From positions 1 to 51,448 of the forward strand of contig JABGOU010000027.1 in NCBI GenBank assembly GCA_018645325.1: a stretch of 51,448 nt of DNA, written 5' to 3'. This DNA is from Desulfobacula sp. Lineage in GTDB: Bacteria > Desulfobacterota > Desulfobacteria > Desulfobacterales > Desulfobacteraceae. Made by a program: the position numbers and the translations under genes. How positions within the stretch are numbered: the stretch's first letter is position 1; each line of letters starts with the position of its first letter. Below are positions 1-51,448 of this stretch, piece by piece. The notes below the pieces were generated by a model, which saw nothing but the letters and a program-made list of their open reading frames with translations, had not been told where the DNA came from and ran no database searches.

Positions 1-2
1 AG

Positions 3-767
3 GTGGCGCCTTTCTTTGGAGACCTGACCGGACTGGGTTCTGAGGTTTTAAAACGGATTGAGATTTATAATGCTGCCCTGGATCCATCAACAGGTATGAT
101 TTATAATAAAAGAAAAGATTACGAAAATAGTGTATCCAAATTAAATAAAACCCTGGCCGTCTATATAGACCAGAAAGATGAATTGATCCAGCAAAATTTT
201 CCACACTATTTTGAAAAACGTCAGACAGACGGGGTCGACTATATGATGTATATAGGAGCCTCCATGATGGAAAACCAAAAGCTTGCCAAGTTTCATATCA
301 AGGATTTAACTCTCTGGCAGCTGATGCTTTCCTGTGGCCTAGCTTTGCAGACAGCAAAGGTTAAAAAACAATTGAAAATCCCTTTGGACACCTGCCATCT
401 AATCCTGATCAACCACACCCCGCTGTCTATCCGATTCAGGTTTGACGAAAAGCGGTTTGACGTGGACGGAGCCTATGATGTCCGCCATGAAATCATAAAG
501 TCACGCATTGACAAGGCTCTGATTAAAGGATCAGGGGAAAGACTGACCCAGCCCGGCCGCATTGCCGTGGTTTATTCAAACCCGGAAGAAGGGAAAGGAA
601 TCCAACAACATATTGATTTTCTCATTAGCACGGGCAAGCTCCATGATGACCTTGAAATTCTTGATCTGGATGATATGCCGGATGTCAGGGGTTTAAAAGC
701 CCTCAGGGTTGGTGTGAATCTGAAATCTGCGGCCGATAATAATATCATTAACATAAAAACCGGATAA
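3..767 (+). CDS. Uncharacterised protein, probably 5'-truncated by the window edge
   Basis: The reading frame is open from the first bases of the window. Its first possible start (GTG at 3) has no visible ribosome binding site, so this is probably the 3' part of a longer gene. The 254 visible residues look soluble and mixed alpha/beta, with no signal peptide or membrane segment. The tail (GLKALRVGVNL) resembles the end of GAF-type signalling proteins common in Desulfobacterota, but no diagnostic motif supports that. It ends about 135 bp before arsR, and the intervening DNA holds the arsR promoter/operator, so it is probably not part of the hgc operon. Function is unassigned. Confidence 0.6.
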   Translation: MAPFFGDLTGLGSEVLKRIEIYNAALDPSTGMIYNKRKDYENSVSKLNKTLAVYIDQKDELIQQNFPHYFEKRQTDGVDYMMYIGASMMENQKLAKFHIKDLTLWQLMLSCGLALQTAKVKKQLKIPLDTCHLILINHTPLSIRFRFDEKRFDVDGAYDVRHEIIKSRIDKALIKGSGERLTQPGRIAVVYSNPEEGKGIQQHIDFLISTGKLHDDLEILDLDDMPDVRGLKALRVGVNLKSAADNNIINIKTG

Positions 768-790
768 CTCTGCCTTTAGAATTTTTTCTA

Positions 791-833
791 TTGACATTTT
801 TTATATATTTATTTATCGTTAATAGACGATAAA
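791..833 (+). promoter_or_regulatory. Promoter/operator region of arsR-hgcA-hgcB
   Basis: A consensus -35 box TTGACA lies at 791-796. A perfect inverted repeat TTTATCGT-N6-ACGATAAA lies at 812-833, where the -10 region would fall. A half-site (ACGATAA) follows at 833-839. A palindrome overlapping a promoter just ahead of an ArsR-family gene is the usual autoregulatory layout for this family. A second TTGACA at 870-875 lies too close to the ATG at 903 for an obvious -10. The palindrome is seen; the assignment as the ArsR operator is inferred. Confidence 0.55.
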
Positions 834-902
834 CGATAATACAATTGATAAAACTTTTGAAAATTATAATTGACACTTTGAAACTGGATTATAAAAAACC
901 AG

Positions 903-1169
903 ATGAATACTGCGCAGCTTGCAAAGATATTTAAAGCATTAGGCCATCCAACACGGATAAAAATCGTTGAACATCTTATTGATATAAATACCTGTATCTG
1001 TGGAGAAATTGTTAATATCTTTCCCTATTCTCAATCCACTATCAGCCAGCATTTAAAACTGTTAAAAGAATCCGGGATTGTCTGTGGGGAAATCGAAGGC
1101 CCGAAAACTTATTTTTGCGTGGACAAGGCTGTTTTAAATAAATTTAAGCAATATATCCAAAATTTATAA
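903..1169 (+). CDS. ArsR/SmtB-family transcriptional regulator upstream of hgcAB
   Basis: This small 88-residue winged-helix repressor has the family's normal length. The recognition helix region reads SQSTISQHLKLLKESGIV (about residues 43-60). A CxC pair (C31, C33, in TCICGEI) sits where the As/Sb-sensing ELCxC motif of classical ArsR lies, and further cysteines are at about 61 and 72. A thiol-ligated metal or metalloid effector, or a redox effector, is therefore plausible. hgcA starts 13 nt after its stop, so the two are almost certainly co-transcribed. A palindrome upstream suggests autoregulation. The effector is not known from sequence. Confidence 0.85.
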   Translation: MNTAQLAKIFKALGHPTRIKIVEHLIDINTCICGEIVNIFPYSQSTISQHLKLLKESGIVCGEIEGPKTYFCVDKAVLNKFKQYIQNL

Positions 1170-1182
1170 GGATAAAAAATAA

Positions 1183-2376
1183 ATGGATAAAATAAAGGAA
1201 TTCATATCTATTAAACCTTCTGGTCAAAAAAAAATCAAAATCTCAACCTTTGATGTAAATATCATGCCTTCAATGGATGAAGCTGGTTTGAAGAGTTCAG
1301 GTGAACCTTCCAGCACCATGGCAGGCTATGAAAAACCAGGCTACAAACTATGTTCTTATGTGGAAAAATTTATTAAAACCGATGCCGGGATTATCCCTAT
1401 CATCAAATCAAAGCTTGGAAAGGATGACCTTTTTTCAACATTGTACGTCAGATGCGGAATAAGCCGTAATAAATATACAGTGGCTCCCGGGCTTTACGGC
1501 ATAGGACAACCAGATAAAAATTGTGAAGTGCTTGTTACTGCAAATTTCAAACTAACATTTGATCATTTGAGAAAAGAACTTGATGAGATAAATGCATGGA
1601 TTCTTGTTCTGGACACAAAAGGGGTCAATGTATGGTGTGCAGCTGGAAAGGGAACCTTTTCAACCCTGGAACTTGTAAATAGAATTAAAGATTGTAAACT
1701 TGAAAAAATCGTGGATCATAAACGGGTCATTGTTCCCCAGCTTGGAGCAACGGGTGTGTCAGCAAGGGATGTTAAAAAAAAGTCAGGCTTCAGGGCCGTA
1801 TATGGCCCAATTCGCGCCAATGATATCAAGGCTTTTTTAAAAAATAAAAGAAAAGCCGATAAAAAAATGAGACAGGTTACATTTAACCTGTATGAACGAT
1901 TTATCCTGACACCTGTGGAAATTCAAATCTTTCTGAAACCAGCAATGATCACGGCACTTATCCTGTTCATTATTTCAGGATTTGGACCGGGTATTTTTTC
2001 TTTTTCCGGGGCCTTGGAAAGAGGCCTGTTATCTTTTTTAGCCCTTATTGCAGGAATAGTTTCAGGAGCATTTGTTACCCCCGTGCTTCTTCCATTTCTC
2101 CCATCCAGACAATTTGCACTTAAAGGCATCATTGCCGGAAGTGTATTTGCGATTCTTTTTTTGGCACAGGTTTCCAAAGATATTCCAGGTATTGCGGGAT
2201 CTCTGGCTCTTTTTTTATTTAGTGTGACCATAAGCTCTTATCTGGCCATGAATTTTACTGGAGCCACACCTTTTACATCACCCTCAGGAGTTGAAAAAGA
2301 AATGAAGCGTTATATTCCTGTGCAGTTAGCCTGCCTTGTGATTTCAACCGGGCTTTGGATATATTCAGCATTTTGA
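1183..2376 (+). CDS. hgcA: Mercury methylation corrinoid protein HgcA
   Basis: HgcA carries the methyl-cobalamin that transfers a methyl group to Hg(II), producing methylmercury. The diagnostic cap-helix motif NVWCAAGK is present (residues 149-156; Cys152 is the expected lower-axial cobalt ligand). The N-terminal corrinoid-binding domain spans about residues 40-215. It is followed by a basic linker and about five transmembrane helices (about 248-397), as in the family. At 397 residues it is somewhat longer than many HgcA proteins because of an N-terminal extension. The start follows an AAGGA about 10 nt upstream. It lies between arsR and hgcB. Methyl groups probably come from one-carbon (Wood-Ljungdahl-type) metabolism, which is family knowledge and not shown here. 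Confidence 0.95.
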   Translation: MDKIKEFISIKPSGQKKIKISTFDVNIMPSMDEAGLKSSGEPSSTMAGYEKPGYKLCSYVEKFIKTDAGIIPIIKSKLGKDDLFSTLYVRCGISRNKYTVAPGLYGIGQPDKNCEVLVTANFKLTFDHLRKELDEINAWILVLDTKGVNVWCAAGKGTFSTLELVNRIKDCKLEKIVDHKRVIVPQLGATGVSARDVKKKSGFRAVYGPIRANDIKAFLKNKRKADKKMRQVTFNLYERFILTPVEIQIFLKPAMITALILFIISGFGPGIFSFSGALERGLLSFLALIAGIVSGAFVTPVLLPFLPSRQFALKGIIAGSVFAILFLAQVSKDIPGIAGSLALFLFSVTISSYLAMNFTGATPFTSPSGVEKEMKRYIPVQLACLVISTGLWIYSAF

Positions 2377-2399
2377 CATAAATATTTAAAGGATTCATA

Positions 2400-2681
2400 A
2401 TGAAAGATTTAAGATATTTAGAAGATGTATCATCCTTGGCACTGGATGAAGAAAAATGTATCGGCTGCAGCCTGTGTACTGAAGTCTGTCCCCAGGCTGT
2501 TTTTGAAATGAGACAGAGCAAAGCCAATATTGTTGATTTCAATGCCTGCATGGAATGTGGCGCCTGTGTCAACAACTGCCCTTCCGGGGCAATATCAGTA
2601 AGTCCAGGTGTAGGCTGAGCCGCCTATATTATCCAGGTCTGGATAAAGGGTAAAGAAAACGCCTCCTGTTGTATCGGATAG
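2400..2681 (+). CDS. hgcB: Mercury methylation ferredoxin HgcB, predicted selenoprotein (UGA at 2616-2618 read as Sec)
   Basis: HgcB is the 2x[4Fe-4S] ferredoxin that reduces the HgcA cobalt and handles mercury. Two CxxCxxCxxxC clusters are present (C20/23/26/30 and C50/53/56/60). A conventional call stops after SPGVG at residue 72. Reading the TGA as selenocysteine (residue 73) continues in frame with AAYII and ends in SCCIG at a TAG (2679-2681), giving 93 residues. HgcB proteins normally have a conserved Cys after SPGVG (Cys73 in the P. mercurii ND132 protein) and a C-terminal vicinal Cys pair, and both features are restored by readthrough. A SECIS-like hairpin follows directly. It begins 23 nt after hgcA behind AAAGGA. 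Confidence 0.9.
2616..2646 (+). promoter_or_regulatory. UGA codon plus SECIS element of hgcB
   Basis: The UGA at 2616-2618 is followed by a perfect 7-bp stem TTATCCA (2629-2635) / TGGATAA (2640-2646) enclosing the tetraloop GGTC (2636-2639). The core CAGGTCTG is identical, as I recall it, to the apex of the E. coli fdhF SECIS, whose GGUC loop is bound by SelB. The UGA-to-loop distance is 17 nt, within the usual bacterial range. The hairpin also codes for YIIQVWI, so it is embedded in the reading frame as bacterial SECIS elements are. Confidence 0.85.
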
Positions 2682-2712
2682 TGCTGCGGATCACCTGTAA
2701 AACATGTGCAGT

Positions 2713-3906
2713 CTACGGTTTGCCACTCTGGTTTGATTCTGATCTTTTTTCCAATGTAAGTTCAATCCTTGGCGGAGTTATATTTATAATATTAATTCTG
2801 TCATTGGGCAGGATTAGATTTCCTGTATTAATACTATAAAAATATGTCCCTGGTCTTGCTGAAAATAAATCAATATAAGTAAGAAGATTATTTTTATTTA
2901 ACTGGCTGACATCTTTTCTCAATCCACTGCAGGTAACAGAAATTTTAAGATCATTTGGCCGGGATACCATAAGCTCTGCCGGTATATTTTTAAAATTAAG
3001 GGGCAAATCGATTTTTTTTTCAAAATCCTGCTGCCCTGCAAGGGCCATCCACAGGATAAACACCAATGCAAATACAGCCGCCTTTATTTTATAATTCCTG
3101 GTAAACCATGATATAATTTTTTCTTTAATATTTGTATCCACATCTTTTTGGCTAAATATCACATCCTCTATTATGGTGGACAATTCTTCCTGATCTTTTA
3201 CCTTTTGAACTTTCTGATCACCAGCAAATGATATTTCCCCTCTTTCCTCTGAAATAATCATTACCCAGGCATCACATTGTTCAGTTAATCCCAGGGCTGC
3301 CCTGTGCCTTGTTCCCCATTCCTGGGGAAGATCTTCCCTGGCAGACAAGGGCAGGTAGCAGGATACTTTCAAAATTTTCCCCCTGCAAATAAGGATTGCC
3401 CCATCATGTAGCGGTGATTCCTTATAAAAAATGGAGTTCAATATCTCAGGCTGGGGATCACATTCCATAGAAATCCCTTTGGTGACTAAATCAAATGTCA
3501 AGTCTGATCTTTCAAAAACAATGAGTGCGCCGATTCTTCTTTTGGCTGCGTCAAAGACCCAGTCTGCAAACTCAGGTATCCAGTTATCCCTGGCTACTCC
3601 CTGTTTAAATCCTAAATTCTTCAAAGGATTAAACCGCTCAAGCATCTGTCTAATTTCTTTTTGAAACAGGATAATCAAGAGAATAACAAAGACCTGCCAT
3701 AAAATCTGAAAAACCCAGGTGGTTAAAAAAAGCCCCCAGTATTTGGCCACAATAAAGATTCCGCTTAAAAGGACAATACCGATAAGGGCTTTAAAGGCTT
3801 TGGTGCCCCAGAACCATATATAGAGCTGATAGGAAACCATGGAAATAAACAAGATATCAAGAATATCCGGCACTCCGATATTAGACAATAGGGCAAACAA
3901 ATTCAT
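2713..3906 (-). CDS. cdaA: Diadenylate cyclase CdaA with C-terminal YbbR-like domain
   Basis: The enzyme makes c-di-AMP from two ATP at the membrane. Three N-terminal transmembrane helices (about residues 10-80) are followed by the DAC domain with both signature motifs, DGA (168-170) and GTRHR (198-202). After it come one more membrane helix (about 273-290) and an extracytoplasmic YbbR-like beta domain up to 397. In many bacteria CdaA and the YbbR protein CdaR are separate neighbouring genes; here they appear to be one polypeptide. It converges on hgcB with only 31 bp between. c-di-AMP in Desulfobacterota is expected to act in osmotic and cell-wall control, which is inference. Confidence 0.88.
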   Translation of the reverse strand: MNLFALLSNIGVPDILDILFISMVSYQLYIWFWGTKAFKALIGIVLLSGIFIVAKYWGLFLTTWVFQILWQVFVILLIILFQKEIRQMLERFNPLKNLGFKQGVARDNWIPEFADWVFDAAKRRIGALIVFERSDLTFDLVTKGISMECDPQPEILNSIFYKESPLHDGAILICRGKILKVSCYLPLSAREDLPQEWGTRHRAALGLTEQCDAWVMIISEERGEISFAGDQKVQKVKDQEELSTIIEDVIFSQKDVDTNIKEKIISWFTRNYKIKAAVFALVFILWMALAGQQDFEKKIDLPLNFKNIPAELMVSRPNDLKISVTCSGLRKDVSQLNKNNLLTYIDLFSARPGTYFYSINTGNLILPNDRINIINITPPRIELTLEKRSESNQSGKP

Positions 3907-4279
3907 TAGCGGTATTTCTCCTGTTCTATGTCCAGATTATTATTGTATTTCTCCACAAGCTTAGGTCCGCAAATTTTATAAAGTAAACGAAATTACTTGT
4001 CTTTTGGCCCATCTACTGCGTTGCATCAAAGGCCAAATAGGCCTGTTTCCATAAATGTTTTTCTTAAAATAGTGCAACACATACGAGAATTGTATGTCTG
4101 CTGTTAATTCTTAATTTATTTGTAAACCAAAAAAACTGATTTGTATAGGTTAAATCTTTTCATTTTCCCCTTACCAGCTAAAAAAAATATGGATACCAAA
4201 GCAAACCATTATAATTTTTATGTAAATACCATAATGAAAAAAATTAAAGAGAGGATGGTGGACGAAGGGACCTGTGCAT
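3907..4279. other. Intergenic stretch, no gene recognised
   Basis: This 373-bp A+T-rich gap lies between the starts of cdaA and the end of the acyl-CoA ligase gene on the minus strand. It holds a small GGCC-N5-GGCC palindrome near 4032-4044. No convincing reading frame, RNA gene or strong terminator was seen. The cdaA promoter should lie here. Confidence 0.5.
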
Positions 4280-6115
4280 CTAATACATGGCTTCGATTAA
4301 ATCCTTAAAAGCCTTATTGACGAATTTTCGCTTGATTTTCATGGTGGGAGTCACCTCCCCGTCCTCTTCATAGAGCCTTTTTGGAAGAATGGTGAATTTT
4401 CTAATGTTTTCAACCCGTGCAAGGGTTTCATTAACATTTTTGACTTCCCTGTCAATAAGGGCGATCACTTGTTCATCGCAGGTTAAATCTTTATAGGTTG
4501 AAAACTGAATTTTGTTATCCTGGGCAAACTTAGCCACATTGTCCTCATCAATCATAATAAGGCAGGATAAAAATTTTCGCTTGTCTCCAATCACAACTGT
4601 ATCATTAATGTAAATACTTGCTTTAAGTTTATTCTCAATATACTGGGGAGTAATATTTTTACCACCCGCTGTCACGATAATATCTTTTTTGCGGTCTGTT
4701 ATTTTTAAAAATCCATCCGAATCTATCTCACCCACATCTCCTGTCAGCAGCCAGCCGTCAACAATAGTTTCAGCAGTTGCCTTATCGCTTTTATAATACC
4801 CTTTAAACACTCCCGGCGATTTAACAAGAATCTCACCATCTTCAGCAATTTTTAAATCAATTCCTTTAAGGGCTATTCCAACAGTCCCGAATTTGGTTTT
4901 ATCCTCTGGTGAAAGGGTGGTTACCCCTGTCCCTTCCGTCTGGCCATATCCTTCAATCAGATTCATTCCAATGGATTGAAAAAACCGCAATACTTCTTTT
5001 GATATGGGAGCAGCCCCTGAAATAGCCACCCTGATGTTTTCAAACCCAAGCCGTTCTTTTAGCTTTCTGAAAATAGTAAACCAGGCAATGGAAAATAGGA
5101 TTCTGTGAAAAACGCCAAGAGATTTAAAATTCATGACCCGATCAGCCCTTTTTTCCCCAATCTTCAGGGCAAGTTTAAAAACAAAACGTTTAAACCAGGT
5201 GGCATCATCCATTTTAATCATGATATTTGAATAATATTTTTCCCAAATCCTTGGAACAGCGTATCCCACAGTTGGAGAGACTTCCATCATGTTTTGCATG
5301 ACCGTATCCGGTTTTTCCACAAAGTTAACAACATAGGTAAATTTTATATGGATAAAAACGGTAAAAAGCCGTTCAAAAACATGGCACAACGGCAAAAAAG
5401 ACAGAACATTGTCTTCTTTGTGTATTTTTATAATTGTGTCGACTGCACTGGCCATCCAAGTCACATTTTTATGAGTAAGCATGGCACCTTTGGGCGGACC
5501 TGTAGTGCCCGAGGTATATATGATCACTGCAAGATCATCCGGTGTGACCTTAGCCTGCCTGTCCTTAAAAAGTGATGGATTCTCTTTATCTTCTTTGCTG
5601 CCCATTTCAAGCAGCTGATCAAAGGTCATAACCATGGGATCTGTGAAAGCCAAAAGTCCCTTTGTGTCCCATACAATAACCTTTTTTAAAAGAGGTGCAT
5701 TCTGTCTGAACATCAACCATTTGTCCAGTTGTTCTTCATTTTCCACAAATAAAAATCTGGCATCACAATGATCGACTACATACTGAACCTGCTGCCAGGC
5801 ATTGGTGGCATAAACCCCTACAGACACCCCGCCCACGCATTGAATTGCCATATCAGCCATAACCCATTCAAAGCTGTTATCACCTATAATGCATGCAGCA
5901 TCTCCTTTTTCAAATCCCATGGAAGCCAGAGCGCACCCAATCTTTTTAGCTTTATCATGGTATTCATGCCAGGTAATATCATGCCAAAGGCCCAGCTGTT
6001 TTGTTCGCATTGCAACCTTTGAAGGGTTTTTATCAACAGCCCGGTTAAAAACCTGGGGAATTGTCTCAAATATGGATTCTGTTTTTTTCATCGCCATGCT
6101 TTCTTTCTTTTCCAT
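4280..6115 (-). CDS. AMP-dependent long-chain acyl-CoA synthetase/ligase
   Basis: The enzyme activates a carboxylic acid to its CoA thioester through an acyl-adenylate. The P-loop motif YTSGTTGPPKG is near residues 200-210. GYGQTEGT and the GDVGEIDSDGFLKITDRKKD hinge/adenylation motif are also present, and 611 residues is normal for the FadD15-like class. The listed ATG (6115) lies inside the end of livF. An ATG at 6091 overlaps the livF stop as ATGA and is an equally good translationally coupled start. It is the last gene of the liv-type transporter operon, which suggests that a transported acid is activated directly after uptake. The substrate cannot be told from sequence. Confidence 0.9.
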   Translation of the reverse strand: MEKKESMAMKKTESIFETIPQVFNRAVDKNPSKVAMRTKQLGLWHDITWHEYHDKAKKIGCALASMGFEKGDAACIIGDNSFEWVMADMAIQCVGGVSVGVYATNAWQQVQYVVDHCDARFLFVENEEQLDKWLMFRQNAPLLKKVIVWDTKGLLAFTDPMVMTFDQLLEMGSKEDKENPSLFKDRQAKVTPDDLAVIIYTSGTTGPPKGAMLTHKNVTWMASAVDTIIKIHKEDNVLSFLPLCHVFERLFTVFIHIKFTYVVNFVEKPDTVMQNMMEVSPTVGYAVPRIWEKYYSNIMIKMDDATWFKRFVFKLALKIGEKRADRVMNFKSLGVFHRILFSIAWFTIFRKLKERLGFENIRVAISGAAPISKEVLRFFQSIGMNLIEGYGQTEGTGVTTLSPEDKTKFGTVGIALKGIDLKIAEDGEILVKSPGVFKGYYKSDKATAETIVDGWLLTGDVGEIDSDGFLKITDRKKDIIVTAGGKNITPQYIENKLKASIYINDTVVIGDKRKFLSCLIMIDEDNVAKFAQDNKIQFSTYKDLTCDEQVIALIDREVKNVNETLARVENIRKFTILPKRLYEEDGEVTPTMKIKRKFVNKAFKDLIEAMY

Positions 6116-6864
6116 CTCTGGTAGCCTTTGGCTGATGTTTCGGATTTTATGCCAAGATAAAACTCTTTGACATCTTTGTCTTCCAAAAGATCTTTTGCTT
6201 TCCCTTTCATTACAAACCGCCCATTTTCAAGGATCAGCCCGGTGTTAGAAATGGAAAGGGCCATGTTGGCATTCTGCTCAACCAGAAGGATTGTCACTCC
6301 TTTTTTGTTTATCGCACTGATAATGGAAAAAATCTCTTTTACCAGGATGGGAGAAAGCCCGAGAGACGGTTCATCAAGGAGTAAAAGCCTGGGTCTGAGC
6401 ATCAAAGCTCTACCAATGGCAAGCATTTGCTGCTCTCCGCCGGAAAGTGTACCTGCCCATTGATTGGTTCTTTCTCTTAAAACAGGGAAATAGTCAAAGA
6501 CCTGTTCAATATCCTTTTTTATCCCAGATGTGTCTTTCCTGATATAGGCCCCCATTAATAAATGTTCATGGACCGTGAGTTCCTCAAAAACCTCCCGGCC
6601 TTCCGGCACATAGGCAATGCCTTTCCTGACGATTTCATCTGTATCCTTATGCTGGATGGGGATCCCGTCATATTCAATGATACCCTTGTCCGGCTGATCC
6701 TCAATCTGGCCCATGATCGTCTTTAAGATAGTTGATTTTCCCGCCCCATTATTGCCCAGAATCGTGGTGATGCTTCCCTCTTTTACTGCAAAAGAAGCCC
6801 CCCTGATGGCATATACCAGATCATAATAGGTCTCTATATTTTTTACTTCAAGCAGATCCGGCAT
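6088..6864 (-). CDS. livF: ABC transporter ATP-binding protein, LivF type
   Basis: One of two cytoplasmic ATPases of a branched-chain-amino-acid-type (HAAT) importer. Walker A is GNNGAGKST, the signature is LSGGEQQ, and Walker B is LLLLDEP followed by the GLSP found in LivF proteins. It is 258 residues long. It starts 2 bp after the livG stop and overlaps the downstream ligase gene, so the cassette is tightly coupled. The C-terminal tail is rich in Lys/Arg and slightly longer than usual because the frame runs on into the ligase start. Confidence 0.92.
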   Translation of the reverse strand: MPDLLEVKNIETYYDLVYAIRGASFAVKEGSITTILGNNGAGKSTILKTIMGQIEDQPDKGIIEYDGIPIQHKDTDEIVRKGIAYVPEGREVFEELTVHEHLLMGAYIRKDTSGIKKDIEQVFDYFPVLRERTNQWAGTLSGGEQQMLAIGRALMLRPRLLLLDEPSLGLSPILVKEIFSIISAINKKGVTILLVEQNANMALSISNTGLILENGRFVMKGKAKDLLEDKDVKEFYLGIKSETSAKGYQRWKRKKAWR

Positions 6865-6866
6865 AT

Positions 6867-7646
6867 TTAGTTTTCCTCTCCTATGTATGCTTTGAGGACT
6901 TCTTTATTCTGCTGGACCTCTTCAGGGCTCCCCAGGGTGACCTGCTTTCCAAAATTAATGGCCAAAACCCTGCTTGAAATATCCATGACCATTTTCATGT
7001 CATGCTCAATGAGCAGGATGGAAATCCCCAGCTCATCCTGAATATCCTTAATCCAGAAGATCATATCCTGCTTTTCTTCAGAGTTCATGCCGGCACAGGG
7101 TTCATCAAGCAAAAGCAAATCCGGTTCCAGGGCAAGGGCGCGACCCAGTTCAATCAGCTTCTGGGTTCCATAGGGCAAAGCTCCTACAAACTTGTCCCGA
7201 ACATTCTGAAGTTCCAGAAAATCTATAATTTCTTCCACTCGTTCACGATGAACAATTTCTTCCTTTCCGGCAAAAGAAGATTTTCCCCACAAAAACATTC
7301 CTTTAAAAACCCCAGTTTTCATGTGGATATGACGACCCAGCATTATATTCTCCATGGTGTTCATATGGGAAAACAGCTCAATATTCTGGAAGGTTCTGGC
7401 AATTCCCATCCTGGCAATAGTATCAGGCTTTTTATTTTCAATGGAATTGCCTTTAAACTGAATATTGCCCTGATCTGGTTTATAAAGTCCTGATATGCAG
7501 TTAAAAAGGGTGGTCTTTCCCGCACCATTGGGACCGATCACGGAAAAGATCTCACCCTTGTTCATGGTAAAACTGATATTCTGGAGAGCTTTTATCCCGC
7601 CAAAGGAAATAGACAGGTGGTCAACCAGAAAAAAAGAGGATTCCAT
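6867..7646 (-). CDS. livG: ABC transporter ATP-binding protein, LivG type
   Basis: The second ATPase of the HAAT importer. Walker A is GPNGAGKTT and Walker B LLLLDEPCAGM is followed by the LivG-type segment. The usual serine of the C-loop signature is not obvious: the equivalent region reads ALPYGTQKLIELGRAL, which is normal for LivG. It is 259 residues. It follows the substrate-binding protein gene with a 1-bp gap and precedes livF. Confidence 0.92.
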   Translation of the reverse strand: MESSFFLVDHLSISFGGIKALQNISFTMNKGEIFSVIGPNGAGKTTLFNCISGLYKPDQGNIQFKGNSIENKKPDTIARMGIARTFQNIELFSHMNTMENIMLGRHIHMKTGVFKGMFLWGKSSFAGKEEIVHRERVEEIIDFLELQNVRDKFVGALPYGTQKLIELGRALALEPDLLLLDEPCAGMNSEEKQDMIFWIKDIQDELGISILLIEHDMKMVMDISSRVLAINFGKQVTLGSPEEVQQNKEVLKAYIGEEN

Positions 7647-7647
7647 A

Positions 7648-8841
7648 TTATTTTATACTCATCCAATCTGTAAGCTTTTTAGCTTTTCCACCGGCAAGGC
7701 ACTGAACCAGAAAGGTCTGGGATGCTCCCTGACGTGAATACATATCATTCTTGTTAAACGGTTTATAATTGACTTCAGGGCCGATGCCTTTAAATCCTTT
7801 TATCTGTTCCATTGCATTAATAAAATTTTCTCGGGTAAGATCACGTCCCGTCTTTTTTAATCCTTCAATCATGGGTTCAGTAAAAAGAATACCTGCATAA
7901 TAAAAAACGCCCCATCTTTCTTCTTTGGCCGCATATTTATCAAACACCTCTTCTTTATATTTATCAAGCAGAGGATAACCGGAATCTGGAAGTTCACCAA
8001 GAGTACCCGTTATAACACCTTCCCAAAGGCCTTTTGTAATGTGCATCATAAATGGAAAATCAGAGGTGGTGCTGGTACTCATGAACTGGGGTTCAAACTT
8101 CATGGCCTTGCTGATACCGACAATTCTTGCAGAATGTCCTACTCCTGTCCACATTAGTACCAGGTCTGCCTTGGATTGTCTCAATTTCATCACATGGGGT
8201 TTAAGATCCGTATCTTTATTTTCCATGGATACCTGTGCAACGGCTTTCATGCCATGGGCCTTTAGTTCTTCAAGAGCCCCGCGCAGTCCGTTCTTTCCAT
8301 ATTCATCATTCAAATAAGCAATGGCAATCCGCTTTTTCCCCATTGTTTCAATGGCGTATTTGATCAATGCCTTTGCTTCACCATAATAAAGCGGATAAAC
8401 GGCAAACAGATTATTCTGGGGAGGATCTACCCAGTGCATGGAACCTGCAGCAGGTCCTACCCATGGGATATTTTTTTTAGCCAGATAATCTCGAACAGCA
8501 AGCCCTGGAGATGTTCCCACACCACAGGCCCAGGCAAACATCCCCGTACCTTCCTGGAGTTCTTTTACCCCGGCCTTTGTTTTAGCTGGATTATACCCAT
8601 CATCAAACATGTGATAAACAATTTTTCTACCATGGATACCGCCATTATCATTGATCCATTTAAAATAATCGCGGGTACCTCTTGCGACATTACCCCAAGC
8701 TGCTGCAGGGCCTGTCTGGGGACCCCACTGCCCAAGATGAATTTCCGTATCTGTAACACCGACTTCAGCGCATAGGTTTGGAGCAAAGCTCAACAAAAAA
8801 GCCAAAGAAATTAATAAAACAAGTCCTAATCTTTTTTTCAT
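7648..8841 (-). CDS. Periplasmic substrate-binding protein of the LivJ/LivK (HAAT) family
   Basis: This protein binds the transported solute and delivers it to LivHM. A signal peptide (KKRLGLVLLISLAFLLSFA...LCA) is followed by a type I periplasmic binding fold starting with VTDTEIHLGQWGPQTGP. The start at 8841 is chosen because AAGGAGG lies 5 nt upstream; a longer TTG start (8862) lacks a site. The family binds branched-chain amino acids, amides, urea, aromatic acids and others. With an acyl-CoA ligase in the same operon, an organic acid is as likely as an amino acid. Confidence 0.88.
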   Translation of the reverse strand: MKKRLGLVLLISLAFLLSFAPNLCAEVGVTDTEIHLGQWGPQTGPAAAWGNVARGTRDYFKWINDNGGIHGRKIVYHMFDDGYNPAKTKAGVKELQEGTGMFAWACGVGTSPGLAVRDYLAKKNIPWVGPAAGSMHWVDPPQNNLFAVYPLYYGEAKALIKYAIETMGKKRIAIAYLNDEYGKNGLRGALEELKAHGMKAVAQVSMENKDTDLKPHVMKLRQSKADLVLMWTGVGHSARIVGISKAMKFEPQFMSTSTTSDFPFMMHITKGLWEGVITGTLGELPDSGYPLLDKYKEEVFDKYAAKEERWGVFYYAGILFTEPMIEGLKKTGRDLTRENFINAMEQIKGFKGIGPEVNYKPFNKNDMYSRQGASQTFLVQCLAGGKAKKLTDWMSIK

Positions 8842-8909
8842 CATTCCCTCCTTTTTAAACAATCATTGGTTCTATATTTCGTTCACGCATTACTATATTT
8901 ACATCTGAA

Positions 8910-9785
8910 TTAAACCTTTTTTATATAATGCCTGGCAAAAAGACCGCTTGGTTTAACGCACAAAACAAGCACAATAATGACAAAAGCAACCACTGTCTTA
9001 AATTCAATGGAAATATATCCTCCAAAGAGATTCTCAATAATACCCAGCATATAAGCCGCAACAATTACTCCCGGCAAAGAGGTCATTCCGCCCATGACTG
9101 CTGCGGCAAATCCCTTGAGCATGGGATCCCACATCATGAATGGTTGCATGATGGTCGGAGAAATTAAAAGACCTGCCACAGCTCCCACAAGAGAGGAAAT
9201 CCCCCAGGTCATCATCATAATCCTATTGGTCCTCACCCCTACAATCTGTGCAGCAACACTGTTTTGCTGGGTGGCTTTCATGGCAAGCCCCAATTTTGAA
9301 TATCTGAAAAACAAATATAGTGTGGTCATTAATAGTAATGCTGCCACCAATGTCAAAACTTCGAGTTTGCTTACAAAGATATCGCCGATAATAAAGCTGT
9401 CATAAGGCCCTATGGGAAACGGCATGGTTTTCTGGTCCGCCCCGAATTTCCATGACACAAATCCTAGAATAATCATTTCAATGCCGATGGTGATAACGAT
9501 CATGCCCAAAATATTGGGTTCTTTTGCCCGTCTAAGAATGGCAAATTCTAAAAAGAATCCCAAAAGTACTGCAAACACAAATGTTAAAAAGAAAGCAAGA
9601 TATAAAGACATATTAAAAGATGTTAAGAGCATCATGGCAAAAAATGATGAGATCAGAGCCATTTCACCCTGGGCAAAATTGGGCACCTCAGATGTCTTAT
9701 AAATGATTACCATGGCAAGTCCCATTAAGGCATAGGAGCTTCCCACTGCAACACCGTTGACAATCATCTGGATCAAATCAATCAT
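8910..9785 (-). CDS. livH: ABC transporter permease, LivH type
   Basis: Integral membrane subunit of the HAAT importer, 291 residues with about eight hydrophobic segments. It begins MIDLIQMIVNGVAVGSSYAL, a typical LivH start, and carries the GALGxxxE-like cytoplasmic segment near MKATQQNSVAAQIVGV. It lies 13 bp after livM and 68 bp before the binding-protein gene. Confidence 0.9.
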   Translation of the reverse strand: MIDLIQMIVNGVAVGSSYALMGLAMVIIYKTSEVPNFAQGEMALISSFFAMMLLTSFNMSLYLAFFLTFVFAVLLGFFLEFAILRRAKEPNILGMIVITIGIEMIILGFVSWKFGADQKTMPFPIGPYDSFIIGDIFVSKLEVLTLVAALLLMTTLYLFFRYSKLGLAMKATQQNSVAAQIVGVRTNRIMMMTWGISSLVGAVAGLLISPTIMQPFMMWDPMLKGFAAAVMGGMTSLPGVIVAAYMLGIIENLFGGYISIEFKTVVAFVIIVLVLCVKPSGLFARHYIKKV

Positions 9786-9798
9786 TTAGATCTCCATA

Positions 9799-10848
9799 TT
9801 AAAAAGGCCATGTTCGCCAGTATTTTTTAGTTCGAATCCATATGCCATATAGCCCAAGGGGTTCAAACAGCATGATCCCAACCAGAATGGAACCAAATAC
9901 AATATATTGAATATTGGATACACCCGTAATGGAAAACCAGTTGTTAGAAAGATGCTCCAGCCAGTCCCCAACATAGGGGATATCAAGAATATTGCGCAAT
10001 TTCAAATCCATCCAACAAAGAAGTGTAGCCCCGGCAATAGCTCCCATCATGGATCCAAGGCCTCCCACAACTACCATGGCCAGAAACATGATGGACATCA
10101 TCAAGGTAAAAATTTCCGGCTCAATAAACTTTAACACAAAGGCATATAACCCACCTGCAATGCCGGCATAAAATGCACTCACTGCAAAAGCCAAAGTTTT
10201 GTAATAAAGGATATTTACCCCCATTGTCTGGGCTGCGATATCAGCATCCCTGATGGCAATAAATGCCCTGCCCACCCTTGTCTTGATAAGGTTCCGCATA
10301 AACAGCAGCAAAAAAATTGTGAGCGTTATCAAAAGAAAATAAAACTCCTTATCCGTATCCAGAACCCAGGAGCCAATGGTGATATCAGGCGCATGGATAC
10401 CTTCTCTGCCACCAAAAAGTTCAATTCGTCCTATAATCTGGGTAATGGTCAATCCAAATCCCAGTGTGGCAATGGCAAGATAGGGTCCATCAAGGCGAAG
10501 AGCCGGCAAACCCAGCAGAAACCCGAAACAACCTGAAACAAAAGCGGCACATGGCAGGGCTAAAAGGAATGGAAATCCTGCCTTTGTCATCAGGATAATC
10601 GTTCCATAAGCACCAATGGCAAAAAACCCGGCATGGCCAAGAGAAATCTGCCCCGTATATCCCACCAGAAGATTTAAGCCTGCTGCAACAATGATATTAA
10701 TGGCAATATAATTGGCCACATAAATATAATAATTATCTACAAAAAAGGGTAAACAATAAAGAGATCCAATTAAGACAGCAAACCAGAAAAGAACAACCGG
10801 AGAGGTTAAAAGCTGCACATCCTCATAATAATCCCTTTTCATATCCAT
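9799..10848 (-). CDS. livM: ABC transporter permease, LivM type
   Basis: Second membrane subunit. It has the LivM hallmark GYTGQISLGHAGFFAIGAY and the AIRDADIAAQTMGVN cytoplasmic loop. The start at 10848 (ATG) is preferred because AAAAAAGGA lies 9 nt upstream; the frame also opens at a TTG at 10872. It is the first gene of the operon livM-livH-binding protein-livG-livF-ligase. Confidence 0.9.
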   Translation of the reverse strand: MDMKRDYYEDVQLLTSPVVLFWFAVLIGSLYCLPFFVDNYYIYVANYIAINIIVAAGLNLLVGYTGQISLGHAGFFAIGAYGTIILMTKAGFPFLLALPCAAFVSGCFGFLLGLPALRLDGPYLAIATLGFGLTITQIIGRIELFGGREGIHAPDITIGSWVLDTDKEFYFLLITLTIFLLLFMRNLIKTRVGRAFIAIRDADIAAQTMGVNILYYKTLAFAVSAFYAGIAGGLYAFVLKFIEPEIFTLMMSIMFLAMVVVGGLGSMMGAIAGATLLCWMDLKLRNILDIPYVGDWLEHLSNNWFSITGVSNIQYIVFGSILVGIMLFEPLGLYGIWIRTKKYWRTWPF

Positions 10849-10897
10849 ATAAAACAATCCTTTTTTGTTCAACAGGGTGGTGTGACAATGTATATAC

Positions 10898-10926
10898 TAC
10901 TTATTTTCTAGCTTGTTAGTTGTCAA
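10898..10926 (-). promoter_or_regulatory. Probable sigma70 promoter of the liv-type operon
   Basis: On the minus strand a perfect TTGACA (10926-10921) is followed after 17 bp by TAAGTA (10903-10898), with a TAGTAT just beyond. This would start transcription about 40 bp upstream of livM. The -35 is strong and the -10 is weak. Confidence 0.45.
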
Positions 10927-11129
10927 GCAAAAAAAGGTTGATTTGCATAACAAACAGTGTTTAACCATTGTGTGTTTATTATATTGACACTTTATAAACA
11001 CCAAAGACTTCTAAATTATTTTTTTTGATTTTCCATTGGACTGGTACTTGAATATTTCCATGAAGCATAGTATCGTATTCCGACAAAAATACACAAAATT
11101 TTGCACACTGCAAAATGAATAACCCCATA

Positions 11130-11205
11130 GCCAATGTAGCTCAGGTGGCAGAGCAGCTCACTCGTAATGAGCAGGTCTACGGTTCGAATCCGTACATTGG
11201 CTCCA
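11130..11205 (+). tRNA. tRNA-Thr (anticodon CGT)
   Basis: This is a full cloverleaf. The acceptor arms are GCCAATG/CATTGGC. The anticodon stem GCTCA/TGAGC encloses loop CTCGTAA with anticodon CGT (reads ACG, Thr). The T arm is TACGG-TTCGAAT-CCGTA. The 3' CCA is encoded. It stands alone in a 490-bp gap; no integrase or attachment-site duplication is visible next to it. Confidence 0.95.
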
Positions 11206-11364
11206 CCCTAATCCCATATGAATAATTATTTTTCACATTTGGAACCAGGTTTTCCACCCTGAAGAAGTTCTCTTATTATTTTGAGATCTTATTACAGACG
11301 ATTTCCAAGAAGAATATTTTCGCGGCTTGTTTGGAGCAGACTGCGACATTAATGATATAAGCAT

Positions 11365-12255
11365 TTATTTTTTTTCATTTGCCTTTAACCAGTTCAGGAT
11401 AAAGCCGCTGCAAAGAATAAGAATTGCACCGATGAAAAACCGGATTGAGATTGGATCATTTAAAAGGAGAATGCCGACAATTGCTGTAAAAATGGTTTCA
11501 CTCGACATATAGACCGCACCTTCCCACCCTTTACAATAAAAAAAACCCTGGTTCATCAGGAGTTGGGCAGACACGGATATGAGGATGATTCCTGTAATCA
11601 TTATCCATTCTAACCCTGTGGAAGGGACGATTGGTTCAAGAATAAATTTTGGCAGGGTAATAAGAGTGCCCATGGTACAAAAATAGAGATAAATTATAAC
11701 CGGCCCGTTCTTTTCTCTCAATGATCGGATGAGTGTCACCGTTAGCCCTGCAAAGAAACCGCCGACAACCGCCATGATCTGCCCGAAAAGATTGCCCGTC
11801 AGCCTGAAATCGAATAAAACAGCCACACCGACCAATAACAAGGCAATACACCCCATTTGACGAATTGAGATTCGTTCCCGGTAAATGATAAAGGCAAACA
11901 TGGCTGCAAATCCGGGAAAGGAGTAAAAAATTACACTGGCCGTTGATATGGGAAGGATTCTCAATGCAGTAACTATGGTAACAAAGGCAATGGAGCCCGT
12001 GCAACCCCTTATAATCAAAAGTGGGATATTATTCCCCCTGTAAGGATTGCTTTTCCTCCCAAAAAAACTTAACAACACAACCATTCCGCCAAAGCACCGT
12101 ATGAAACCCAAATGCCACACAGAATATTGTGAGGGCATTAATTTGACAATAACACTCATTATCGTAAACAAAAGTGCAGCAAGAAGCATGAATAGAGGCC
12201 CTGCCTTGGCAGGATTCAATTGTGAGTATCGGTTTTGGCCAGCAATGAGCGGCAT
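11365..12255 (-). CDS. EamA/DMT-superfamily transporter
   Basis: A ten-helix drug/metabolite transporter with two EamA repeats (about residues 20-140 and 155-290 from this start). These proteins export or import amino acids, nucleotide-sugar-like solutes or metabolites; the substrate is unknown. The start at 12255 is chosen because AGAGGA lies 7-8 nt upstream. The frame extends to 12324 but the extra residues are polar and lack a site. It is transcribed away from the DAHP synthase gene. Confidence 0.85.
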   Translation of the reverse strand: MPLIAGQNRYSQLNPAKAGPLFMLLAALLFTIMSVIVKLMPSQYSVWHLGFIRCFGGMVVLLSFFGRKSNPYRGNNIPLLIIRGCTGSIAFVTIVTALRILPISTASVIFYSFPGFAAMFAFIIYRERISIRQMGCIALLLVGVAVLFDFRLTGNLFGQIMAVVGGFFAGLTVTLIRSLREKNGPVIIYLYFCTMGTLITLPKFILEPIVPSTGLEWIMITGIILISVSAQLLMNQGFFYCKGWEGAVYMSSETIFTAIVGILLLNDPISIRFFIGAILILCSGFILNWLKANEKK

Positions 12256-12373
12256 ACTATTTTCCTCTAAAGGATGTGAATGCTGCAAATCACTACCTCT
12301 AACACTTGTTATTAAAAAGGACAAGATCAGGTTAGAGTAATTCCATATTAGTTTGAACTATCTTCACACCATA

Positions 12374-12418
12374 GATAATTTACCCAGCCATTTATTAGAA
12401 ATGGCTGGATAAATTATC
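12374..12418. repeat. Long near-perfect palindrome ahead of the DAHP synthase leader
   Basis: Outer arms GATAATTTA (12374-12382) / TAAATTATC (12410-12418) and inner arms CCAGCCATTT (12384-12393) / AAATGGCTGG (12399-12408) pair with one C-A mismatch around a 5-nt loop: 19 bp in all. It ends exactly where a -35-like TTGACT (12419-12424) begins, in a divergent intergenic region. It has no U-tract on either side, so a terminator is unlikely. It may be an operator or a structured 5' end. Confidence 0.6.
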
Positions 12419-12469
12419 TTGACTTGGTGAAAATTATATGGTCTATCTTTATTTTAACAGGAGAACTCT

Positions 12470-12538
12470 ATGAATTTTTGCGTAACAGACAGATTTTATT
12501 TTTGGTATTATTATACTGGCCTGCCTGTTTTGCGCTAA
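12470..12538 (+). CDS. Aromatic amino acid leader peptide controlling DAHP synthase
   Basis: This 22-codon reading frame has a strong AGGAGA site 5 nt before its ATG. It contains the run FYFWYYY: two Phe, one Trp and four Tyr codons in seven residues, plus another Phe at codon 3. It is followed 17 nt later by a strong intrinsic terminator and then by the DAHP synthase gene. This is the classic layout of transcription attenuation by aminoacyl-tRNA supply. Starvation for Tyr, Phe or Trp would stall the ribosome here and should allow readthrough. No competing antiterminator stem was worked out in detail. Confidence 0.85.
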   Translation: MNFCVTDRFYFWYYYTGLPVLR

Positions 12539-12555
12539 TTTTTATTTTTAACAAC

Positions 12556-12590
12556 AAAGCCGCAGGCAGCAAAAGCCTGCGGCTTTTTTA
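12556..12590 (+). terminator. Attenuator (Rho-independent terminator) of the DAHP synthase leader
   Basis: A perfect 12-bp stem AAAGCCGCAGGC (12556-12567) / GCCTGCGGCTTT (12575-12586) with a 7-nt loop is followed by a T-rich run. It lies between the leader peptide stop (12538) and the DAHP synthase start (12638), so it must be read through for expression. Confidence 0.9.
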
Positions 12591-12637
12591 TTTTAGGCTG
12601 TTGGCTTTTTAACTGAAACCCGGTAAAGGAAAAGGCA

Positions 12638-13675
12638 ATGAAACAGACCTATGATGTAAATGTAAAAGCGTTCAAACCACTTATTTCACCTGCATCCATT
12701 AAAAATGAACTTCCAATAACTGATGAGGTTGCAAAAACAGTTATTGATGGACGTCGCGATATTGAAAATATTTTACATAAAAAAGATGACCGGCTTCTTG
12801 TGATTGCAGGCCCCTGCTCAATTCACGACATAGATGCAGCACTTGAGTATGCCCATAGAATGAAAGAATTAAGAAAAGAAGTTAAAAAGAAAATTAATCT
12901 GATTATGAGGGTTTATTTTGAAAAACCCAGAACAACTATTGGATGGAAAGGCTTAATCAATGATCCCTTTCTTGATTCAACATATGACATAGATGAAGGC
13001 TTAAAAAAAGCCCGATCCCTTTTGATTGAAATCAATCGGATGGGACTTCCGACTACTACTGAAATTCTTGATCCCATTACACCCCAATATATTGCAGGCC
13101 TTTTAACCTGGGTAGCTATTGGTGCACGGACAACGGAATCCCAGACCCATCGTGAACTGGCCAGTGGTCTTTCCATGCCTGTCGGGTTTAAAAACAGCAC
13201 GGATGGAAGTCTTTCATCAGCCATCAATGCCATGATGGCAGCAGGTACCTCCCAGCATTTCCTTGGAATTGATCCACAGGGGTATGCTTCAATTGTCAGT
13301 ACTAAAGGAAACCCGTTTGGGCATATTGTTCTCAGAGGAGGCCCCCACCCTAATTATGATCCAGTGTCTGTTGAAAAAATTCAAAACAAACTCAAACAGA
13401 AAAATCTTCTTGACACTATTATGATAGACTGTTCCCATGACAACTCAGGACAAAAATTCAAAGGGCAGTCCTTTGTATTTAAAAGTGTACTGGACCAGAG
13501 GATTGAAGGTAATACAAGCATTATAGGGCTCATGCTTGAAAGCAACCTGTTTGAAGGCAGCCAAAAATGTAATGGAGATTGTAAAACACTCAAATATGGA
13601 GTTTCCATAACAGATGAATGCATCTCCTGGGAAACCACAGAAGGACTTATTCGTTGTGCGAATGAAAGATTATAG
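12638..13675 (+). CDS. 3-deoxy-7-phosphoheptulonate (DAHP) synthase, class I AroF/G/H type
   Basis: First enzyme of the shikimate pathway: phosphoenolpyruvate plus erythrose 4-phosphate give DAHP. It is 345 residues, typical of the E. coli-type enzymes. The signature motifs VIAGPCSIHD, MRVYFEKPRTTIGWKG, GARTTESQTHRELASG and IDCSHDNSGQK are present, with metal and substrate residues intact. The start follows GGTAAAGGA. An aromatic-rich leader and attenuator immediately upstream indicate control by Phe/Tyr/Trp supply. Which of the three amino acids also inhibits the enzyme allosterically cannot be decided from sequence. The next gene starts 2 bp after its stop. Confidence 0.95.
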   Translation: MKQTYDVNVKAFKPLISPASIKNELPITDEVAKTVIDGRRDIENILHKKDDRLLVIAGPCSIHDIDAALEYAHRMKELRKEVKKKINLIMRVYFEKPRTTIGWKGLINDPFLDSTYDIDEGLKKARSLLIEINRMGLPTTTEILDPITPQYIAGLLTWVAIGARTTESQTHRELASGLSMPVGFKNSTDGSLSSAINAMMAAGTSQHFLGIDPQGYASIVSTKGNPFGHIVLRGGPHPNYDPVSVEKIQNKLKQKNLLDTIMIDCSHDNSGQKFKGQSFVFKSVLDQRIEGNTSIIGLMLESNLFEGSQKCNGDCKTLKYGVSITDECISWETTEGLIRCANERL

Positions 13676-13677
13676 TT

Positions 13678-14859
13678 ATGAAAACATCTTCATTTGAAAA
13701 AAGGGTAAAAAGAAGAATTATTGGAAGAGAACATCTATTTTTTGCCGTTTGTTCACCTGGATTAAAAAAAATCTGCCAAAATGAAATGATTGGTCTTGGA
13801 TTCCCTGAAGATAAATTGAAGATCATCAAGGGTGGTATTGAATTTAAAAGCAAACTTGAAATATGTTTTTTGTTCAATCTTCATTTAGGAAGTCCTTCAA
13901 GAATTTTGATGCGGCTCGGCAAGTTTAAGGCAGATTCTTTTGAGAAACTTGAAAAAAGGATAGACAAAATTGACTGGATACTCTATCTGCCGCAAAATTG
14001 TCATCTCAAGTTTAATGTTACAACAAAAAAATCAAGACTCTACCATTCCGATGCCATTGCGCAACGATGTGAAAAGGTTATTCAAAATCAATTAAATTTA
14101 GCTGGTTCCTTTACTTCATCTGCCCAAAACCAATCAAATCAGACAGTTTATATCAGAGCTGATAAAGACGCTTTCACCATTTCCCTGGACAGCACAGGAG
14201 ATCTTTTATTTAAAAGAAGCATAAAGCAAAAAGTACACAAAGCGCCGTTAAGAGAGAACCTGGCTTTTGCCATGCTTTTCTGGGCCGGTTTTTCAAAAGA
14301 GGACATATTAATTGATCCCATGTGCGGGTCAGGAACTTTTTCCCTTGAAGCCGCAATGATGAAAATGAATTTACCACCTGGATTTTTCAGGTCTTTTGCT
14401 TTTGAAAACTGGCCGGGTTTCAGCCAAAAGGCATTTGCTTATTTAAAAAAACAGGCGGCAAAAAAAATTCTTGCATTTCCAAAAAATCAAATTTTTGCAT
14501 CTGATATAGATGATATGGCAATAACTGCCATGAAAATAAATATTTCAAACCATAACTTCAACAATATTATAGAACTGTGTCAAAAAGATTTTTTTTCCAT
14601 AAATCCTGAAAAAATTTGCCCCGGGGAAAAAGGGGTGGTAATGTTAAACCCGCCCTATGGAAAAAGACTGGGTGAAGAAACAGATACCCGCTCATTTTAT
14701 CGTGAAATTGGAAAAAAGCTTTCAGCGGATTTTAAAAGCTGGCGCACAGGAATTATTCTCCCTTCAAAGGAGTACAAATCATATCTTGAGCTAAGACTTG
14801 AAATAAAACCTGTGTTTCATGGAGGGCTTGATATTTTTGCAGGAATTGGAATTATTTGA
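13678..14859 (+). CDS. THUMP-domain RNA methyltransferase, RlmL-like (N2-guanine)
   Basis: The protein has an N-terminal THUMP RNA-binding region (about residues 20-165) and a SAM-dependent methyltransferase domain with DPMCGSGTFSLEAA and the catalytic NPPYGKRL. This matches the RlmL (23S rRNA m2G2445) half of E. coli RlmKL; the RlmK half is absent, giving 393 residues. It starts 2 bp after the DAHP synthase gene, so it is co-transcribed and falls under the same attenuator. A tRNA m2G (Trm14-like) role cannot be excluded. Confidence 0.85.
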   Translation: MKTSSFEKRVKRRIIGREHLFFAVCSPGLKKICQNEMIGLGFPEDKLKIIKGGIEFKSKLEICFLFNLHLGSPSRILMRLGKFKADSFEKLEKRIDKIDWILYLPQNCHLKFNVTTKKSRLYHSDAIAQRCEKVIQNQLNLAGSFTSSAQNQSNQTVYIRADKDAFTISLDSTGDLLFKRSIKQKVHKAPLRENLAFAMLFWAGFSKEDILIDPMCGSGTFSLEAAMMKMNLPPGFFRSFAFENWPGFSQKAFAYLKKQAAKKILAFPKNQIFASDIDDMAITAMKINISNHNFNNIIELCQKDFFSINPEKICPGEKGVVMLNPPYGKRLGEETDTRSFYREIGKKLSADFKSWRTGIILPSKEYKSYLELRLEIKPVFHGGLDIFAGIGII

Positions 14860-14883
14860 TACCAATATAAAAGGAGAAATATA

Positions 14884-15459
14884 ATGAAAAGACTTAAGGT
14901 GGTTATGTTGTCAGGAATGTTTCTGTTTGTAATGAATTTATCAACCATTGCCTTTGCCGACAATTATTCAGACACCATCAACGTGTTTAAAAAGTCCGAT
15001 GCAACAAAGTCCTTCTTTGAAAACTGCTATGGATATGCGGTTTTCCCAACCGTGGGTAAAGGCGGTATTGGTATTGGCGGTGCATATGGAAAAGGCAAGG
15101 TATATAAAAAGGGTAACGTCACTGGAACCGTTTCCCTGGCAAAACTCACCATTGGATTCCAACTGGGAGGGCAAGCATTTTCAGAAATCATATTTTTCCA
15201 GGATAAAAGAGCCTATACTGAATTCACCAGCGGCAGCTTTGAATTTGATGCTTCTGCATCTGCCGTGGCCATTACTTCCGGTGCACAGGCAAAAGCAGGA
15301 ACAGAAGGTGCGACAGCCGGTGCAAATACCGGTTCTGCCTCAGGAGACCATGCCAGAATAAATTATTTAAAGGGAATCGCTGTTTTTGTTCACACCAAAG
15401 GCGGTTTAATGTATGAAGCAGCCATTGGGGGTCAGAAATTTAATTTTACTCCCAAATAA
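14884..15459 (+). CDS. Exported SYLF (Ysc84-like) domain protein
   Basis: An N-terminal signal peptide (to about AFA, residue 25) precedes a glycine-rich SYLF domain: CYGYAVFPTVGKGGIGIGGAYG, FQLGGQAFSEIIFF and FEFDASASAVAI are its usual blocks. Eukaryotic members bind lipids; bacterial ones are exported and poorly understood. It is 191 residues. It follows the rRNA methyltransferase by 24 bp with AAGGAG before the ATG. Physiological role is unknown. Confidence 0.85.
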   Translation: MKRLKVVMLSGMFLFVMNLSTIAFADNYSDTINVFKKSDATKSFFENCYGYAVFPTVGKGGIGIGGAYGKGKVYKKGNVTGTVSLAKLTIGFQLGGQAFSEIIFFQDKRAYTEFTSGSFEFDASASAVAITSGAQAKAGTEGATAGANTGSASGDHARINYLKGIAVFVHTKGGLMYEAAIGGQKFNFTPK

Positions 15460-15497
15460 ATCAATTTGAAAAACAATTGAATCAAAAAAGGATAGTT

Positions 15498-16244
15498 ATG
15501 CAAAAAGGGTTTAAATATATTATGGGTCTATCTATTCTGTTGTTATTTTTTACAGGCTTTGCCTTGGCAAAGGAGAGTGTAGACAATCATATTTATGCCT
15601 CGCTTTTAAAAAAGCATGTAACAAATAATCACGTTAACTATGACGGGTTTAAAAAAGATGAAAACCTGCTGGATGAATATCTGGGTATTTTAAACATCAC
15701 CAATGCAAAACTGCTTTCAAAAAACAGCCGGTTTGCTTATTATATCAATGCTTATAATGCATTCACCATAAAGCTTGTATTAACAAAATATCCAGGGATT
15801 AATTCCATTAAAGAGATCGGCAGTTTTTTTTCCAACCCCTGGAGTAAAAAATTCATTTTACTCCAGGGAAAAACCATATCCCTTGATCATATAGAGCATA
15901 AAATCCTTCGGCCGGGATTCAAAGACCCCCGGGTTCATTTTGCCATAAATTGTGCCTCTAAAAGCTGCCCTCGCCTTCGTAATGAGCCCTATGAAGGTGA
16001 AACTCTGGAAAATCAATTAGATGATCAGGCAAGTGTATTTATAAATGATAAAAAAAATACTTTTATCAAGGGAGACAATCTTTTTATCAGCAAAATTTTC
16101 AAATGGTTTGAAAAAGATTTTTCCGGCAACCCTCTTTTATTTATCAGGCGCTATGCCCATAAAGAGTTAAAAGAAAAGTTTGATTCCGCCAATGAAAATA
16201 TTAAAATAAATTATCTGAATTATGATTGGACCCTGAACCGGTAA
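15498..16244 (+). CDS. Exported DUF547 protein
   Basis: A signal peptide (to about LAKE) is followed by a DUF547 domain with the conserved VHFAINCASKSCPRL segment; the domain resembles thiol/cysteine-peptidase-like folds but has no proven function. The start at 15498 is chosen for an AAAAAAGGA 5-6 nt upstream; the frame also opens at a TTG at 15477. It sits 38 bp after the SYLF gene and is probably co-transcribed. Confidence 0.85.
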   Translation: MQKGFKYIMGLSILLLFFTGFALAKESVDNHIYASLLKKHVTNNHVNYDGFKKDENLLDEYLGILNITNAKLLSKNSRFAYYINAYNAFTIKLVLTKYPGINSIKEIGSFFSNPWSKKFILLQGKTISLDHIEHKILRPGFKDPRVHFAINCASKSCPRLRNEPYEGETLENQLDDQASVFINDKKNTFIKGDNLFISKIFKWFEKDFSGNPLLFIRRYAHKELKEKFDSANENIKINYLNYDWTLNR

Positions 16245-16258
16245 AAAAATTATTGTAA

Positions 16259-16719
16259 TTATATAGCCAACTTTCCAAACCCTTCCAAAATCTTAACCGG
16301 GATTGGAGTGGGCTCTATTTTATCAAGGGTTTCAGAAAAATTCAGCCCGGATTCTTTGATAGATGTTTCCACATTTTCCACATAGGCTGCCATGATCTTA
16401 TCATCAAACTCGGGATGAAATTGGATTCCCCAGGCTGATTGCCCGATTCTGAAAGCATGGTTGGGTTCAAAAAAATTTTTTGCTATCCTTACGGCATGAT
16501 CCGGTAACCTTGTCACTGTTTGAGAGTGACAGACATGGGCTTTGAACATTTTTGGCAACCCTTTAAAAAGGGGGTCTGATACTCCCTCTTCCAAAATTTC
16601 AATGCCAGCAGTGCCTATTTCAATGCCCTTGGCATGAAAATCCAATCCTCAAAGTCTCCCAGATGACTTGCCATACTCTCAAATGTATTACCTGCTTTTA
16701 CAATAATAATTTTTTTCAT
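16259..16719 (-). pseudogene. Broken class I glutamine amidotransferase (GMP synthase-like domain)
   Basis: The minus strand starts well at 16719 (KKIIIVKAGNTFES...LGDFEDW), the usual N-terminus of this family. After about 30 residues the frame is lost near 16620-16645. The other frame then continues with the C-terminal half (KGIEIGTAGIEIL..., AHVCHSQTV, AWGIQFHPEFD). The middle of the domain, including the nucleophile motif (G-x-CYGHQ), is missing, so an internal deletion of roughly 70-80 codons plus a frameshift has removed activity. The catalytic His/Glu motif (HPEFD) remains. A sequencing error cannot explain the missing segment. Confidence 0.85.
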
Positions 16720-16744
16720 ATATAATTCACTTTCTTAAGGCAAT

Positions 16745-17116
16745 TCAACTTAGAGTCCTTATCACCTCTTGAATAATTATATCTTCAATTGCTTCAATTT
16801 TTCCAAGATGTCGGGTCAACTTGAATTCAACATGTTTATAGGTTATTTTTGCCTGCTGTACCAGTTCAGGTATATCCACAAGGATATGGCTGCCACTGCC
16901 TATGAAAAAAGGAAATATGACAATCTTTTTTGCACCCTTTTGCACAAGCTCTTTAATTTTATTTTCAAGAAGAGGCTCGGCTATTTGCAAAAAAGCATGT
17001 TCAACCGTTCCAAAAGATCCTTTTGATTTTTTTGACACCCTTGCCGCAAGCAATGCAACCTCAAGATTGGATTCTTTTTTCCTGCTGCCGTGGGCTGCAA
17101 TAATCAATGCTTTCAA
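16745..17116 (-). CDS. cbiX: Sirohydrochlorin cobalto-/ferrochelatase, short CbiX type
   Basis: It inserts Co2+ (or Fe2+) into sirohydrochlorin, for cobalamin or siroheme. The catalytic AHGSRKKESN block is at the N-terminus and the second conserved block is GSGSHILVDIPE. At about 123 residues it is the short, dimer-forming CbiXS form. The start is taken as the TTG at 17116 because AAGGAG lies 8 nt upstream and it places AHGS at the expected distance; the longer frame to 17170 adds unrelated residues. Cobalamin-type cofactors are relevant here because HgcA needs a corrinoid. Confidence 0.82.
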   Translation of the reverse strand: MKALIIAAHGSRKKESNLEVALLAARVSKKSKGSFGTVEHAFLQIAEPLLENKIKELVQKGAKKIVIFPFFIGSGSHILVDIPELVQQAKITYKHVEFKLTRHLGKIEAIEDIIIQEVIRTLS

Positions 17117-17502
17117 ATAAGTATCTCCTTGATATTTAATAAAAATCAGTGCTCCACCAAAAACCGACAATTTCCCTTTAAACTCTTTACCAAAGGCTTG
17201 TGTTTTAAATTCAACTTAAAATAATATCGGTTTTATATTTTACAAGCCTTACCCGTATGATTTTCAAGTAGACAATGGGTACTCAATAAAGTCAATTTAT
17301 TTTTAAATCTGATTTTATTAGATCAAGTCTGGTTCCTCATTTCCAGGTGATGATAAAAAAAACCAGTATTGATGTTTATTCCAGGTTTTTGTTTAAAAAA
17401 AAGCAAAAAAATAAAGAAATAAACATGGCTTTTATGCTCATTTCTATTTAAACTCCCAAAAGACAGGATTCTATTGGAATGATGTTTTTCAGGAAGATGT
17501 AT
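17117..17502. other. Divergent intergenic region between cbiX and crcB
   Basis: This 386-bp A+T-rich gap holds the promoters of the divergent cbiX and crcB genes and the weak riboswitch-like segment described separately. No further reading frame is supported. Confidence 0.5.
17346..17385 (+). promoter_or_regulatory. Possible degenerate fluoride (crcB-motif) riboswitch
   Basis: The stretch contains GGTGATGATAAA and, downstream, TTGATGTTTATTCC. This recalls the GGnGAUG...UGAUG...C layout of fluoride riboswitches, with ATAAA able to pair with TTTAT as the pseudoknot-like strand. The internal hairpin between the two parts is almost absent. No terminator or sequestered start is obvious before crcB, 117 bp downstream. 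Position upstream of a fluoride channel gene is the main support. Confidence 0.3.
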
Positions 17503-17880
17503 ATGATTAAAATATTAATGGTTGGGGTAGGAGGGGCTGCAGGGTCTATCTGCAGGTATATTATCAGTGATTTATCCCACAGGCTTTTTAATGATCCCTT
17601 TTTTCCTTATGGAACAATAACAGTTAATGTGGCCGGTTGTTTTTTAATCGGATTGATAGGTGGCTTATCTGATGCAAGACAAATATTTACTCCTGAAATT
17701 CGTGCATTGATTCTTATCGGATTTTTAGGGGGATTTACAACTTTTTCAACCTTTGGATATGAAATTTTTACGGTTGCAAGAGATGGGCAGTTTGTCTCAG
17801 CCCTTACAAATCTTATGCTTCACCTTATCCTTGGTTTTGGTTCTGTCTGGCTTGGATTTTCCATGTCCAGACTATTATAA
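17503..17880 (+). CDS. crcB: Fluoride ion channel CrcB/Fluc
   Basis: A four-helix dual-topology fluoride exporter. Conserved features are GGAAGSICRYI, the TITVNVAGCFLIG segment and GFLGGFTTFSTFGYE with its Phe and Thr/Ser residues lining the pore. The start at 17503 (MIKILMVG) has AGGAAG 6 nt upstream and gives the family's usual length of 125 residues; an upstream ATG at 17479 is possible. It is followed 14 bp later by a DUF190 gene, the common partner. Confidence 0.93.
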   Translation: MIKILMVGVGGAAGSICRYIISDLSHRLFNDPFFPYGTITVNVAGCFLIGLIGGLSDARQIFTPEIRALILIGFLGGFTTFSTFGYEIFTVARDGQFVSALTNLMLHLILGFGSVWLGFSMSRLL

Positions 17881-17894
17881 AGGAGGGTAAATTT

Positions 17895-18227
17895 ATGGTT
17901 CTTCCGGAAAAAGGGCATTTGCTCAGAATCTTTATCGGCGAGAGTGATAAAAATGAAGGCACCCCTCTATATGAATGGATTGTTAAAAAGGCAAGAGAAC
18001 AAGGCCTGGCCGGTGCAACTGTAACACGGGGTATCTTAGGCTTCGGGGCACATTCAAGGATTCATACTACAAAGATTCTAAGGCTTTCAGAAGATATGCC
18101 CATGGTCATAGAGATTGTCGATACCCTGGAAAAAATAGACAGGTTTATGCCCTTCATAGATCATGCCATTAATGAAGGTCTGGCCACCATAGAAGAAATA
18201 AGTATTCGTTTCTACCGGACAAGCTGA
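17895..18227 (+). CDS. DUF190 protein, CrcB partner
   Basis: A 110-residue PII-like small alpha/beta protein of family DUF190. It has the typical LLRIFIGESDK start, GLAGATVTRGILGFG and the EDMPMVIEIVDT block. It follows crcB by 14 bp behind AAGGAGG, and DUF190 genes are frequently coupled to crcB. It is presumed to assist or regulate fluoride export; the biochemical role is unknown. Confidence 0.88.
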   Translation: MVLPEKGHLLRIFIGESDKNEGTPLYEWIVKKAREQGLAGATVTRGILGFGAHSRIHTTKILRLSEDMPMVIEIVDTLEKIDRFMPFIDHAINEGLATIEEISIRFYRTS

Positions 18228-18312
18228 TCCGGAGTTTTTATAAATTCTTGAAATAATTTTCTACACCCTATATAAAAGTTTACCCCATAAATAACCTTAC
18301 AGGACACGATAG

Positions 18313-18717
18313 ATGAATAATTCAAACAGGAAAACCCATCATTTTTCTGCACAAGTTTATTATGAAGACACAGACCACTCAGGTGTGGTCTACCATGCCA
18401 ACTATTTAAAATTCTTTGAACGGGCAAGAGAAGATATCATTGGTATAAGCAAACTTTCCGAAATGTGGCATGAAAAGGGAATCGGTTTTGCCGTGTATAA
18501 AATAAACTTAGGATACCATGATGGTGCGGCTTTCGGGGATCTTCTCAATATTAAAACAACATGGGAAAAACAAGGGGATTACAGGGTCATCTTTTTTCAC
18601 GAGGCCTGGAGGCCGAATGCAGAAAAACCAGCGGTTACCTGTACACTGGAACTAGTATGCCTGGGTCCGAACAAAAAATTAATGCCAATTCCGGATCTGG
18701 ACTTCCTAATGGTATGA
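18313..18717 (+). CDS. Acyl-CoA thioesterase, YbgC/4-hydroxybenzoyl-CoA thioesterase family
   Basis: A hotdog-fold thioesterase of 134 residues. The motif YYEDTDHSGVVYHANYLKFFE contains the catalytic Asp of the YbgC/4HBT class (as the DxDxxGxVYHxxYL pattern). It would hydrolyse a short-chain or aromatic acyl-CoA. It stands 85 bp after the DUF190 gene. No tol-pal genes are nearby, so an envelope role is not indicated. Confidence 0.88.
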   Translation: MNNSNRKTHHFSAQVYYEDTDHSGVVYHANYLKFFERAREDIIGISKLSEMWHEKGIGFAVYKINLGYHDGAAFGDLLNIKTTWEKQGDYRVIFFHEAWRPNAEKPAVTCTLELVCLGPNKKLMPIPDLDFLMV

Positions 18718-18723
18718 TAAAAA

Positions 18724-18740
18724 GGGACCTGCGAGGTCCC
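18724..18740 (-). terminator. Hairpin with a T-tract only on the minus strand
   Basis: A perfect 7-bp stem GGGACCT-gcg-AGGTCCC lies 6 bp after the thioesterase stop. On the plus strand it is followed by ACTAAAAAG, not a T-run. Read on the minus strand it is followed by TTTTTATC, the form of an intrinsic terminator. It could stop antisense transcription into the thioesterase gene or work weakly in both directions. Confidence 0.5.
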
Positions 18741-19031
18741 ACTAAAAAGAGATTAAAATGTCAGACAATAACCCTCTGGAACAAATAAAAAAAGGGAAGC
18801 GTTTGCGTTCTCCTTAATCTCCAATTATGTAATGGAATTTTAGTTCATTTGAGTTTGCTTTGTCCCATATATTGGAATTTAATTTGTGCAAATTTCTTTA
18901 CTTCTTGATACAAGATATATTATATATTTTTTTATTTTAATAGAATATCAAAAGCATTCTGGCGATTTTATGGTTTGAGGAGTGTGTAGACTATGGCAAG
19001 TCTTTTGTTTTCTGTTTAATGGATAAAACAA

Positions 19032-20003
19032 ATGAATAATATTAAAAAATTGACCAATGACACATCGCAAGTATTCAATGCAGTACAAGATTCTCTGGCA
19101 ATTATTGATACGGAATTTAATGTAATCAATATAAATACCACATACTTAAAATTATTGAAAAAAGACGCAAAAGAGGTAATCGGAAAAAAATGTTATGCAG
19201 TGTTGCGTGGCTCTCGTTGCAGTACTGAGAAATGCCCCTTAAAAAAAATTATTCGCATTCCAAAGGTGATTGAGATTGAAACTGAAAAATGTTTTCCTGA
19301 TGGATCTCGGGTCCCCTTAATTTTAACAGCAACACCTTTAATTTCCGATCGTGGCAAATTAACCGGCATGATACAGAGTTTTAAGGATATCACTGACTTT
19401 AAATTATCCAGTAAAAAATTGGAAATAGTCCTTGATGAAGTAATAAAGGCACTTTCAGTTACAGTGGAAGTCAGAGACCCATATACGTACGGCCACCAGG
19501 AAAGAGTAGCACAAATTTCTGAAAAAATTGCACGAAAAATGGGGTTCCCGGAAAACCGGGTCAAGGCCCTCTGGATGGCGGCAACCATCCATGATGTTGG
19601 TAAAATTTATGTTCCATCAGAATTCCTTGCCAAACCTACCCAATTGACAGAAATTGAATTTGCAGTGATAAAGACACATTCCACTGTTGGTTATTCCATA
19701 ATTAAAAATATAGATTTTGACTTACCTATTGCTGAAATTGTTTATCAGCACCATGAAAAAATGGATGGTTCTGGTTATCCTTTGGGTGTATCAGGGGAAA
19801 AAATATTGATAGAAGCCAGGATATTGACAATTGCAGATGTTGTAGAGGCCATGTCCTCCCATAGACCCTATCGTCCAGCTTTGGGTCTGGATAAGGCAAT
19901 AGAAGAAATTAAAAAGAATAGAGAAACTTTTTATGACCCTGATGTTGTGGATATCTGCTTGCAGGTCATTAAAGAAAAGGGAGTAAAATTTTTTGCAGCT
20001 TGA
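19032..20003 (+). CDS. PAS sensor with HD-GYP phosphodiesterase domain
   Basis: A PAS domain (about residues 15-125) precedes an HD-GYP domain that hydrolyses c-di-GMP. HD is seen in TIHDVGKIYVP (about 190-200) and GYP in HHEKMDGSGYPLG, with further His/Asp ligands (TYGHQERVA, TIADVVEAM). Cysteines in the PAS (CYAVLRGSRC, TEKCP) resemble redox- or metal-sensing PAS domains. There is no membrane segment, so it is cytosolic; 323 residues. It stands alone, converging on mvhA. Confidence 0.92.
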   Translation: MNNIKKLTNDTSQVFNAVQDSLAIIDTEFNVININTTYLKLLKKDAKEVIGKKCYAVLRGSRCSTEKCPLKKIIRIPKVIEIETEKCFPDGSRVPLILTATPLISDRGKLTGMIQSFKDITDFKLSSKKLEIVLDEVIKALSVTVEVRDPYTYGHQERVAQISEKIARKMGFPENRVKALWMAATIHDVGKIYVPSEFLAKPTQLTEIEFAVIKTHSTVGYSIIKNIDFDLPIAEIVYQHHEKMDGSGYPLGVSGEKILIEARILTIADVVEAMSSHRPYRPALGLDKAIEEIKKNRETFYDPDVVDICLQVIKEKGVKFFAA

Positions 20004-20305
20004 AATGATTATAATCGGTAATTGTTGATTTTTTGGATTCAAACTGGACACAATACCTTGTTTCTGGAAAGGATAATATCCTGTCATAGGACATTGAATT
20101 ATATAACCCAGATCCACTGGTGCAAACCATTCTTCCCTATTATTTTTTATATATAGTTAGCTGATTTTTTATAAATCCAAACTACCAGCCCGTTTCCCAA
20201 AAAAGCAAACCCAAAGTACCCGAATGAACCAGAGGGACACTCTGCAACATCCACTGCCCAAAGGTCAGGATTGAGCACAGGTTTTCCATATCCGGGCTAA
20301 CGCCT

Positions 20306-21742
20306 TTAATGGCTTAACTCTTGGCCTTTTGAATCATAGATTTTTATATCAATTATCTTACCGCCGTCCAGGCTGTGGGTTGCACAGGAAATTCAGGGGT
20401 CATAGGCCCTGACCGCCATTTCGATCTTATTGAGTATAGCGTCATCATAAACCCCGTTTTTAATTAGATCCCTTGCCGCCCTGTCCACGCTTAGGTTAAT
20501 GGGAGCAAGGTTGTGAGTTGTGCCCACAATGAGGTTCACCCGGGTAATAAGACCTTTTTCATCCGTTGTATAATCGTGTATAAGGGTGCCTCTCGGAGCC
20601 TCAACACATCCGACGCCCCTTCCTGCGCAGGGCTCGACCTTAGCCCGGACTTCAGGGTTGATAATCCTGGGATCTTTTAAAATTTCAATGGCCCTTTCAC
20701 AGGTATAGACTTCCTCAATCAGTCTTGCATAATGATAAAGAAGGGTGGATTGTGCAGGGCGGCCATACAGATCTCGGAACTCTTCAAGTTCGGCCTGGGC
20801 TCTTGGCGTTGCAATCTGATCCGCCACATTGATCCTTGCAAGTGTATTGGATCGATAGATGCCTTTTGGAGCATCAAGATCCATTGAAAATCCTTCTCCC
20901 CAGGATTTTGCATAGGGGAACTTCCCATATGAGAAGGGAACCACCTTTTCCGCCAGATGATCCAGATATTCATCCGGACGAAATTCCTTACTGGTTCCAT
21001 CGGGTTTCATTAAGCGGATATTGCCGTCATACAGATTTAAACTGCCTTTATTGTCAACCATCCCGATGAAACCCGTTGTAATTTCTCCAAGCCCAGGGTA
21101 AGATTCATCAAATTTTGGGAAAACATTTTTTTTTGCATATTCCAGGGCAAAAAGGGCAAATTCTAGAAGCTCATTCACATTATCAATAAATATTTTACGA
21201 TCCTCTATTGAAAGCGGCTTCACAAAACCACCTGGTACACCGGCAACTGGGTGAATGGTTTTTTTGGAAAAACTGTCAAGGACCATTTTAGCCTTATGCC
21301 GCATCCTGATCACTTTCTCGGCAAGCTCCGGGTTTGCCTTCACAAGCCCCATAATGTTACGAACACTGAAATCATACTCAGGTCCCCAAAAAAAATCAGC
21401 TCCGGCCAGGAAGAAAAAATGAAGCAACTTGTCCTCTATATGGGCAATAGTCAGCATCAACTCTCTTAAAAGGTTTCCAGCAGGTGGGGGAGTGACATTA
21501 AAACAGGCATCCACGGCCTTGTTGGAAGCAATATGATGCATCCAGGGACAAATGCCACAAATTCTGCTTACTATCCTTGGAAGTTCTTCTGCTGGTTTGC
21601 CTTCAACAAATTTTTCAAACCCTCTAAGGGACTTAAACGCTACTTTTGTTTCCTGAACATTACCCTGATCATTTAGCTGGATATGAATCGATGCATGACC
21701 TTCTATACGGGTTATAGGTTGAATATTAATTACTTTTGCCAT
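20306..21742 (-). CDS. mvhA: Mvh-type [NiFe] hydrogenase large subunit, predicted selenoprotein (UGA at 20395-20393 read as Sec)
   Basis: The catalytic subunit of the cytoplasmic group 3 hydrogenase. The N-terminal Ni motif RICGICPWMH is present. A conventional call ends at AYDP, one residue before the C-terminal Ni ligand. Reading the TGA as Sec continues DP-Sec-ISCATH and 22 further residues to a TAA, giving 478 residues and the normal DPCxxCxxH motif with Sec for the first Cys. The tail after His would be removed by the maturation protease. It follows mvhG by 5 bp. Sec-containing forms of this family (Vhu/Mvh) are known from methanogens and some sulfate reducers. Confidence 0.92.
20360..20395 (-). 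promoter_or_regulatory. UGA codon plus candidate SECIS of mvhA
   Basis: Downstream of the UGA, ACC (20380-20378) can pair with GGT (20362-20360) and GCC (20373-20371) with GGC (20365-20363). They enclose the loop TGGAC, which has G at position two, 22 nt after the UGA. The stem is interrupted by an unpaired CACA, so it is weaker than the hgcB and hysA elements. An alternative CTGTG/CACAG hairpin (20387-20372) sits closer to the UGA but has no G in its loop. Confidence 0.5.
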
Positions 21743-21747
21743 CTTAT

Positions 21748-22680
21748 TTATGATTCCTTTATCCTGGGTAAAGGCCGCAAAAGCCCGTGCCCCCCGGAAA
21801 ACCTCAGCATTGACAATGTCTCCGGCAAAGAGGAAATATCAATCCCGTTGGATGCCAGAGCATTCAGCATGCTCAACCGCTGGTTGCTTTCCTTTTTTAC
21901 AGGACCATAACATCCCCTGCAGGGTATCTGGGTCATAATACACCTGGCATGCTCCTTATCTCCACCGCATCCGCCCCTTGTAACAGGTCCCATACAGAGG
22001 AATCCTTGTTCCAAAAAACATTTAAACCCTTCTTTTTTGTCATCACCGGCATGCCACCGGGGCAATTCCAAAGCCCTTTTCAAAGTTTTCACCTGACCTT
22101 TACCATCCCTTGTTGCAGGACAATTATCGCACACTGATTTCTTTGACTGTGAAAAGGACTCATTTTTATCAATTGATTGAAGCGCCCTGAAAATATGGTC
22201 CGGATGGGGCGGACAGCCTGGTAGAAAAATATCCACATTGATATGTTCATCAAGGGCATAACAGGCATCCAACAATTCCGGAACAATATGGGATGGGAAA
22301 CCATCTGTTTTATCCGTCCCCTCGGTATTAAAACAATATTCAAGAAGATCCTCATTATGAAAAGAATTTGCAAGCGCAGGAATTCCTCCATGGGTGGCGC
22401 AGGTTCCTAAAGCCACAATAAAATCGCAGGAATCTCTCATGGCCAGGGCAAGCTCAAGATGTTCGTCAGTTTTAATACTCCCGCTGATAAGACCCACATC
22501 GGCTTTTGGCAGCTTGACAATCCGAGAATTATTTTTACCCTGTTTGCTGTCCATAAGTAAGGGAAAGTGAATGATTGAGACAAATTCCAATAGCTTTAGA
22601 AGCCTCTCCCCCATGTCAAGAATGGAAATTTCACATCCTGAGCAAGCATTTAAACTCTCTCCTGCTAGTTTTATAGGCAT
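21748..22680 (-). CDS. mvhG: Mvh-type hydrogenase small subunit
   Basis: The Fe-S electron-transfer subunit (310 residues, no signal peptide, hence cytoplasmic). It starts with the proximal cluster motif LNACSGCEI. GTCATHGGIPAL and FLPGCPPHPDHI provide further ligands. The C-terminal cysteines (CDNCPATR, CMGPVTRGGCGG, C-R-G-C-YGP) serve the medial and distal clusters. It is clustered with mvhA, mvhD and an frhB-like gene. Electrons pass from the NiFe(Se) site through this subunit to MvhD or the FrhB-like protein. Confidence 0.93.
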   Translation of the reverse strand: MPIKLAGESLNACSGCEISILDMGERLLKLLEFVSIIHFPLLMDSKQGKNNSRIVKLPKADVGLISGSIKTDEHLELALAMRDSCDFIVALGTCATHGGIPALANSFHNEDLLEYCFNTEGTDKTDGFPSHIVPELLDACYALDEHINVDIFLPGCPPHPDHIFRALQSIDKNESFSQSKKSVCDNCPATRDGKGQVKTLKRALELPRWHAGDDKKEGFKCFLEQGFLCMGPVTRGGCGGDKEHARCIMTQIPCRGCYGPVKKESNQRLSMLNALASNGIDISSLPETLSMLRFSGGHGLLRPLPRIKES

Positions 22681-22738
22681 GGCATCCTCACTATAGTTTG
22701 TTGGTCTTAATTGTTATCATGCAAATTCAATAAAATAC

Positions 22739-23857
22739 CTAAACCTTGACCTGCACTGACCTGGCTTGAAGGCTTCTTCTCTTGTGCCTGGTTTTTTTCT
22801 TTTTTGCATAAGAGGCCTTTCTAACTTCCATGAGCGCTCTGCTGGCAAACGCTGGATTATCCTCCACATTATATTGTTCCATGCTTTTGAAGTTTCGGCT
22901 GTCAGCCAGGACAGCCCTGCCAAGGGGAGTCCTGGTAATGACGGTTGTCCATCCTTCTTCAGCCCCGATTCCTCCAAATGAGATATCGGCAAATTCTGCT
23001 GAATAATCAAAACAATAATGACATGCATATCGTTTCATGGATTCCATCTGCTCAAGCTCCACTGTTTTGATTTCCCCGGAATTAAGGGTGATGATGAGCT
23101 TGTCCTTCAGGTTTATCCTTTTAACATCTTCCAATGATATTTTTGCAATATCGGCCAGATGCTGCTGTTCCTTGATCCCAAAGGTAAAATTGCCGGAACA
23201 AAAAAGACCAAAACAAAATTTTATTGAGTCAGAGGGTATTAGATTTAAAACCTGCATCTTGCGAAGGGATTTAATCTGGCAGGGTGTTCCTACCAGCGCT
23301 ACCCTTTTCAGTCCCTTTTTAATCATGGGATCAAATTCCTGGATGGTCGAAAATGTCATATACTGGTCACTGAATCGTTTCAATCCATGTGAAGTATCGA
23401 AAAAAAAGCCTGTAGATTCCAATATTTCCTTTCTGGTAGTTGCTAAAAAAGGCTGCCGCTTAAATTTACCCACGGATCTTGTGACAATTGCACCATCAAT
23501 CCTGTTTCGATCAAACAAATGGAGAAGAAGTCCTGTAACTGCTCCTCCGTCTGATGCCCTGTCCCTTACCCTGATATCAGATGCTCTGACAACATTGGTC
23601 TCAATAACTCTTCCCATGGGATCACTCCAGGCTGCCTTACGTTTTGTTTCCTCGTCCAGATCATTAATCTCAGGACAAATGGAGTAACAAAGACCACACT
23701 CAATACATTTTTCCATATCTTGGTAAACAGGCTTCCCGGTTTTATCAATTTCCAGTGCGCCGTAGTTAATGGCTGTACAAAATGCAGCACACCCCCCGCA
23801 CCTGCAACATAATCCTGGTTTTTGCACTTCCTGTACAAGATTAAAAAATGTTTTCAT
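22739..23857 (-). CDS. FrhB-like (F420 hydrogenase/dehydrogenase beta subunit) Fe-S flavoprotein
   Basis: Two N-terminal ferredoxin motifs (CCRCGGCAAFC and CIECGLCYSICPE) precede the FrhB N and C domains (DRASDGGAVTGLLLHL, VALVGTPCQIKSLRK, HYCFDYSAEFADISFGG), 372 residues. FrhB proteins bind FAD and move electrons between hydrogenase clusters and a soluble carrier such as F420. F420 is not typical of sulfate reducers, so the partner here may be ferredoxin or another Hdr-type protein. It is placed between mvhD and mvhG, so it is probably a subunit of the hydrogenase complex. The C-terminus is unusually Lys/Arg-rich. Confidence 0.88.
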   Translation of the reverse strand: MKTFFNLVQEVQKPGLCCRCGGCAAFCTAINYGALEIDKTGKPVYQDMEKCIECGLCYSICPEINDLDEETKRKAAWSDPMGRVIETNVVRASDIRVRDRASDGGAVTGLLLHLFDRNRIDGAIVTRSVGKFKRQPFLATTRKEILESTGFFFDTSHGLKRFSDQYMTFSTIQEFDPMIKKGLKRVALVGTPCQIKSLRKMQVLNLIPSDSIKFCFGLFCSGNFTFGIKEQQHLADIAKISLEDVKRINLKDKLIITLNSGEIKTVELEQMESMKRYACHYCFDYSAEFADISFGGIGAEEGWTTVITRTPLGRAVLADSRNFKSMEQYNVEDNPAFASRALMEVRKASYAKKKKTRHKRRSLQARSVQVKV

Positions 23858-23902
23858 GGTACCCTTTCTCTTTTTTTCCCTAATAGCTCCACTTGAGAGG
23901 TT

Positions 23903-24346
23903 TTACCTGATAGTCTCTCTATCACGATATTCACAGGACTTAACCTTATGCGGGCCAAGTTTCTGAATTCTCATTGTAAAGTCTGTAATTAACTGAGCAA
24001 AAACCGATCCCTCTGCTGAGGAAATCCACTTCAACTCAAACCGGTTGGGGTCTACACCAATATCTTGAAGGATAACAGAAATAACTTTTGCCCGGACCGC
24101 AGCTTTTGTATTTCCTTCAAGATAATGACACTCGCCTGGATGACAACCCATGATCATAACACCATCTGCTCCCTGGGAAAATGCCTCCATCACTAGATCA
24201 GGATGAACCATACCCGTACACATCACCCTTATGGGGCGAAGATTCGGCGGATACTGAAGTCTTGCAACACCGGCCAGATCCGCGCCTGTATATGAACACC
24301 AATTGCATAAAAAACCTATAATAATCGGCTCAAAACGTGAAGGCAT
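23903..24346 (-). CDS. mvhD: Hydrogenase Fe-S subunit MvhD
   Basis: MvhD is the [2Fe-2S] connector that links Mvh hydrogenase to heterodisulfide reductase HdrA. Family blocks CNWCSYTGADLAG, IRVMCTGMVHP and GADGVMIMGCHPGECHYLEGN are present; 147 residues. Some relatives have Sec at one of these cysteines, but here all are Cys codons. Its start overlaps the stop of the protease gene (TGATG), indicating coupling. Presence of MvhD implies an HdrA partner, and an HdrA gene lies at 31.9-35.3 kb. Confidence 0.93.
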   Translation of the reverse strand: MPSRFEPIIIGFLCNWCSYTGADLAGVARLQYPPNLRPIRVMCTGMVHPDLVMEAFSQGADGVMIMGCHPGECHYLEGNTKAAVRAKVISVILQDIGVDPNRFELKWISSAEGSVFAQLITDFTMRIQKLGPHKVKSCEYRDRETIR

Positions 24347-24867
24347 CAGACAAACTCCCTGTCACAGGATAAAAATTTTTTGTCATATACTTTTAGCTTG
24401 ATTAAATTGCTCAGTTTGAGAACTGCTTTTTTGACGGGTCTGCTTAATCCCGACTTAACCAACTTAGGAATAGTTTCAACCTGTACTGCATAAATCTTTA
24501 TATCAATCAAACCCGAATCCCTTAATTCCTTTAGCATATTTGTAGTGGGAAACTGGTGTAGAGAATAATCAGCAACTTTGTTTTTCGGAATCTGGTTTAC
24601 ATCAATGGTGATAATATCTCCCGGCAAAGCATTAGAATGTTGAACTGCATCAATCAAAATAAGGTTCTTGGGAATTGAGCTGGAAAGCAGTAAATCAAAA
24701 AGAAGCTCTCTAACAGAAGTACCTGCATCCAAAAGTCCGATATGATCTGCTTGGATTTGCTGTATCTCAAGGGATTCGATCACAGCAGGACCAAACCCGT
24801 CATCACCCAATAGAGGGTTTCCACATCCCACCACCAAAATATCTTTATTAAACAAATCCAGGTACAT
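24346..24867 (-). CDS. Hydrogenase maturation endopeptidase
   Basis: A HycI/HyaD-family protease that removes the C-terminal tail of a hydrogenase large subunit after nickel insertion. The GCGNPLLGDDGFGPAVIE block carries the Ni-sensing Asp/Glu; DAG and DAVQHSN provide the second and third conserved regions. It is 173 residues. It is the first gene of the mvhDGA operon and so most likely processes MvhA, whose predicted cleavage site lies after DP-Sec-ISCATH. Confidence 0.88.
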   Translation of the reverse strand: MYLDLFNKDILVVGCGNPLLGDDGFGPAVIESLEIQQIQADHIGLLDAGTSVRELLFDLLLSSSIPKNLILIDAVQHSNALPGDIITIDVNQIPKNKVADYSLHQFPTTNMLKELRDSGLIDIKIYAVQVETIPKLVKSGLSRPVKKAVLKLSNLIKLKVYDKKFLSCDREFV

Positions 24868-25038
24868 AACTTTTGATCTTTTGACAACAGGCCTGAACCT
24901 AATTGTGCAAAGATATTCCTAAGTTTTATATCAGTTTTTTACCAACCCCTCAAGACAGATCCACTGTTTCGAACAAACCGCATAATACATTACAATGGTT
25001 AAATCCATCTCGTCAACTTATTGTAATTAAAAAAAACT

Positions 25039-25175
25039 TGTAATTGTTCAGCCCGTTAAAAAAAGTTATCCCCAAAGCCCTGTCTGATGGATATTTGCAG
25101 GAGATTAAGCGAATAGCCTCGAAACAAATATCCATCAGACAGGGCGGTTTCAAGCGTAAGAGCTGAATAATTACA
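25039..25175. repeat. MITE-like palindromic element, copy A
   Basis: A 137-bp element with terminal inverted repeats TGTAATT(G/A)TTCAGC. A long internal palindrome (GCCCTGTCTGATGGATATTTG and its complement) would fold it into one hairpin. It is flanked by AAAACT on both sides (25033-25038 and 25176-25181), consistent with a 6-bp target duplication. It encodes no transposase. A second copy with its own flanking duplication is at 29542. The short frames drawn across it are by-products of the palindrome. Confidence 0.88.
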
Positions 25176-25305
25176 AAAACTTTTTGACTCCCATACAATC
25201 ATTGCCCTTCTTTGATTTTCACAACTATCTTTTTTTATGGATTCTATAAAAAAAATATTTATTTCATTATTAATCATCACCATTTCATTAATATTAAATT
25301 ATTGA

Positions 25306-25332
25306 TTGACAAGGACAATTTTGCATTATACT
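25306..25332 (+). promoter_or_regulatory. Candidate promoter of the hys operon
   Basis: TTGACA (25306-25311) and TATACT (25327-25332) are separated by 15 bp, slightly short for sigma70. A further TATAAT is at 25416-25421 without a good -35. Either could drive hysB, whose start is at 25476. Confidence 0.35.
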
Positions 25333-25475
25333 TACTCTAAATCATATTTGGCACAATGTAAAGTTGGCATATTTCGCACAAATGTTTACCCTCTCTCTTT
25401 GATAGGGAGGGCTGATATAATAGTCACACAAGAGTAATAATGTATTTTGTTTTTAACAGCATATAGGAGGTGCCC

Positions 25476-26432
25476 GTGAAAGACAAAGAAATGTTGATGA
25501 ATTGTCAACAAAAGAAAACAGGGGTTTCCAGGAGGACTTTTTTGAAAACCCTTACCGGTACAGCTGCCGGAATCGGCTTTTCTCAGGTGTTTAACCCTGC
25601 TTTTGTTTCAGCACTTGAAAAGGCTCTTGAAACCCATCCGGTTCTCTGGGTCCAGGGGCAAGGCTGCACAGGGTGTTCAGTTTCCTTGTTAAACAGTGTT
25701 GATCCATCCATCGCAGATGTACTTCTTAAAGTTATCAGCCTTCAGTTCCATCCCACAGTGATGGCCAGTGAAGGCGAGACTGCCCTGGAAAACCTTTACC
25801 ACATTGCAGAAAAATATAAAGGAAAATTCTCTTTAGCAGTTGAAGGTGCCATTCCAATGGCGGCAAATGGGAAATACTGTGTAGTTGGAGAGCTTGACCA
25901 CAAAGAAATTACTATGGTTGACATTGTAAAAGACCTAGGTGCAAAAGCAGGAAGTGTTCTATCTGTGGGAACCTGCGCCGCATATGGCGGTATTCCAGCT
26001 GCCAAAGGCAATCAAACCGAGGCAGTTGGTGTAATGGATTTCTTTAAACTTTATGGCATTAAAACTCCAGTTGTCAATATCCCCGGATGTCCTTCACATC
26101 CTGACTGGATTGTCGGATCCATTGCTCACCTGCTGACAAAAGGCCTGCCCGAACTGGATGACGATGGACGTCCCGTTGTTTTCTTTGGAGAGAATATCCA
26201 TGACAACTGCTCTCATGTTGAAGAGTATGACAATGGCATCATGTCTGCCGGACTCTCTGATGCCAAGGGCTGTCGTATGGATCTTGGGTGCAAAGGTCCG
26301 GATACATATGCTGACTGTTACAAAAGAAAATGGAACAGCGGTCTGAACTGGTGTGTGGACAATTCTGTCTGTATTGGTTGTGTTGAACCGGGATTCCCGG
26401 ATGCATCATCACCCTTTTATGAACCCGCATAA
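25476..26432 (+). CDS. hysB: Periplasmic [NiFeSe] hydrogenase small subunit
   Basis: The Fe-S subunit of the exported hydrogenase. A Tat signal (SRRTFLKTLTGTAAG) precedes WVQGQGCTGCSVSLLN, the proximal cluster site. GTCAAYGGIPA, NIPGCPSHPDWI and the C-terminal cysteines (C-R-M-D-LGCKGP, CIGCVEPGFPD) bind the other clusters. The start is taken as GTG 25476, with AGGAGG 5 nt upstream; a GTG at 25470 overlaps that site. The absence of a hydrophobic C-terminal anchor suggests a soluble or otherwise attached periplasmic enzyme. Confidence 0.93.
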   Translation: MKDKEMLMNCQQKKTGVSRRTFLKTLTGTAAGIGFSQVFNPAFVSALEKALETHPVLWVQGQGCTGCSVSLLNSVDPSIADVLLKVISLQFHPTVMASEGETALENLYHIAEKYKGKFSLAVEGAIPMAANGKYCVVGELDHKEITMVDIVKDLGAKAGSVLSVGTCAAYGGIPAAKGNQTEAVGVMDFFKLYGIKTPVVNIPGCPSHPDWIVGSIAHLLTKGLPELDDDGRPVVFFGENIHDNCSHVEEYDNGIMSAGLSDAKGCRMDLGCKGPDTYADCYKRKWNSGLNWCVDNSVCIGCVEPGFPDASSPFYEPA

Positions 26433-26475
26433 CACAATTATCCGAAACTTTTTTAAACCTTAAGGAGGTTTTATT

Positions 26476-27987
26476 ATGGCAGGCTGTAAACCACAAGCGG
26501 CTCCAATCGCAGCCGGAAAAAAAATTAAGGTTGCCATTGATCCAGTTACCAGGATTGAGGGACATCTTAAAGTAGAAGTTGAAATAAAAGATGGTGTTGT
26601 ATCAGATGCAAGAGTATTTGGTGGCATGTACCGCGGTTTTGAACAAATATTGATCGGCAGGGATCCAAGGGATGCTTCCCAGATTACCCAGAGGATCTGC
26701 GGTGTTTGCCCGACTGCTCATGCAACTGCATCTGCACTGGCACTCGATGATGCATTCAATGTTAAATTGACCAAAAACGGCAGAATTGCAAGAAACCTGA
26801 TTTTAGGCGCCAATTACCTTCAATCTCATATTCTTCATTTCTATCATCTTGCTGCGCTGGACTATGTCAATGGTCCTGATGTTGCTCCATTTATTCCAAG
26901 ATATGCAAAAAATGATATTCGTGTACCTAAAGACATTAACGACGTTGCTGTGGGTCAATATCTTGAGGCCCTTGAAATGAGAAAAATCTGCCAGGAAATG
27001 ATAGCACTTCTTGGTGGGAAAATGCCCCATGTTCAGGGTATTGTTGTGGGTGGAACAACAGAGATCCCAACAAGAGAAGCGTTAAATGCCTATGCAGAAC
27101 GTTTCAAAAAAGTCAAAAAATTTATCCTGGAAAAATATGTCCCCATTGTTTACCTGCTTGCAGGACCCTATGGAGATCTCTTAAAAACCGGTGGCGGTTA
27201 TCAAAACTGTGTGGCTTGGGGAGTATTTCCCATGGATGATGCAGGCAATACACTTCTGAAAAGAGGGGTTTATACGGATGGTAAAGATTATCCGGTTGAT
27301 ACGGCACTCATCAAAGAGTATGTAAAATATTCTTATTTTGATGATTCTACAACGGGTTTGAACCCAACCCAGGGAAAAACCATACCTAACCCAGACAAAA
27401 AAGGTGCATACAGCTTTATCAAAGCACCCAGATACAATGGCAAACCCCACGAAGGAGGCCCTCTTGCAAGAATGTGGGTCACCAATCCTGAACTGTCTAA
27501 AATCGGTCAGGAAAAACTGGGTGTAAAAAACCTTCGTGATATTGGAGATGCCGCGTTCTCAATTCTCGGCAGGCATGTTGCCAGAGCAGAGGAGACCGTC
27601 ATGGTTGCTGATGCTGTTGAACAATGGATTGGGGAAGCAGTCCCGGGAAAAGAAACTTTTATTCCCGTTCCAATTCCGGATTCCGCAGAAGGCCTTGGGC
27701 TTACAGAAGCACCCCGGGGAGCTCTTCTTCACTACATTGACATTAAAGATAAAAAGATTGCAAATTACCAGATAACGTCGGCAACTATCTGGAATGCAAA
27801 TCCAATGGATGATATGGGTCAGAGAGGACCAATGGAACAGGCGCTTATTGGGGTTCCTGTCCCTGATCCTGAAAACCCGGTGAATGTGGGGCGGTTGATA
27901 CGCTCCTTTGACCCCTGACTGGGATGTGCCGTCCACGTGCTGGACGCAGACACAGGCAGAAAAATTAAAGTAGAAATTCCATTATAA
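26476..27987 (+). CDS. hysA: [NiFeSe] hydrogenase large subunit, selenoprotein (UGA at 27916-27918 read as Sec)
   Basis: The catalytic subunit. The N-terminal Ni motif is RICGVCPTAH. A conventional call stops at SFDP; reading the TGA as Sec gives DP-Sec-LGCAVH plus a 16-residue tail to a TAA, 503 residues in total. This is exactly the [NiFeSe] signature, with Sec replacing the first Cys of the C-terminal CxxC that binds nickel. The start has AAGGAGG ideally placed. It has no signal peptide of its own and is co-exported with HysB through the Tat pathway. The tail after His is cleaved by the protease encoded next. Confidence 0.95.
27916..27946 (+). promoter_or_regulatory. UGA codon plus SECIS of hysA
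   Basis: After the UGA, CGTCCA (27930-27935) pairs perfectly with TGGACG (27941-27946) around the loop CGTGC, with G at its second position. The loop begins 18 nt after the UGA (17 intervening nt), the same spacing as in hgcB. Confidence 0.8.
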
Positions 27988-28014
27988 CTTAAATTTATCT
28001 TTACCTGAATACCT

Positions 28015-28043
28015 GAGGGGATGAATTTTTCATCCCCTCTTTT
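28015..28043 (+). terminator. Rho-independent terminator after hysA
   Basis: Perfect 11-bp stem GAGGGGATGAA (28015-28025) / TTCATCCCCTC (28029-28039) with a 3-nt loop, followed by TTTTG. It lies between hysA and the protease gene, so the protease would be made from readthrough or its own promoter at a lower level. Confidence 0.8.
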
Positions 28044-28133
28044 GTTTGCATAATAACCCTTATTTTGCTATCAGCATCAACTGAACAATCAACATCAATT
28101 AAAAAATGGCATGAAATGGAAATTTTACCCAAA

Positions 28134-28607
28134 ATGAAAAAATTATTAGTTTTAGGTGTTGGAAATATCCTCCTGATGGATGAAGGTATTGGAGTCCATG
28201 CCGTTCATGAATTCTGGAAGAAAAAAAAAGAATTTGATGAAACTCTGGTAAATTTTGTAGACGGGGGAACCTTTACCCAGGATATATTTTATCTATTTGA
28301 AGAATACCAGCACGTTCTTGTGCTGGATATTGTAAGGGCAGGGCATGAACCCGGTACCATCTACAGCCTTGATGAAGATGAGCTGGTCAGGAACAAGAAA
28401 CAGATGTTGTCACTTCATGATATCGATCTTTTGGATTCCCTTGATATGGCCCGGCTGAGAGGACACAGGCCAACATTAAAAATAGTGGGTATTGAGCCTG
28501 AAAAAATTGACTGGGGAACCCAAATGACCCCTGCCCTTGTCAAAGCCTTTCCTGCATTCATGAAAGTGGCTGAACAACACATTAAAAAACTTCTCAATAA
28601 AATATAA
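28134..28607 (+). CDS. hysD: Hydrogenase maturation endopeptidase for HysA
   Basis: A HycI/HyaD-type protease. GVGNILLMDEGIGVHAV carries the Ni-sensing Glu; FVDGGTF and VLDIVRAG are the later blocks with the Asp/His ligands. The start at 28134 places LLVLGVGN at the usual N-terminal position; ATG 28116 and a long TTG-started frame from 28065 are alternatives, and none has a good ribosome site. About 157 residues. It lies just downstream of hysA and probably processes it. It is distinct in sequence from the protease in the mvh operon. Confidence 0.85.
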   Translation: MKKLLVLGVGNILLMDEGIGVHAVHEFWKKKKEFDETLVNFVDGGTFTQDIFYLFEEYQHVLVLDIVRAGHEPGTIYSLDEDELVRNKKQMLSLHDIDLLDSLDMARLRGHRPTLKIVGIEPEKIDWGTQMTPALVKAFPAFMKVAEQHIKKLLNKI

Positions 28608-28956
28608 ATTTTCATAAAAAACATTGAAAAACTCAAATTGAATTTAAGAAATCTATGAAACCTGCCATGTTGCAACATTCTGCTCTATACACATTTGAAG
28701 ATATGCCAACTAAAATATATTTCTCATAAATTTTGCACAATAATTGTATCCAGCCCTGTATATCGCGGTTTTGTATTGCACTCTCAAATTTAAAAATCAC
28801 ACTTTTTTTTGGTATTTACATTTGATTTGAAAAAAATTATTGATATAATCTATTTATAGTTTGGGTGATAAAATCGGTGCTTACCCTTTAATAACAAGCA
28901 TTATGGGATTTGACCGACAAGGCATTCAAACAAAATCATTTTTTTTAGGAGGCATC
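28608..28956. other. Intergenic region with nothing recognised
   Basis: A 349-bp A+T-rich gap between the protease gene and the small exported protein gene. Frames within it are open by chance up to the AGGAGG at 28949. No RNA motif or repeat was seen. Confidence 0.5.
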
Positions 28957-29325
28957 ATGAAAAAATTATTTATAATAGCTGCTTTGGCATGGATGGTGGC
29001 CGCAACATCGTGTGTCTGGGCTGCCGAAGACCTATCAAGGTCAAATTCCATTAGAATGCAAAACATTATTTATGGAGCAACAATTGACAGTAAAGCCTCC
29101 TTTTATCAAAAACGAATTTATCTGGTTGATTCTGAATTTAAGATATTGTCCGACATCGGCAATGATGCCGTAAAGAAAATTTCATTTTTAAAAGCCTACA
29201 GGCAAAAGCTTATAGGAAATATGGCTGCTAAAAATGTAAAACTAAACACCACCCATATGAATTCTTTTTTAGGAACCAAGATACATAATATAAGCGCCAG
29301 CATAGAAGCTTATTCTACAGAATAG
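28957..29325 (+). CDS. Small exported protein of unknown function
   Basis: A 122-residue protein with a clear signal peptide (KKLFIIAALAWMVAATSCVWA). The mature part has about 100 mostly helical, basic residues with no recognised motif and no cysteine after the signal. The start at 28957 has AGGAGG 4-5 nt upstream; the frame also opens at 28861 but lacks a site there. It is followed by a strong terminator and so is a single-gene unit between the hys operon and MITE copy B. I do not recognise the family. Confidence 0.75.
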   Translation: MKKLFIIAALAWMVAATSCVWAAEDLSRSNSIRMQNIIYGATIDSKASFYQKRIYLVDSEFKILSDIGNDAVKKISFLKAYRQKLIGNMAAKNVKLNTTHMNSFLGTKIHNISASIEAYSTE

Positions 29326-29395
29326 TTAAGACCTTCGATCTTCCCTGTTTCTGCTCCTGACCCTAACACCAGTCAGGGCAGTTACTTTTCAACCC

Positions 29396-29441
29396 AAACA
29401 GCCTTGATTCATGTCCCCATATGAATCAAGGCTGTTTGTTT
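29396..29441 (+). terminator. Rho-independent terminator after the small exported protein
   Basis: A perfect 17-bp stem AAACAGCCTTGATTCAT (29396-29412) / its complement (29421-29437) with an 8-nt loop is followed by GTTTT. It would serve the gene ending at 29325. Confidence 0.88.
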
Positions 29442-29541
29442 TAAAATGTTTAATCGCCTTTCTAAAATCCAAAAAATCCCTACTCCAGCCAAATTTTCTC
29501 TAAATACCTCTAACCGGCAAACATAAATATTTAAAATAATA

Positions 29542-29677
29542 TGTAATTGTTCAGCCCGTAAAAAAAATTATCCCCAAAGCCCTGTCTGATTGATATTTGC
29601 AGGAGGTTAAGCGTTTAGCATCGAAACAAATATTCATCAGACAGGGCGGTTTCAAGCGTAAGAGCTGAATAATTACA
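29542..29677. repeat. MITE-like palindromic element, copy B
   Basis: A 136-bp second copy of the element at 25039, with about a dozen base differences and in the same orientation. The terminal inverted repeats TGTAATTGTTCAGC / GCTGAATAATTACA are intact. It is flanked by ATAATA on both sides (29536-29541 and 29678-29683), a separate 6-bp target duplication, so it inserted independently of copy A. Confidence 0.88.
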
Positions 29678-29709
29678 ATAATATTTATATTGACAGATCA
29701 ATTAAAATT

Positions 29710-30426
29710 ATGGTCTATTTTGTTGAGCATAGTTTGCACAGTTTGCACAACTCATTAAAATTAGGCCAAGTTGCAGTGAAAACATACCATAGCCATACTG
29801 AAATCAAAATATTTAAAACTGTATCATTAATCAGCTTGATTATCTTTCTGGCTTTTGGAAAAGTTGATGCTGACATATCCGATCCAGGTATCTGGCAGCA
29901 AATTCATACTGAGAATACAATCCTCTATTTTCAGAGTGTGGATGATTTATACCAATTCGACACCCTGATAAATTATGAATTGAATTGTCAAAAAGATGAG
30001 AAAATAATAGATCATAAAGTTATTTCAAATCCGGAGCACACCATTTCCAGAAAAATAGACTCCTTGTTCCGGCGGTCTCAAAATATTCTTGAGATGCAGG
30101 GATTTACAAATAAAATCATTATTAAAATATTCAAGAACAAAAAACAATTGAACCATGCGTTTTACAACCTTTATAAAAAAGAATGTAATGCAAGGGCGTG
30201 GTATACCCATGAAAAACTAACTGTCTATATTCAATTGGATGATCTTAACGAAGGAATGCTTGCCCATGAATTTGCCCATGCAATTGTTGACCATTTTATG
30301 ATCGTTCCACCTCCTGGCAAATCTGCAGAAATTCTTGCAAGGTATGTGGACACCCACCTCCACCTCCATGCAGACAAACCACAAAGAGTCCATAACCCGC
30401 ATATCAATGGGTATTCCATCAAATAA
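29710..30426 (+). CDS. Membrane-anchored or exported zinc-peptidase-like protein
   Basis: A hydrophobic segment (TVSLISLIIFLAFG, about residues 37-50) that could be a signal or anchor is followed by about 185 residues ending in a gluzincin-like motif AHEFAHAIVDHF (HExxH, about 199-210). The topology resembles peptidase_MA-like proteins. A third zinc ligand (Glu) may be the E of GKSAEILARYVD. The listed ATG has no obvious ribosome site, so the start may be later. Its promoter may lie in or beside MITE copy B, which ends 33 bp upstream. Family assignment is tentative. Confidence 0.65.
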   Translation: MVYFVEHSLHSLHNSLKLGQVAVKTYHSHTEIKIFKTVSLISLIIFLAFGKVDADISDPGIWQQIHTENTILYFQSVDDLYQFDTLINYELNCQKDEKIIDHKVISNPEHTISRKIDSLFRRSQNILEMQGFTNKIIIKIFKNKKQLNHAFYNLYKKECNARAWYTHEKLTVYIQLDDLNEGMLAHEFAHAIVDHFMIVPPPGKSAEILARYVDTHLHLHADKPQRVHNPHINGYSIK

Positions 30427-30517
30427 CACGAAATCATACTGTGACCTGTAATGATTTGATCTAAAGATTTTTTTTGACAAAGGTTTATTGCCGGAAAAGA
30501 CTTTGCTTTCCTTGGTT

Positions 30518-31864
30518 TTATTTAAGACCGACCATTGCCAGATCATCACCCAGGTATTTGCGTTCATTTTCCCCAAGGACTCCCATTGACAGACATAAAA
30601 TTGTCCATAAATGTATGGTCTTAAACCTTGCGTCATAATAATGACTCAAGTCCATTATCTGGCTGTGGCAGTTATTACAGGGCGTAATGCAATAATCGGC
30701 TTCAGTCTCGAGGATCTGATCAAGTTTAATCTTTCCATATGACAGTCTTTCTTCTTTAAAATCTGTCAGGATGGCACCGCCACCTCCACCACAACAATAA
30801 TTATTGGACCGGTTTGGATACATATCAATAAAATTTTCTTCTCCCACTGCCTCCTTCACAACAAACCTGAGCTCATCGGCAATAAAATCCCCATAGCTTT
30901 TTCTAACCAACTGACATGGATCTTGAATTGTGAATTTAATTTTTTTATCCGAATTCCAGTCAGAATTCACCTTCAGTCTTCCATTGCGTATCCAGTCAGC
31001 ATAATATTCAATTATACTTTTAACTTCAAAAGAATGGTCTATTTTAAATTTTTCTAGCCCCTGCCTGGTTGCAAGAAAATCATGGCCGCATTCTGTATTT
31101 ACCAGAACTTTACACCCCAGTTGTTCAACAACCTCTGCTTTTTTTCTGAGTATTTTTTCCCAGGCTGCATCATCGGCAAGTAAATAACCAAAATTTTCCG
31201 CTGCCCATCCTTTAGATCCATACGTCCAGTCAGCTCCTGCAAGGCTCAGTATCTTCCACAAGGGCGGCATTTCCAGTGGTTCTGTTAAAGGCATGCTTGA
31301 ATTCTGGGTTAAAAAGAGCCTGGCATATTTCTCATCCATTGGAACTTTGAGTTCTTCAAATCCCTGCTGTGTTTGCCTTACGTCATCTACGATATCCTCT
31401 ACAATAAATTTCCAGTCCGCAACACTGATTCCCGCAGTAGAACAAGTATCAGTTTTAAGAGATCTTTCACAGTCATCTACAATACCCCGGGGCCTTTTTC
31501 CCTTTGGCCACTGACTCCGAATAATGGAAACCAGTAGTGGGATATCAACCTTCATGGGGCAGACATGGACACAGCGCTCACATGTCGTACATATCCATAC
31601 CCAGTCGCAGGCCATGATCTCTTCATCCATACCCAAAGAAACCATACGTACAAATTTTCTTGGATCCATTCCTGCAAGACAGCTGGCCGGACATCCGGAT
31701 GAACATGCGCCACAATTAAAACAAAAATTCAGATCCCCGCCTTTGGGCAGCATGGACATAACAAAATCCTTAAGAATATTCCTGCTTCCAATGCCTAACT
31801 CGACCGGGGCAACCCTTATGATCCTTTCTTCAATACTCGAATTATTTTGATTAATTGCCGCCAT
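30518..31864 (-). CDS. HdrC/HdrB-like Fe-S oxidoreductase (CCG-domain protein)
   Basis: A 448-residue cytosolic protein. N-terminal [4Fe-4S] motifs CFNCGACSSGCPAS and CTTCERCVHVCP correspond to HdrC. The C-terminal CCG-type domain (NTECGHDF, DPCQLVRKSYGD, YCCGGGGG, CNNCHSQIMD) corresponds to HdrB-type non-cubane cluster sites. Similar fusions accept electrons from HdrA and reduce disulfides or other acceptors. It starts 35 bp after the hdrA stop and is the last gene of the hyp-hdr transcription unit. In sulfate reducers the acceptor is usually unknown. Confidence 0.88.
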   Translation of the reverse strand: MAAINQNNSSIEERIIRVAPVELGIGSRNILKDFVMSMLPKGGDLNFCFNCGACSSGCPASCLAGMDPRKFVRMVSLGMDEEIMACDWVWICTTCERCVHVCPMKVDIPLLVSIIRSQWPKGKRPRGIVDDCERSLKTDTCSTAGISVADWKFIVEDIVDDVRQTQQGFEELKVPMDEKYARLFLTQNSSMPLTEPLEMPPLWKILSLAGADWTYGSKGWAAENFGYLLADDAAWEKILRKKAEVVEQLGCKVLVNTECGHDFLATRQGLEKFKIDHSFEVKSIIEYYADWIRNGRLKVNSDWNSDKKIKFTIQDPCQLVRKSYGDFIADELRFVVKEAVGEENFIDMYPNRSNNYCCGGGGGAILTDFKEERLSYGKIKLDQILETEADYCITPCNNCHSQIMDLSHYYDARFKTIHLWTILCLSMGVLGENERKYLGDDLAMVGLK

Positions 31865-31899
31865 TTTAATTTTTTATTCAAATCCTCATAGTATTTTGT

Positions 31900-34800
31900 T
31901 TATATCTCACCTGTATTAACGGCTGCGCATACTTGTGCTCTGAGCTGTTCCAGAGTAAATCCATGGACCATAATTCCATCGTTTGGACATGTTGCAGCAC
32001 AAAGGCCACACCCTTGACACAGGGCCGGATCAGTGACAACTTTGACATTGCGCTGGCCTTTTTGCCCATCCTTTGCAGTAATCGACAGGGCATTAAACGG
32101 GCAAACATCAATGCAAAGCGCACAGCCATCACAATTGTCTGTAACAAAACATTTAATGGCTTCTGATTTGATCTCTTCTCTCAACAACAGTGATGATACC
32201 CTGAAAGCCGCAGCCCTGGCTTCTTCAATTGATTCGTCCAAAGGTTTGGGATAGTTGCAGATTCCGGCAAGAAACAGACCTGCCACAGACAAATCCACAG
32301 GCTTGAGTTTGGGATGTGCCCCATTGAAAAATCCATCTGAGCTCACGCTAAACTTAAAAAACTCTGCAATATGTTGATTATCACGGCTAATGACTCCTGT
32401 TGCCAGTGCCAGATAATCCGCCCTGATCCTTACCGGCCTTCGGACAATGGGATCAAATACCTCAATTGTCAAAAGGCCTTTTTCTTTTCTAACCTTTGGT
32501 TTTCTTATGGTTTCATACCGGATAAATATAACCCCAAGATTCCTTGCCTCGCTGTAATGTTCCTCCCACTCACCATAGGTTCTGATTTCCCGGTAAATAA
32601 TATAAACCTTAATATCCGGATTTATCTTTTTCAACTTAATAGCAGCCTTAACAGAATGGACGCAGCATATCCTGCTGCAATAGGGCCTTTCAGGCTCCCT
32701 GGAACCCACACATTGGATAAAAACAATACTTTGGGCAATATTTACTTCATTTTGATGGAAAAGAACCTTTCTATCAAATTCCAACTGGGTCATCACCCTT
32801 GGTTCCTCACCATAAAGGTAATCTTCAGGAACTGCTTCTTTACCCCCAGTGGCCATTATTGAAGCACCAAAATCGATTTGTTCAATTTCCCCGGCAATAT
32901 TGAGAACTCCTTTAAAATTTCCAACAGACCCTGAAACCGATTCCAGGGTTGTCTTTCTATAAACTTTAATTTTTTTACTCTGGCTCACCTTTTTGATAAG
33001 ATCTTCGATAAGAAAAGGAACATTTTCTCCCTCAAAACTGGTTTCAAGATTCAGGGCATTACCACCCAGGGTATTACTTTTTTCGATCAGTATGGTTTCA
33101 ATCCCCAGTTGGGCAAGGGTAAGGGCACTGTCAATACCCACTACACCGCCGCCCACGACCAGGGCTTTTTGAACTAACTTTATCCGATCCTGCTTAAGCG
33201 GATAATTATAGATAACTTTGGCAATTGCCATACGAACCTGGTCTTTTGCTTTTTGGGTCGCACTCTTTGACTCTTGTTGATGTACCCAGGAATTTTGATT
33301 CCTGATATTAGCCATCTCTACCATAAATCCGTTCAAACATGCATTTTTTAAAGTTTCCTGGAACATGGGCTCATGAGTTCTTGGGGTACATGCTGCAATA
33401 ACGATTCTGTTCAAACCAAATTCATGAATTCTTTCCATAATACTTTCCTGGGCATCGGCGGAACAGGAAAAAAGATTATTTTCAACATATGCCACATATG
33501 GTAGTTTGGCTGCATATGCAACAACCTGATCCACATCAACAATACCGGCAATGTTCACACCGCATGAGCATACAAACACCCCCACCGAAGGTTTCTCTTC
33601 AAGAATATCACGTTCATCAGGATAGGTTTTTATTTTTGTAAGGGACCCTCTCTGATCTGCAAGCAACCTAGCAACAGAGGCAGCTGCTGCTGCTGACTGC
33701 ACAACCGACCTTGAAATTGCTTTAGGAGAGTGAAATGCGCCGATTACATAGACCCCTTTACGACTGCTTACTATGGGTTCAAAGCAAGAAGTCTTTGCAA
33801 AATTATGGTGATCAAGCTCAATATCAAAAAGTCCGGCAAGATCTAAAACATCCTCTGGTGCTTCAAATCCAATGGAGAGGACAACCATTTCAAAAGTCTC
33901 AAAGATTAACTCACCTTTTTCAGTCATATATCTCATTCTGACTCCGGTGCCGTCTTTTCCAGGCTCCATGGTGTGGGGAATTGCTCTTACAAATTTGATT
34001 TTATCTTGTTTTGCTCTTTCAAAAAATTTTTCCGATTCCTTACCCTGGCTTCTTAAATCAGTAAAAAAAATCGTTCGTTCAAGGGTCAGACCCTTGGTAT
34101 GTTCCAAAGATGCCATGCTCTGTTTTACTGCAGACATACAACAGATATTCGAGCAATATGAATTCCCGCAATTATTCTGATTTCGCGAACCCACACATTG
34201 CAGCCAGGCTATTTTTCGGGGTTCTGTGTTATCCGAAGGCCTGAGAAGCTTACCTTTATTTGGTCCGCTGATTGAGAGGAGACGTTCGAATTCAAGACTG
34301 GTAACCACATCTTTTGAACGGTATCCGAAAAAATCGTGGACAGATGGATCAAAGGGTTTAAATCCCGGTGCAAGGATAACTGCACCCACTGTAATCGTAA
34401 TTATTTCTTGGGTCTGCTTAAAATTGATTGCCCCTGTAGGGCAAAATTTTTCGCAGGCTCTGCACTTTCCAAGAATAAAATAAATGCATGCTGATGGATC
34501 AATAGCATACTTCAGGGGCACAGACTGATCATATTTTATATATACTGCTTTTTTTTTATTAATACCGAAATTAAATTCGTCTTTAACATTAATCGGACAT
34601 TTTTGAGCACAGCTCCCACAGGCAATGCACTTGTCAATGTCAACATACCGGGGATTTTTTTGAACCTGAATATTAAAATTACCGACACTGCCCTGAACCT
34701 TGACAACCTGGGATAGTGTCAGCAATTCAATATTGAGATGACGATCGCAGTCCACAAGCTTTGGTAAAATGATACAGGAGGCACAATCATTGGTTGGAAA

Positions 34801-35274
34801 TGTTTTATCCAATTGAGACATTACCCCGCCAAGGCCAGCTGTTTTTTCAACAATATACACGTAGTATCCTGAATCAGCCAGCTCTATGGCAGCCTGGATG
34901 CCAGCGATTCCGCCCCCCACAACCATAACGGAACCGATTATTTTGTCAGCGCCGGGTATTTGATTTGATTTTTCATTGTCAGGCCTGCTTGTTTTTTTTA
35001 GATTCCCATCCTTTTTGAAATTACCTTTTATGCCTTTTTCAGATTTTTTTAAACTATTTTGAGTCTGAATTTCAGTTTCCAGAATAACAAATTCCATTGC
35101 TGTTTTGGAAATATGTTTTTCTTCGCAAAATAGGATAAATTGTTCTTTTGAGATCGTATAGCGCTTAGCCGTTGTTGAGGATGCCTGAAGTTTTCCTTTA
35201 TTAATCCAGTTGGTGACGGTATTCCTGTGAACACCCAGATATTTGGCAACAGTCCCGACTTTAAATATCAACAT
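31900..35274 (-). CDS. hdrA: HdrA-like flavin Fe-S protein with N-terminal HTH DNA-binding domain
   Basis: A 1124-residue HdrA. Residues 1-55 form an excisionase/MerR-like helix-turn-helix (VGTVAKYLGVHRNTVTNWINKGKL). A charged linker (about 65-110) leads to the HdrA core: FAD site VMVVGGGIAGIQAA (116-129), TNDCASC (161-167), ferredoxin motifs C216/219/222/226 and near 263-278. A second Rossmann unit (ALVVGGGVVGIDSA) follows, with two C-terminal ferredoxin motifs (CDGCALCIDVCP, CQGCGLCAATCP). HdrA is the flavin-bifurcating hub taking electrons from MvhD. No internal stop separates HTH and HdrA. It lies 110 bp after hypE. Confidence 0.92.
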   Translation of the reverse strand: MLIFKVGTVAKYLGVHRNTVTNWINKGKLQASSTTAKRYTISKEQFILFCEEKHISKTAMEFVILETEIQTQNSLKKSEKGIKGNFKKDGNLKKTSRPDNEKSNQIPGADKIIGSVMVVGGGIAGIQAAIELADSGYYVYIVEKTAGLGGVMSQLDKTFPTNDCASCIILPKLVDCDRHLNIELLTLSQVVKVQGSVGNFNIQVQKNPRYVDIDKCIACGSCAQKCPINVKDEFNFGINKKKAVYIKYDQSVPLKYAIDPSACIYFILGKCRACEKFCPTGAINFKQTQEIITITVGAVILAPGFKPFDPSVHDFFGYRSKDVVTSLEFERLLSISGPNKGKLLRPSDNTEPRKIAWLQCVGSRNQNNCGNSYCSNICCMSAVKQSMASLEHTKGLTLERTIFFTDLRSQGKESEKFFERAKQDKIKFVRAIPHTMEPGKDGTGVRMRYMTEKGELIFETFEMVVLSIGFEAPEDVLDLAGLFDIELDHHNFAKTSCFEPIVSSRKGVYVIGAFHSPKAISRSVVQSAAAAASVARLLADQRGSLTKIKTYPDERDILEEKPSVGVFVCSCGVNIAGIVDVDQVVAYAAKLPYVAYVENNLFSCSADAQESIMERIHEFGLNRIVIAACTPRTHEPMFQETLKNACLNGFMVEMANIRNQNSWVHQQESKSATQKAKDQVRMAIAKVIYNYPLKQDRIKLVQKALVVGGGVVGIDSALTLAQLGIETILIEKSNTLGGNALNLETSFEGENVPFLIEDLIKKVSQSKKIKVYRKTTLESVSGSVGNFKGVLNIAGEIEQIDFGASIMATGGKEAVPEDYLYGEEPRVMTQLEFDRKVLFHQNEVNIAQSIVFIQCVGSREPERPYCSRICCVHSVKAAIKLKKINPDIKVYIIYREIRTYGEWEEHYSEARNLGVIFIRYETIRKPKVRKEKGLLTIEVFDPIVRRPVRIRADYLALATGVISRDNQHIAEFFKFSVSSDGFFNGAHPKLKPVDLSVAGLFLAGICNYPKPLDESIEEARAAAFRVSSLLLREEIKSEAIKCFVTDNCDGCALCIDVCPFNALSITAKDGQKGQRNVKVVTDPALCQGCGLCAATCPNDGIMVHGFTLEQLRAQVCAAVNTGEI

Positions 35275-35384
35275 CTTACAGACTCCCTTTGAGATAGTTC
35301 GAGGCTGCTAATCTTACAATAGAAAAATCATTCATGTCAACCGGATACAAATTTTTGGCTGATGCTTCACAACTGCAACAGGGT

Positions 35385-36395
35385 TTAACAAATTCTCGGG
35401 AGCTGCTCTCCTGTGAGCATATCAATGATTCTTACGCCGCCGATTTTGGTCTGTAAAAAGACTTTGCCCGAAGTCTCTTCTGTTACTTCACCAATGATGA
35501 CAGCATCCCTGCCAAACTCGTCTCCTTGAATTATTTCTAGAACCTTTTGTGCATCCTTTTGCGGCACAAAAGCAATCAATTTGCCTTCATTAGCAATATA
35601 TAAGGGATCAAACCCCAAAAGCTCACAGGTTCCTTGAACAGCTCCCCTGACCGGTAGAGACGGCTCATCTATTTTAATTCCCACGCAAGATTGTAATGCA
35701 ATCTCATTTAAAGTTGTGCCAAGGCCTCCCCTTGTGGGGTCACGAAGCACATGGATATCACAGCCAGACTGAATAATGGACTGCACCATGGTGTTTAATG
35801 GAGCTGAATCCGTTTTGATTTTTGAATCAAATTTCAAGCCTTCCCTGGAACTTAATATAGCAATTCCATGATCAGCAATGGTACCGCTGATGATGATTTT
35901 ATCACCTGGTTCTGCATTGCTTCCTGACACATTAATATTTGGAGGAATAACCCCGATTCCCGAGGTATTAATAAAGATCTTGTCTGCTTTTCCTTTTGGA
36001 ACAACCTTGGTATCCCCAGTTACAATTTTGACTCCGGCCTTTTTGGCTGCAATTGCCATGGTTTGAAGGATTATTTTTAAATCTTTTACAGGCAGCCCTT
36101 CTTCTATAATCAGACCCACACTGATAAATTTAGGTATGGCTCCGCACATGGAGATATCATTGATAGTTCCATTCACAGCCAGATCACCGATATTTCCTCC
36201 AGGAAAAAAAATAGGGTCAACCACATAAGAGTCTGTTGAAAAAGCAAGTTTTGTACCCTCAATATTCAGAATTGCCCCGTCATCTTGTTTTGATAATTCA
36301 GGATTTTCAAATAAGGGCAGGATCAAATCTGAAAACATTGAGTGGGATGCTTTTCCACCGGAACCATGATCTAATAATATTTTTTCTTCGGTCAT
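35385..36395 (-). CDS. hypE: Hydrogenase maturation protein HypE
   Basis: HypE dehydrates the carbamoyl group on its C-terminal Cys to a thiocyanate, the source of the CN ligands of the NiFe site. DHGSGGKASH is the ATP-binding start, and the obligatory terminal motif PRIC ends the protein at residue 336. It lies 49 bp after hypD in the hypCFDE order. Confidence 0.96.
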   Translation of the reverse strand: MTEEKILLDHGSGGKASHSMFSDLILPLFENPELSKQDDGAILNIEGTKLAFSTDSYVVDPIFFPGGNIGDLAVNGTINDISMCGAIPKFISVGLIIEEGLPVKDLKIILQTMAIAAKKAGVKIVTGDTKVVPKGKADKIFINTSGIGVIPPNINVSGSNAEPGDKIIISGTIADHGIAILSSREGLKFDSKIKTDSAPLNTMVQSIIQSGCDIHVLRDPTRGGLGTTLNEIALQSCVGIKIDEPSLPVRGAVQGTCELLGFDPLYIANEGKLIAFVPQKDAQKVLEIIQGDEFGRDAVIIGEVTEETSGKVFLQTKIGGVRIIDMLTGEQLPRIC

Positions 36396-36444
36396 TTTTT
36401 TTCCTCATATCTTAAAAACCTACTTAACTTAGCTAAGGGCCCAC

Positions 36445-37530
36445 TCAAGAATATCTGTAAAATGCTGCACAAGACCCTTCACTTGAGACCATACAGGGTC
36501 CCACGGGCGTCATGGGTGTGCATTTTTTCTTATAAAGAGCGCATTCATAGGGGGTTTTCAATCCAAGAAGAATTTTCCCGCAGGCGCATCCTTTTGGTTC
36601 AGGCGCATCCGGCATATCCATACCAAATTTTATGGCTGCATCAAATTTTTGATATTCTTTTTTCAAATTCATACCGCTTAAAGGAATTTCTCCTATCCCT
36701 CTCCAGGATGCATTACAGACTTTAAAGACCTTGTTCATGATCTTTTTTGCCTTTATATTTCCGGCATCAGATACTGCCCGTGGGTATGCATTTTCAAGAT
36801 CTGGTTTTTCTTTTTCATTCTGCTGAATCAAAAGTAGAACAGCATGTAAAATATCAATGGGCTCAAATCCTGCAATCACTGATGGTATATTATATTTTTC
36901 AAATGTTTCCCTGTAGGCATTTGTTCCAGTAATCACTGAAACATGGCCTGGAAGGATGAATCCATCTATCTTAACACCATCTGTCTCCATTAATGCAGCA
37001 AGCGCCGGGGGGGTGAGTTTATTGGCGGAATAAATGGAAAAATTATCTAATTTTTCTTTAATTCCCATTAAAATACCCGCTGCAATTGTAGGAATGGTTG
37101 TTTCAAACCCTACTGCACAAAACACAACCTCTTTATTTTTATTTTCCCTTGCAATATTAATTGCATCAAACACGGAATAGACAATCCTCACATCAGCCCC
37201 TTCAGCTTTTTCTTTTCCAAGGGTAGAACTTGATCCCGGCACTTTAATGAGATCACCAAAGGTTGTCACTATAACATTATCGAGTCTTGCAAACTCTACA
37301 AAGGCATCAATATCCTTCTGGGCAGTCACACACACAGGGCATCCCGGACCGGAGAGAAGAGTAATGCCGGCAGGTAATACACTCCTTATACCATGCCTGA
37401 AAATTGACATGGTATGTGTGCCGCAAACCTCCATCAGTCTTAACTTTTTTTTGCTGGCAAAATGTATTTTTTTCACAAGAGCCCTTGCAAGAGTTCCATT
37501 CCTGTATTCTTCAATATATTTTAAAGCCAT
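36445..37530 (-). CDS. hypD: Hydrogenase maturation protein HypD
   Basis: An Fe-S scaffold that with HypC assembles Fe(CN)2CO. The conserved motifs MEVCGTHTMSIFRHGI, GPGCPVCVT, FCAVGFETT and the C-terminal cysteines of the [4Fe-4S] site (CACGKILLG, CALYKKKCTPM) are present; 361 residues, normal size. It is 17 bp after hypF. Confidence 0.96.
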   Translation of the reverse strand: MALKYIEEYRNGTLARALVKKIHFASKKKLRLMEVCGTHTMSIFRHGIRSVLPAGITLLSGPGCPVCVTAQKDIDAFVEFARLDNVIVTTFGDLIKVPGSSSTLGKEKAEGADVRIVYSVFDAINIARENKNKEVVFCAVGFETTIPTIAAGILMGIKEKLDNFSIYSANKLTPPALAALMETDGVKIDGFILPGHVSVITGTNAYRETFEKYNIPSVIAGFEPIDILHAVLLLIQQNEKEKPDLENAYPRAVSDAGNIKAKKIMNKVFKVCNASWRGIGEIPLSGMNLKKEYQKFDAAIKFGMDMPDAPEPKGCACGKILLGLKTPYECALYKKKCTPMTPVGPCMVSSEGSCAAFYRYS

Positions 37531-37547
37531 ATTTTAACCTATTTTTT

Positions 37548-39899
37548 TTAATTGGCTTCCAAAGCTGCAGCAACCACTGCCTGTCCCAAACAAATCCCAC
37601 CATCTCCGCATGGTACCTTTGTGTGTGTATATACTTTAAGATTTTTTTCTTCAAGGGCCTGGGTCATCTTGTTCAGGATTATATCATTATTAAAAACACC
37701 TCCTGAAAGAACAACTTTTTTAATACCTGTTTTTTTACTGACTTTTAAGGTCGCATGCTTAAAAGCTGCTATCAGAGTGTGGTGAAACTTTGAACTGATT
37801 GTTTCCTTTGACTGGTTTTTCCTTAAATCCACTGTAATCTGCCTGATACAATTCATCATATCGATTTCAAATAATCCATCGCCTCTCCGGGGTTTTTTTT
37901 GTACAATATCAAATTCATAGACTTCACCTGGGGATAGATCTTCTATTCGTGCACCCTTTAAAATATTTTTATCTGCTATGGATTCCAGTTCCATTGCTGC
38001 CTGGCTTTCATAGGAAATTTTATGCCGGATACAAAGAAGTGAGGCAATAGCATCAAATAACCTTCCTGCACTTGATGTCAAAGGAGAGTTGAGATTTTTC
38101 TCCATCATCCTGCAAACAAAAGACAGGTTTTGTTTCTTCATTTCTTTTATATACTGAATATCCAAATTTAAAAAATCATTTCCAAAGGCTTGATAGAGAA
38201 CTGATGCTGCCATTCGCCATGGTTCCAGTACTGCAGCATCACCACCCGGCATCCTTATATATGAAAGGTGGGCTTTCCTTGTAAATTCTTTTTGCGTACA
38301 TAAAATAATTTCTCCGCCCCAGATATGGCTGTCCGTTCCATATCCAGTTCCGTCAAGGGTGATGGCAATAACTTTCTCATCAAGGCCATTTTCTGCCATG
38401 CATGATACTGCATGTGCATGGTGATGCTGAACTTCTACTCTTGTTACGCAATTTTGTACCTTGGCATAATCAGTGCTCATATAAGCCGGGTGCATATCAC
38501 AGGCAATGATATCAGGTTGAATATCAAAAATTTGTTTTATATGGTCAATAGTTTTTTTAAAATAATCATTTACCATTACATTATCCAAATCCCCGATATG
38601 CTGGCTTAAAAAAGCATGATTGTTCCTGGTCAGGCAGATGGTATTCTTCAGCCCTGCTCCGCACGAAAGTATTTTCGGCATTTCTTTATTTAAAATAACA
38701 GGCAGGGGGGCATATCCGCGTGATCTCCTTACCAACCTTGGTTTATCATTCTGTATCCTGATAATTGAATCATCCGTCCCAAAATAAATATCCCTGTTGT
38801 GTAATAAAAAATAATCAGCAATATGGGAAAATGAATTCAATGCATCTTCATTTTCAATGGAAAGCGGCTCTCCCGGTCGGTTGCCACTTGTCATCACAAG
38901 AATATCAGGTCCTTTTTCAAGTAGTAAAAAATGAATCGGGGTATAGGGCAGCATAATCCCGAGGCTATTGTTAAATGGTGCTACATCCTTTACCGGCCCC
39001 GATACCGTATCAGTGTTAGCCGATTTCTTTTTCAGCAGCACAATGGGTCTTTGATAGGATTCTAAAACTTGTCTTTCTCTGTGACTGACATGGACATGGG
39101 AGGAAAGAAGGGATACTGATGCAGCCATCAAGGCAAAGGGTTTATGAAGGCGTAATTTTCTTTGTCTTAAATTTTGAACTGCCTCTTGGTTAGATGCATC
39201 ACAGGCCAGATGGAATCCGCCAAGTCCTTTTACCCCGACTATCTTTCCCTGGCTTAAAAATTGTGCTGCAATGCTTATGGCTTCTTTTGAATTTGAATCA
39301 ATCCTTTTACCCTTATTATCTGTTAAATAAACCTTGGGCCCGCATTCTGGACATGCGTTGGGTTGAGCATGAAATCTTCTGTCCAAAGGATCATCATACT
39401 CATGTTGACATTGAGCACACATCTTAAAGCTCTTCATGGAAGTTTTGGGTCTGTCATAGGGGATATCTTCAATAATAGTATATCTTGGGCCGCAATTGGT
39501 ACAATTTATAAATGGGTATTCATACCGCCTGTCCTGGGAATCTCTCATTTCAGCCAGACAGTCTGGGCAAATGCTTACATCAGGGGAAATTAAGGTGGTC
39601 TGGCTGAAAGAATATTTGCTCTTCACTATCTTAAACAAAGAAAAATTGCTGATTTCAGTATCAAAGGTTTCAATACCTGTCACAGAAGCAAGCATTGGAC
39701 TTTTTATGGAAATATCATTAGTAAAGTCATCAATATTTTCAGGAGATCCCTGCACAATCACAAGCACACCACTGCTGGTATTGGAAACTTCACCTTTGAG
39801 ATGATATTTTTGGGCCAGGGTAAATAAAAAAGGCCTGAAACCAACGCCCTGAACAACTCCGCTGATTTTCAGCCTTTTTGCTGTTGTGACAACTTTCAT
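37548..39899 (-). CDS. hypF: Carbamoyltransferase HypF
   Basis: HypF makes the carbamoyl group for the CN ligands from carbamoyl phosphate and ATP. Domains in order are acylphosphatase (SGVVQGVGFRPFLF, residues about 14-90), two zinc fingers ([32 protein letters not shown], about 113-190), a YrdC-like domain (about 205-385), and a Kae1-like C-terminal domain with HHHAHAVSCMAENG. It is 783 residues and intact. It starts 6 bp after hypC. A decayed copy of its N-terminal part lies at 49.5-50.1 kb. Confidence 0.96.
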   Translation of the reverse strand: MKVVTTAKRLKISGVVQGVGFRPFLFTLAQKYHLKGEVSNTSSGVLVIVQGSPENIDDFTNDISIKSPMLASVTGIETFDTEISNFSLFKIVKSKYSFSQTTLISPDVSICPDCLAEMRDSQDRRYEYPFINCTNCGPRYTIIEDIPYDRPKTSMKSFKMCAQCQHEYDDPLDRRFHAQPNACPECGPKVYLTDNKGKRIDSNSKEAISIAAQFLSQGKIVGVKGLGGFHLACDASNQEAVQNLRQRKLRLHKPFALMAASVSLLSSHVHVSHRERQVLESYQRPIVLLKKKSANTDTVSGPVKDVAPFNNSLGIMLPYTPIHFLLLEKGPDILVMTSGNRPGEPLSIENEDALNSFSHIADYFLLHNRDIYFGTDDSIIRIQNDKPRLVRRSRGYAPLPVILNKEMPKILSCGAGLKNTICLTRNNHAFLSQHIGDLDNVMVNDYFKKTIDHIKQIFDIQPDIIACDMHPAYMSTDYAKVQNCVTRVEVQHHHAHAVSCMAENGLDEKVIAITLDGTGYGTDSHIWGGEIILCTQKEFTRKAHLSYIRMPGGDAAVLEPWRMAASVLYQAFGNDFLNLDIQYIKEMKKQNLSFVCRMMEKNLNSPLTSSAGRLFDAIASLLCIRHKISYESQAAMELESIADKNILKGARIEDLSPGEVYEFDIVQKKPRRGDGLFEIDMMNCIRQITVDLRKNQSKETISSKFHHTLIAAFKHATLKVSKKTGIKKVVLSGGVFNNDIILNKMTQALEEKNLKVYTHTKVPCGDGGICLGQAVVAAALEAN

Positions 39900-39905
39900 A
39901 AAAGC

Positions 39906-40157
39906 CTATAGATTGCCATCCAAACCGTCTGTCTGTTCTGCCTCTGCTGCAAGGATTCTGCGCATATCCTCCAGGGTCTGAATAGCGGCCTGCTCATCAA
40001 GCTTATTAATTGCAAATCCTGCATGGACAATAACATAATCCCCTATTTTCACATCATCCATGAGCATGATACTGGTTTCCCGGATCACACCATCCACATC
40101 TACTTTGGCAACATTGTCTTTGATTTCAATAATCTTGGACGGAACTGCTAAACACAT
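39906..40157 (-). CDS. hypC: Hydrogenase maturation chaperone HypC
   Basis: A small chaperone (83 residues) that delivers the Fe(CN)2CO unit. The start is fixed at 40157 because the mature protein must begin with Met-Cys (MCLAVPSKI); the Cys is the iron-binding residue. The frame runs upstream to 40250 but those residues are not HypC. It is the first gene of hypCFDE-hdrA-CCG. The 5' region up to about 40295 is duplicated at 50.0-50.1 kb. Confidence 0.95.
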   Translation of the reverse strand: MCLAVPSKIIEIKDNVAKVDVDGVIRETSIMLMDDVKIGDYVIVHAGFAINKLDEQAAIQTLEDMRRILAAEAEQTDGLDGNL

Positions 40158-40338
40158 AGATTTATCCCTGTTTCTTTTTAAATAATAAAAATTTACTATA
40201 GCATAAGATCCCGTCTGAACAAGACTTATTTTCTCTTCTTTCAGGGCCAATAATACTTTTACGCAATTTGTGGAACCAGCAATACTTTTTGATTACCATA
40301 AATAAACGCTTACGCTGGAGTGTTTCCTTGTACTTGAA

Positions 40339-40366
40339 ATTATACTAATGACTCTGGGCTTAACAA
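40339..40366 (-). promoter_or_regulatory. Sigma70-type promoter of the hyp-hdr operon
   Basis: On the minus strand TTGTTA (40366-40361) and a perfect TATAAT (40344-40339) are separated by 16 bp. A transcript would start near 40332, leaving a leader of about 175 nt before hypC. The rest of the 393-bp gap between hypC and the response regulator gene holds no recognised gene. Confidence 0.6.
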
Positions 40367-40550
40367 TATAACTCTTGTTTTTTTAAAAATTAGAAATTTT
40401 TCATTGAGATCGGAGTAGGATATAATTTTGACTGGTTTTACTATTTGCATTTTAAAGTTCATCAGGAGAGAATTTCCAATGGGCTATACATCAGTTCCAA
40501 CAAAGTGCAGAACGCTTGAAAGCTAGTATAAATGGTTTTTTTCAGTTGCA

Positions 40551-41903
40551 TCACTCGAGATCAAACGATTTAATTTTCCGCCATAAAGACACCCGGTCGA
40601 TCGCCATCATTTCAGCAGCCTTGGTTTTGTTCCAGTTTGTTTTTTCAAGCACCCACTGGATATATTTTTTTTCCAATTCTTTCATGGTGGGAATTTTCCC
40701 ATCTGGAGAAGTCCGGTATGTCTCAATTGCTAACTGGGTGATATGATCCGGCAGGGCTTCAGGATAGATCACCTCCCCGTTTTCCATGGCAACGGCTCTT
40801 TCAATGATATTTTCAAGTTCTCTTACGTTTCCGGGCCAGCTGTATTTTATTAAATAATCCATTGCGGTCCGATCTATTTCTTTTATATTTTTCCCCATTT
40901 CCCGGTTTTTCTTTCCCAGAAAATGATAGGCAAGAAGCGGGATGTCTCCATGGCGATCAGTCAAAGGGGGCAGTTGGATTGTCACCACATTCAGCCGGTA
41001 ATAAAGATCCTGGCGAAACGTGCCTTTTTCCACTTCATGTTTCAGATCCCGGTGGGTGGCGGCAATAAATCTTAAATCCACCGGAATGGTGTTTGTCCCG
41101 CCCACCCGCATCAGCTCTTTTTCCTGGATTACTCGAAGAATTTTCACTTGCATGGTCAGGGACATATCCCCGATCTCATCAAAAAAAACAGTTCCTTTAT
41201 CTGCAAATTCAAAAAGCCCCTTCTTGGTTTTGACCGCCCCGGTGAATGCCTCTTTTTCATGGCCGAACAATTCATTGGCCATGAGTTCCTCTGAAAAAGA
41301 TCCGCAGTTGAATGCCACCATTTCATGACTATACCGATTGCTCTGGCTGTGAATAGCCTTGGCCACCAGTTCTTTCCCAGTACCGCTTTCTCCCAGGATC
41401 AGGATGCTTATATCTGTGCGAGCGATCTGATCAATGGTTTTTTTGACTTCTCCCATGACCTTGCTGTTGCCGATGATAAAGGGCAGGTGACCCTCTTTTT
41501 TCATGGCATCTTTCAATGCCATATTTTCCAGCTGAAGGGATCTTTTTAATAACGCCTCTTTTATGATCCGCCGGACCTCTTCTATTTTATAGGGCTTTGC
41601 AATATAATGGTAAGCACCCTCTTTCATAGCTGTTACAGCGCAGTCAACGGTGGCAAAACCGGTTATCATGATCACTTCGGTGTAGGGCTGGAGTTCACGG
41701 CTGTGTTCAAGAATCTGGATACCGTCAACTTTTTTCATTTTGTAATCTGTAATAATCAAATCAAAACTTCTGGATTTGATCAGGTTTAATCCTTTTGTAC
41801 CGCTGTCCACTGCAACCACTTTATACCCTTCTTTTGCAAGAATATGTTCGAGATTCTTGCGGGCAATTTCTTCATCTTCAATAACCAGGATTTGTTTCTG
41901 CAT
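40551..41903 (-). CDS. NtrC-family sigma54-dependent response regulator (variant EAFTGA loop)
   Basis: A receiver domain (residues 1-120, phospho-acceptor Asp53 in IITDYKM) is followed by a sigma54-activating AAA+ domain (Walker A GESGTGKE 171-178, Walker B TVFFDE 238-243) and a C-terminal Fis-type HTH (KTKAAEMMAIDRVSLWRKI). The sigma54 contact loop reads EAFTGA (218-223) instead of GAFTGA. It is the last gene of the minus-strand SLC13-kinase-regulator set. The neighbouring universal-stress-like transcription units have -24/-12 promoters and palindromic sites and are likely targets. Confidence 0.93.
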   Translation of the reverse strand: MQKQILVIEDEEIARKNLEHILAKEGYKVVAVDSGTKGLNLIKSRSFDLIITDYKMKKVDGIQILEHSRELQPYTEVIMITGFATVDCAVTAMKEGAYHYIAKPYKIEEVRRIIKEALLKRSLQLENMALKDAMKKEGHLPFIIGNSKVMGEVKKTIDQIARTDISILILGESGTGKELVAKAIHSQSNRYSHEMVAFNCGSFSEELMANELFGHEKEAFTGAVKTKKGLFEFADKGTVFFDEIGDMSLTMQVKILRVIQEKELMRVGGTNTIPVDLRFIAATHRDLKHEVEKGTFRQDLYYRLNVVTIQLPPLTDRHGDIPLLAYHFLGKKNREMGKNIKEIDRTAMDYLIKYSWPGNVRELENIIERAVAMENGEVIYPEALPDHITQLAIETYRTSPDGKIPTMKELEKKYIQWVLEKTNWNKTKAAEMMAIDRVSLWRKIKSFDLE

Positions 41904-41924
41904 AATACCTCATATCCATGCCCA

Positions 41925-43403
41925 TCATGTTGGCAGGTTGACTGTAAATGTTGTTCCTATCCCTTCTGTGCTTTCTACACGGATGGTTCCGTGATGTTGT
42001 TCAATAATACCGTGAATAATCGACAGACCAAGCCCAGATCCTTTACCGACCTCTCGTGTGGTAAAAAACGGGTCAAATATTTTTGCCAAATTTTTCTTGG
42101 AAATTCCCAGCCCTGTATCTGTCACCTTAAAAATGAACTGGGCGCTTTCTTCGTCCCTGAATGCAGAGATTGTCATCGTCCCTCCTTTGGTCATGGAATA
42201 AACCCCGTTGATGATGAGATTCAGCAATACCTGCTGAATTCTTCTGGGGTCCATTTCTCCTTCCAGATCTGGTGGAATTTGGGTTTGAATATCAATCCCG
42301 GCCGGGATTTCTCCAGCTATCAGGTGCATGGTACTCTGGACCAGAGTATTAAACACTACAGGTTCCACAGAGAATTCACTCTGCCTTGAAAATTCAAGTA
42401 ATGCCCGAATAATATCTCGTGCCCGGTCAATCTGCTGTTCAACCTCAACCAGCAGGTTTCGTTTAAATTCAATATCCGGTTCTTCGATCTCCTCCAGAAT
42501 AATCTGGATGGATGTTGAAATATTATTTAACGGGTTATTCAATTCATGCGCCACCCCGGACGTCAGGGTTCCAAGGGAGGACATTTTTTCAGCCTGGACC
42601 AACTGATTCTTCCGTTTACCCAGCTCTTCGATCATATCATTAAGACTATTGGCAAGAGATTCAAATTCATCCCCGGTCTGGATACTGGGAATTTTATTAA
42701 AATCTCCGCTGACAATTCTCCGAATGCTTTCTTCAATCGCCTTGAGCGGCCGATTCACATTCTTCACCAGGAAGAATGCTGTAAGAAAAGTAAGCAAAAA
42801 AAGAGACAGAAGAGATGCTAGAAGGTATTTTTTTGACCGTTCTAGCAGATCAAACACCCGCTCCCGCTCCTTTCTTTCAATCTGCTCAATATCGGTTGTC
42901 AGGGTCCGGCCAATCAAAGTGACCGTATCCTGAATCTGTTTAAACTTCTTGAGCTGGCCAGCTTCCAGTGCATTAAAATCATAAGTGTTGTAAAGATCTT
43001 CCATATTTTTTTTATACATTTTAATGGTCTGGGTTCTTTGCCTTACAGACGTCATGTCTTCCAGCAAGCCTGAAAATTCATTTTCAATGATCTGCTGTTT
43101 TTCGGCTGTTTTCTCAATATACGAAAGGGCTTGTGTCAGATCACTCTTGTTTTTTCTTAAGAAAAAGTTTTTTTCATATCTTCTTGCTTCCAGAACCGTG
43201 TCCAGAAGATCTTTCTTTTTCTCTATAATGATTAATTTCTGGTTGATGGTCGAATTGCTGTAATAGCTGAAAAACCAGATCGCCCCATTAACGATGGTAA
43301 ATATCAAAAAGTGAAGAAATATTTTTTGCCTGAGATTAAATTTCATGCCAGGCATTGTATCGCTAATAAGGCATCCAAAACAAGCTGATTTCTTCTTAAC
43401 CAA
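41925..43403 (-). CDS. Membrane sensor histidine kinase (HAMP, HisKA, HATPase)
   Basis: Two membrane helices (about 28-46 and 193-213) flank an extracytoplasmic helical sensor of about 145 residues. HAMP (214-266), the H-box GVAHELNNPLNN with His286, and the N, G1 and G2 ATP boxes (NLIINGVYSM, DTGLGI, GKGSGLGLSI) follow. 492 residues from the listed TTG; ATG starts at 43355 or 43346 are alternatives, and no choice has a strong ribosome site. It begins 3 bp after the transporter gene and precedes the regulator by 21 bp. The stimulus is unknown; coupling to the transporter suggests an anion or transport-linked signal. Confidence 0.9.
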   Translation of the reverse strand: MVKKKSACFGCLISDTMPGMKFNLRQKIFLHFLIFTIVNGAIWFFSYYSNSTINQKLIIIEKKKDLLDTVLEARRYEKNFFLRKNKSDLTQALSYIEKTAEKQQIIENEFSGLLEDMTSVRQRTQTIKMYKKNMEDLYNTYDFNALEAGQLKKFKQIQDTVTLIGRTLTTDIEQIERKERERVFDLLERSKKYLLASLLSLFLLTFLTAFFLVKNVNRPLKAIEESIRRIVSGDFNKIPSIQTGDEFESLANSLNDMIEELGKRKNQLVQAEKMSSLGTLTSGVAHELNNPLNNISTSIQIILEEIEEPDIEFKRNLLVEVEQQIDRARDIIRALLEFSRQSEFSVEPVVFNTLVQSTMHLIAGEIPAGIDIQTQIPPDLEGEMDPRRIQQVLLNLIINGVYSMTKGGTMTISAFRDEESAQFIFKVTDTGLGISKKNLAKIFDPFFTTREVGKGSGLGLSIIHGIIEQHHGTIRVESTEGIGTTFTVNLPT

Positions 43404-43406
43404 AAA

Positions 43407-45221
43407 TTATCCGATACCATAGAAGAAATAAATCACAGTGAGCTCAACGACAAGGAAGAGGACCGTCATGATTACTCCGGCTTTTGCATAATCCAGGGTT
43501 TTGTATCCGCCTGGCCGCATCACCAGCGCATTCACCTGGTGGGTTGGCAGAACAAAGGTATTGGATGCGGAGAGGCCCACAACCAGGGCCGCCATTCTGG
43601 GATCCCCGCCTGCCATGACTGCCATGTTCATGCACAAGGGAACCAGAAGTACAGTGGCACCGACATTGGAGATAACCAAAGTAAAAAATGAGGTCATGAT
43701 ACCGATTACACCCAAGAGAACAATGGGAGAAGGATGGCCAACAAGCTGCAATACTGCCTGGGCAATAAACGCTGCGGTCCCCGTCTTTTCAAATGCAATT
43801 CCTAGTGGGATCAACCCTGCCAGCAGAAAAACCGTCATCCAGTCAACGGAACTGTATGCCTCATCAATAGTGAGAACACCGGTAATGATCATGCCCAGTG
43901 CACCGGACATTAATGCCACAGACAATTGGACCTTGAAAAAAATTATCTGGATGAGCGCAATGGCCAACCAGGTGACGGCCAATATGGCCTTTGTGGGCCG
44001 AAGGATTTCTCCTTCAAGTGGGGAGGCAAAAATCAAAGCTCTTGGCTGGGGTCTGTTTTTCAGGATATGAAATTTTTCCCATGGTCCCTGGAGCAAAAGC
44101 GTGTCTCCCATGGCCAGTTTGATATTGGTGAGCCCACTGTAAAATTTTTTATTGTCTTTAAATAAAACCAAGGGATTTAATGCGAACAACTCTTTAAAAT
44201 CAACTTCGTTCAAGGTTTTCCCGATCAGTTCTGATCTCGGCGACACAACGGTTTCCGCCATTCCAGAGTTGGTATTTGCAAGACTCTCAGCAAAGGTTTC
44301 AAGACTGTCCTTGATCACCCAGCCATATTCTTTGGCCAGTTGATCAATATTTTCTTTTTTTCCGACAACGGCAATGTCATCGTTTGAAGCAATTTCTTCG
44401 TGGCTGTGAGGGACATGATTGGTGGTTCTTGCGGATGGAGAGCTGATCCCGATGACCGTAACCAGGAATTTGGGCCGGATGTTCAAGTCATCCAGGATAC
44501 CAACCCTGCCGGTGCCTTCAGGTACATGGAGTTCAACGATATTGTTCACCCCCTGATATTCCCGGATCAACATTTCCGAAGCCCCTTTGCCGAATTTCCC
44601 GGTACTTTCCGGAAGAATCAATTTTCCAAAAATAATAAAATAGACCAGTGCTGTCAGTAACAGACAGACCCCAATTGGGGTCTGGGTAAAAAGACCGAAC
44701 GGTTCCAGTTTTTGACCGCCAAGGACCATGAGATCATTGAGCAGGATGGTAGGACTTGCGCCAACAAGGGTAATGGTGCCGCCGATAATAGCACAAAAAG
44801 CCATGGGCATCAGGATTCTGGAGGTGGGAATTCCCAGTCGTTTGGATATTCTCTGGGTGACCGGCAAAAACAGGGCGGCAGCACCAATGTTCTGCATCAT
44901 ACTGGAAATTAACCCGACGGTTCCGGCAATCAGAAGAATCACCCTGTTTTCACTCTTTCCAGCAAGTGCCAGGATGGGCCTTGCCACCTTATTCATTACG
45001 CCGGTTTTATCCAGGCCTGCACCAATGATAATCACCGCAATGATGGAACAGACCGCATTACTGCTTAACCCCACAAACGCTTCTTTCGGGGTAACCAGAC
45101 CGATCAGGGGAAGTAGAACCATCATCATGATACCGACAACATCCACCCTGACCCATTCAAACACAAAAAGACAGATAACAAAAACAAGCACAATCATCGT
45201 CATAATCATCGCAGGGGTCAT
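43407..45221 (-). CDS. SLC13/DASS-family transporter with central RCK_C (TrkA-C) domains
   Basis: A 604-residue membrane protein. About five N-terminal and five or more C-terminal hydrophobic helices flank a soluble insert (about 205-385) resembling paired TrkA-C regulatory domains (NNIVELHVPEGTGRVG, AETVVSPRSELIGKTL). The SNVGATVLLVPLCMNMA and TLVGASPTILLNDL segments are typical of the SLC13/ArsB-like ion transporter group. Members carry sulfate or dicarboxylates; which one is not evident. GGAGAG precedes the ATG. It is followed within 3 bp by the histidine kinase. Confidence 0.85.
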   Translation of the reverse strand: MTPAMIMTMIVLVFVICLFVFEWVRVDVVGIMMMVLLPLIGLVTPKEAFVGLSSNAVCSIIAVIIIGAGLDKTGVMNKVARPILALAGKSENRVILLIAGTVGLISSMMQNIGAAALFLPVTQRISKRLGIPTSRILMPMAFCAIIGGTITLVGASPTILLNDLMVLGGQKLEPFGLFTQTPIGVCLLLTALVYFIIFGKLILPESTGKFGKGASEMLIREYQGVNNIVELHVPEGTGRVGILDDLNIRPKFLVTVIGISSPSARTTNHVPHSHEEIASNDDIAVVGKKENIDQLAKEYGWVIKDSLETFAESLANTNSGMAETVVSPRSELIGKTLNEVDFKELFALNPLVLFKDNKKFYSGLTNIKLAMGDTLLLQGPWEKFHILKNRPQPRALIFASPLEGEILRPTKAILAVTWLAIALIQIIFFKVQLSVALMSGALGMIITGVLTIDEAYSSVDWMTVFLLAGLIPLGIAFEKTGTAAFIAQAVLQLVGHPSPIVLLGVIGIMTSFFTLVISNVGATVLLVPLCMNMAVMAGGDPRMAALVVGLSASNTFVLPTHQVNALVMRPGGYKTLDYAKAGVIMTVLFLVVELTVIYFFYGIG

Positions 45222-45303
45222 TTAATTTACTCTCCATTCAATAGTATTTTTCAACTTCTTTATTCTCCATGACTGGCTGTTGAAACCTAGAAATGTTTCA
45301 CCC

Positions 45304-45390
45304 TTATTTTTTATTTTCATTCCTGTAGATAAAACAGAGAACGAAAACAGAAAGGATCAATAATATGCTTAAAATAAAATGGGTATCCAT
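45304..45390 (-). CDS. 28-residue single-pass membrane peptide
   Basis: A tiny frame between the universal-stress-like gene and the transporter gene. AAGGAG lies 5 nt before its ATG. The peptide is a single hydrophobic helix (FILSILLILSVFVLCFIY) with a short polar N-terminus and a basic C-terminus (RNENKK). Its ribosome site lies 4-10 bp after the start of the preceding stop region, consistent with co-translation. Such small membrane peptides often modulate a neighbouring transporter or kinase; that role is inferred. Confidence 0.65.
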   Translation of the reverse strand: MDTHFILSILLILSVFVLCFIYRNENKK

Positions 45391-45399
45391 AACCTCTCC

Positions 45400-45957
45400 T
45401 TAATTCATCGAATAGACACAAAGGCGCTGGGCAATTCTTTTCTCATTTCCATTCATGTCTCGTAGCCTTGCCGGCTCTTTATTTTCCGAAATCACAAATT
45501 CGATCTCACCACATTCTTTTGCGATATCCTCCAGCGCATGATCAATATTGGAAAATTTTATGGTGTGAGCAAATTTGAGTCCCATATCCTTGGCTTTGAT
45601 ACGAAATTCTTCAACATTTCTGGCAGAGGTTTCTTTAAAATCACTATAAATTTCTTCATGGGTAGTTGAGAAAAATTCTGTAACGTCATGGGTTAAATTG
45701 GCTGCATTTACGGCAATGATGTCATAATCCATTCTTTGTGCCATGTCGAGAGCATAGTCCACCATGTCATCTGCAAATCGGTTGTCATTACTTGCGACCA
45801 CGAGGTTCCGACCAGTGTTCTCAACACATGACATTACTTTTGGCTGTTGGGTGGGGATATCCATTCCTGCCTCGGAAAACGTAATTGCGTCCTGGCAATC
45901 TTCCACTTTTTTATTGAAACGACTCAACTTTGTTTTCAATGCATTTAAAAATGTCAT
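45400..45957 (-). CDS. Universal-stress-like protein (UspA fold)
   Basis: About 185 residues. After an unusual N-terminal ~45-residue segment comes a UspA-like Rossmann core: NLVVASNDNRFADDMVDYALDMAQRMDYDIIAVNAA, then a helix-rich segment and EIEFVISEN near the end. The ATP-binding G-x2-G-x9-G(S/T) motif of UspA is not evident, so it may be a non-ATP form. The start is set at ATG 45957 with AAGGAG 8 nt upstream. A strong -24/-12 promoter lies at 46022-46007 and palindromic activator sites lie further upstream. Confidence 0.75.
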   Translation of the reverse strand: MTFLNALKTKLSRFNKKVEDCQDAITFSEAGMDIPTQQPKVMSCVENTGRNLVVASNDNRFADDMVDYALDMAQRMDYDIIAVNAANLTHDVTEFFSTTHEEIYSDFKETSARNVEEFRIKAKDMGLKFAHTIKFSNIDHALEDIAKECGEIEFVISENKEPARLRDMNGNEKRIAQRLCVYSMN

Positions 45958-46006
45958 ATTCAATTCTCCTTATCGGTTTTATTATTCAGTTTCCCGCTTT
46001 GTTATC

Positions 46007-46022
46007 AGCAAAATGTATACCA
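46007..46022 (-). promoter_or_regulatory. Sigma54 (-24/-12) promoter of the universal-stress-like gene
   Basis: The minus strand reads TGGTATACATTTTGCT: GG and GC are separated by exactly 10 bp, with the full TTGCT -12 element. It lies 50 bp upstream of the start at 45957. Matching palindromes at 46100 and 46185 provide activator sites at typical enhancer distances. Confidence 0.75.
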
Positions 46023-46041
46023 GAACCGATATAACCGTTTA

Positions 46042-46068
46042 GAGCCGCCTTTAATGCAGATGCGGCTC
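46042..46068. repeat. Inverted repeat between promoter and activator sites
   Basis: GAGCCGC (46042-46048) and GCGGCTC (46062-46068) form a perfect 7-bp inverted repeat separated by 13 nt. It lies directly upstream of the sigma54 promoter. It may be an additional protein site (for example for a bending protein or repressor); no T-run supports a terminator. Confidence 0.45.
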
Positions 46069-46099
46069 ACATTATAGACTCGTAGTCAGCAGTCAAACT

Positions 46100-46114
46100 G
46101 TTGCATAATGCAAC
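46100..46114. promoter_or_regulatory. Activator site 1: GTTGC-N5-GCAAC
   Basis: A perfect palindrome GTTGCATAATGCAAC about 80 bp upstream of the sigma54 promoter of the universal-stress-like gene. The same architecture recurs at 46185 and, with one mismatch, at 49360. It suits dimeric Fis-type HTH binding by the adjacent NtrC-family regulator. Confidence 0.65.
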
Positions 46115-46184
46115 TGGAAAAATTTAATCATTGTTTCGCCTTTATCAAAGGGGAAACAGACGATATTGCAGTTAACAATGGATC

Positions 46185-46199
46185 GTTGCGATTTGCAAC
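46185..46199. promoter_or_regulatory. Activator site 2: GTTGC-N5-GCAAC
   Basis: GTTGCGATTTGCAAC, with identical arms and spacing to site 1 and 85 bp from it. Paired sites at this distance are usual for NtrC-type enhancers. It also lies 75 bp upstream of the sigma70-like promoter of the Lon gene, so it could affect both. Confidence 0.65.
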
Positions 46200-46273
46200 A
46201 AAATTAAATTTTTATTTTTAATTTCAGATAGTTATATCTCGTATCTCTCTTGAATGGCTTCTATTTTTTTCTC

Positions 46274-46302
46274 TTGACATCCCTTTGGGCCGGGCGTAGA
46301 TT
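46274..46302 (+). promoter_or_regulatory. Sigma70-type promoter of the receiver-Lon gene
   Basis: TTGACA (46274-46279) and TAGATT (46297-46302) with an ideal 17-bp spacer, about 40 bp before the ATG at 46341. No correctly spaced -24/-12 element was found on this strand. Confidence 0.6.
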
Positions 46303-46340
46303 TTTCGCTGTAACTCTCTATAAATCAAAAGGTGAATCAA

Positions 46341-48350
46341 ATGAAAGGATTTTTTAAAAAAGGACTTGAAGACGAAGACGATTCAAGCGAAATTCATGAA
46401 TTAAGACAAAGTGTCCTGGACAAAAAAATGCCGGAACCGGTTGAAAAGACTGTTCTGAAAGAAATTGACAGGCTTTTTAAAATTCACCCGTCCTCTGCGG
46501 AATACACCATTGGGATCAATTATATTGATTATCTGACAACACTTCCATGGAACCAATACACAGAAGACAACCTGGATATAAACCATGCCGAATCCATCCT
46601 TGACAGAGCGCACTACGGCCTGGATGAAATAAAAGAAAGAATTCTGGAACACCTGGCTGTCCGGATCATGAAATTGTCTGCAAAAAAAACCATTCTGGTA
46701 GTAGATGATGAAAAAATGACCCGGATGAATCTTTCCCATGTCCTTGGAAAAGACGGATATGAAGTTGAAATAGCCGAGAGCGGTACAAAAGCGCTTGAAA
46801 AAATGGAGGAAACCACCTTTGATCTTGTCATAACAGATCTAAAGATGGACAAGGTGGATGGCCTGATGCTACTAGATAGTATTAAAAAAAACAGCCCGGG
46901 AACAGAAGTGATTATCATCACCGGGTATGCCACGGTCCTGACTGCAGTGGATGCCATCAAAAGAGGGTCTTTTCATTTTATTGCCAAACCTCTGAAGCTG
47001 GATGAGGTCCGCACAACCGTGAAAAGCGCATTGTCTAAAAAAACCGGGGTCATGAACACAAGAAGCCCGGTGATCTGCTTCACAGGCCCTCCGGGAACAG
47101 GTAAAACTTCTTTGGGACAATCCATTGCCACAAGTCTGGAACGTAAATTTGTCCGGATATCTCTTGCAGGAATAAAGGATGAAGCAGACATCCGAGGGCA
47201 CCGAAGAAGTTATGTCGGAGCAATGTCTGGCAGAATCATCCAGGAACTTCGGCGGGCGGAATCCAACAATCCGGTATTCATGCTGGATGAAATCGACAAA
47301 ATCGGTCAGGATTTCAAGGGGGATCCAGCATCAGCATTACTTGAAGTTCTTGATCCACAGCAGAATTCACAGTTTATTGACCATTATATGGACGTTCCAT
47401 TCGATCTTTCCAAGGTGATGTTTATTGCAACCGCCAATACCATCGGCAGAATTCCAGCCCCGCTTCTGGACCGGTTTGAAGTGATTTCCCTTTCCGGATA
47501 CACCGTGGAAGAAAAAATCAACATAGCACTCCGGCACCTTATACCAAAAGCCGTTGAAGATGCAGGTCTGGGACGAAATCCCCTTGTATTTTCTGAAGCT
47601 GCCTTAAAAAAGATTATCCGTGAGCACACGCGGGAGGCCGGTTTAAGGGAGCTGGAAAGAAAAATTTCTTCCATCTGTCGGAAAATCACCCGGAAGCTCG
47701 TGAAACAGACCATGGATCCAACTGATCTGGAAATAACCGAAAAACGCGTTGATGACCTGCTAGGACCCAGCCAGTACCATTTTGAAATTGCCGGTGCGAA
47801 AGACCGCATAGGATGTGCAACCGGACTTGCATGGACTGAAACGGGTGGAGAAATCATTTTTGTGGAGGCCACCAAAATGATGGGCTCCCAGCAGCTTATC
47901 CTGACCGGTTCTTTGGGTGATGTCATGAAAGAATCTGCCCAGGCGGCGTTAAGCTATATCCGGAGCAATACTCAAATTTTTGGTCTTGCACCCGACTTTT
48001 TCCACGGTCATGATATCCATATTCATGTTCCGGCAGGAGCCATCCCAAAAGACGGTCCGTCTGCCGGACTCACGCTAGCCATGGCGCTGTTATCCCTCTT
48101 AAAGGGCAAACCCTGCCGGCGGGATACAGCAATGACAGGAGAATTGACCTTGAGCGGGCGGATTCTTCCAGTAAGTGGTATCCGGGAAAAGCTGCTTGCA
48201 GCAAAAATTGCAGGCATCAAAACAGTTATTATCCCTTTAAAGAATCAGGCAGAGCTGCCAACGCTCAGCGAAACACTTATCAAAGGCATCCGGATCGTGA
48301 CGGCCGGAGAGCTTATCGAGATTATGGATATTGTTCTAAAGGACAGTTAA
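46341..48350 (+). CDS. Lon-family ATP-dependent protease with an inserted response-regulator receiver domain
   Basis: 669 residues. The long N-terminal LON substrate domain is missing. The protein begins with only the helical neck (about 15-108, ending DEIKERILEHLAV), which normally joins directly to the ATPase. Here a complete receiver domain (about 114-231; acidic DD at 122-123, phospho-acceptor Asp166, Thr and Lys switch residues in ITGYAT and IAKP) is inserted. It is followed by Walker A GPPGTGKTS (249-257), Walker B VFMLDEID (312-319) and the protease domain with PKDGPSAG (Ser574) and REKLLAA (Lys617), the Ser-Lys dyad at the E. coli spacing. The start at ATG 46341 follows AAGGTG. It is probably a phosphorylation-gated cytosolic protease. 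Confidence 0.93.
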   Translation: MKGFFKKGLEDEDDSSEIHELRQSVLDKKMPEPVEKTVLKEIDRLFKIHPSSAEYTIGINYIDYLTTLPWNQYTEDNLDINHAESILDRAHYGLDEIKERILEHLAVRIMKLSAKKTILVVDDEKMTRMNLSHVLGKDGYEVEIAESGTKALEKMEETTFDLVITDLKMDKVDGLMLLDSIKKNSPGTEVIIITGYATVLTAVDAIKRGSFHFIAKPLKLDEVRTTVKSALSKKTGVMNTRSPVICFTGPPGTGKTSLGQSIATSLERKFVRISLAGIKDEADIRGHRRSYVGAMSGRIIQELRRAESNNPVFMLDEIDKIGQDFKGDPASALLEVLDPQQNSQFIDHYMDVPFDLSKVMFIATANTIGRIPAPLLDRFEVISLSGYTVEEKINIALRHLIPKAVEDAGLGRNPLVFSEAALKKIIREHTREAGLRELERKISSICRKITRKLVKQTMDPTDLEITEKRVDDLLGPSQYHFEIAGAKDRIGCATGLAWTETGGEIIFVEATKMMGSQQLILTGSLGDVMKESAQAALSYIRSNTQIFGLAPDFFHGHDIHIHVPAGAIPKDGPSAGLTLAMALLSLLKGKPCRRDTAMTGELTLSGRILPVSGIREKLLAAKIAGIKTVIIPLKNQAELPTLSETLIKGIRIVTAGELIEIMDIVLKDS

Positions 48351-48394
48351 CCGCTATCAATGGCTGATCGTACAAGTCTGGTTTTTTACAAGAT

Positions 48395-48889
48395 TTAATT
48401 TTTTACAATAACCAATGGAACACATAGTTTATTTTTTATCTGTTCCATGGTTGCAAGATATTTCCGGGGATGTTTTCGCACATCAGTTGCAGGATCAAAA
48501 ATGGTTAACACAATATCCTGATGCAGATCTATATAGCCGGATAATTCAGTTTCAAGATGCCCGTGACTGAACCCCACCTGGCATGGGACGCTGGTTTTAT
48601 TGCTGTTGATTAGTTTCTTTAAAGGATCGGATATTCCGGATAACATCTCATCTGCCATGGAAAAGGCACCTTCCTCTGCAAAGGCGACCCCTGCAAACGA
48701 ATTTTCAAGAAAATTACCGAGGCGACTTACTTTTTTCTTTGATTCTTTGAGACGCCGGGTGAAATTACCGTCTTTAATAAATTGCAGAATATTTAATTCC
48801 GCGCGGATTCTTACGCACAGATCCACAGAATACTGGAATACTGTTTTCGTCGGAATTTCCCCATTAATTGCAAGCAAGACTTGTTTCAT
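48395..48889 (-). CDS. Second universal-stress-like protein
   Basis: 164 residues starting KQVLLAINGEIPTKTVFQYSVDLCVRIRAELNILQF, the first strand-helix of a UspA fold. It ends in a C-terminal beta strand CVPLVIVKN typical of the family. The ATP-binding glycine motif is not clear. The start has AAGGAAAA. It is transcribed together with the 59-residue protein 26 bp upstream and converges with the Lon gene (44 bp between stops). Confidence 0.75.
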   Translation of the reverse strand: MKQVLLAINGEIPTKTVFQYSVDLCVRIRAELNILQFIKDGNFTRRLKESKKKVSRLGNFLENSFAGVAFAEEGAFSMADEMLSGISDPLKKLINSNKTSVPCQVGFSHGHLETELSGYIDLHQDIVLTIFDPATDVRKHPRKYLATMEQIKNKLCVPLVIVKN

Positions 48890-48915
48890 TTTTCCTTACC
48901 CGTTTTTGATATAAA

Positions 48916-49095
48916 TTATGCTCTCATCCGGGGTCTGTTATCTTGTTGCTTTTTTGAATTTTTCCTGAAATATTTTTGTTTTTTATTTTTAACCTCGCCA
49001 TTCATAAGCACAAGGGCATATGAGTGGTCATTTTTCTCTGCAAATGTGGTAGCGGCCATAAGACTTTCAAATTTTTTAAACAGATGTATTTTCAT
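48916..49095 (-). CDS. 59-residue basic protein of unknown function
   Basis: A small frame with a very good AAAGGAG site 6 nt before the ATG. The N-terminal half (KIHLFKKFESLMAATTFAEKND) looks like a compact helix; the C-terminal half is very basic (KNKKQKYFRKNSKKQQ). It sits directly downstream of the sigma54 promoter at 49171-49156 and upstream of the second universal-stress-like gene, so it is the first gene of that unit. The family is not recognised. Confidence 0.7.
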   Translation of the reverse strand: MKIHLFKKFESLMAATTFAEKNDHSYALVLMNGEVKNKKQKYFRKNSKKQQDNRPRMRA

Positions 49096-49155
49096 TAATA
49101 ACTCCTTTCAATCGTAGCGTTTAAGGGATTTTATCTTTGGTTCACTACAAGTATT

Positions 49156-49171
49156 AGCATATACCGTACCA
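49156..49171 (-). promoter_or_regulatory. Sigma54 (-24/-12) promoter of the 59-aa protein / universal-stress-like unit
   Basis: The minus strand reads TGGTACGGTATATGCT: a TGGTACG -24 element and an ATGCT -12 element with GG and GC 10 bp apart. It lies 60 bp upstream of the start at 49095. Confidence 0.78.
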
Positions 49172-49359
49172 ACCGATGTGTGATTGGCTTTATATTTTCA
49201 AAACCCCTGTCTTACATGTGATTAAGTCCAGGTGATTTTTTTTCTCCTGTTCGAAAATCGGCCGCTCCTGTTACATTTTGAAATGCAGATGTACTGGTTT
49301 TTCAGCAATTGATTTCTATTCATGGCTATGGCTGTCCATTTGCCTGGGAATAGCCATGC

Positions 49360-49395
49360 GTTGACAATTGCAACGTCGGTTTGCAACAGTGTTGC
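49360..49395. promoter_or_regulatory. Activator site 3 cluster (GTTGA-N5-GCAAC and half-sites)
   Basis: GTTGACAATTGCAAC (49360-49374) matches the GTTGC-N5-GCAAC palindrome with one mismatch. It is followed by TTGCAAC (49381-49387) and a GTTGC half-site (49391-49395). The cluster lies about 190 bp upstream of the sigma54 promoter at 49171, a normal enhancer distance. The remaining DNA between 49096 and 49530 contains no recognised gene. Confidence 0.6.
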
Positions 49396-49532
49396 CGCCA
49401 TACTTTTAAACCCGGTTCTACAGTGGCCTATACATACTTTTCAACGATTGTTTTTAATAAAAATGTGTGCCTGATTGTTGAGAATATGGCAATTTGGACG
49501 TTATCAATCTATTGAATTGTCAAAAAATCTTG

Positions 49533-50094
49533 GGGTCCACATCCAGGACATGCATTGGGTTGAGCATAAAACCTTCTGTTCAAAGGATCATAATACTCAT
49601 GCTGACATTGAGCACACATCTTAAAATGCTTCATTAAGATTTTGGGTCTGTCATAGGGGATATCTTCAATAATGGTCTATCTTGGACCGCAATTGGTACA
49701 ATTTATAAACGGGTATTCATAACGCCTGTCATTCAAATCTTTCATTTCAGCCAGGCAGTCGGGGCAAATGCTTACATCAGGAGAAATTAAAGTGGCCCGG
49801 CTATTAGAGATTTTGCTTTTTAAAATTTGAAACAAATAAAAAAAGCCGACAACCAACGTCTTGAACCACTCCGCTGGTTTCCCGGATCACACCATCCACA
49901 TCTACTTTGGCAACATTGTCTTTGATTTCAATAATCTTGGACGGAACTGCTAAACACATAGATTTATCCCTGTTTCTTTTTAAATAATAAAAATTTACTA
50001 TAGCATGAGATCCCGTCTGAACAAGACTTATTTTCTCTTCTTTCAGGGCCAACAATACTTTTACGCAATTTGTGGAACCAGCAATACTTTTTGA
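49533..50094 (-). pseudogene. Decayed, collapsed copy of the hypC-hypF junction
   Basis: On the minus strand the region repeats the hypC leader (as at 40295-40158) and the first 28 or so codons of hypC (MCLAVPSKIIEIKDN...GVIRETS). It then jumps directly into the hypF acylphosphatase motif (SGVVQDVGCRLFLF, with substitutions), loses frame, and resumes in the hypF zinc-finger region (SPDVSICPDCLAEM, CTNCGPR). A TAG replaces the Tyr codon after CGPR and the copy stops after CPGCGP. At least two deletions, a frameshift and a stop make it non-functional. Intact hypC and hypF are at 37.5-40.2 kb. Confidence 0.9.
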
Positions 50095-50105
50095 TCAATT
50101 GCTAT

Positions 50106-50400
50106 TCAATACCCTTCTTGATCAACATATTCCCACATTTCATTTTGATGCTTCCATAGAAATTGAACTTTTAACCAAATATTTGATCTACGCCAATCAT
50201 TAAAACAATTGGCAACGATCTTGTCTGACTTTTTGATATGATCATACATCTTTAAATATTTCCCATGCTCGGATTCATATTGATCATTAAGAATATCTTT
50301 TGATTGTTCATTGATTCTACCACAAAGCACGGCCAATACCTTCTGATGCACCGGTCACTATGACAACTTTATTATTAAAATTTTCAAATGCAAACAATGC
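50106..50400 (-). pseudogene. Short-chain dehydrogenase N-terminal fragment joined to an unrecognised frame
   Basis: Around 50400-50317 the minus strand encodes FNNKVVIVTGASEGIGRAL, the TGxxxGIG nucleotide-binding start of an SDR enzyme, and then reaches a stop. A different frame, open to 50106, adds about 70 residues that match nothing I recognise (KMYDHIKKSDKIVANC...). The SDR is clearly truncated. The downstream part may be the end of another broken gene. It lies beside the hypCF remnant and the broken cyclase. Confidence 0.6.
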
Positions 50401-50840
50401 GATAACTGCTGTCTCAACCTCAGCGATGCTTCCCAAACAAGTGTAAGTGATGAAGATGTTGCCGTGTGGGAAAGAGAAGAACAATTTGAAGGATGAAAGA
50501 ATTATCCATCGCTGAAAATTGAAATTGCAATGAGTCACTTATGATTTTTTTTAAAGATATAATTGTCTTGCATCACAACTTATAGTAATGTGATTTTTAT
50601 TTATAAAAAATAATTGTGCCCTGGAATTTTTCAATTTTGCTTTCTCCAGTATATTTAAATTTGGCTTCCGTAATAGATTCTACAATTTTGTTTGCCTTGC
50701 CCTACAATTTGCTTGAACACATTACTTTTTATCGAGATCCAGGAGACTTCGCCTGGCACCTGAGGCTATAAGCCATAATTTTTCTGAAAATAAACCACGA
50801 GTTGTTTTCCGTTTTTGGGCTGTAGAGAGAAGGAGTGAGC
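50401..50840. other. Intergenic/remnant DNA, no gene supported
   Basis: About 440 bp between the SDR fragment and the cyclase remnant. Frames here are short and have no ribosome site or recognised motif. An AAGGAG just before 50841 serves the following remnant. Confidence 0.5.
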
Positions 50841-51406
50841 ATGGAAAAACCAAAAAGAATTTCGTTTTCAAAAAAGCTGATCGATCGGGTTGGCAACCCG
50901 CTGGACTGGAGTACGGTTGATAAATGCCTGGTCATAATCTGTTTTTGGATGCTGATAGCACCATTAGCGAGCCTATTTTTTCACCATTTTATTAATTATC
51001 CAGCAAAGGTTCCGTTTTTCGATCCTGTGGTTATGAAGAAGGTGATTCCAATTGGTTGGGGTTTTGGGGTCGTTTGGAGCATACTTCTTGTGGTCGGCCT
51101 CAAGCTTCGGCACCACAGATCGGAAAATAGGACGTTTGTTTACGTGACGGTTGTTTTATGGTGGGCCGAGGAAGCAATTGCCGCTATCTGCCTTGGTCCG
51201 CTAACCACTCCTGGGGTGGACAGATTCTTATTTCCGAATCAGTCCGGAAACAGGCGGGTAAGATTTTACGCATTGACTCCCAACAGAACGTGTTTCCAAA
51301 AGGATCAGAAATCCCACTGAGGATTTACGAGGTGGGCGGCATAGCCGGAGACTACAACCTTATTCTTGAGGGCCCTATGTGTCAGGGTAGTTGTCGCCTC
51401 AATTGA
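50841..51406 (+). pseudogene. Class III adenylate/guanylate cyclase with its catalytic core deleted
   Basis: The gene starts well (AAGGAG 6 nt before ATG 50841). It encodes a membrane N-terminus with at least three hydrophobic helices (VIICFWMLIAPLASLFF, GFGVVWSILLVVGLKL, YVTVVLWWAEEAIAAI). Near 51205-51215 the frame breaks and another frame supplies the extreme C-terminus of a class III cyclase (GGQILISESVRKQAG, FPKGSEIPLRIYEVGGIAGDYNL). The whole catalytic core between them is missing. It is a deletion pseudogene; the family call rests mainly on the C-terminal block. Confidence 0.75.
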
Positions 51407-51448
51407 ACAAAAAAGTTTACAATTTGATAGGGCGATAGAGAGGTTACA

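What the first reader, a model, noticed from the sequence alone, without database searches (positions are those of the whole stretch)
2400..2681. HgcB of the mercury-methylation pair is predicted to be a selenoprotein
The conserved mercury-handling cysteine that follows SPGVG in HgcB is encoded here by an in-frame UGA (codon 73). Readthrough restores 20 more residues with the usual Ala-Ala-Tyr-Ile start and the C-terminal Cys-Cys pair. A perfect 7-bp hairpin with a GGTC loop 17 nt after the UGA matches the apex of the E. coli fdhF SECIS. Two other UGA-containing genes in the window (hysA, mvhA) show the cell uses Sec. A selenol binds Hg(II) far more tightly than a thiol and has a lower pKa, so Sec at the step that accepts or delivers mercury could change methylation rate or selectivity and link it to selenium supply. 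I know of no description of a Sec-containing HgcB, but could not search.
Basis: partly seen in the sequence, partly recalled or inferred. Interest (0 to 1): 0.96.

Follow-up and report, generated by a model that had tools for sequence, protein, structure and literature searches.

The report
Selenocysteine version of mercury-methylation protein HgcB
A sulfate-reducing bacterium related to Desulfobacula appears to build the mercury-methylation protein HgcB with selenocysteine at the position that normally holds an essential cysteine; such forms have been in print since 2023, but here the surrounding bacterial family seems to use them throughout, so methylmercury formation in that group may depend on selenium.

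Summary
hgcB (2400-2681) has an in-frame UGA at codon 73, the counterpart of ND132 Cys73, whose change to Ala abolishes methylation (PMC7305189). The HgcB profile continues past it, and selA-D are in the genome. Relatives give the strongest evidence: all 48 HgcB-bearing genomes of the window's family in the order draw have UGA there. In 57 UGA-type genes both arms of the downstream hairpin are identical and its three Ile codons never vary, whereas they vary in 33 Cys-type genes. On an HgcA tree 55 of 56 Sec rows form one clade without return to Cys. So this is very probably a selenoprotein. The idea is not new: a 2026 review lists HgcB with motif GVGU, citing Haft and Gwadz 2023 (that paper not held). 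Corrections: the C-terminal Cys-Cys is rearranged here (SCCIG, then TAG), and hairpin energy alone is unremarkable (z -1.49). Possibly new: family-wide fixation, hence possible selenium gating of mercury methylation. No protein evidence exists here.

The parts
903..1169 (+). ArsR/SmtB-family metalloregulator gene, 88 aa, directly upstream of hgcA
   Evidence: NF033788 E 2.6e-19, 68.8 bits over cut-off 55; PF01022
1183..2376 (+). hgcA, corrinoid protein of mercury methylation; cap-helix motif NVWCAAGK with Cys; ends in a UGA stop
   Evidence: NF040863 E 2.8e-129; open frame of 397 aa under the standard bacterial code; motif
2400..2681 (+). hgcB, 93 residues with Sec at 73, TAG stop
2616..2618 (+). 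in-frame UGA (codon 73) predicted to be read as selenocysteine; aligns with the Cys after PGVG
2629..2646 (+). SECIS apical hairpin, 7 bp with GGUC loop
   Evidence: both arms identical in 57 of 57 UGA-type genes
2667..2672 (+). Cys90-Cys91 codons, the only Cys-Cys pair between the UGA and the stop
   Evidence: compared with relatives
2679..2681 (+). TAG stop, directly followed by two Cys codons (2682-2687); the genome also encodes PylS

Best explanation
hgcB is a selenoprotein gene. SelB with Sec-tRNA reads UGA 2616-2618 as selenocysteine because of the hairpin at 2629-2646. Translation then runs on to TAG 2679-2681 and gives a 93-residue HgcB with two [4Fe-4S] clusters, Sec73 and a C-terminal Cys-Cys (90-91). 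Shown by sequence: the UGA, the conserved frame beyond it, the invariant hairpin, the Sec machinery and the fixation in the family. Inferred: that Sec is really inserted, and that Sec73 does what Cys73 is proposed to do in ND132 HgcB, namely accept CH3Hg+ (or Hg(II)) from the C-terminal thiols and pass it on, with the lower pKa and stronger Hg affinity of a selenolate. It follows (inferred) that the mercury-handling part of HgcB is made only when selenium is available, because all of it lies after the UGA.
For: HgcB profile continues across the UGA. selA/B/C/D present; two further UGA hydrogenase genes in the window. 57 of 90 distinct HgcB read from the order-level loci have UGA and 33 have Cys at this codon; all 48 HgcB-bearing genomes of the own family in that draw have UGA. 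In the UGA genes Ile77 is ATT, Ile78 ATC and Ile82 ATA in 57 of 57; mean codon entropy over the five codons counted in 77-82 is 0.20 bits against 1.23 at 43 other conserved codons. The 7-base arms are identical in 57 of 57, and the loop has G at its second position in all 57. In Cys genes these codons vary. 39 of 57 UGA genes also end in UGA, so UGA is both Sec and stop in one mRNA. One Sec clade of 55 rows, SH-aLRT 100, with no Cys row inside. ND132 Cys73Ala abolishes methylation (PMC7305189, passages).
Against: No protein or 75Se evidence. Hairpin energy alone does not stand out (z -1.49), and the peptide IIQxWIK gives 6 of 7 pairs even in 14 of 33 Cys genes and all 7 in one, so the hairpin by itself proves little; the arms do not vary, so no covariation can be claimed. 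SelB scored over its cut-off in 50 of 55 other Sec-HgcB genomes and in all 25 Cys-HgcB genomes tried, so its presence permits but does not discriminate; of the five misses, G374 is called 100% complete. 4 of 57 UGA-type genes, the window's included, do not end in Cys-Cys directly before their first stop.
Confidence: 0.92

Rival explanations
1. The UGA is a plain stop and the gene makes a 72-residue ferredoxin without residue 73 or the tail cysteines; the sequence after it is a relic.
For: UGA is the ordinary stop of hgcA and of most hgcB genes read. Hairpin energy is unremarkable. Two UGA-type genes in the genus, L052 and L108, lack the terminal Cys-Cys.
Against: The frame after the UGA is kept in 57 distinct genes, with invariant residues and invariant synonymous codons in the hairpin. 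No Cys row lies inside the 55-row Sec clade.
Confidence: 0.03
2. Selenium-dependent switch: one gene makes two functional products, full-length Sec-HgcB when selenium is plentiful and a 72-residue two-cluster ferredoxin when it is scarce, which still reduces HgcA but cannot handle mercury.
For: Both FeS motifs lie before the UGA and the residues tied to mercury handling lie after it. The arrangement is fixed in the family as far as read.
Against: Not tested. Nothing shows that the 72-residue form is stable or used; the arrangement also follows simply from where Cys73 lies.
Confidence: 0.15
3. The TAG at 2679-2681 is read, at least partly, as pyrrolysine, so that the Cys-Cys codons after it are also translated and one protein holds both Sec and Pyl.
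For: PylS is in the genome (319 bits). The codons after TAG are TGC TGC, and the HgcB profile aligned on to 2687. Sec and Pyl together are described from Desulfobacula-related bacteria (PMC8318568, passages).
Against: Same-genus relatives stop right after Cys-Cys in 15 of 17, whereas this frame runs on. SCC-type ends occur naturally: L089 ends ASCC-TAG and L116 ACCC-TAG in genomes without a PylS match, and L116 too has Cys-Cys codons further on; Cys-type L250 and L251 end ASCC. TAG is the stop of 9 of 90 HgcB genes read, and the five UGA-type ones share no continuation after it.
Confidence: 0.03

Closest known systems
Selenoprotein form of HgcB (NF040864; Haft and Gwadz 2023, J Bacteriol e00259-22; row 'GVGU, WP_250697400.1' in PMC13188914)
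   Same: Same family, same site (the residue after PGVG), predicted from sequence in the same way
   Different: No difference found at the site. The original paper could not be read (not held), so whether it reports family-wide fixation or the SECIS codon constraint is unknown to me.
Cys-type HgcB of Pseudodesulfovibrio mercurii ND132
   Same: Two CxxCxxCxxxCP motifs; essential residue number 73; C-terminal cysteines (PMC7305189, passages)
   Different: Sec in place of Cys73; Cys-Cys at 90-91 followed by Ile-Gly rather than at the very end
Selenoprotein form of HgcA (NF040863, motif CU in PMC13188914)
   Same: Sec use in the partner protein of the same pathway
   Different: The window's HgcA has Cys in NVWCAAGK and no internal UGA. 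A CU in frame near the HgcA N-terminus was seen in L128 (G010), whose HgcB is Cys-type; its start codon was not checked.
Dual Sec and Pyl code expansion in Desulfobacula-related Deltaproteobacteria (PMC8318568, passages)
   Same: Sec machinery and PylS in one genome of this lineage
   Different: That main text holds no occurrence of 'mercury' or 'hgc'

Membership tests
HgcB (NF040864) | Whole-protein score over the curated cut-off of 99 bits | tested here: met
   122 bits, residues 5-91
HgcB (NF040864) | Two 4Fe-4S motifs and PGVG followed by Cys or Sec, next to hgcA | tested here: met
   hgcA at 1183-2376
HgcB (NF040864) | At least one Cys in the C-terminal tail | tested here: met
   Cys90-Cys91 before the TAG, at an unusual place
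HgcB (NF040864) | Mercury methylation activity | not testable with these tools
   Needs culture and assay
Bacterial selenoprotein | In-frame UGA aligned with a conserved Cys of homologues | tested here: met
   57 UGA against 33 Cys at the same codon in the 90 genes read
Bacterial selenoprotein | Hairpin shortly after the UGA with a G in the first two loop positions (rule recalled) | tested here: met
   loops GGTC 45, GGTT 6, GGGC 2, GGTG 2, GGTA 1, AGTT 1 of 57. Energy alone not significant
Bacterial selenoprotein | selA, selB, selC, selD in the genome | tested here: met
   582.9, 337.8, 75.5 and 342.4 bits, all over cut-off
Bacterial selenoprotein | Selenium present in the protein | not testable with these tools
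   Needs 75Se labelling or mass spectrometry
Pyrrolysine-containing protein | In-frame UAG with a conserved frame after it in homologues | tested here: not met
   5 of 57 UGA-type genes (window included) have TAG as first stop; the codons after it are not alike

The most novel reading that the evidence does not exclude
In a whole family of sulfate reducers, mercury methylation is obligatorily selenium-gated. The mercury-handling residues of HgcB are made only if UGA is read as Sec, so selenium supply (itself tied up by mercury) sets the methylation capacity, while selenium starvation leaves only a mercury-blind two-cluster ferredoxin.
Probability: 0.3. Interest if true: 0.72.

Novelty: new member of a known kind. 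Interest (0 to 1): 0.42.

Why it matters
HgcB's essential residue 73 is encoded as Sec in every HgcB-bearing genome of this family that I read (52; one more was not fetched), and in 8 genomes of other families of the order. This ties methylmercury formation to selenium supply in a way that can be tested directly. Annotation that stops at UGA will report these HgcB as truncated and lacking the key residue (inference). That no Cys row lies inside the Sec clade suggests that the selenolate gives a real advantage at the mercury hand-off step, whose chemistry is still open.

Tried and rejected
Considered and rejected: UGA reassigned genome-wide (hgcA itself and 39 of 57 UGA-type hgcB genes end in UGA); sequencing error at 2616-2618 (same state in 57 distinct genes); UGA as Trp (the 33 non-UGA genes read have Cys there, none Trp); hairpin energy as proof (z -1.49); UAG as Pyl (no shared continuation after TAG).

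Led nowhere or inconclusive: an AU test of a single Sec origin on 119 rows did not finish. On a hand-chosen subset of 42 rows (14 Sec, 28 Cys) one origin including L203 is not rejected (p 0.263), although the quick tree of 119 rows places L203 apart. Rfam at gathering threshold gave only a tRNA in the window. Papers listed for hgcAB with Desulfobacula and its kin were not opened. A search for hgcAB with selenium and selenocysteine found no paper; deep-Sep (PMC12013277) has no HgcB or HgcA in its main text. Unresolved rows, left out of the counts: G180 (L063), G319 (L071), L068, L070, L072 in the order draw; L187, L202, L212, L215 among the 80 named loci; G390 not fetched.

Full report
What is there. 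The window begins with the end of another gene, then an ArsR-type regulator gene (903-1169), hgcA (1183-2376) and hgcB (2400-2681) on the + strand. hgcB has TGA at 2616-2618, codon 73. Reading it as Sec gives 93 residues, MKDLRYLEDV...SPGVG-U-AAYIIQVWIKGKENASCCIG, ending at TAG. The HgcB profile NF040864 matches 5-91 at 122 bits, over its cut-off of 99. The codon is the counterpart of Cys73 of ND132, with the same number. I read passages of PMC7305189: Cys73Ala abolishes methylation in vivo; single changes of Cys94 or Cys95 have no effect, and the double change costs 95%.

Host. The window is contig C78 of a 4.39 Mb assembly, 90% complete. The nearest HgcA rows are genomes of the same genus. 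Four contigs of that genus have the same lengths as named Desulfobacula records (L140, L143, L149, L151), so Desulfobacula or a near relative is my inference. selA, selB, selC and selD are all over their cut-offs, selD itself with one in-frame TGA. Two more UGA genes lie in the window: HysA (U481, family match) and a hydrogenase large subunit (U450), named MvhA-type by recall.

Relatives. Of 389 genomes drawn from the order, 169 have HgcB at E <= 1e-18. I read the codon in 90 distinct genes found by a motif script: 57 UGA and 33 Cys. These were the places listed with a TGA inside that the script could read, plus part of the Cys-type ones, so 57:33 is not a frequency. The own family (f1) is complete for that draw: 48 of 48 genomes with HgcB have UGA (recount). 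A second draw added five f1 genomes; four were read, all UGA, and G390 was not fetched. Outside f1, 8 of 121 genomes with a match have UGA (nine genes, since G251 has two); G180 and G319 also carry a TGA inside the match but were not resolved, and most of the rest were judged by the search's column of stops rather than read. In the phylum draw 115 of 395 genomes have HgcB at E <= 1e-25; the five others with a TGA inside were read and have Cys at the site, and the remainder show no TGA inside, so only the window's own is Sec there. Of the 80 best loci in named genome contigs, which overlap these genomes, 24 are Sec-type, 52 Cys-type and 4 not resolved.

The SECIS. After the UGA every one of the 57 genes reads ATT ATC CA(G/A) NNN TGG ATA, and both 7-base arms are identical in all 57. 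Ile44 of the same genes uses three codons, and the same Ile positions in Cys-type genes vary. Residue 80, encoded by the loop, is Val in 55 of 57 Sec genes and in none of the 33 Cys genes of that set; but seven Cys-type loci outside that set do have Val (L163, L167, L175, L180, L250, L251, L256; L256 and L167 read alike). The codon constraint therefore acts on RNA. Against over-reading the hairpin: its energy is ordinary (15 of 200 shuffles as good), and the peptide IIQxWIK already gives 6 of 7 pairs in 14 of 33 Cys genes and 7 in one. My inference is that Cys-type hgcB was a few synonymous changes away from a SECIS. No covariation can be claimed, since the arms do not vary.

History. On a tree of 119 HgcA rows (56 with Sec-HgcB, 63 with Cys; quick search, no bootstrap) the state needs two changes: one clade of 55 Sec rows (SH-aLRT 100) and L203, a Desulfobulbaceae record whose UGA is followed by a different hairpin (z -1.68, 12 of 200 shuffles as good). 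A subset of 42 rows does not reject one origin (p 0.263). Sec rows from families f8, f51, f22 and f17 sit beside or inside f1 groups, while f35 and f28 rows are unresolved at the base of the clade; this suggests transfer of the Sec form, or stray contigs in those assemblies, which I did not test. No Cys row lies inside the clade.

Departures in this gene. 15 of 17 same-genus relatives end in Cys-Cys right before the stop (exceptions L052, L108), and 53 of 57 UGA-type genes do so (exceptions L052, L108, L124 and the window). Here the end is ASCCIG-TAG, and TGC TGC follows the TAG. Ends of SCC or CCC type exist elsewhere (L089, L116, L250, L251), so Cys90-Cys91 probably serves. The genome encodes PylS, as do 25 of 57 genomes tried, itself included, so a Pyl reading of the TAG cannot be excluded, but no relative supports it.

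SelB across genomes. 75 of 80 genomes score over the cut-off. The five that do not are all Sec-HgcB genomes: G384 and G363 (77-78% complete, no match), G358 (226 bits, truncated), G251 (a fragment at a contig end) and G374 (188.9 bits, which I take for an EF-Tu-like gene; called 100% complete). All 25 Cys-HgcB genomes in that call have SelB. G374's HgcB (L124) also shows a second in-frame UGA before its Cys-Cys.

Known or new. [quoted passage not shown] PMC13188914 (passages) lists HgcB, NF040864, motif GVGU, with the same citation. The 2023 paper is not held, so I know it only as cited. Searches for HgcB with selenocysteine, hgcAB with selenoprotein, HgcB with UGA, and hgcAB with selenium and selenocysteine listed those two papers and two others seen as listings only (PMC10349881, PMC3653032); no title or abstract start shown concerns selenium gating or family-wide fixation. 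The library lacks most subscription journals.

Mechanism. Shown: gene, UGA, SECIS codon constraint, machinery, fixation as far as read. Inferred: Sec insertion, and Sec73 acting as the acceptor for CH3Hg+ or Hg(II) delivered by the tail thiols (PMC7305189 proposes delivery of CH3Hg+ to Cys73). Because the residues tied to mercury handling lie after the UGA, selenium limitation should leave only a two-cluster ferredoxin. That is the open, testable part.

Noticed in passing
window 26476-27987 (+), TGA 27916-27918: NiFeSe hydrogenase large subunit HysA with Sec481 near its C-terminus, next to its small subunit at 25470-26432.
   Followed up: partly
window 20306-21742 (-), TGA 20393-20395: Second hydrogenase large subunit (MvhA type, named by recall) with Sec450, motif U-I-S-C.
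   Followed up: partly
G000 contig C90, L133: Pyrrolysyl-tRNA synthetase (319 bits): the genome has both the Sec machinery and PylS.
   Followed up: partly
window 2679-2687: TAG stop of hgcB directly followed by two Cys codons, seen in none of the 17 same-genus loci.
   Followed up: partly
L124 (G374): HgcB with a second in-frame UGA between the conserved tail Cys and DSGCC; no SelB over the cut-off was found in that assembly.
   Followed up: no
L203 2217-2261: Divergent Sec-type HgcB in a Desulfobulbaceae assembly with a different hairpin and a triloop; possibly a second origin.
   Followed up: partly
L128 (G010): HgcA frame with an in-frame UGA after a Cys near its N-terminus (CU), beside a Cys-type HgcB; fits the HgcA selenoprotein entry in PMC13188914. 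Start codon not checked.
   Followed up: no
window 2713-3906 (-): CdaA-like diadenylate cyclase, 397 aa against a profile of 254, convergent with hgcB; slightly under the family cut-off (181.5 against 188.8 bits).
   Followed up: no
window 46332-48350 (+): Lon-like protease whose residues about 116-241 match response-regulator receiver domains.
   Followed up: no
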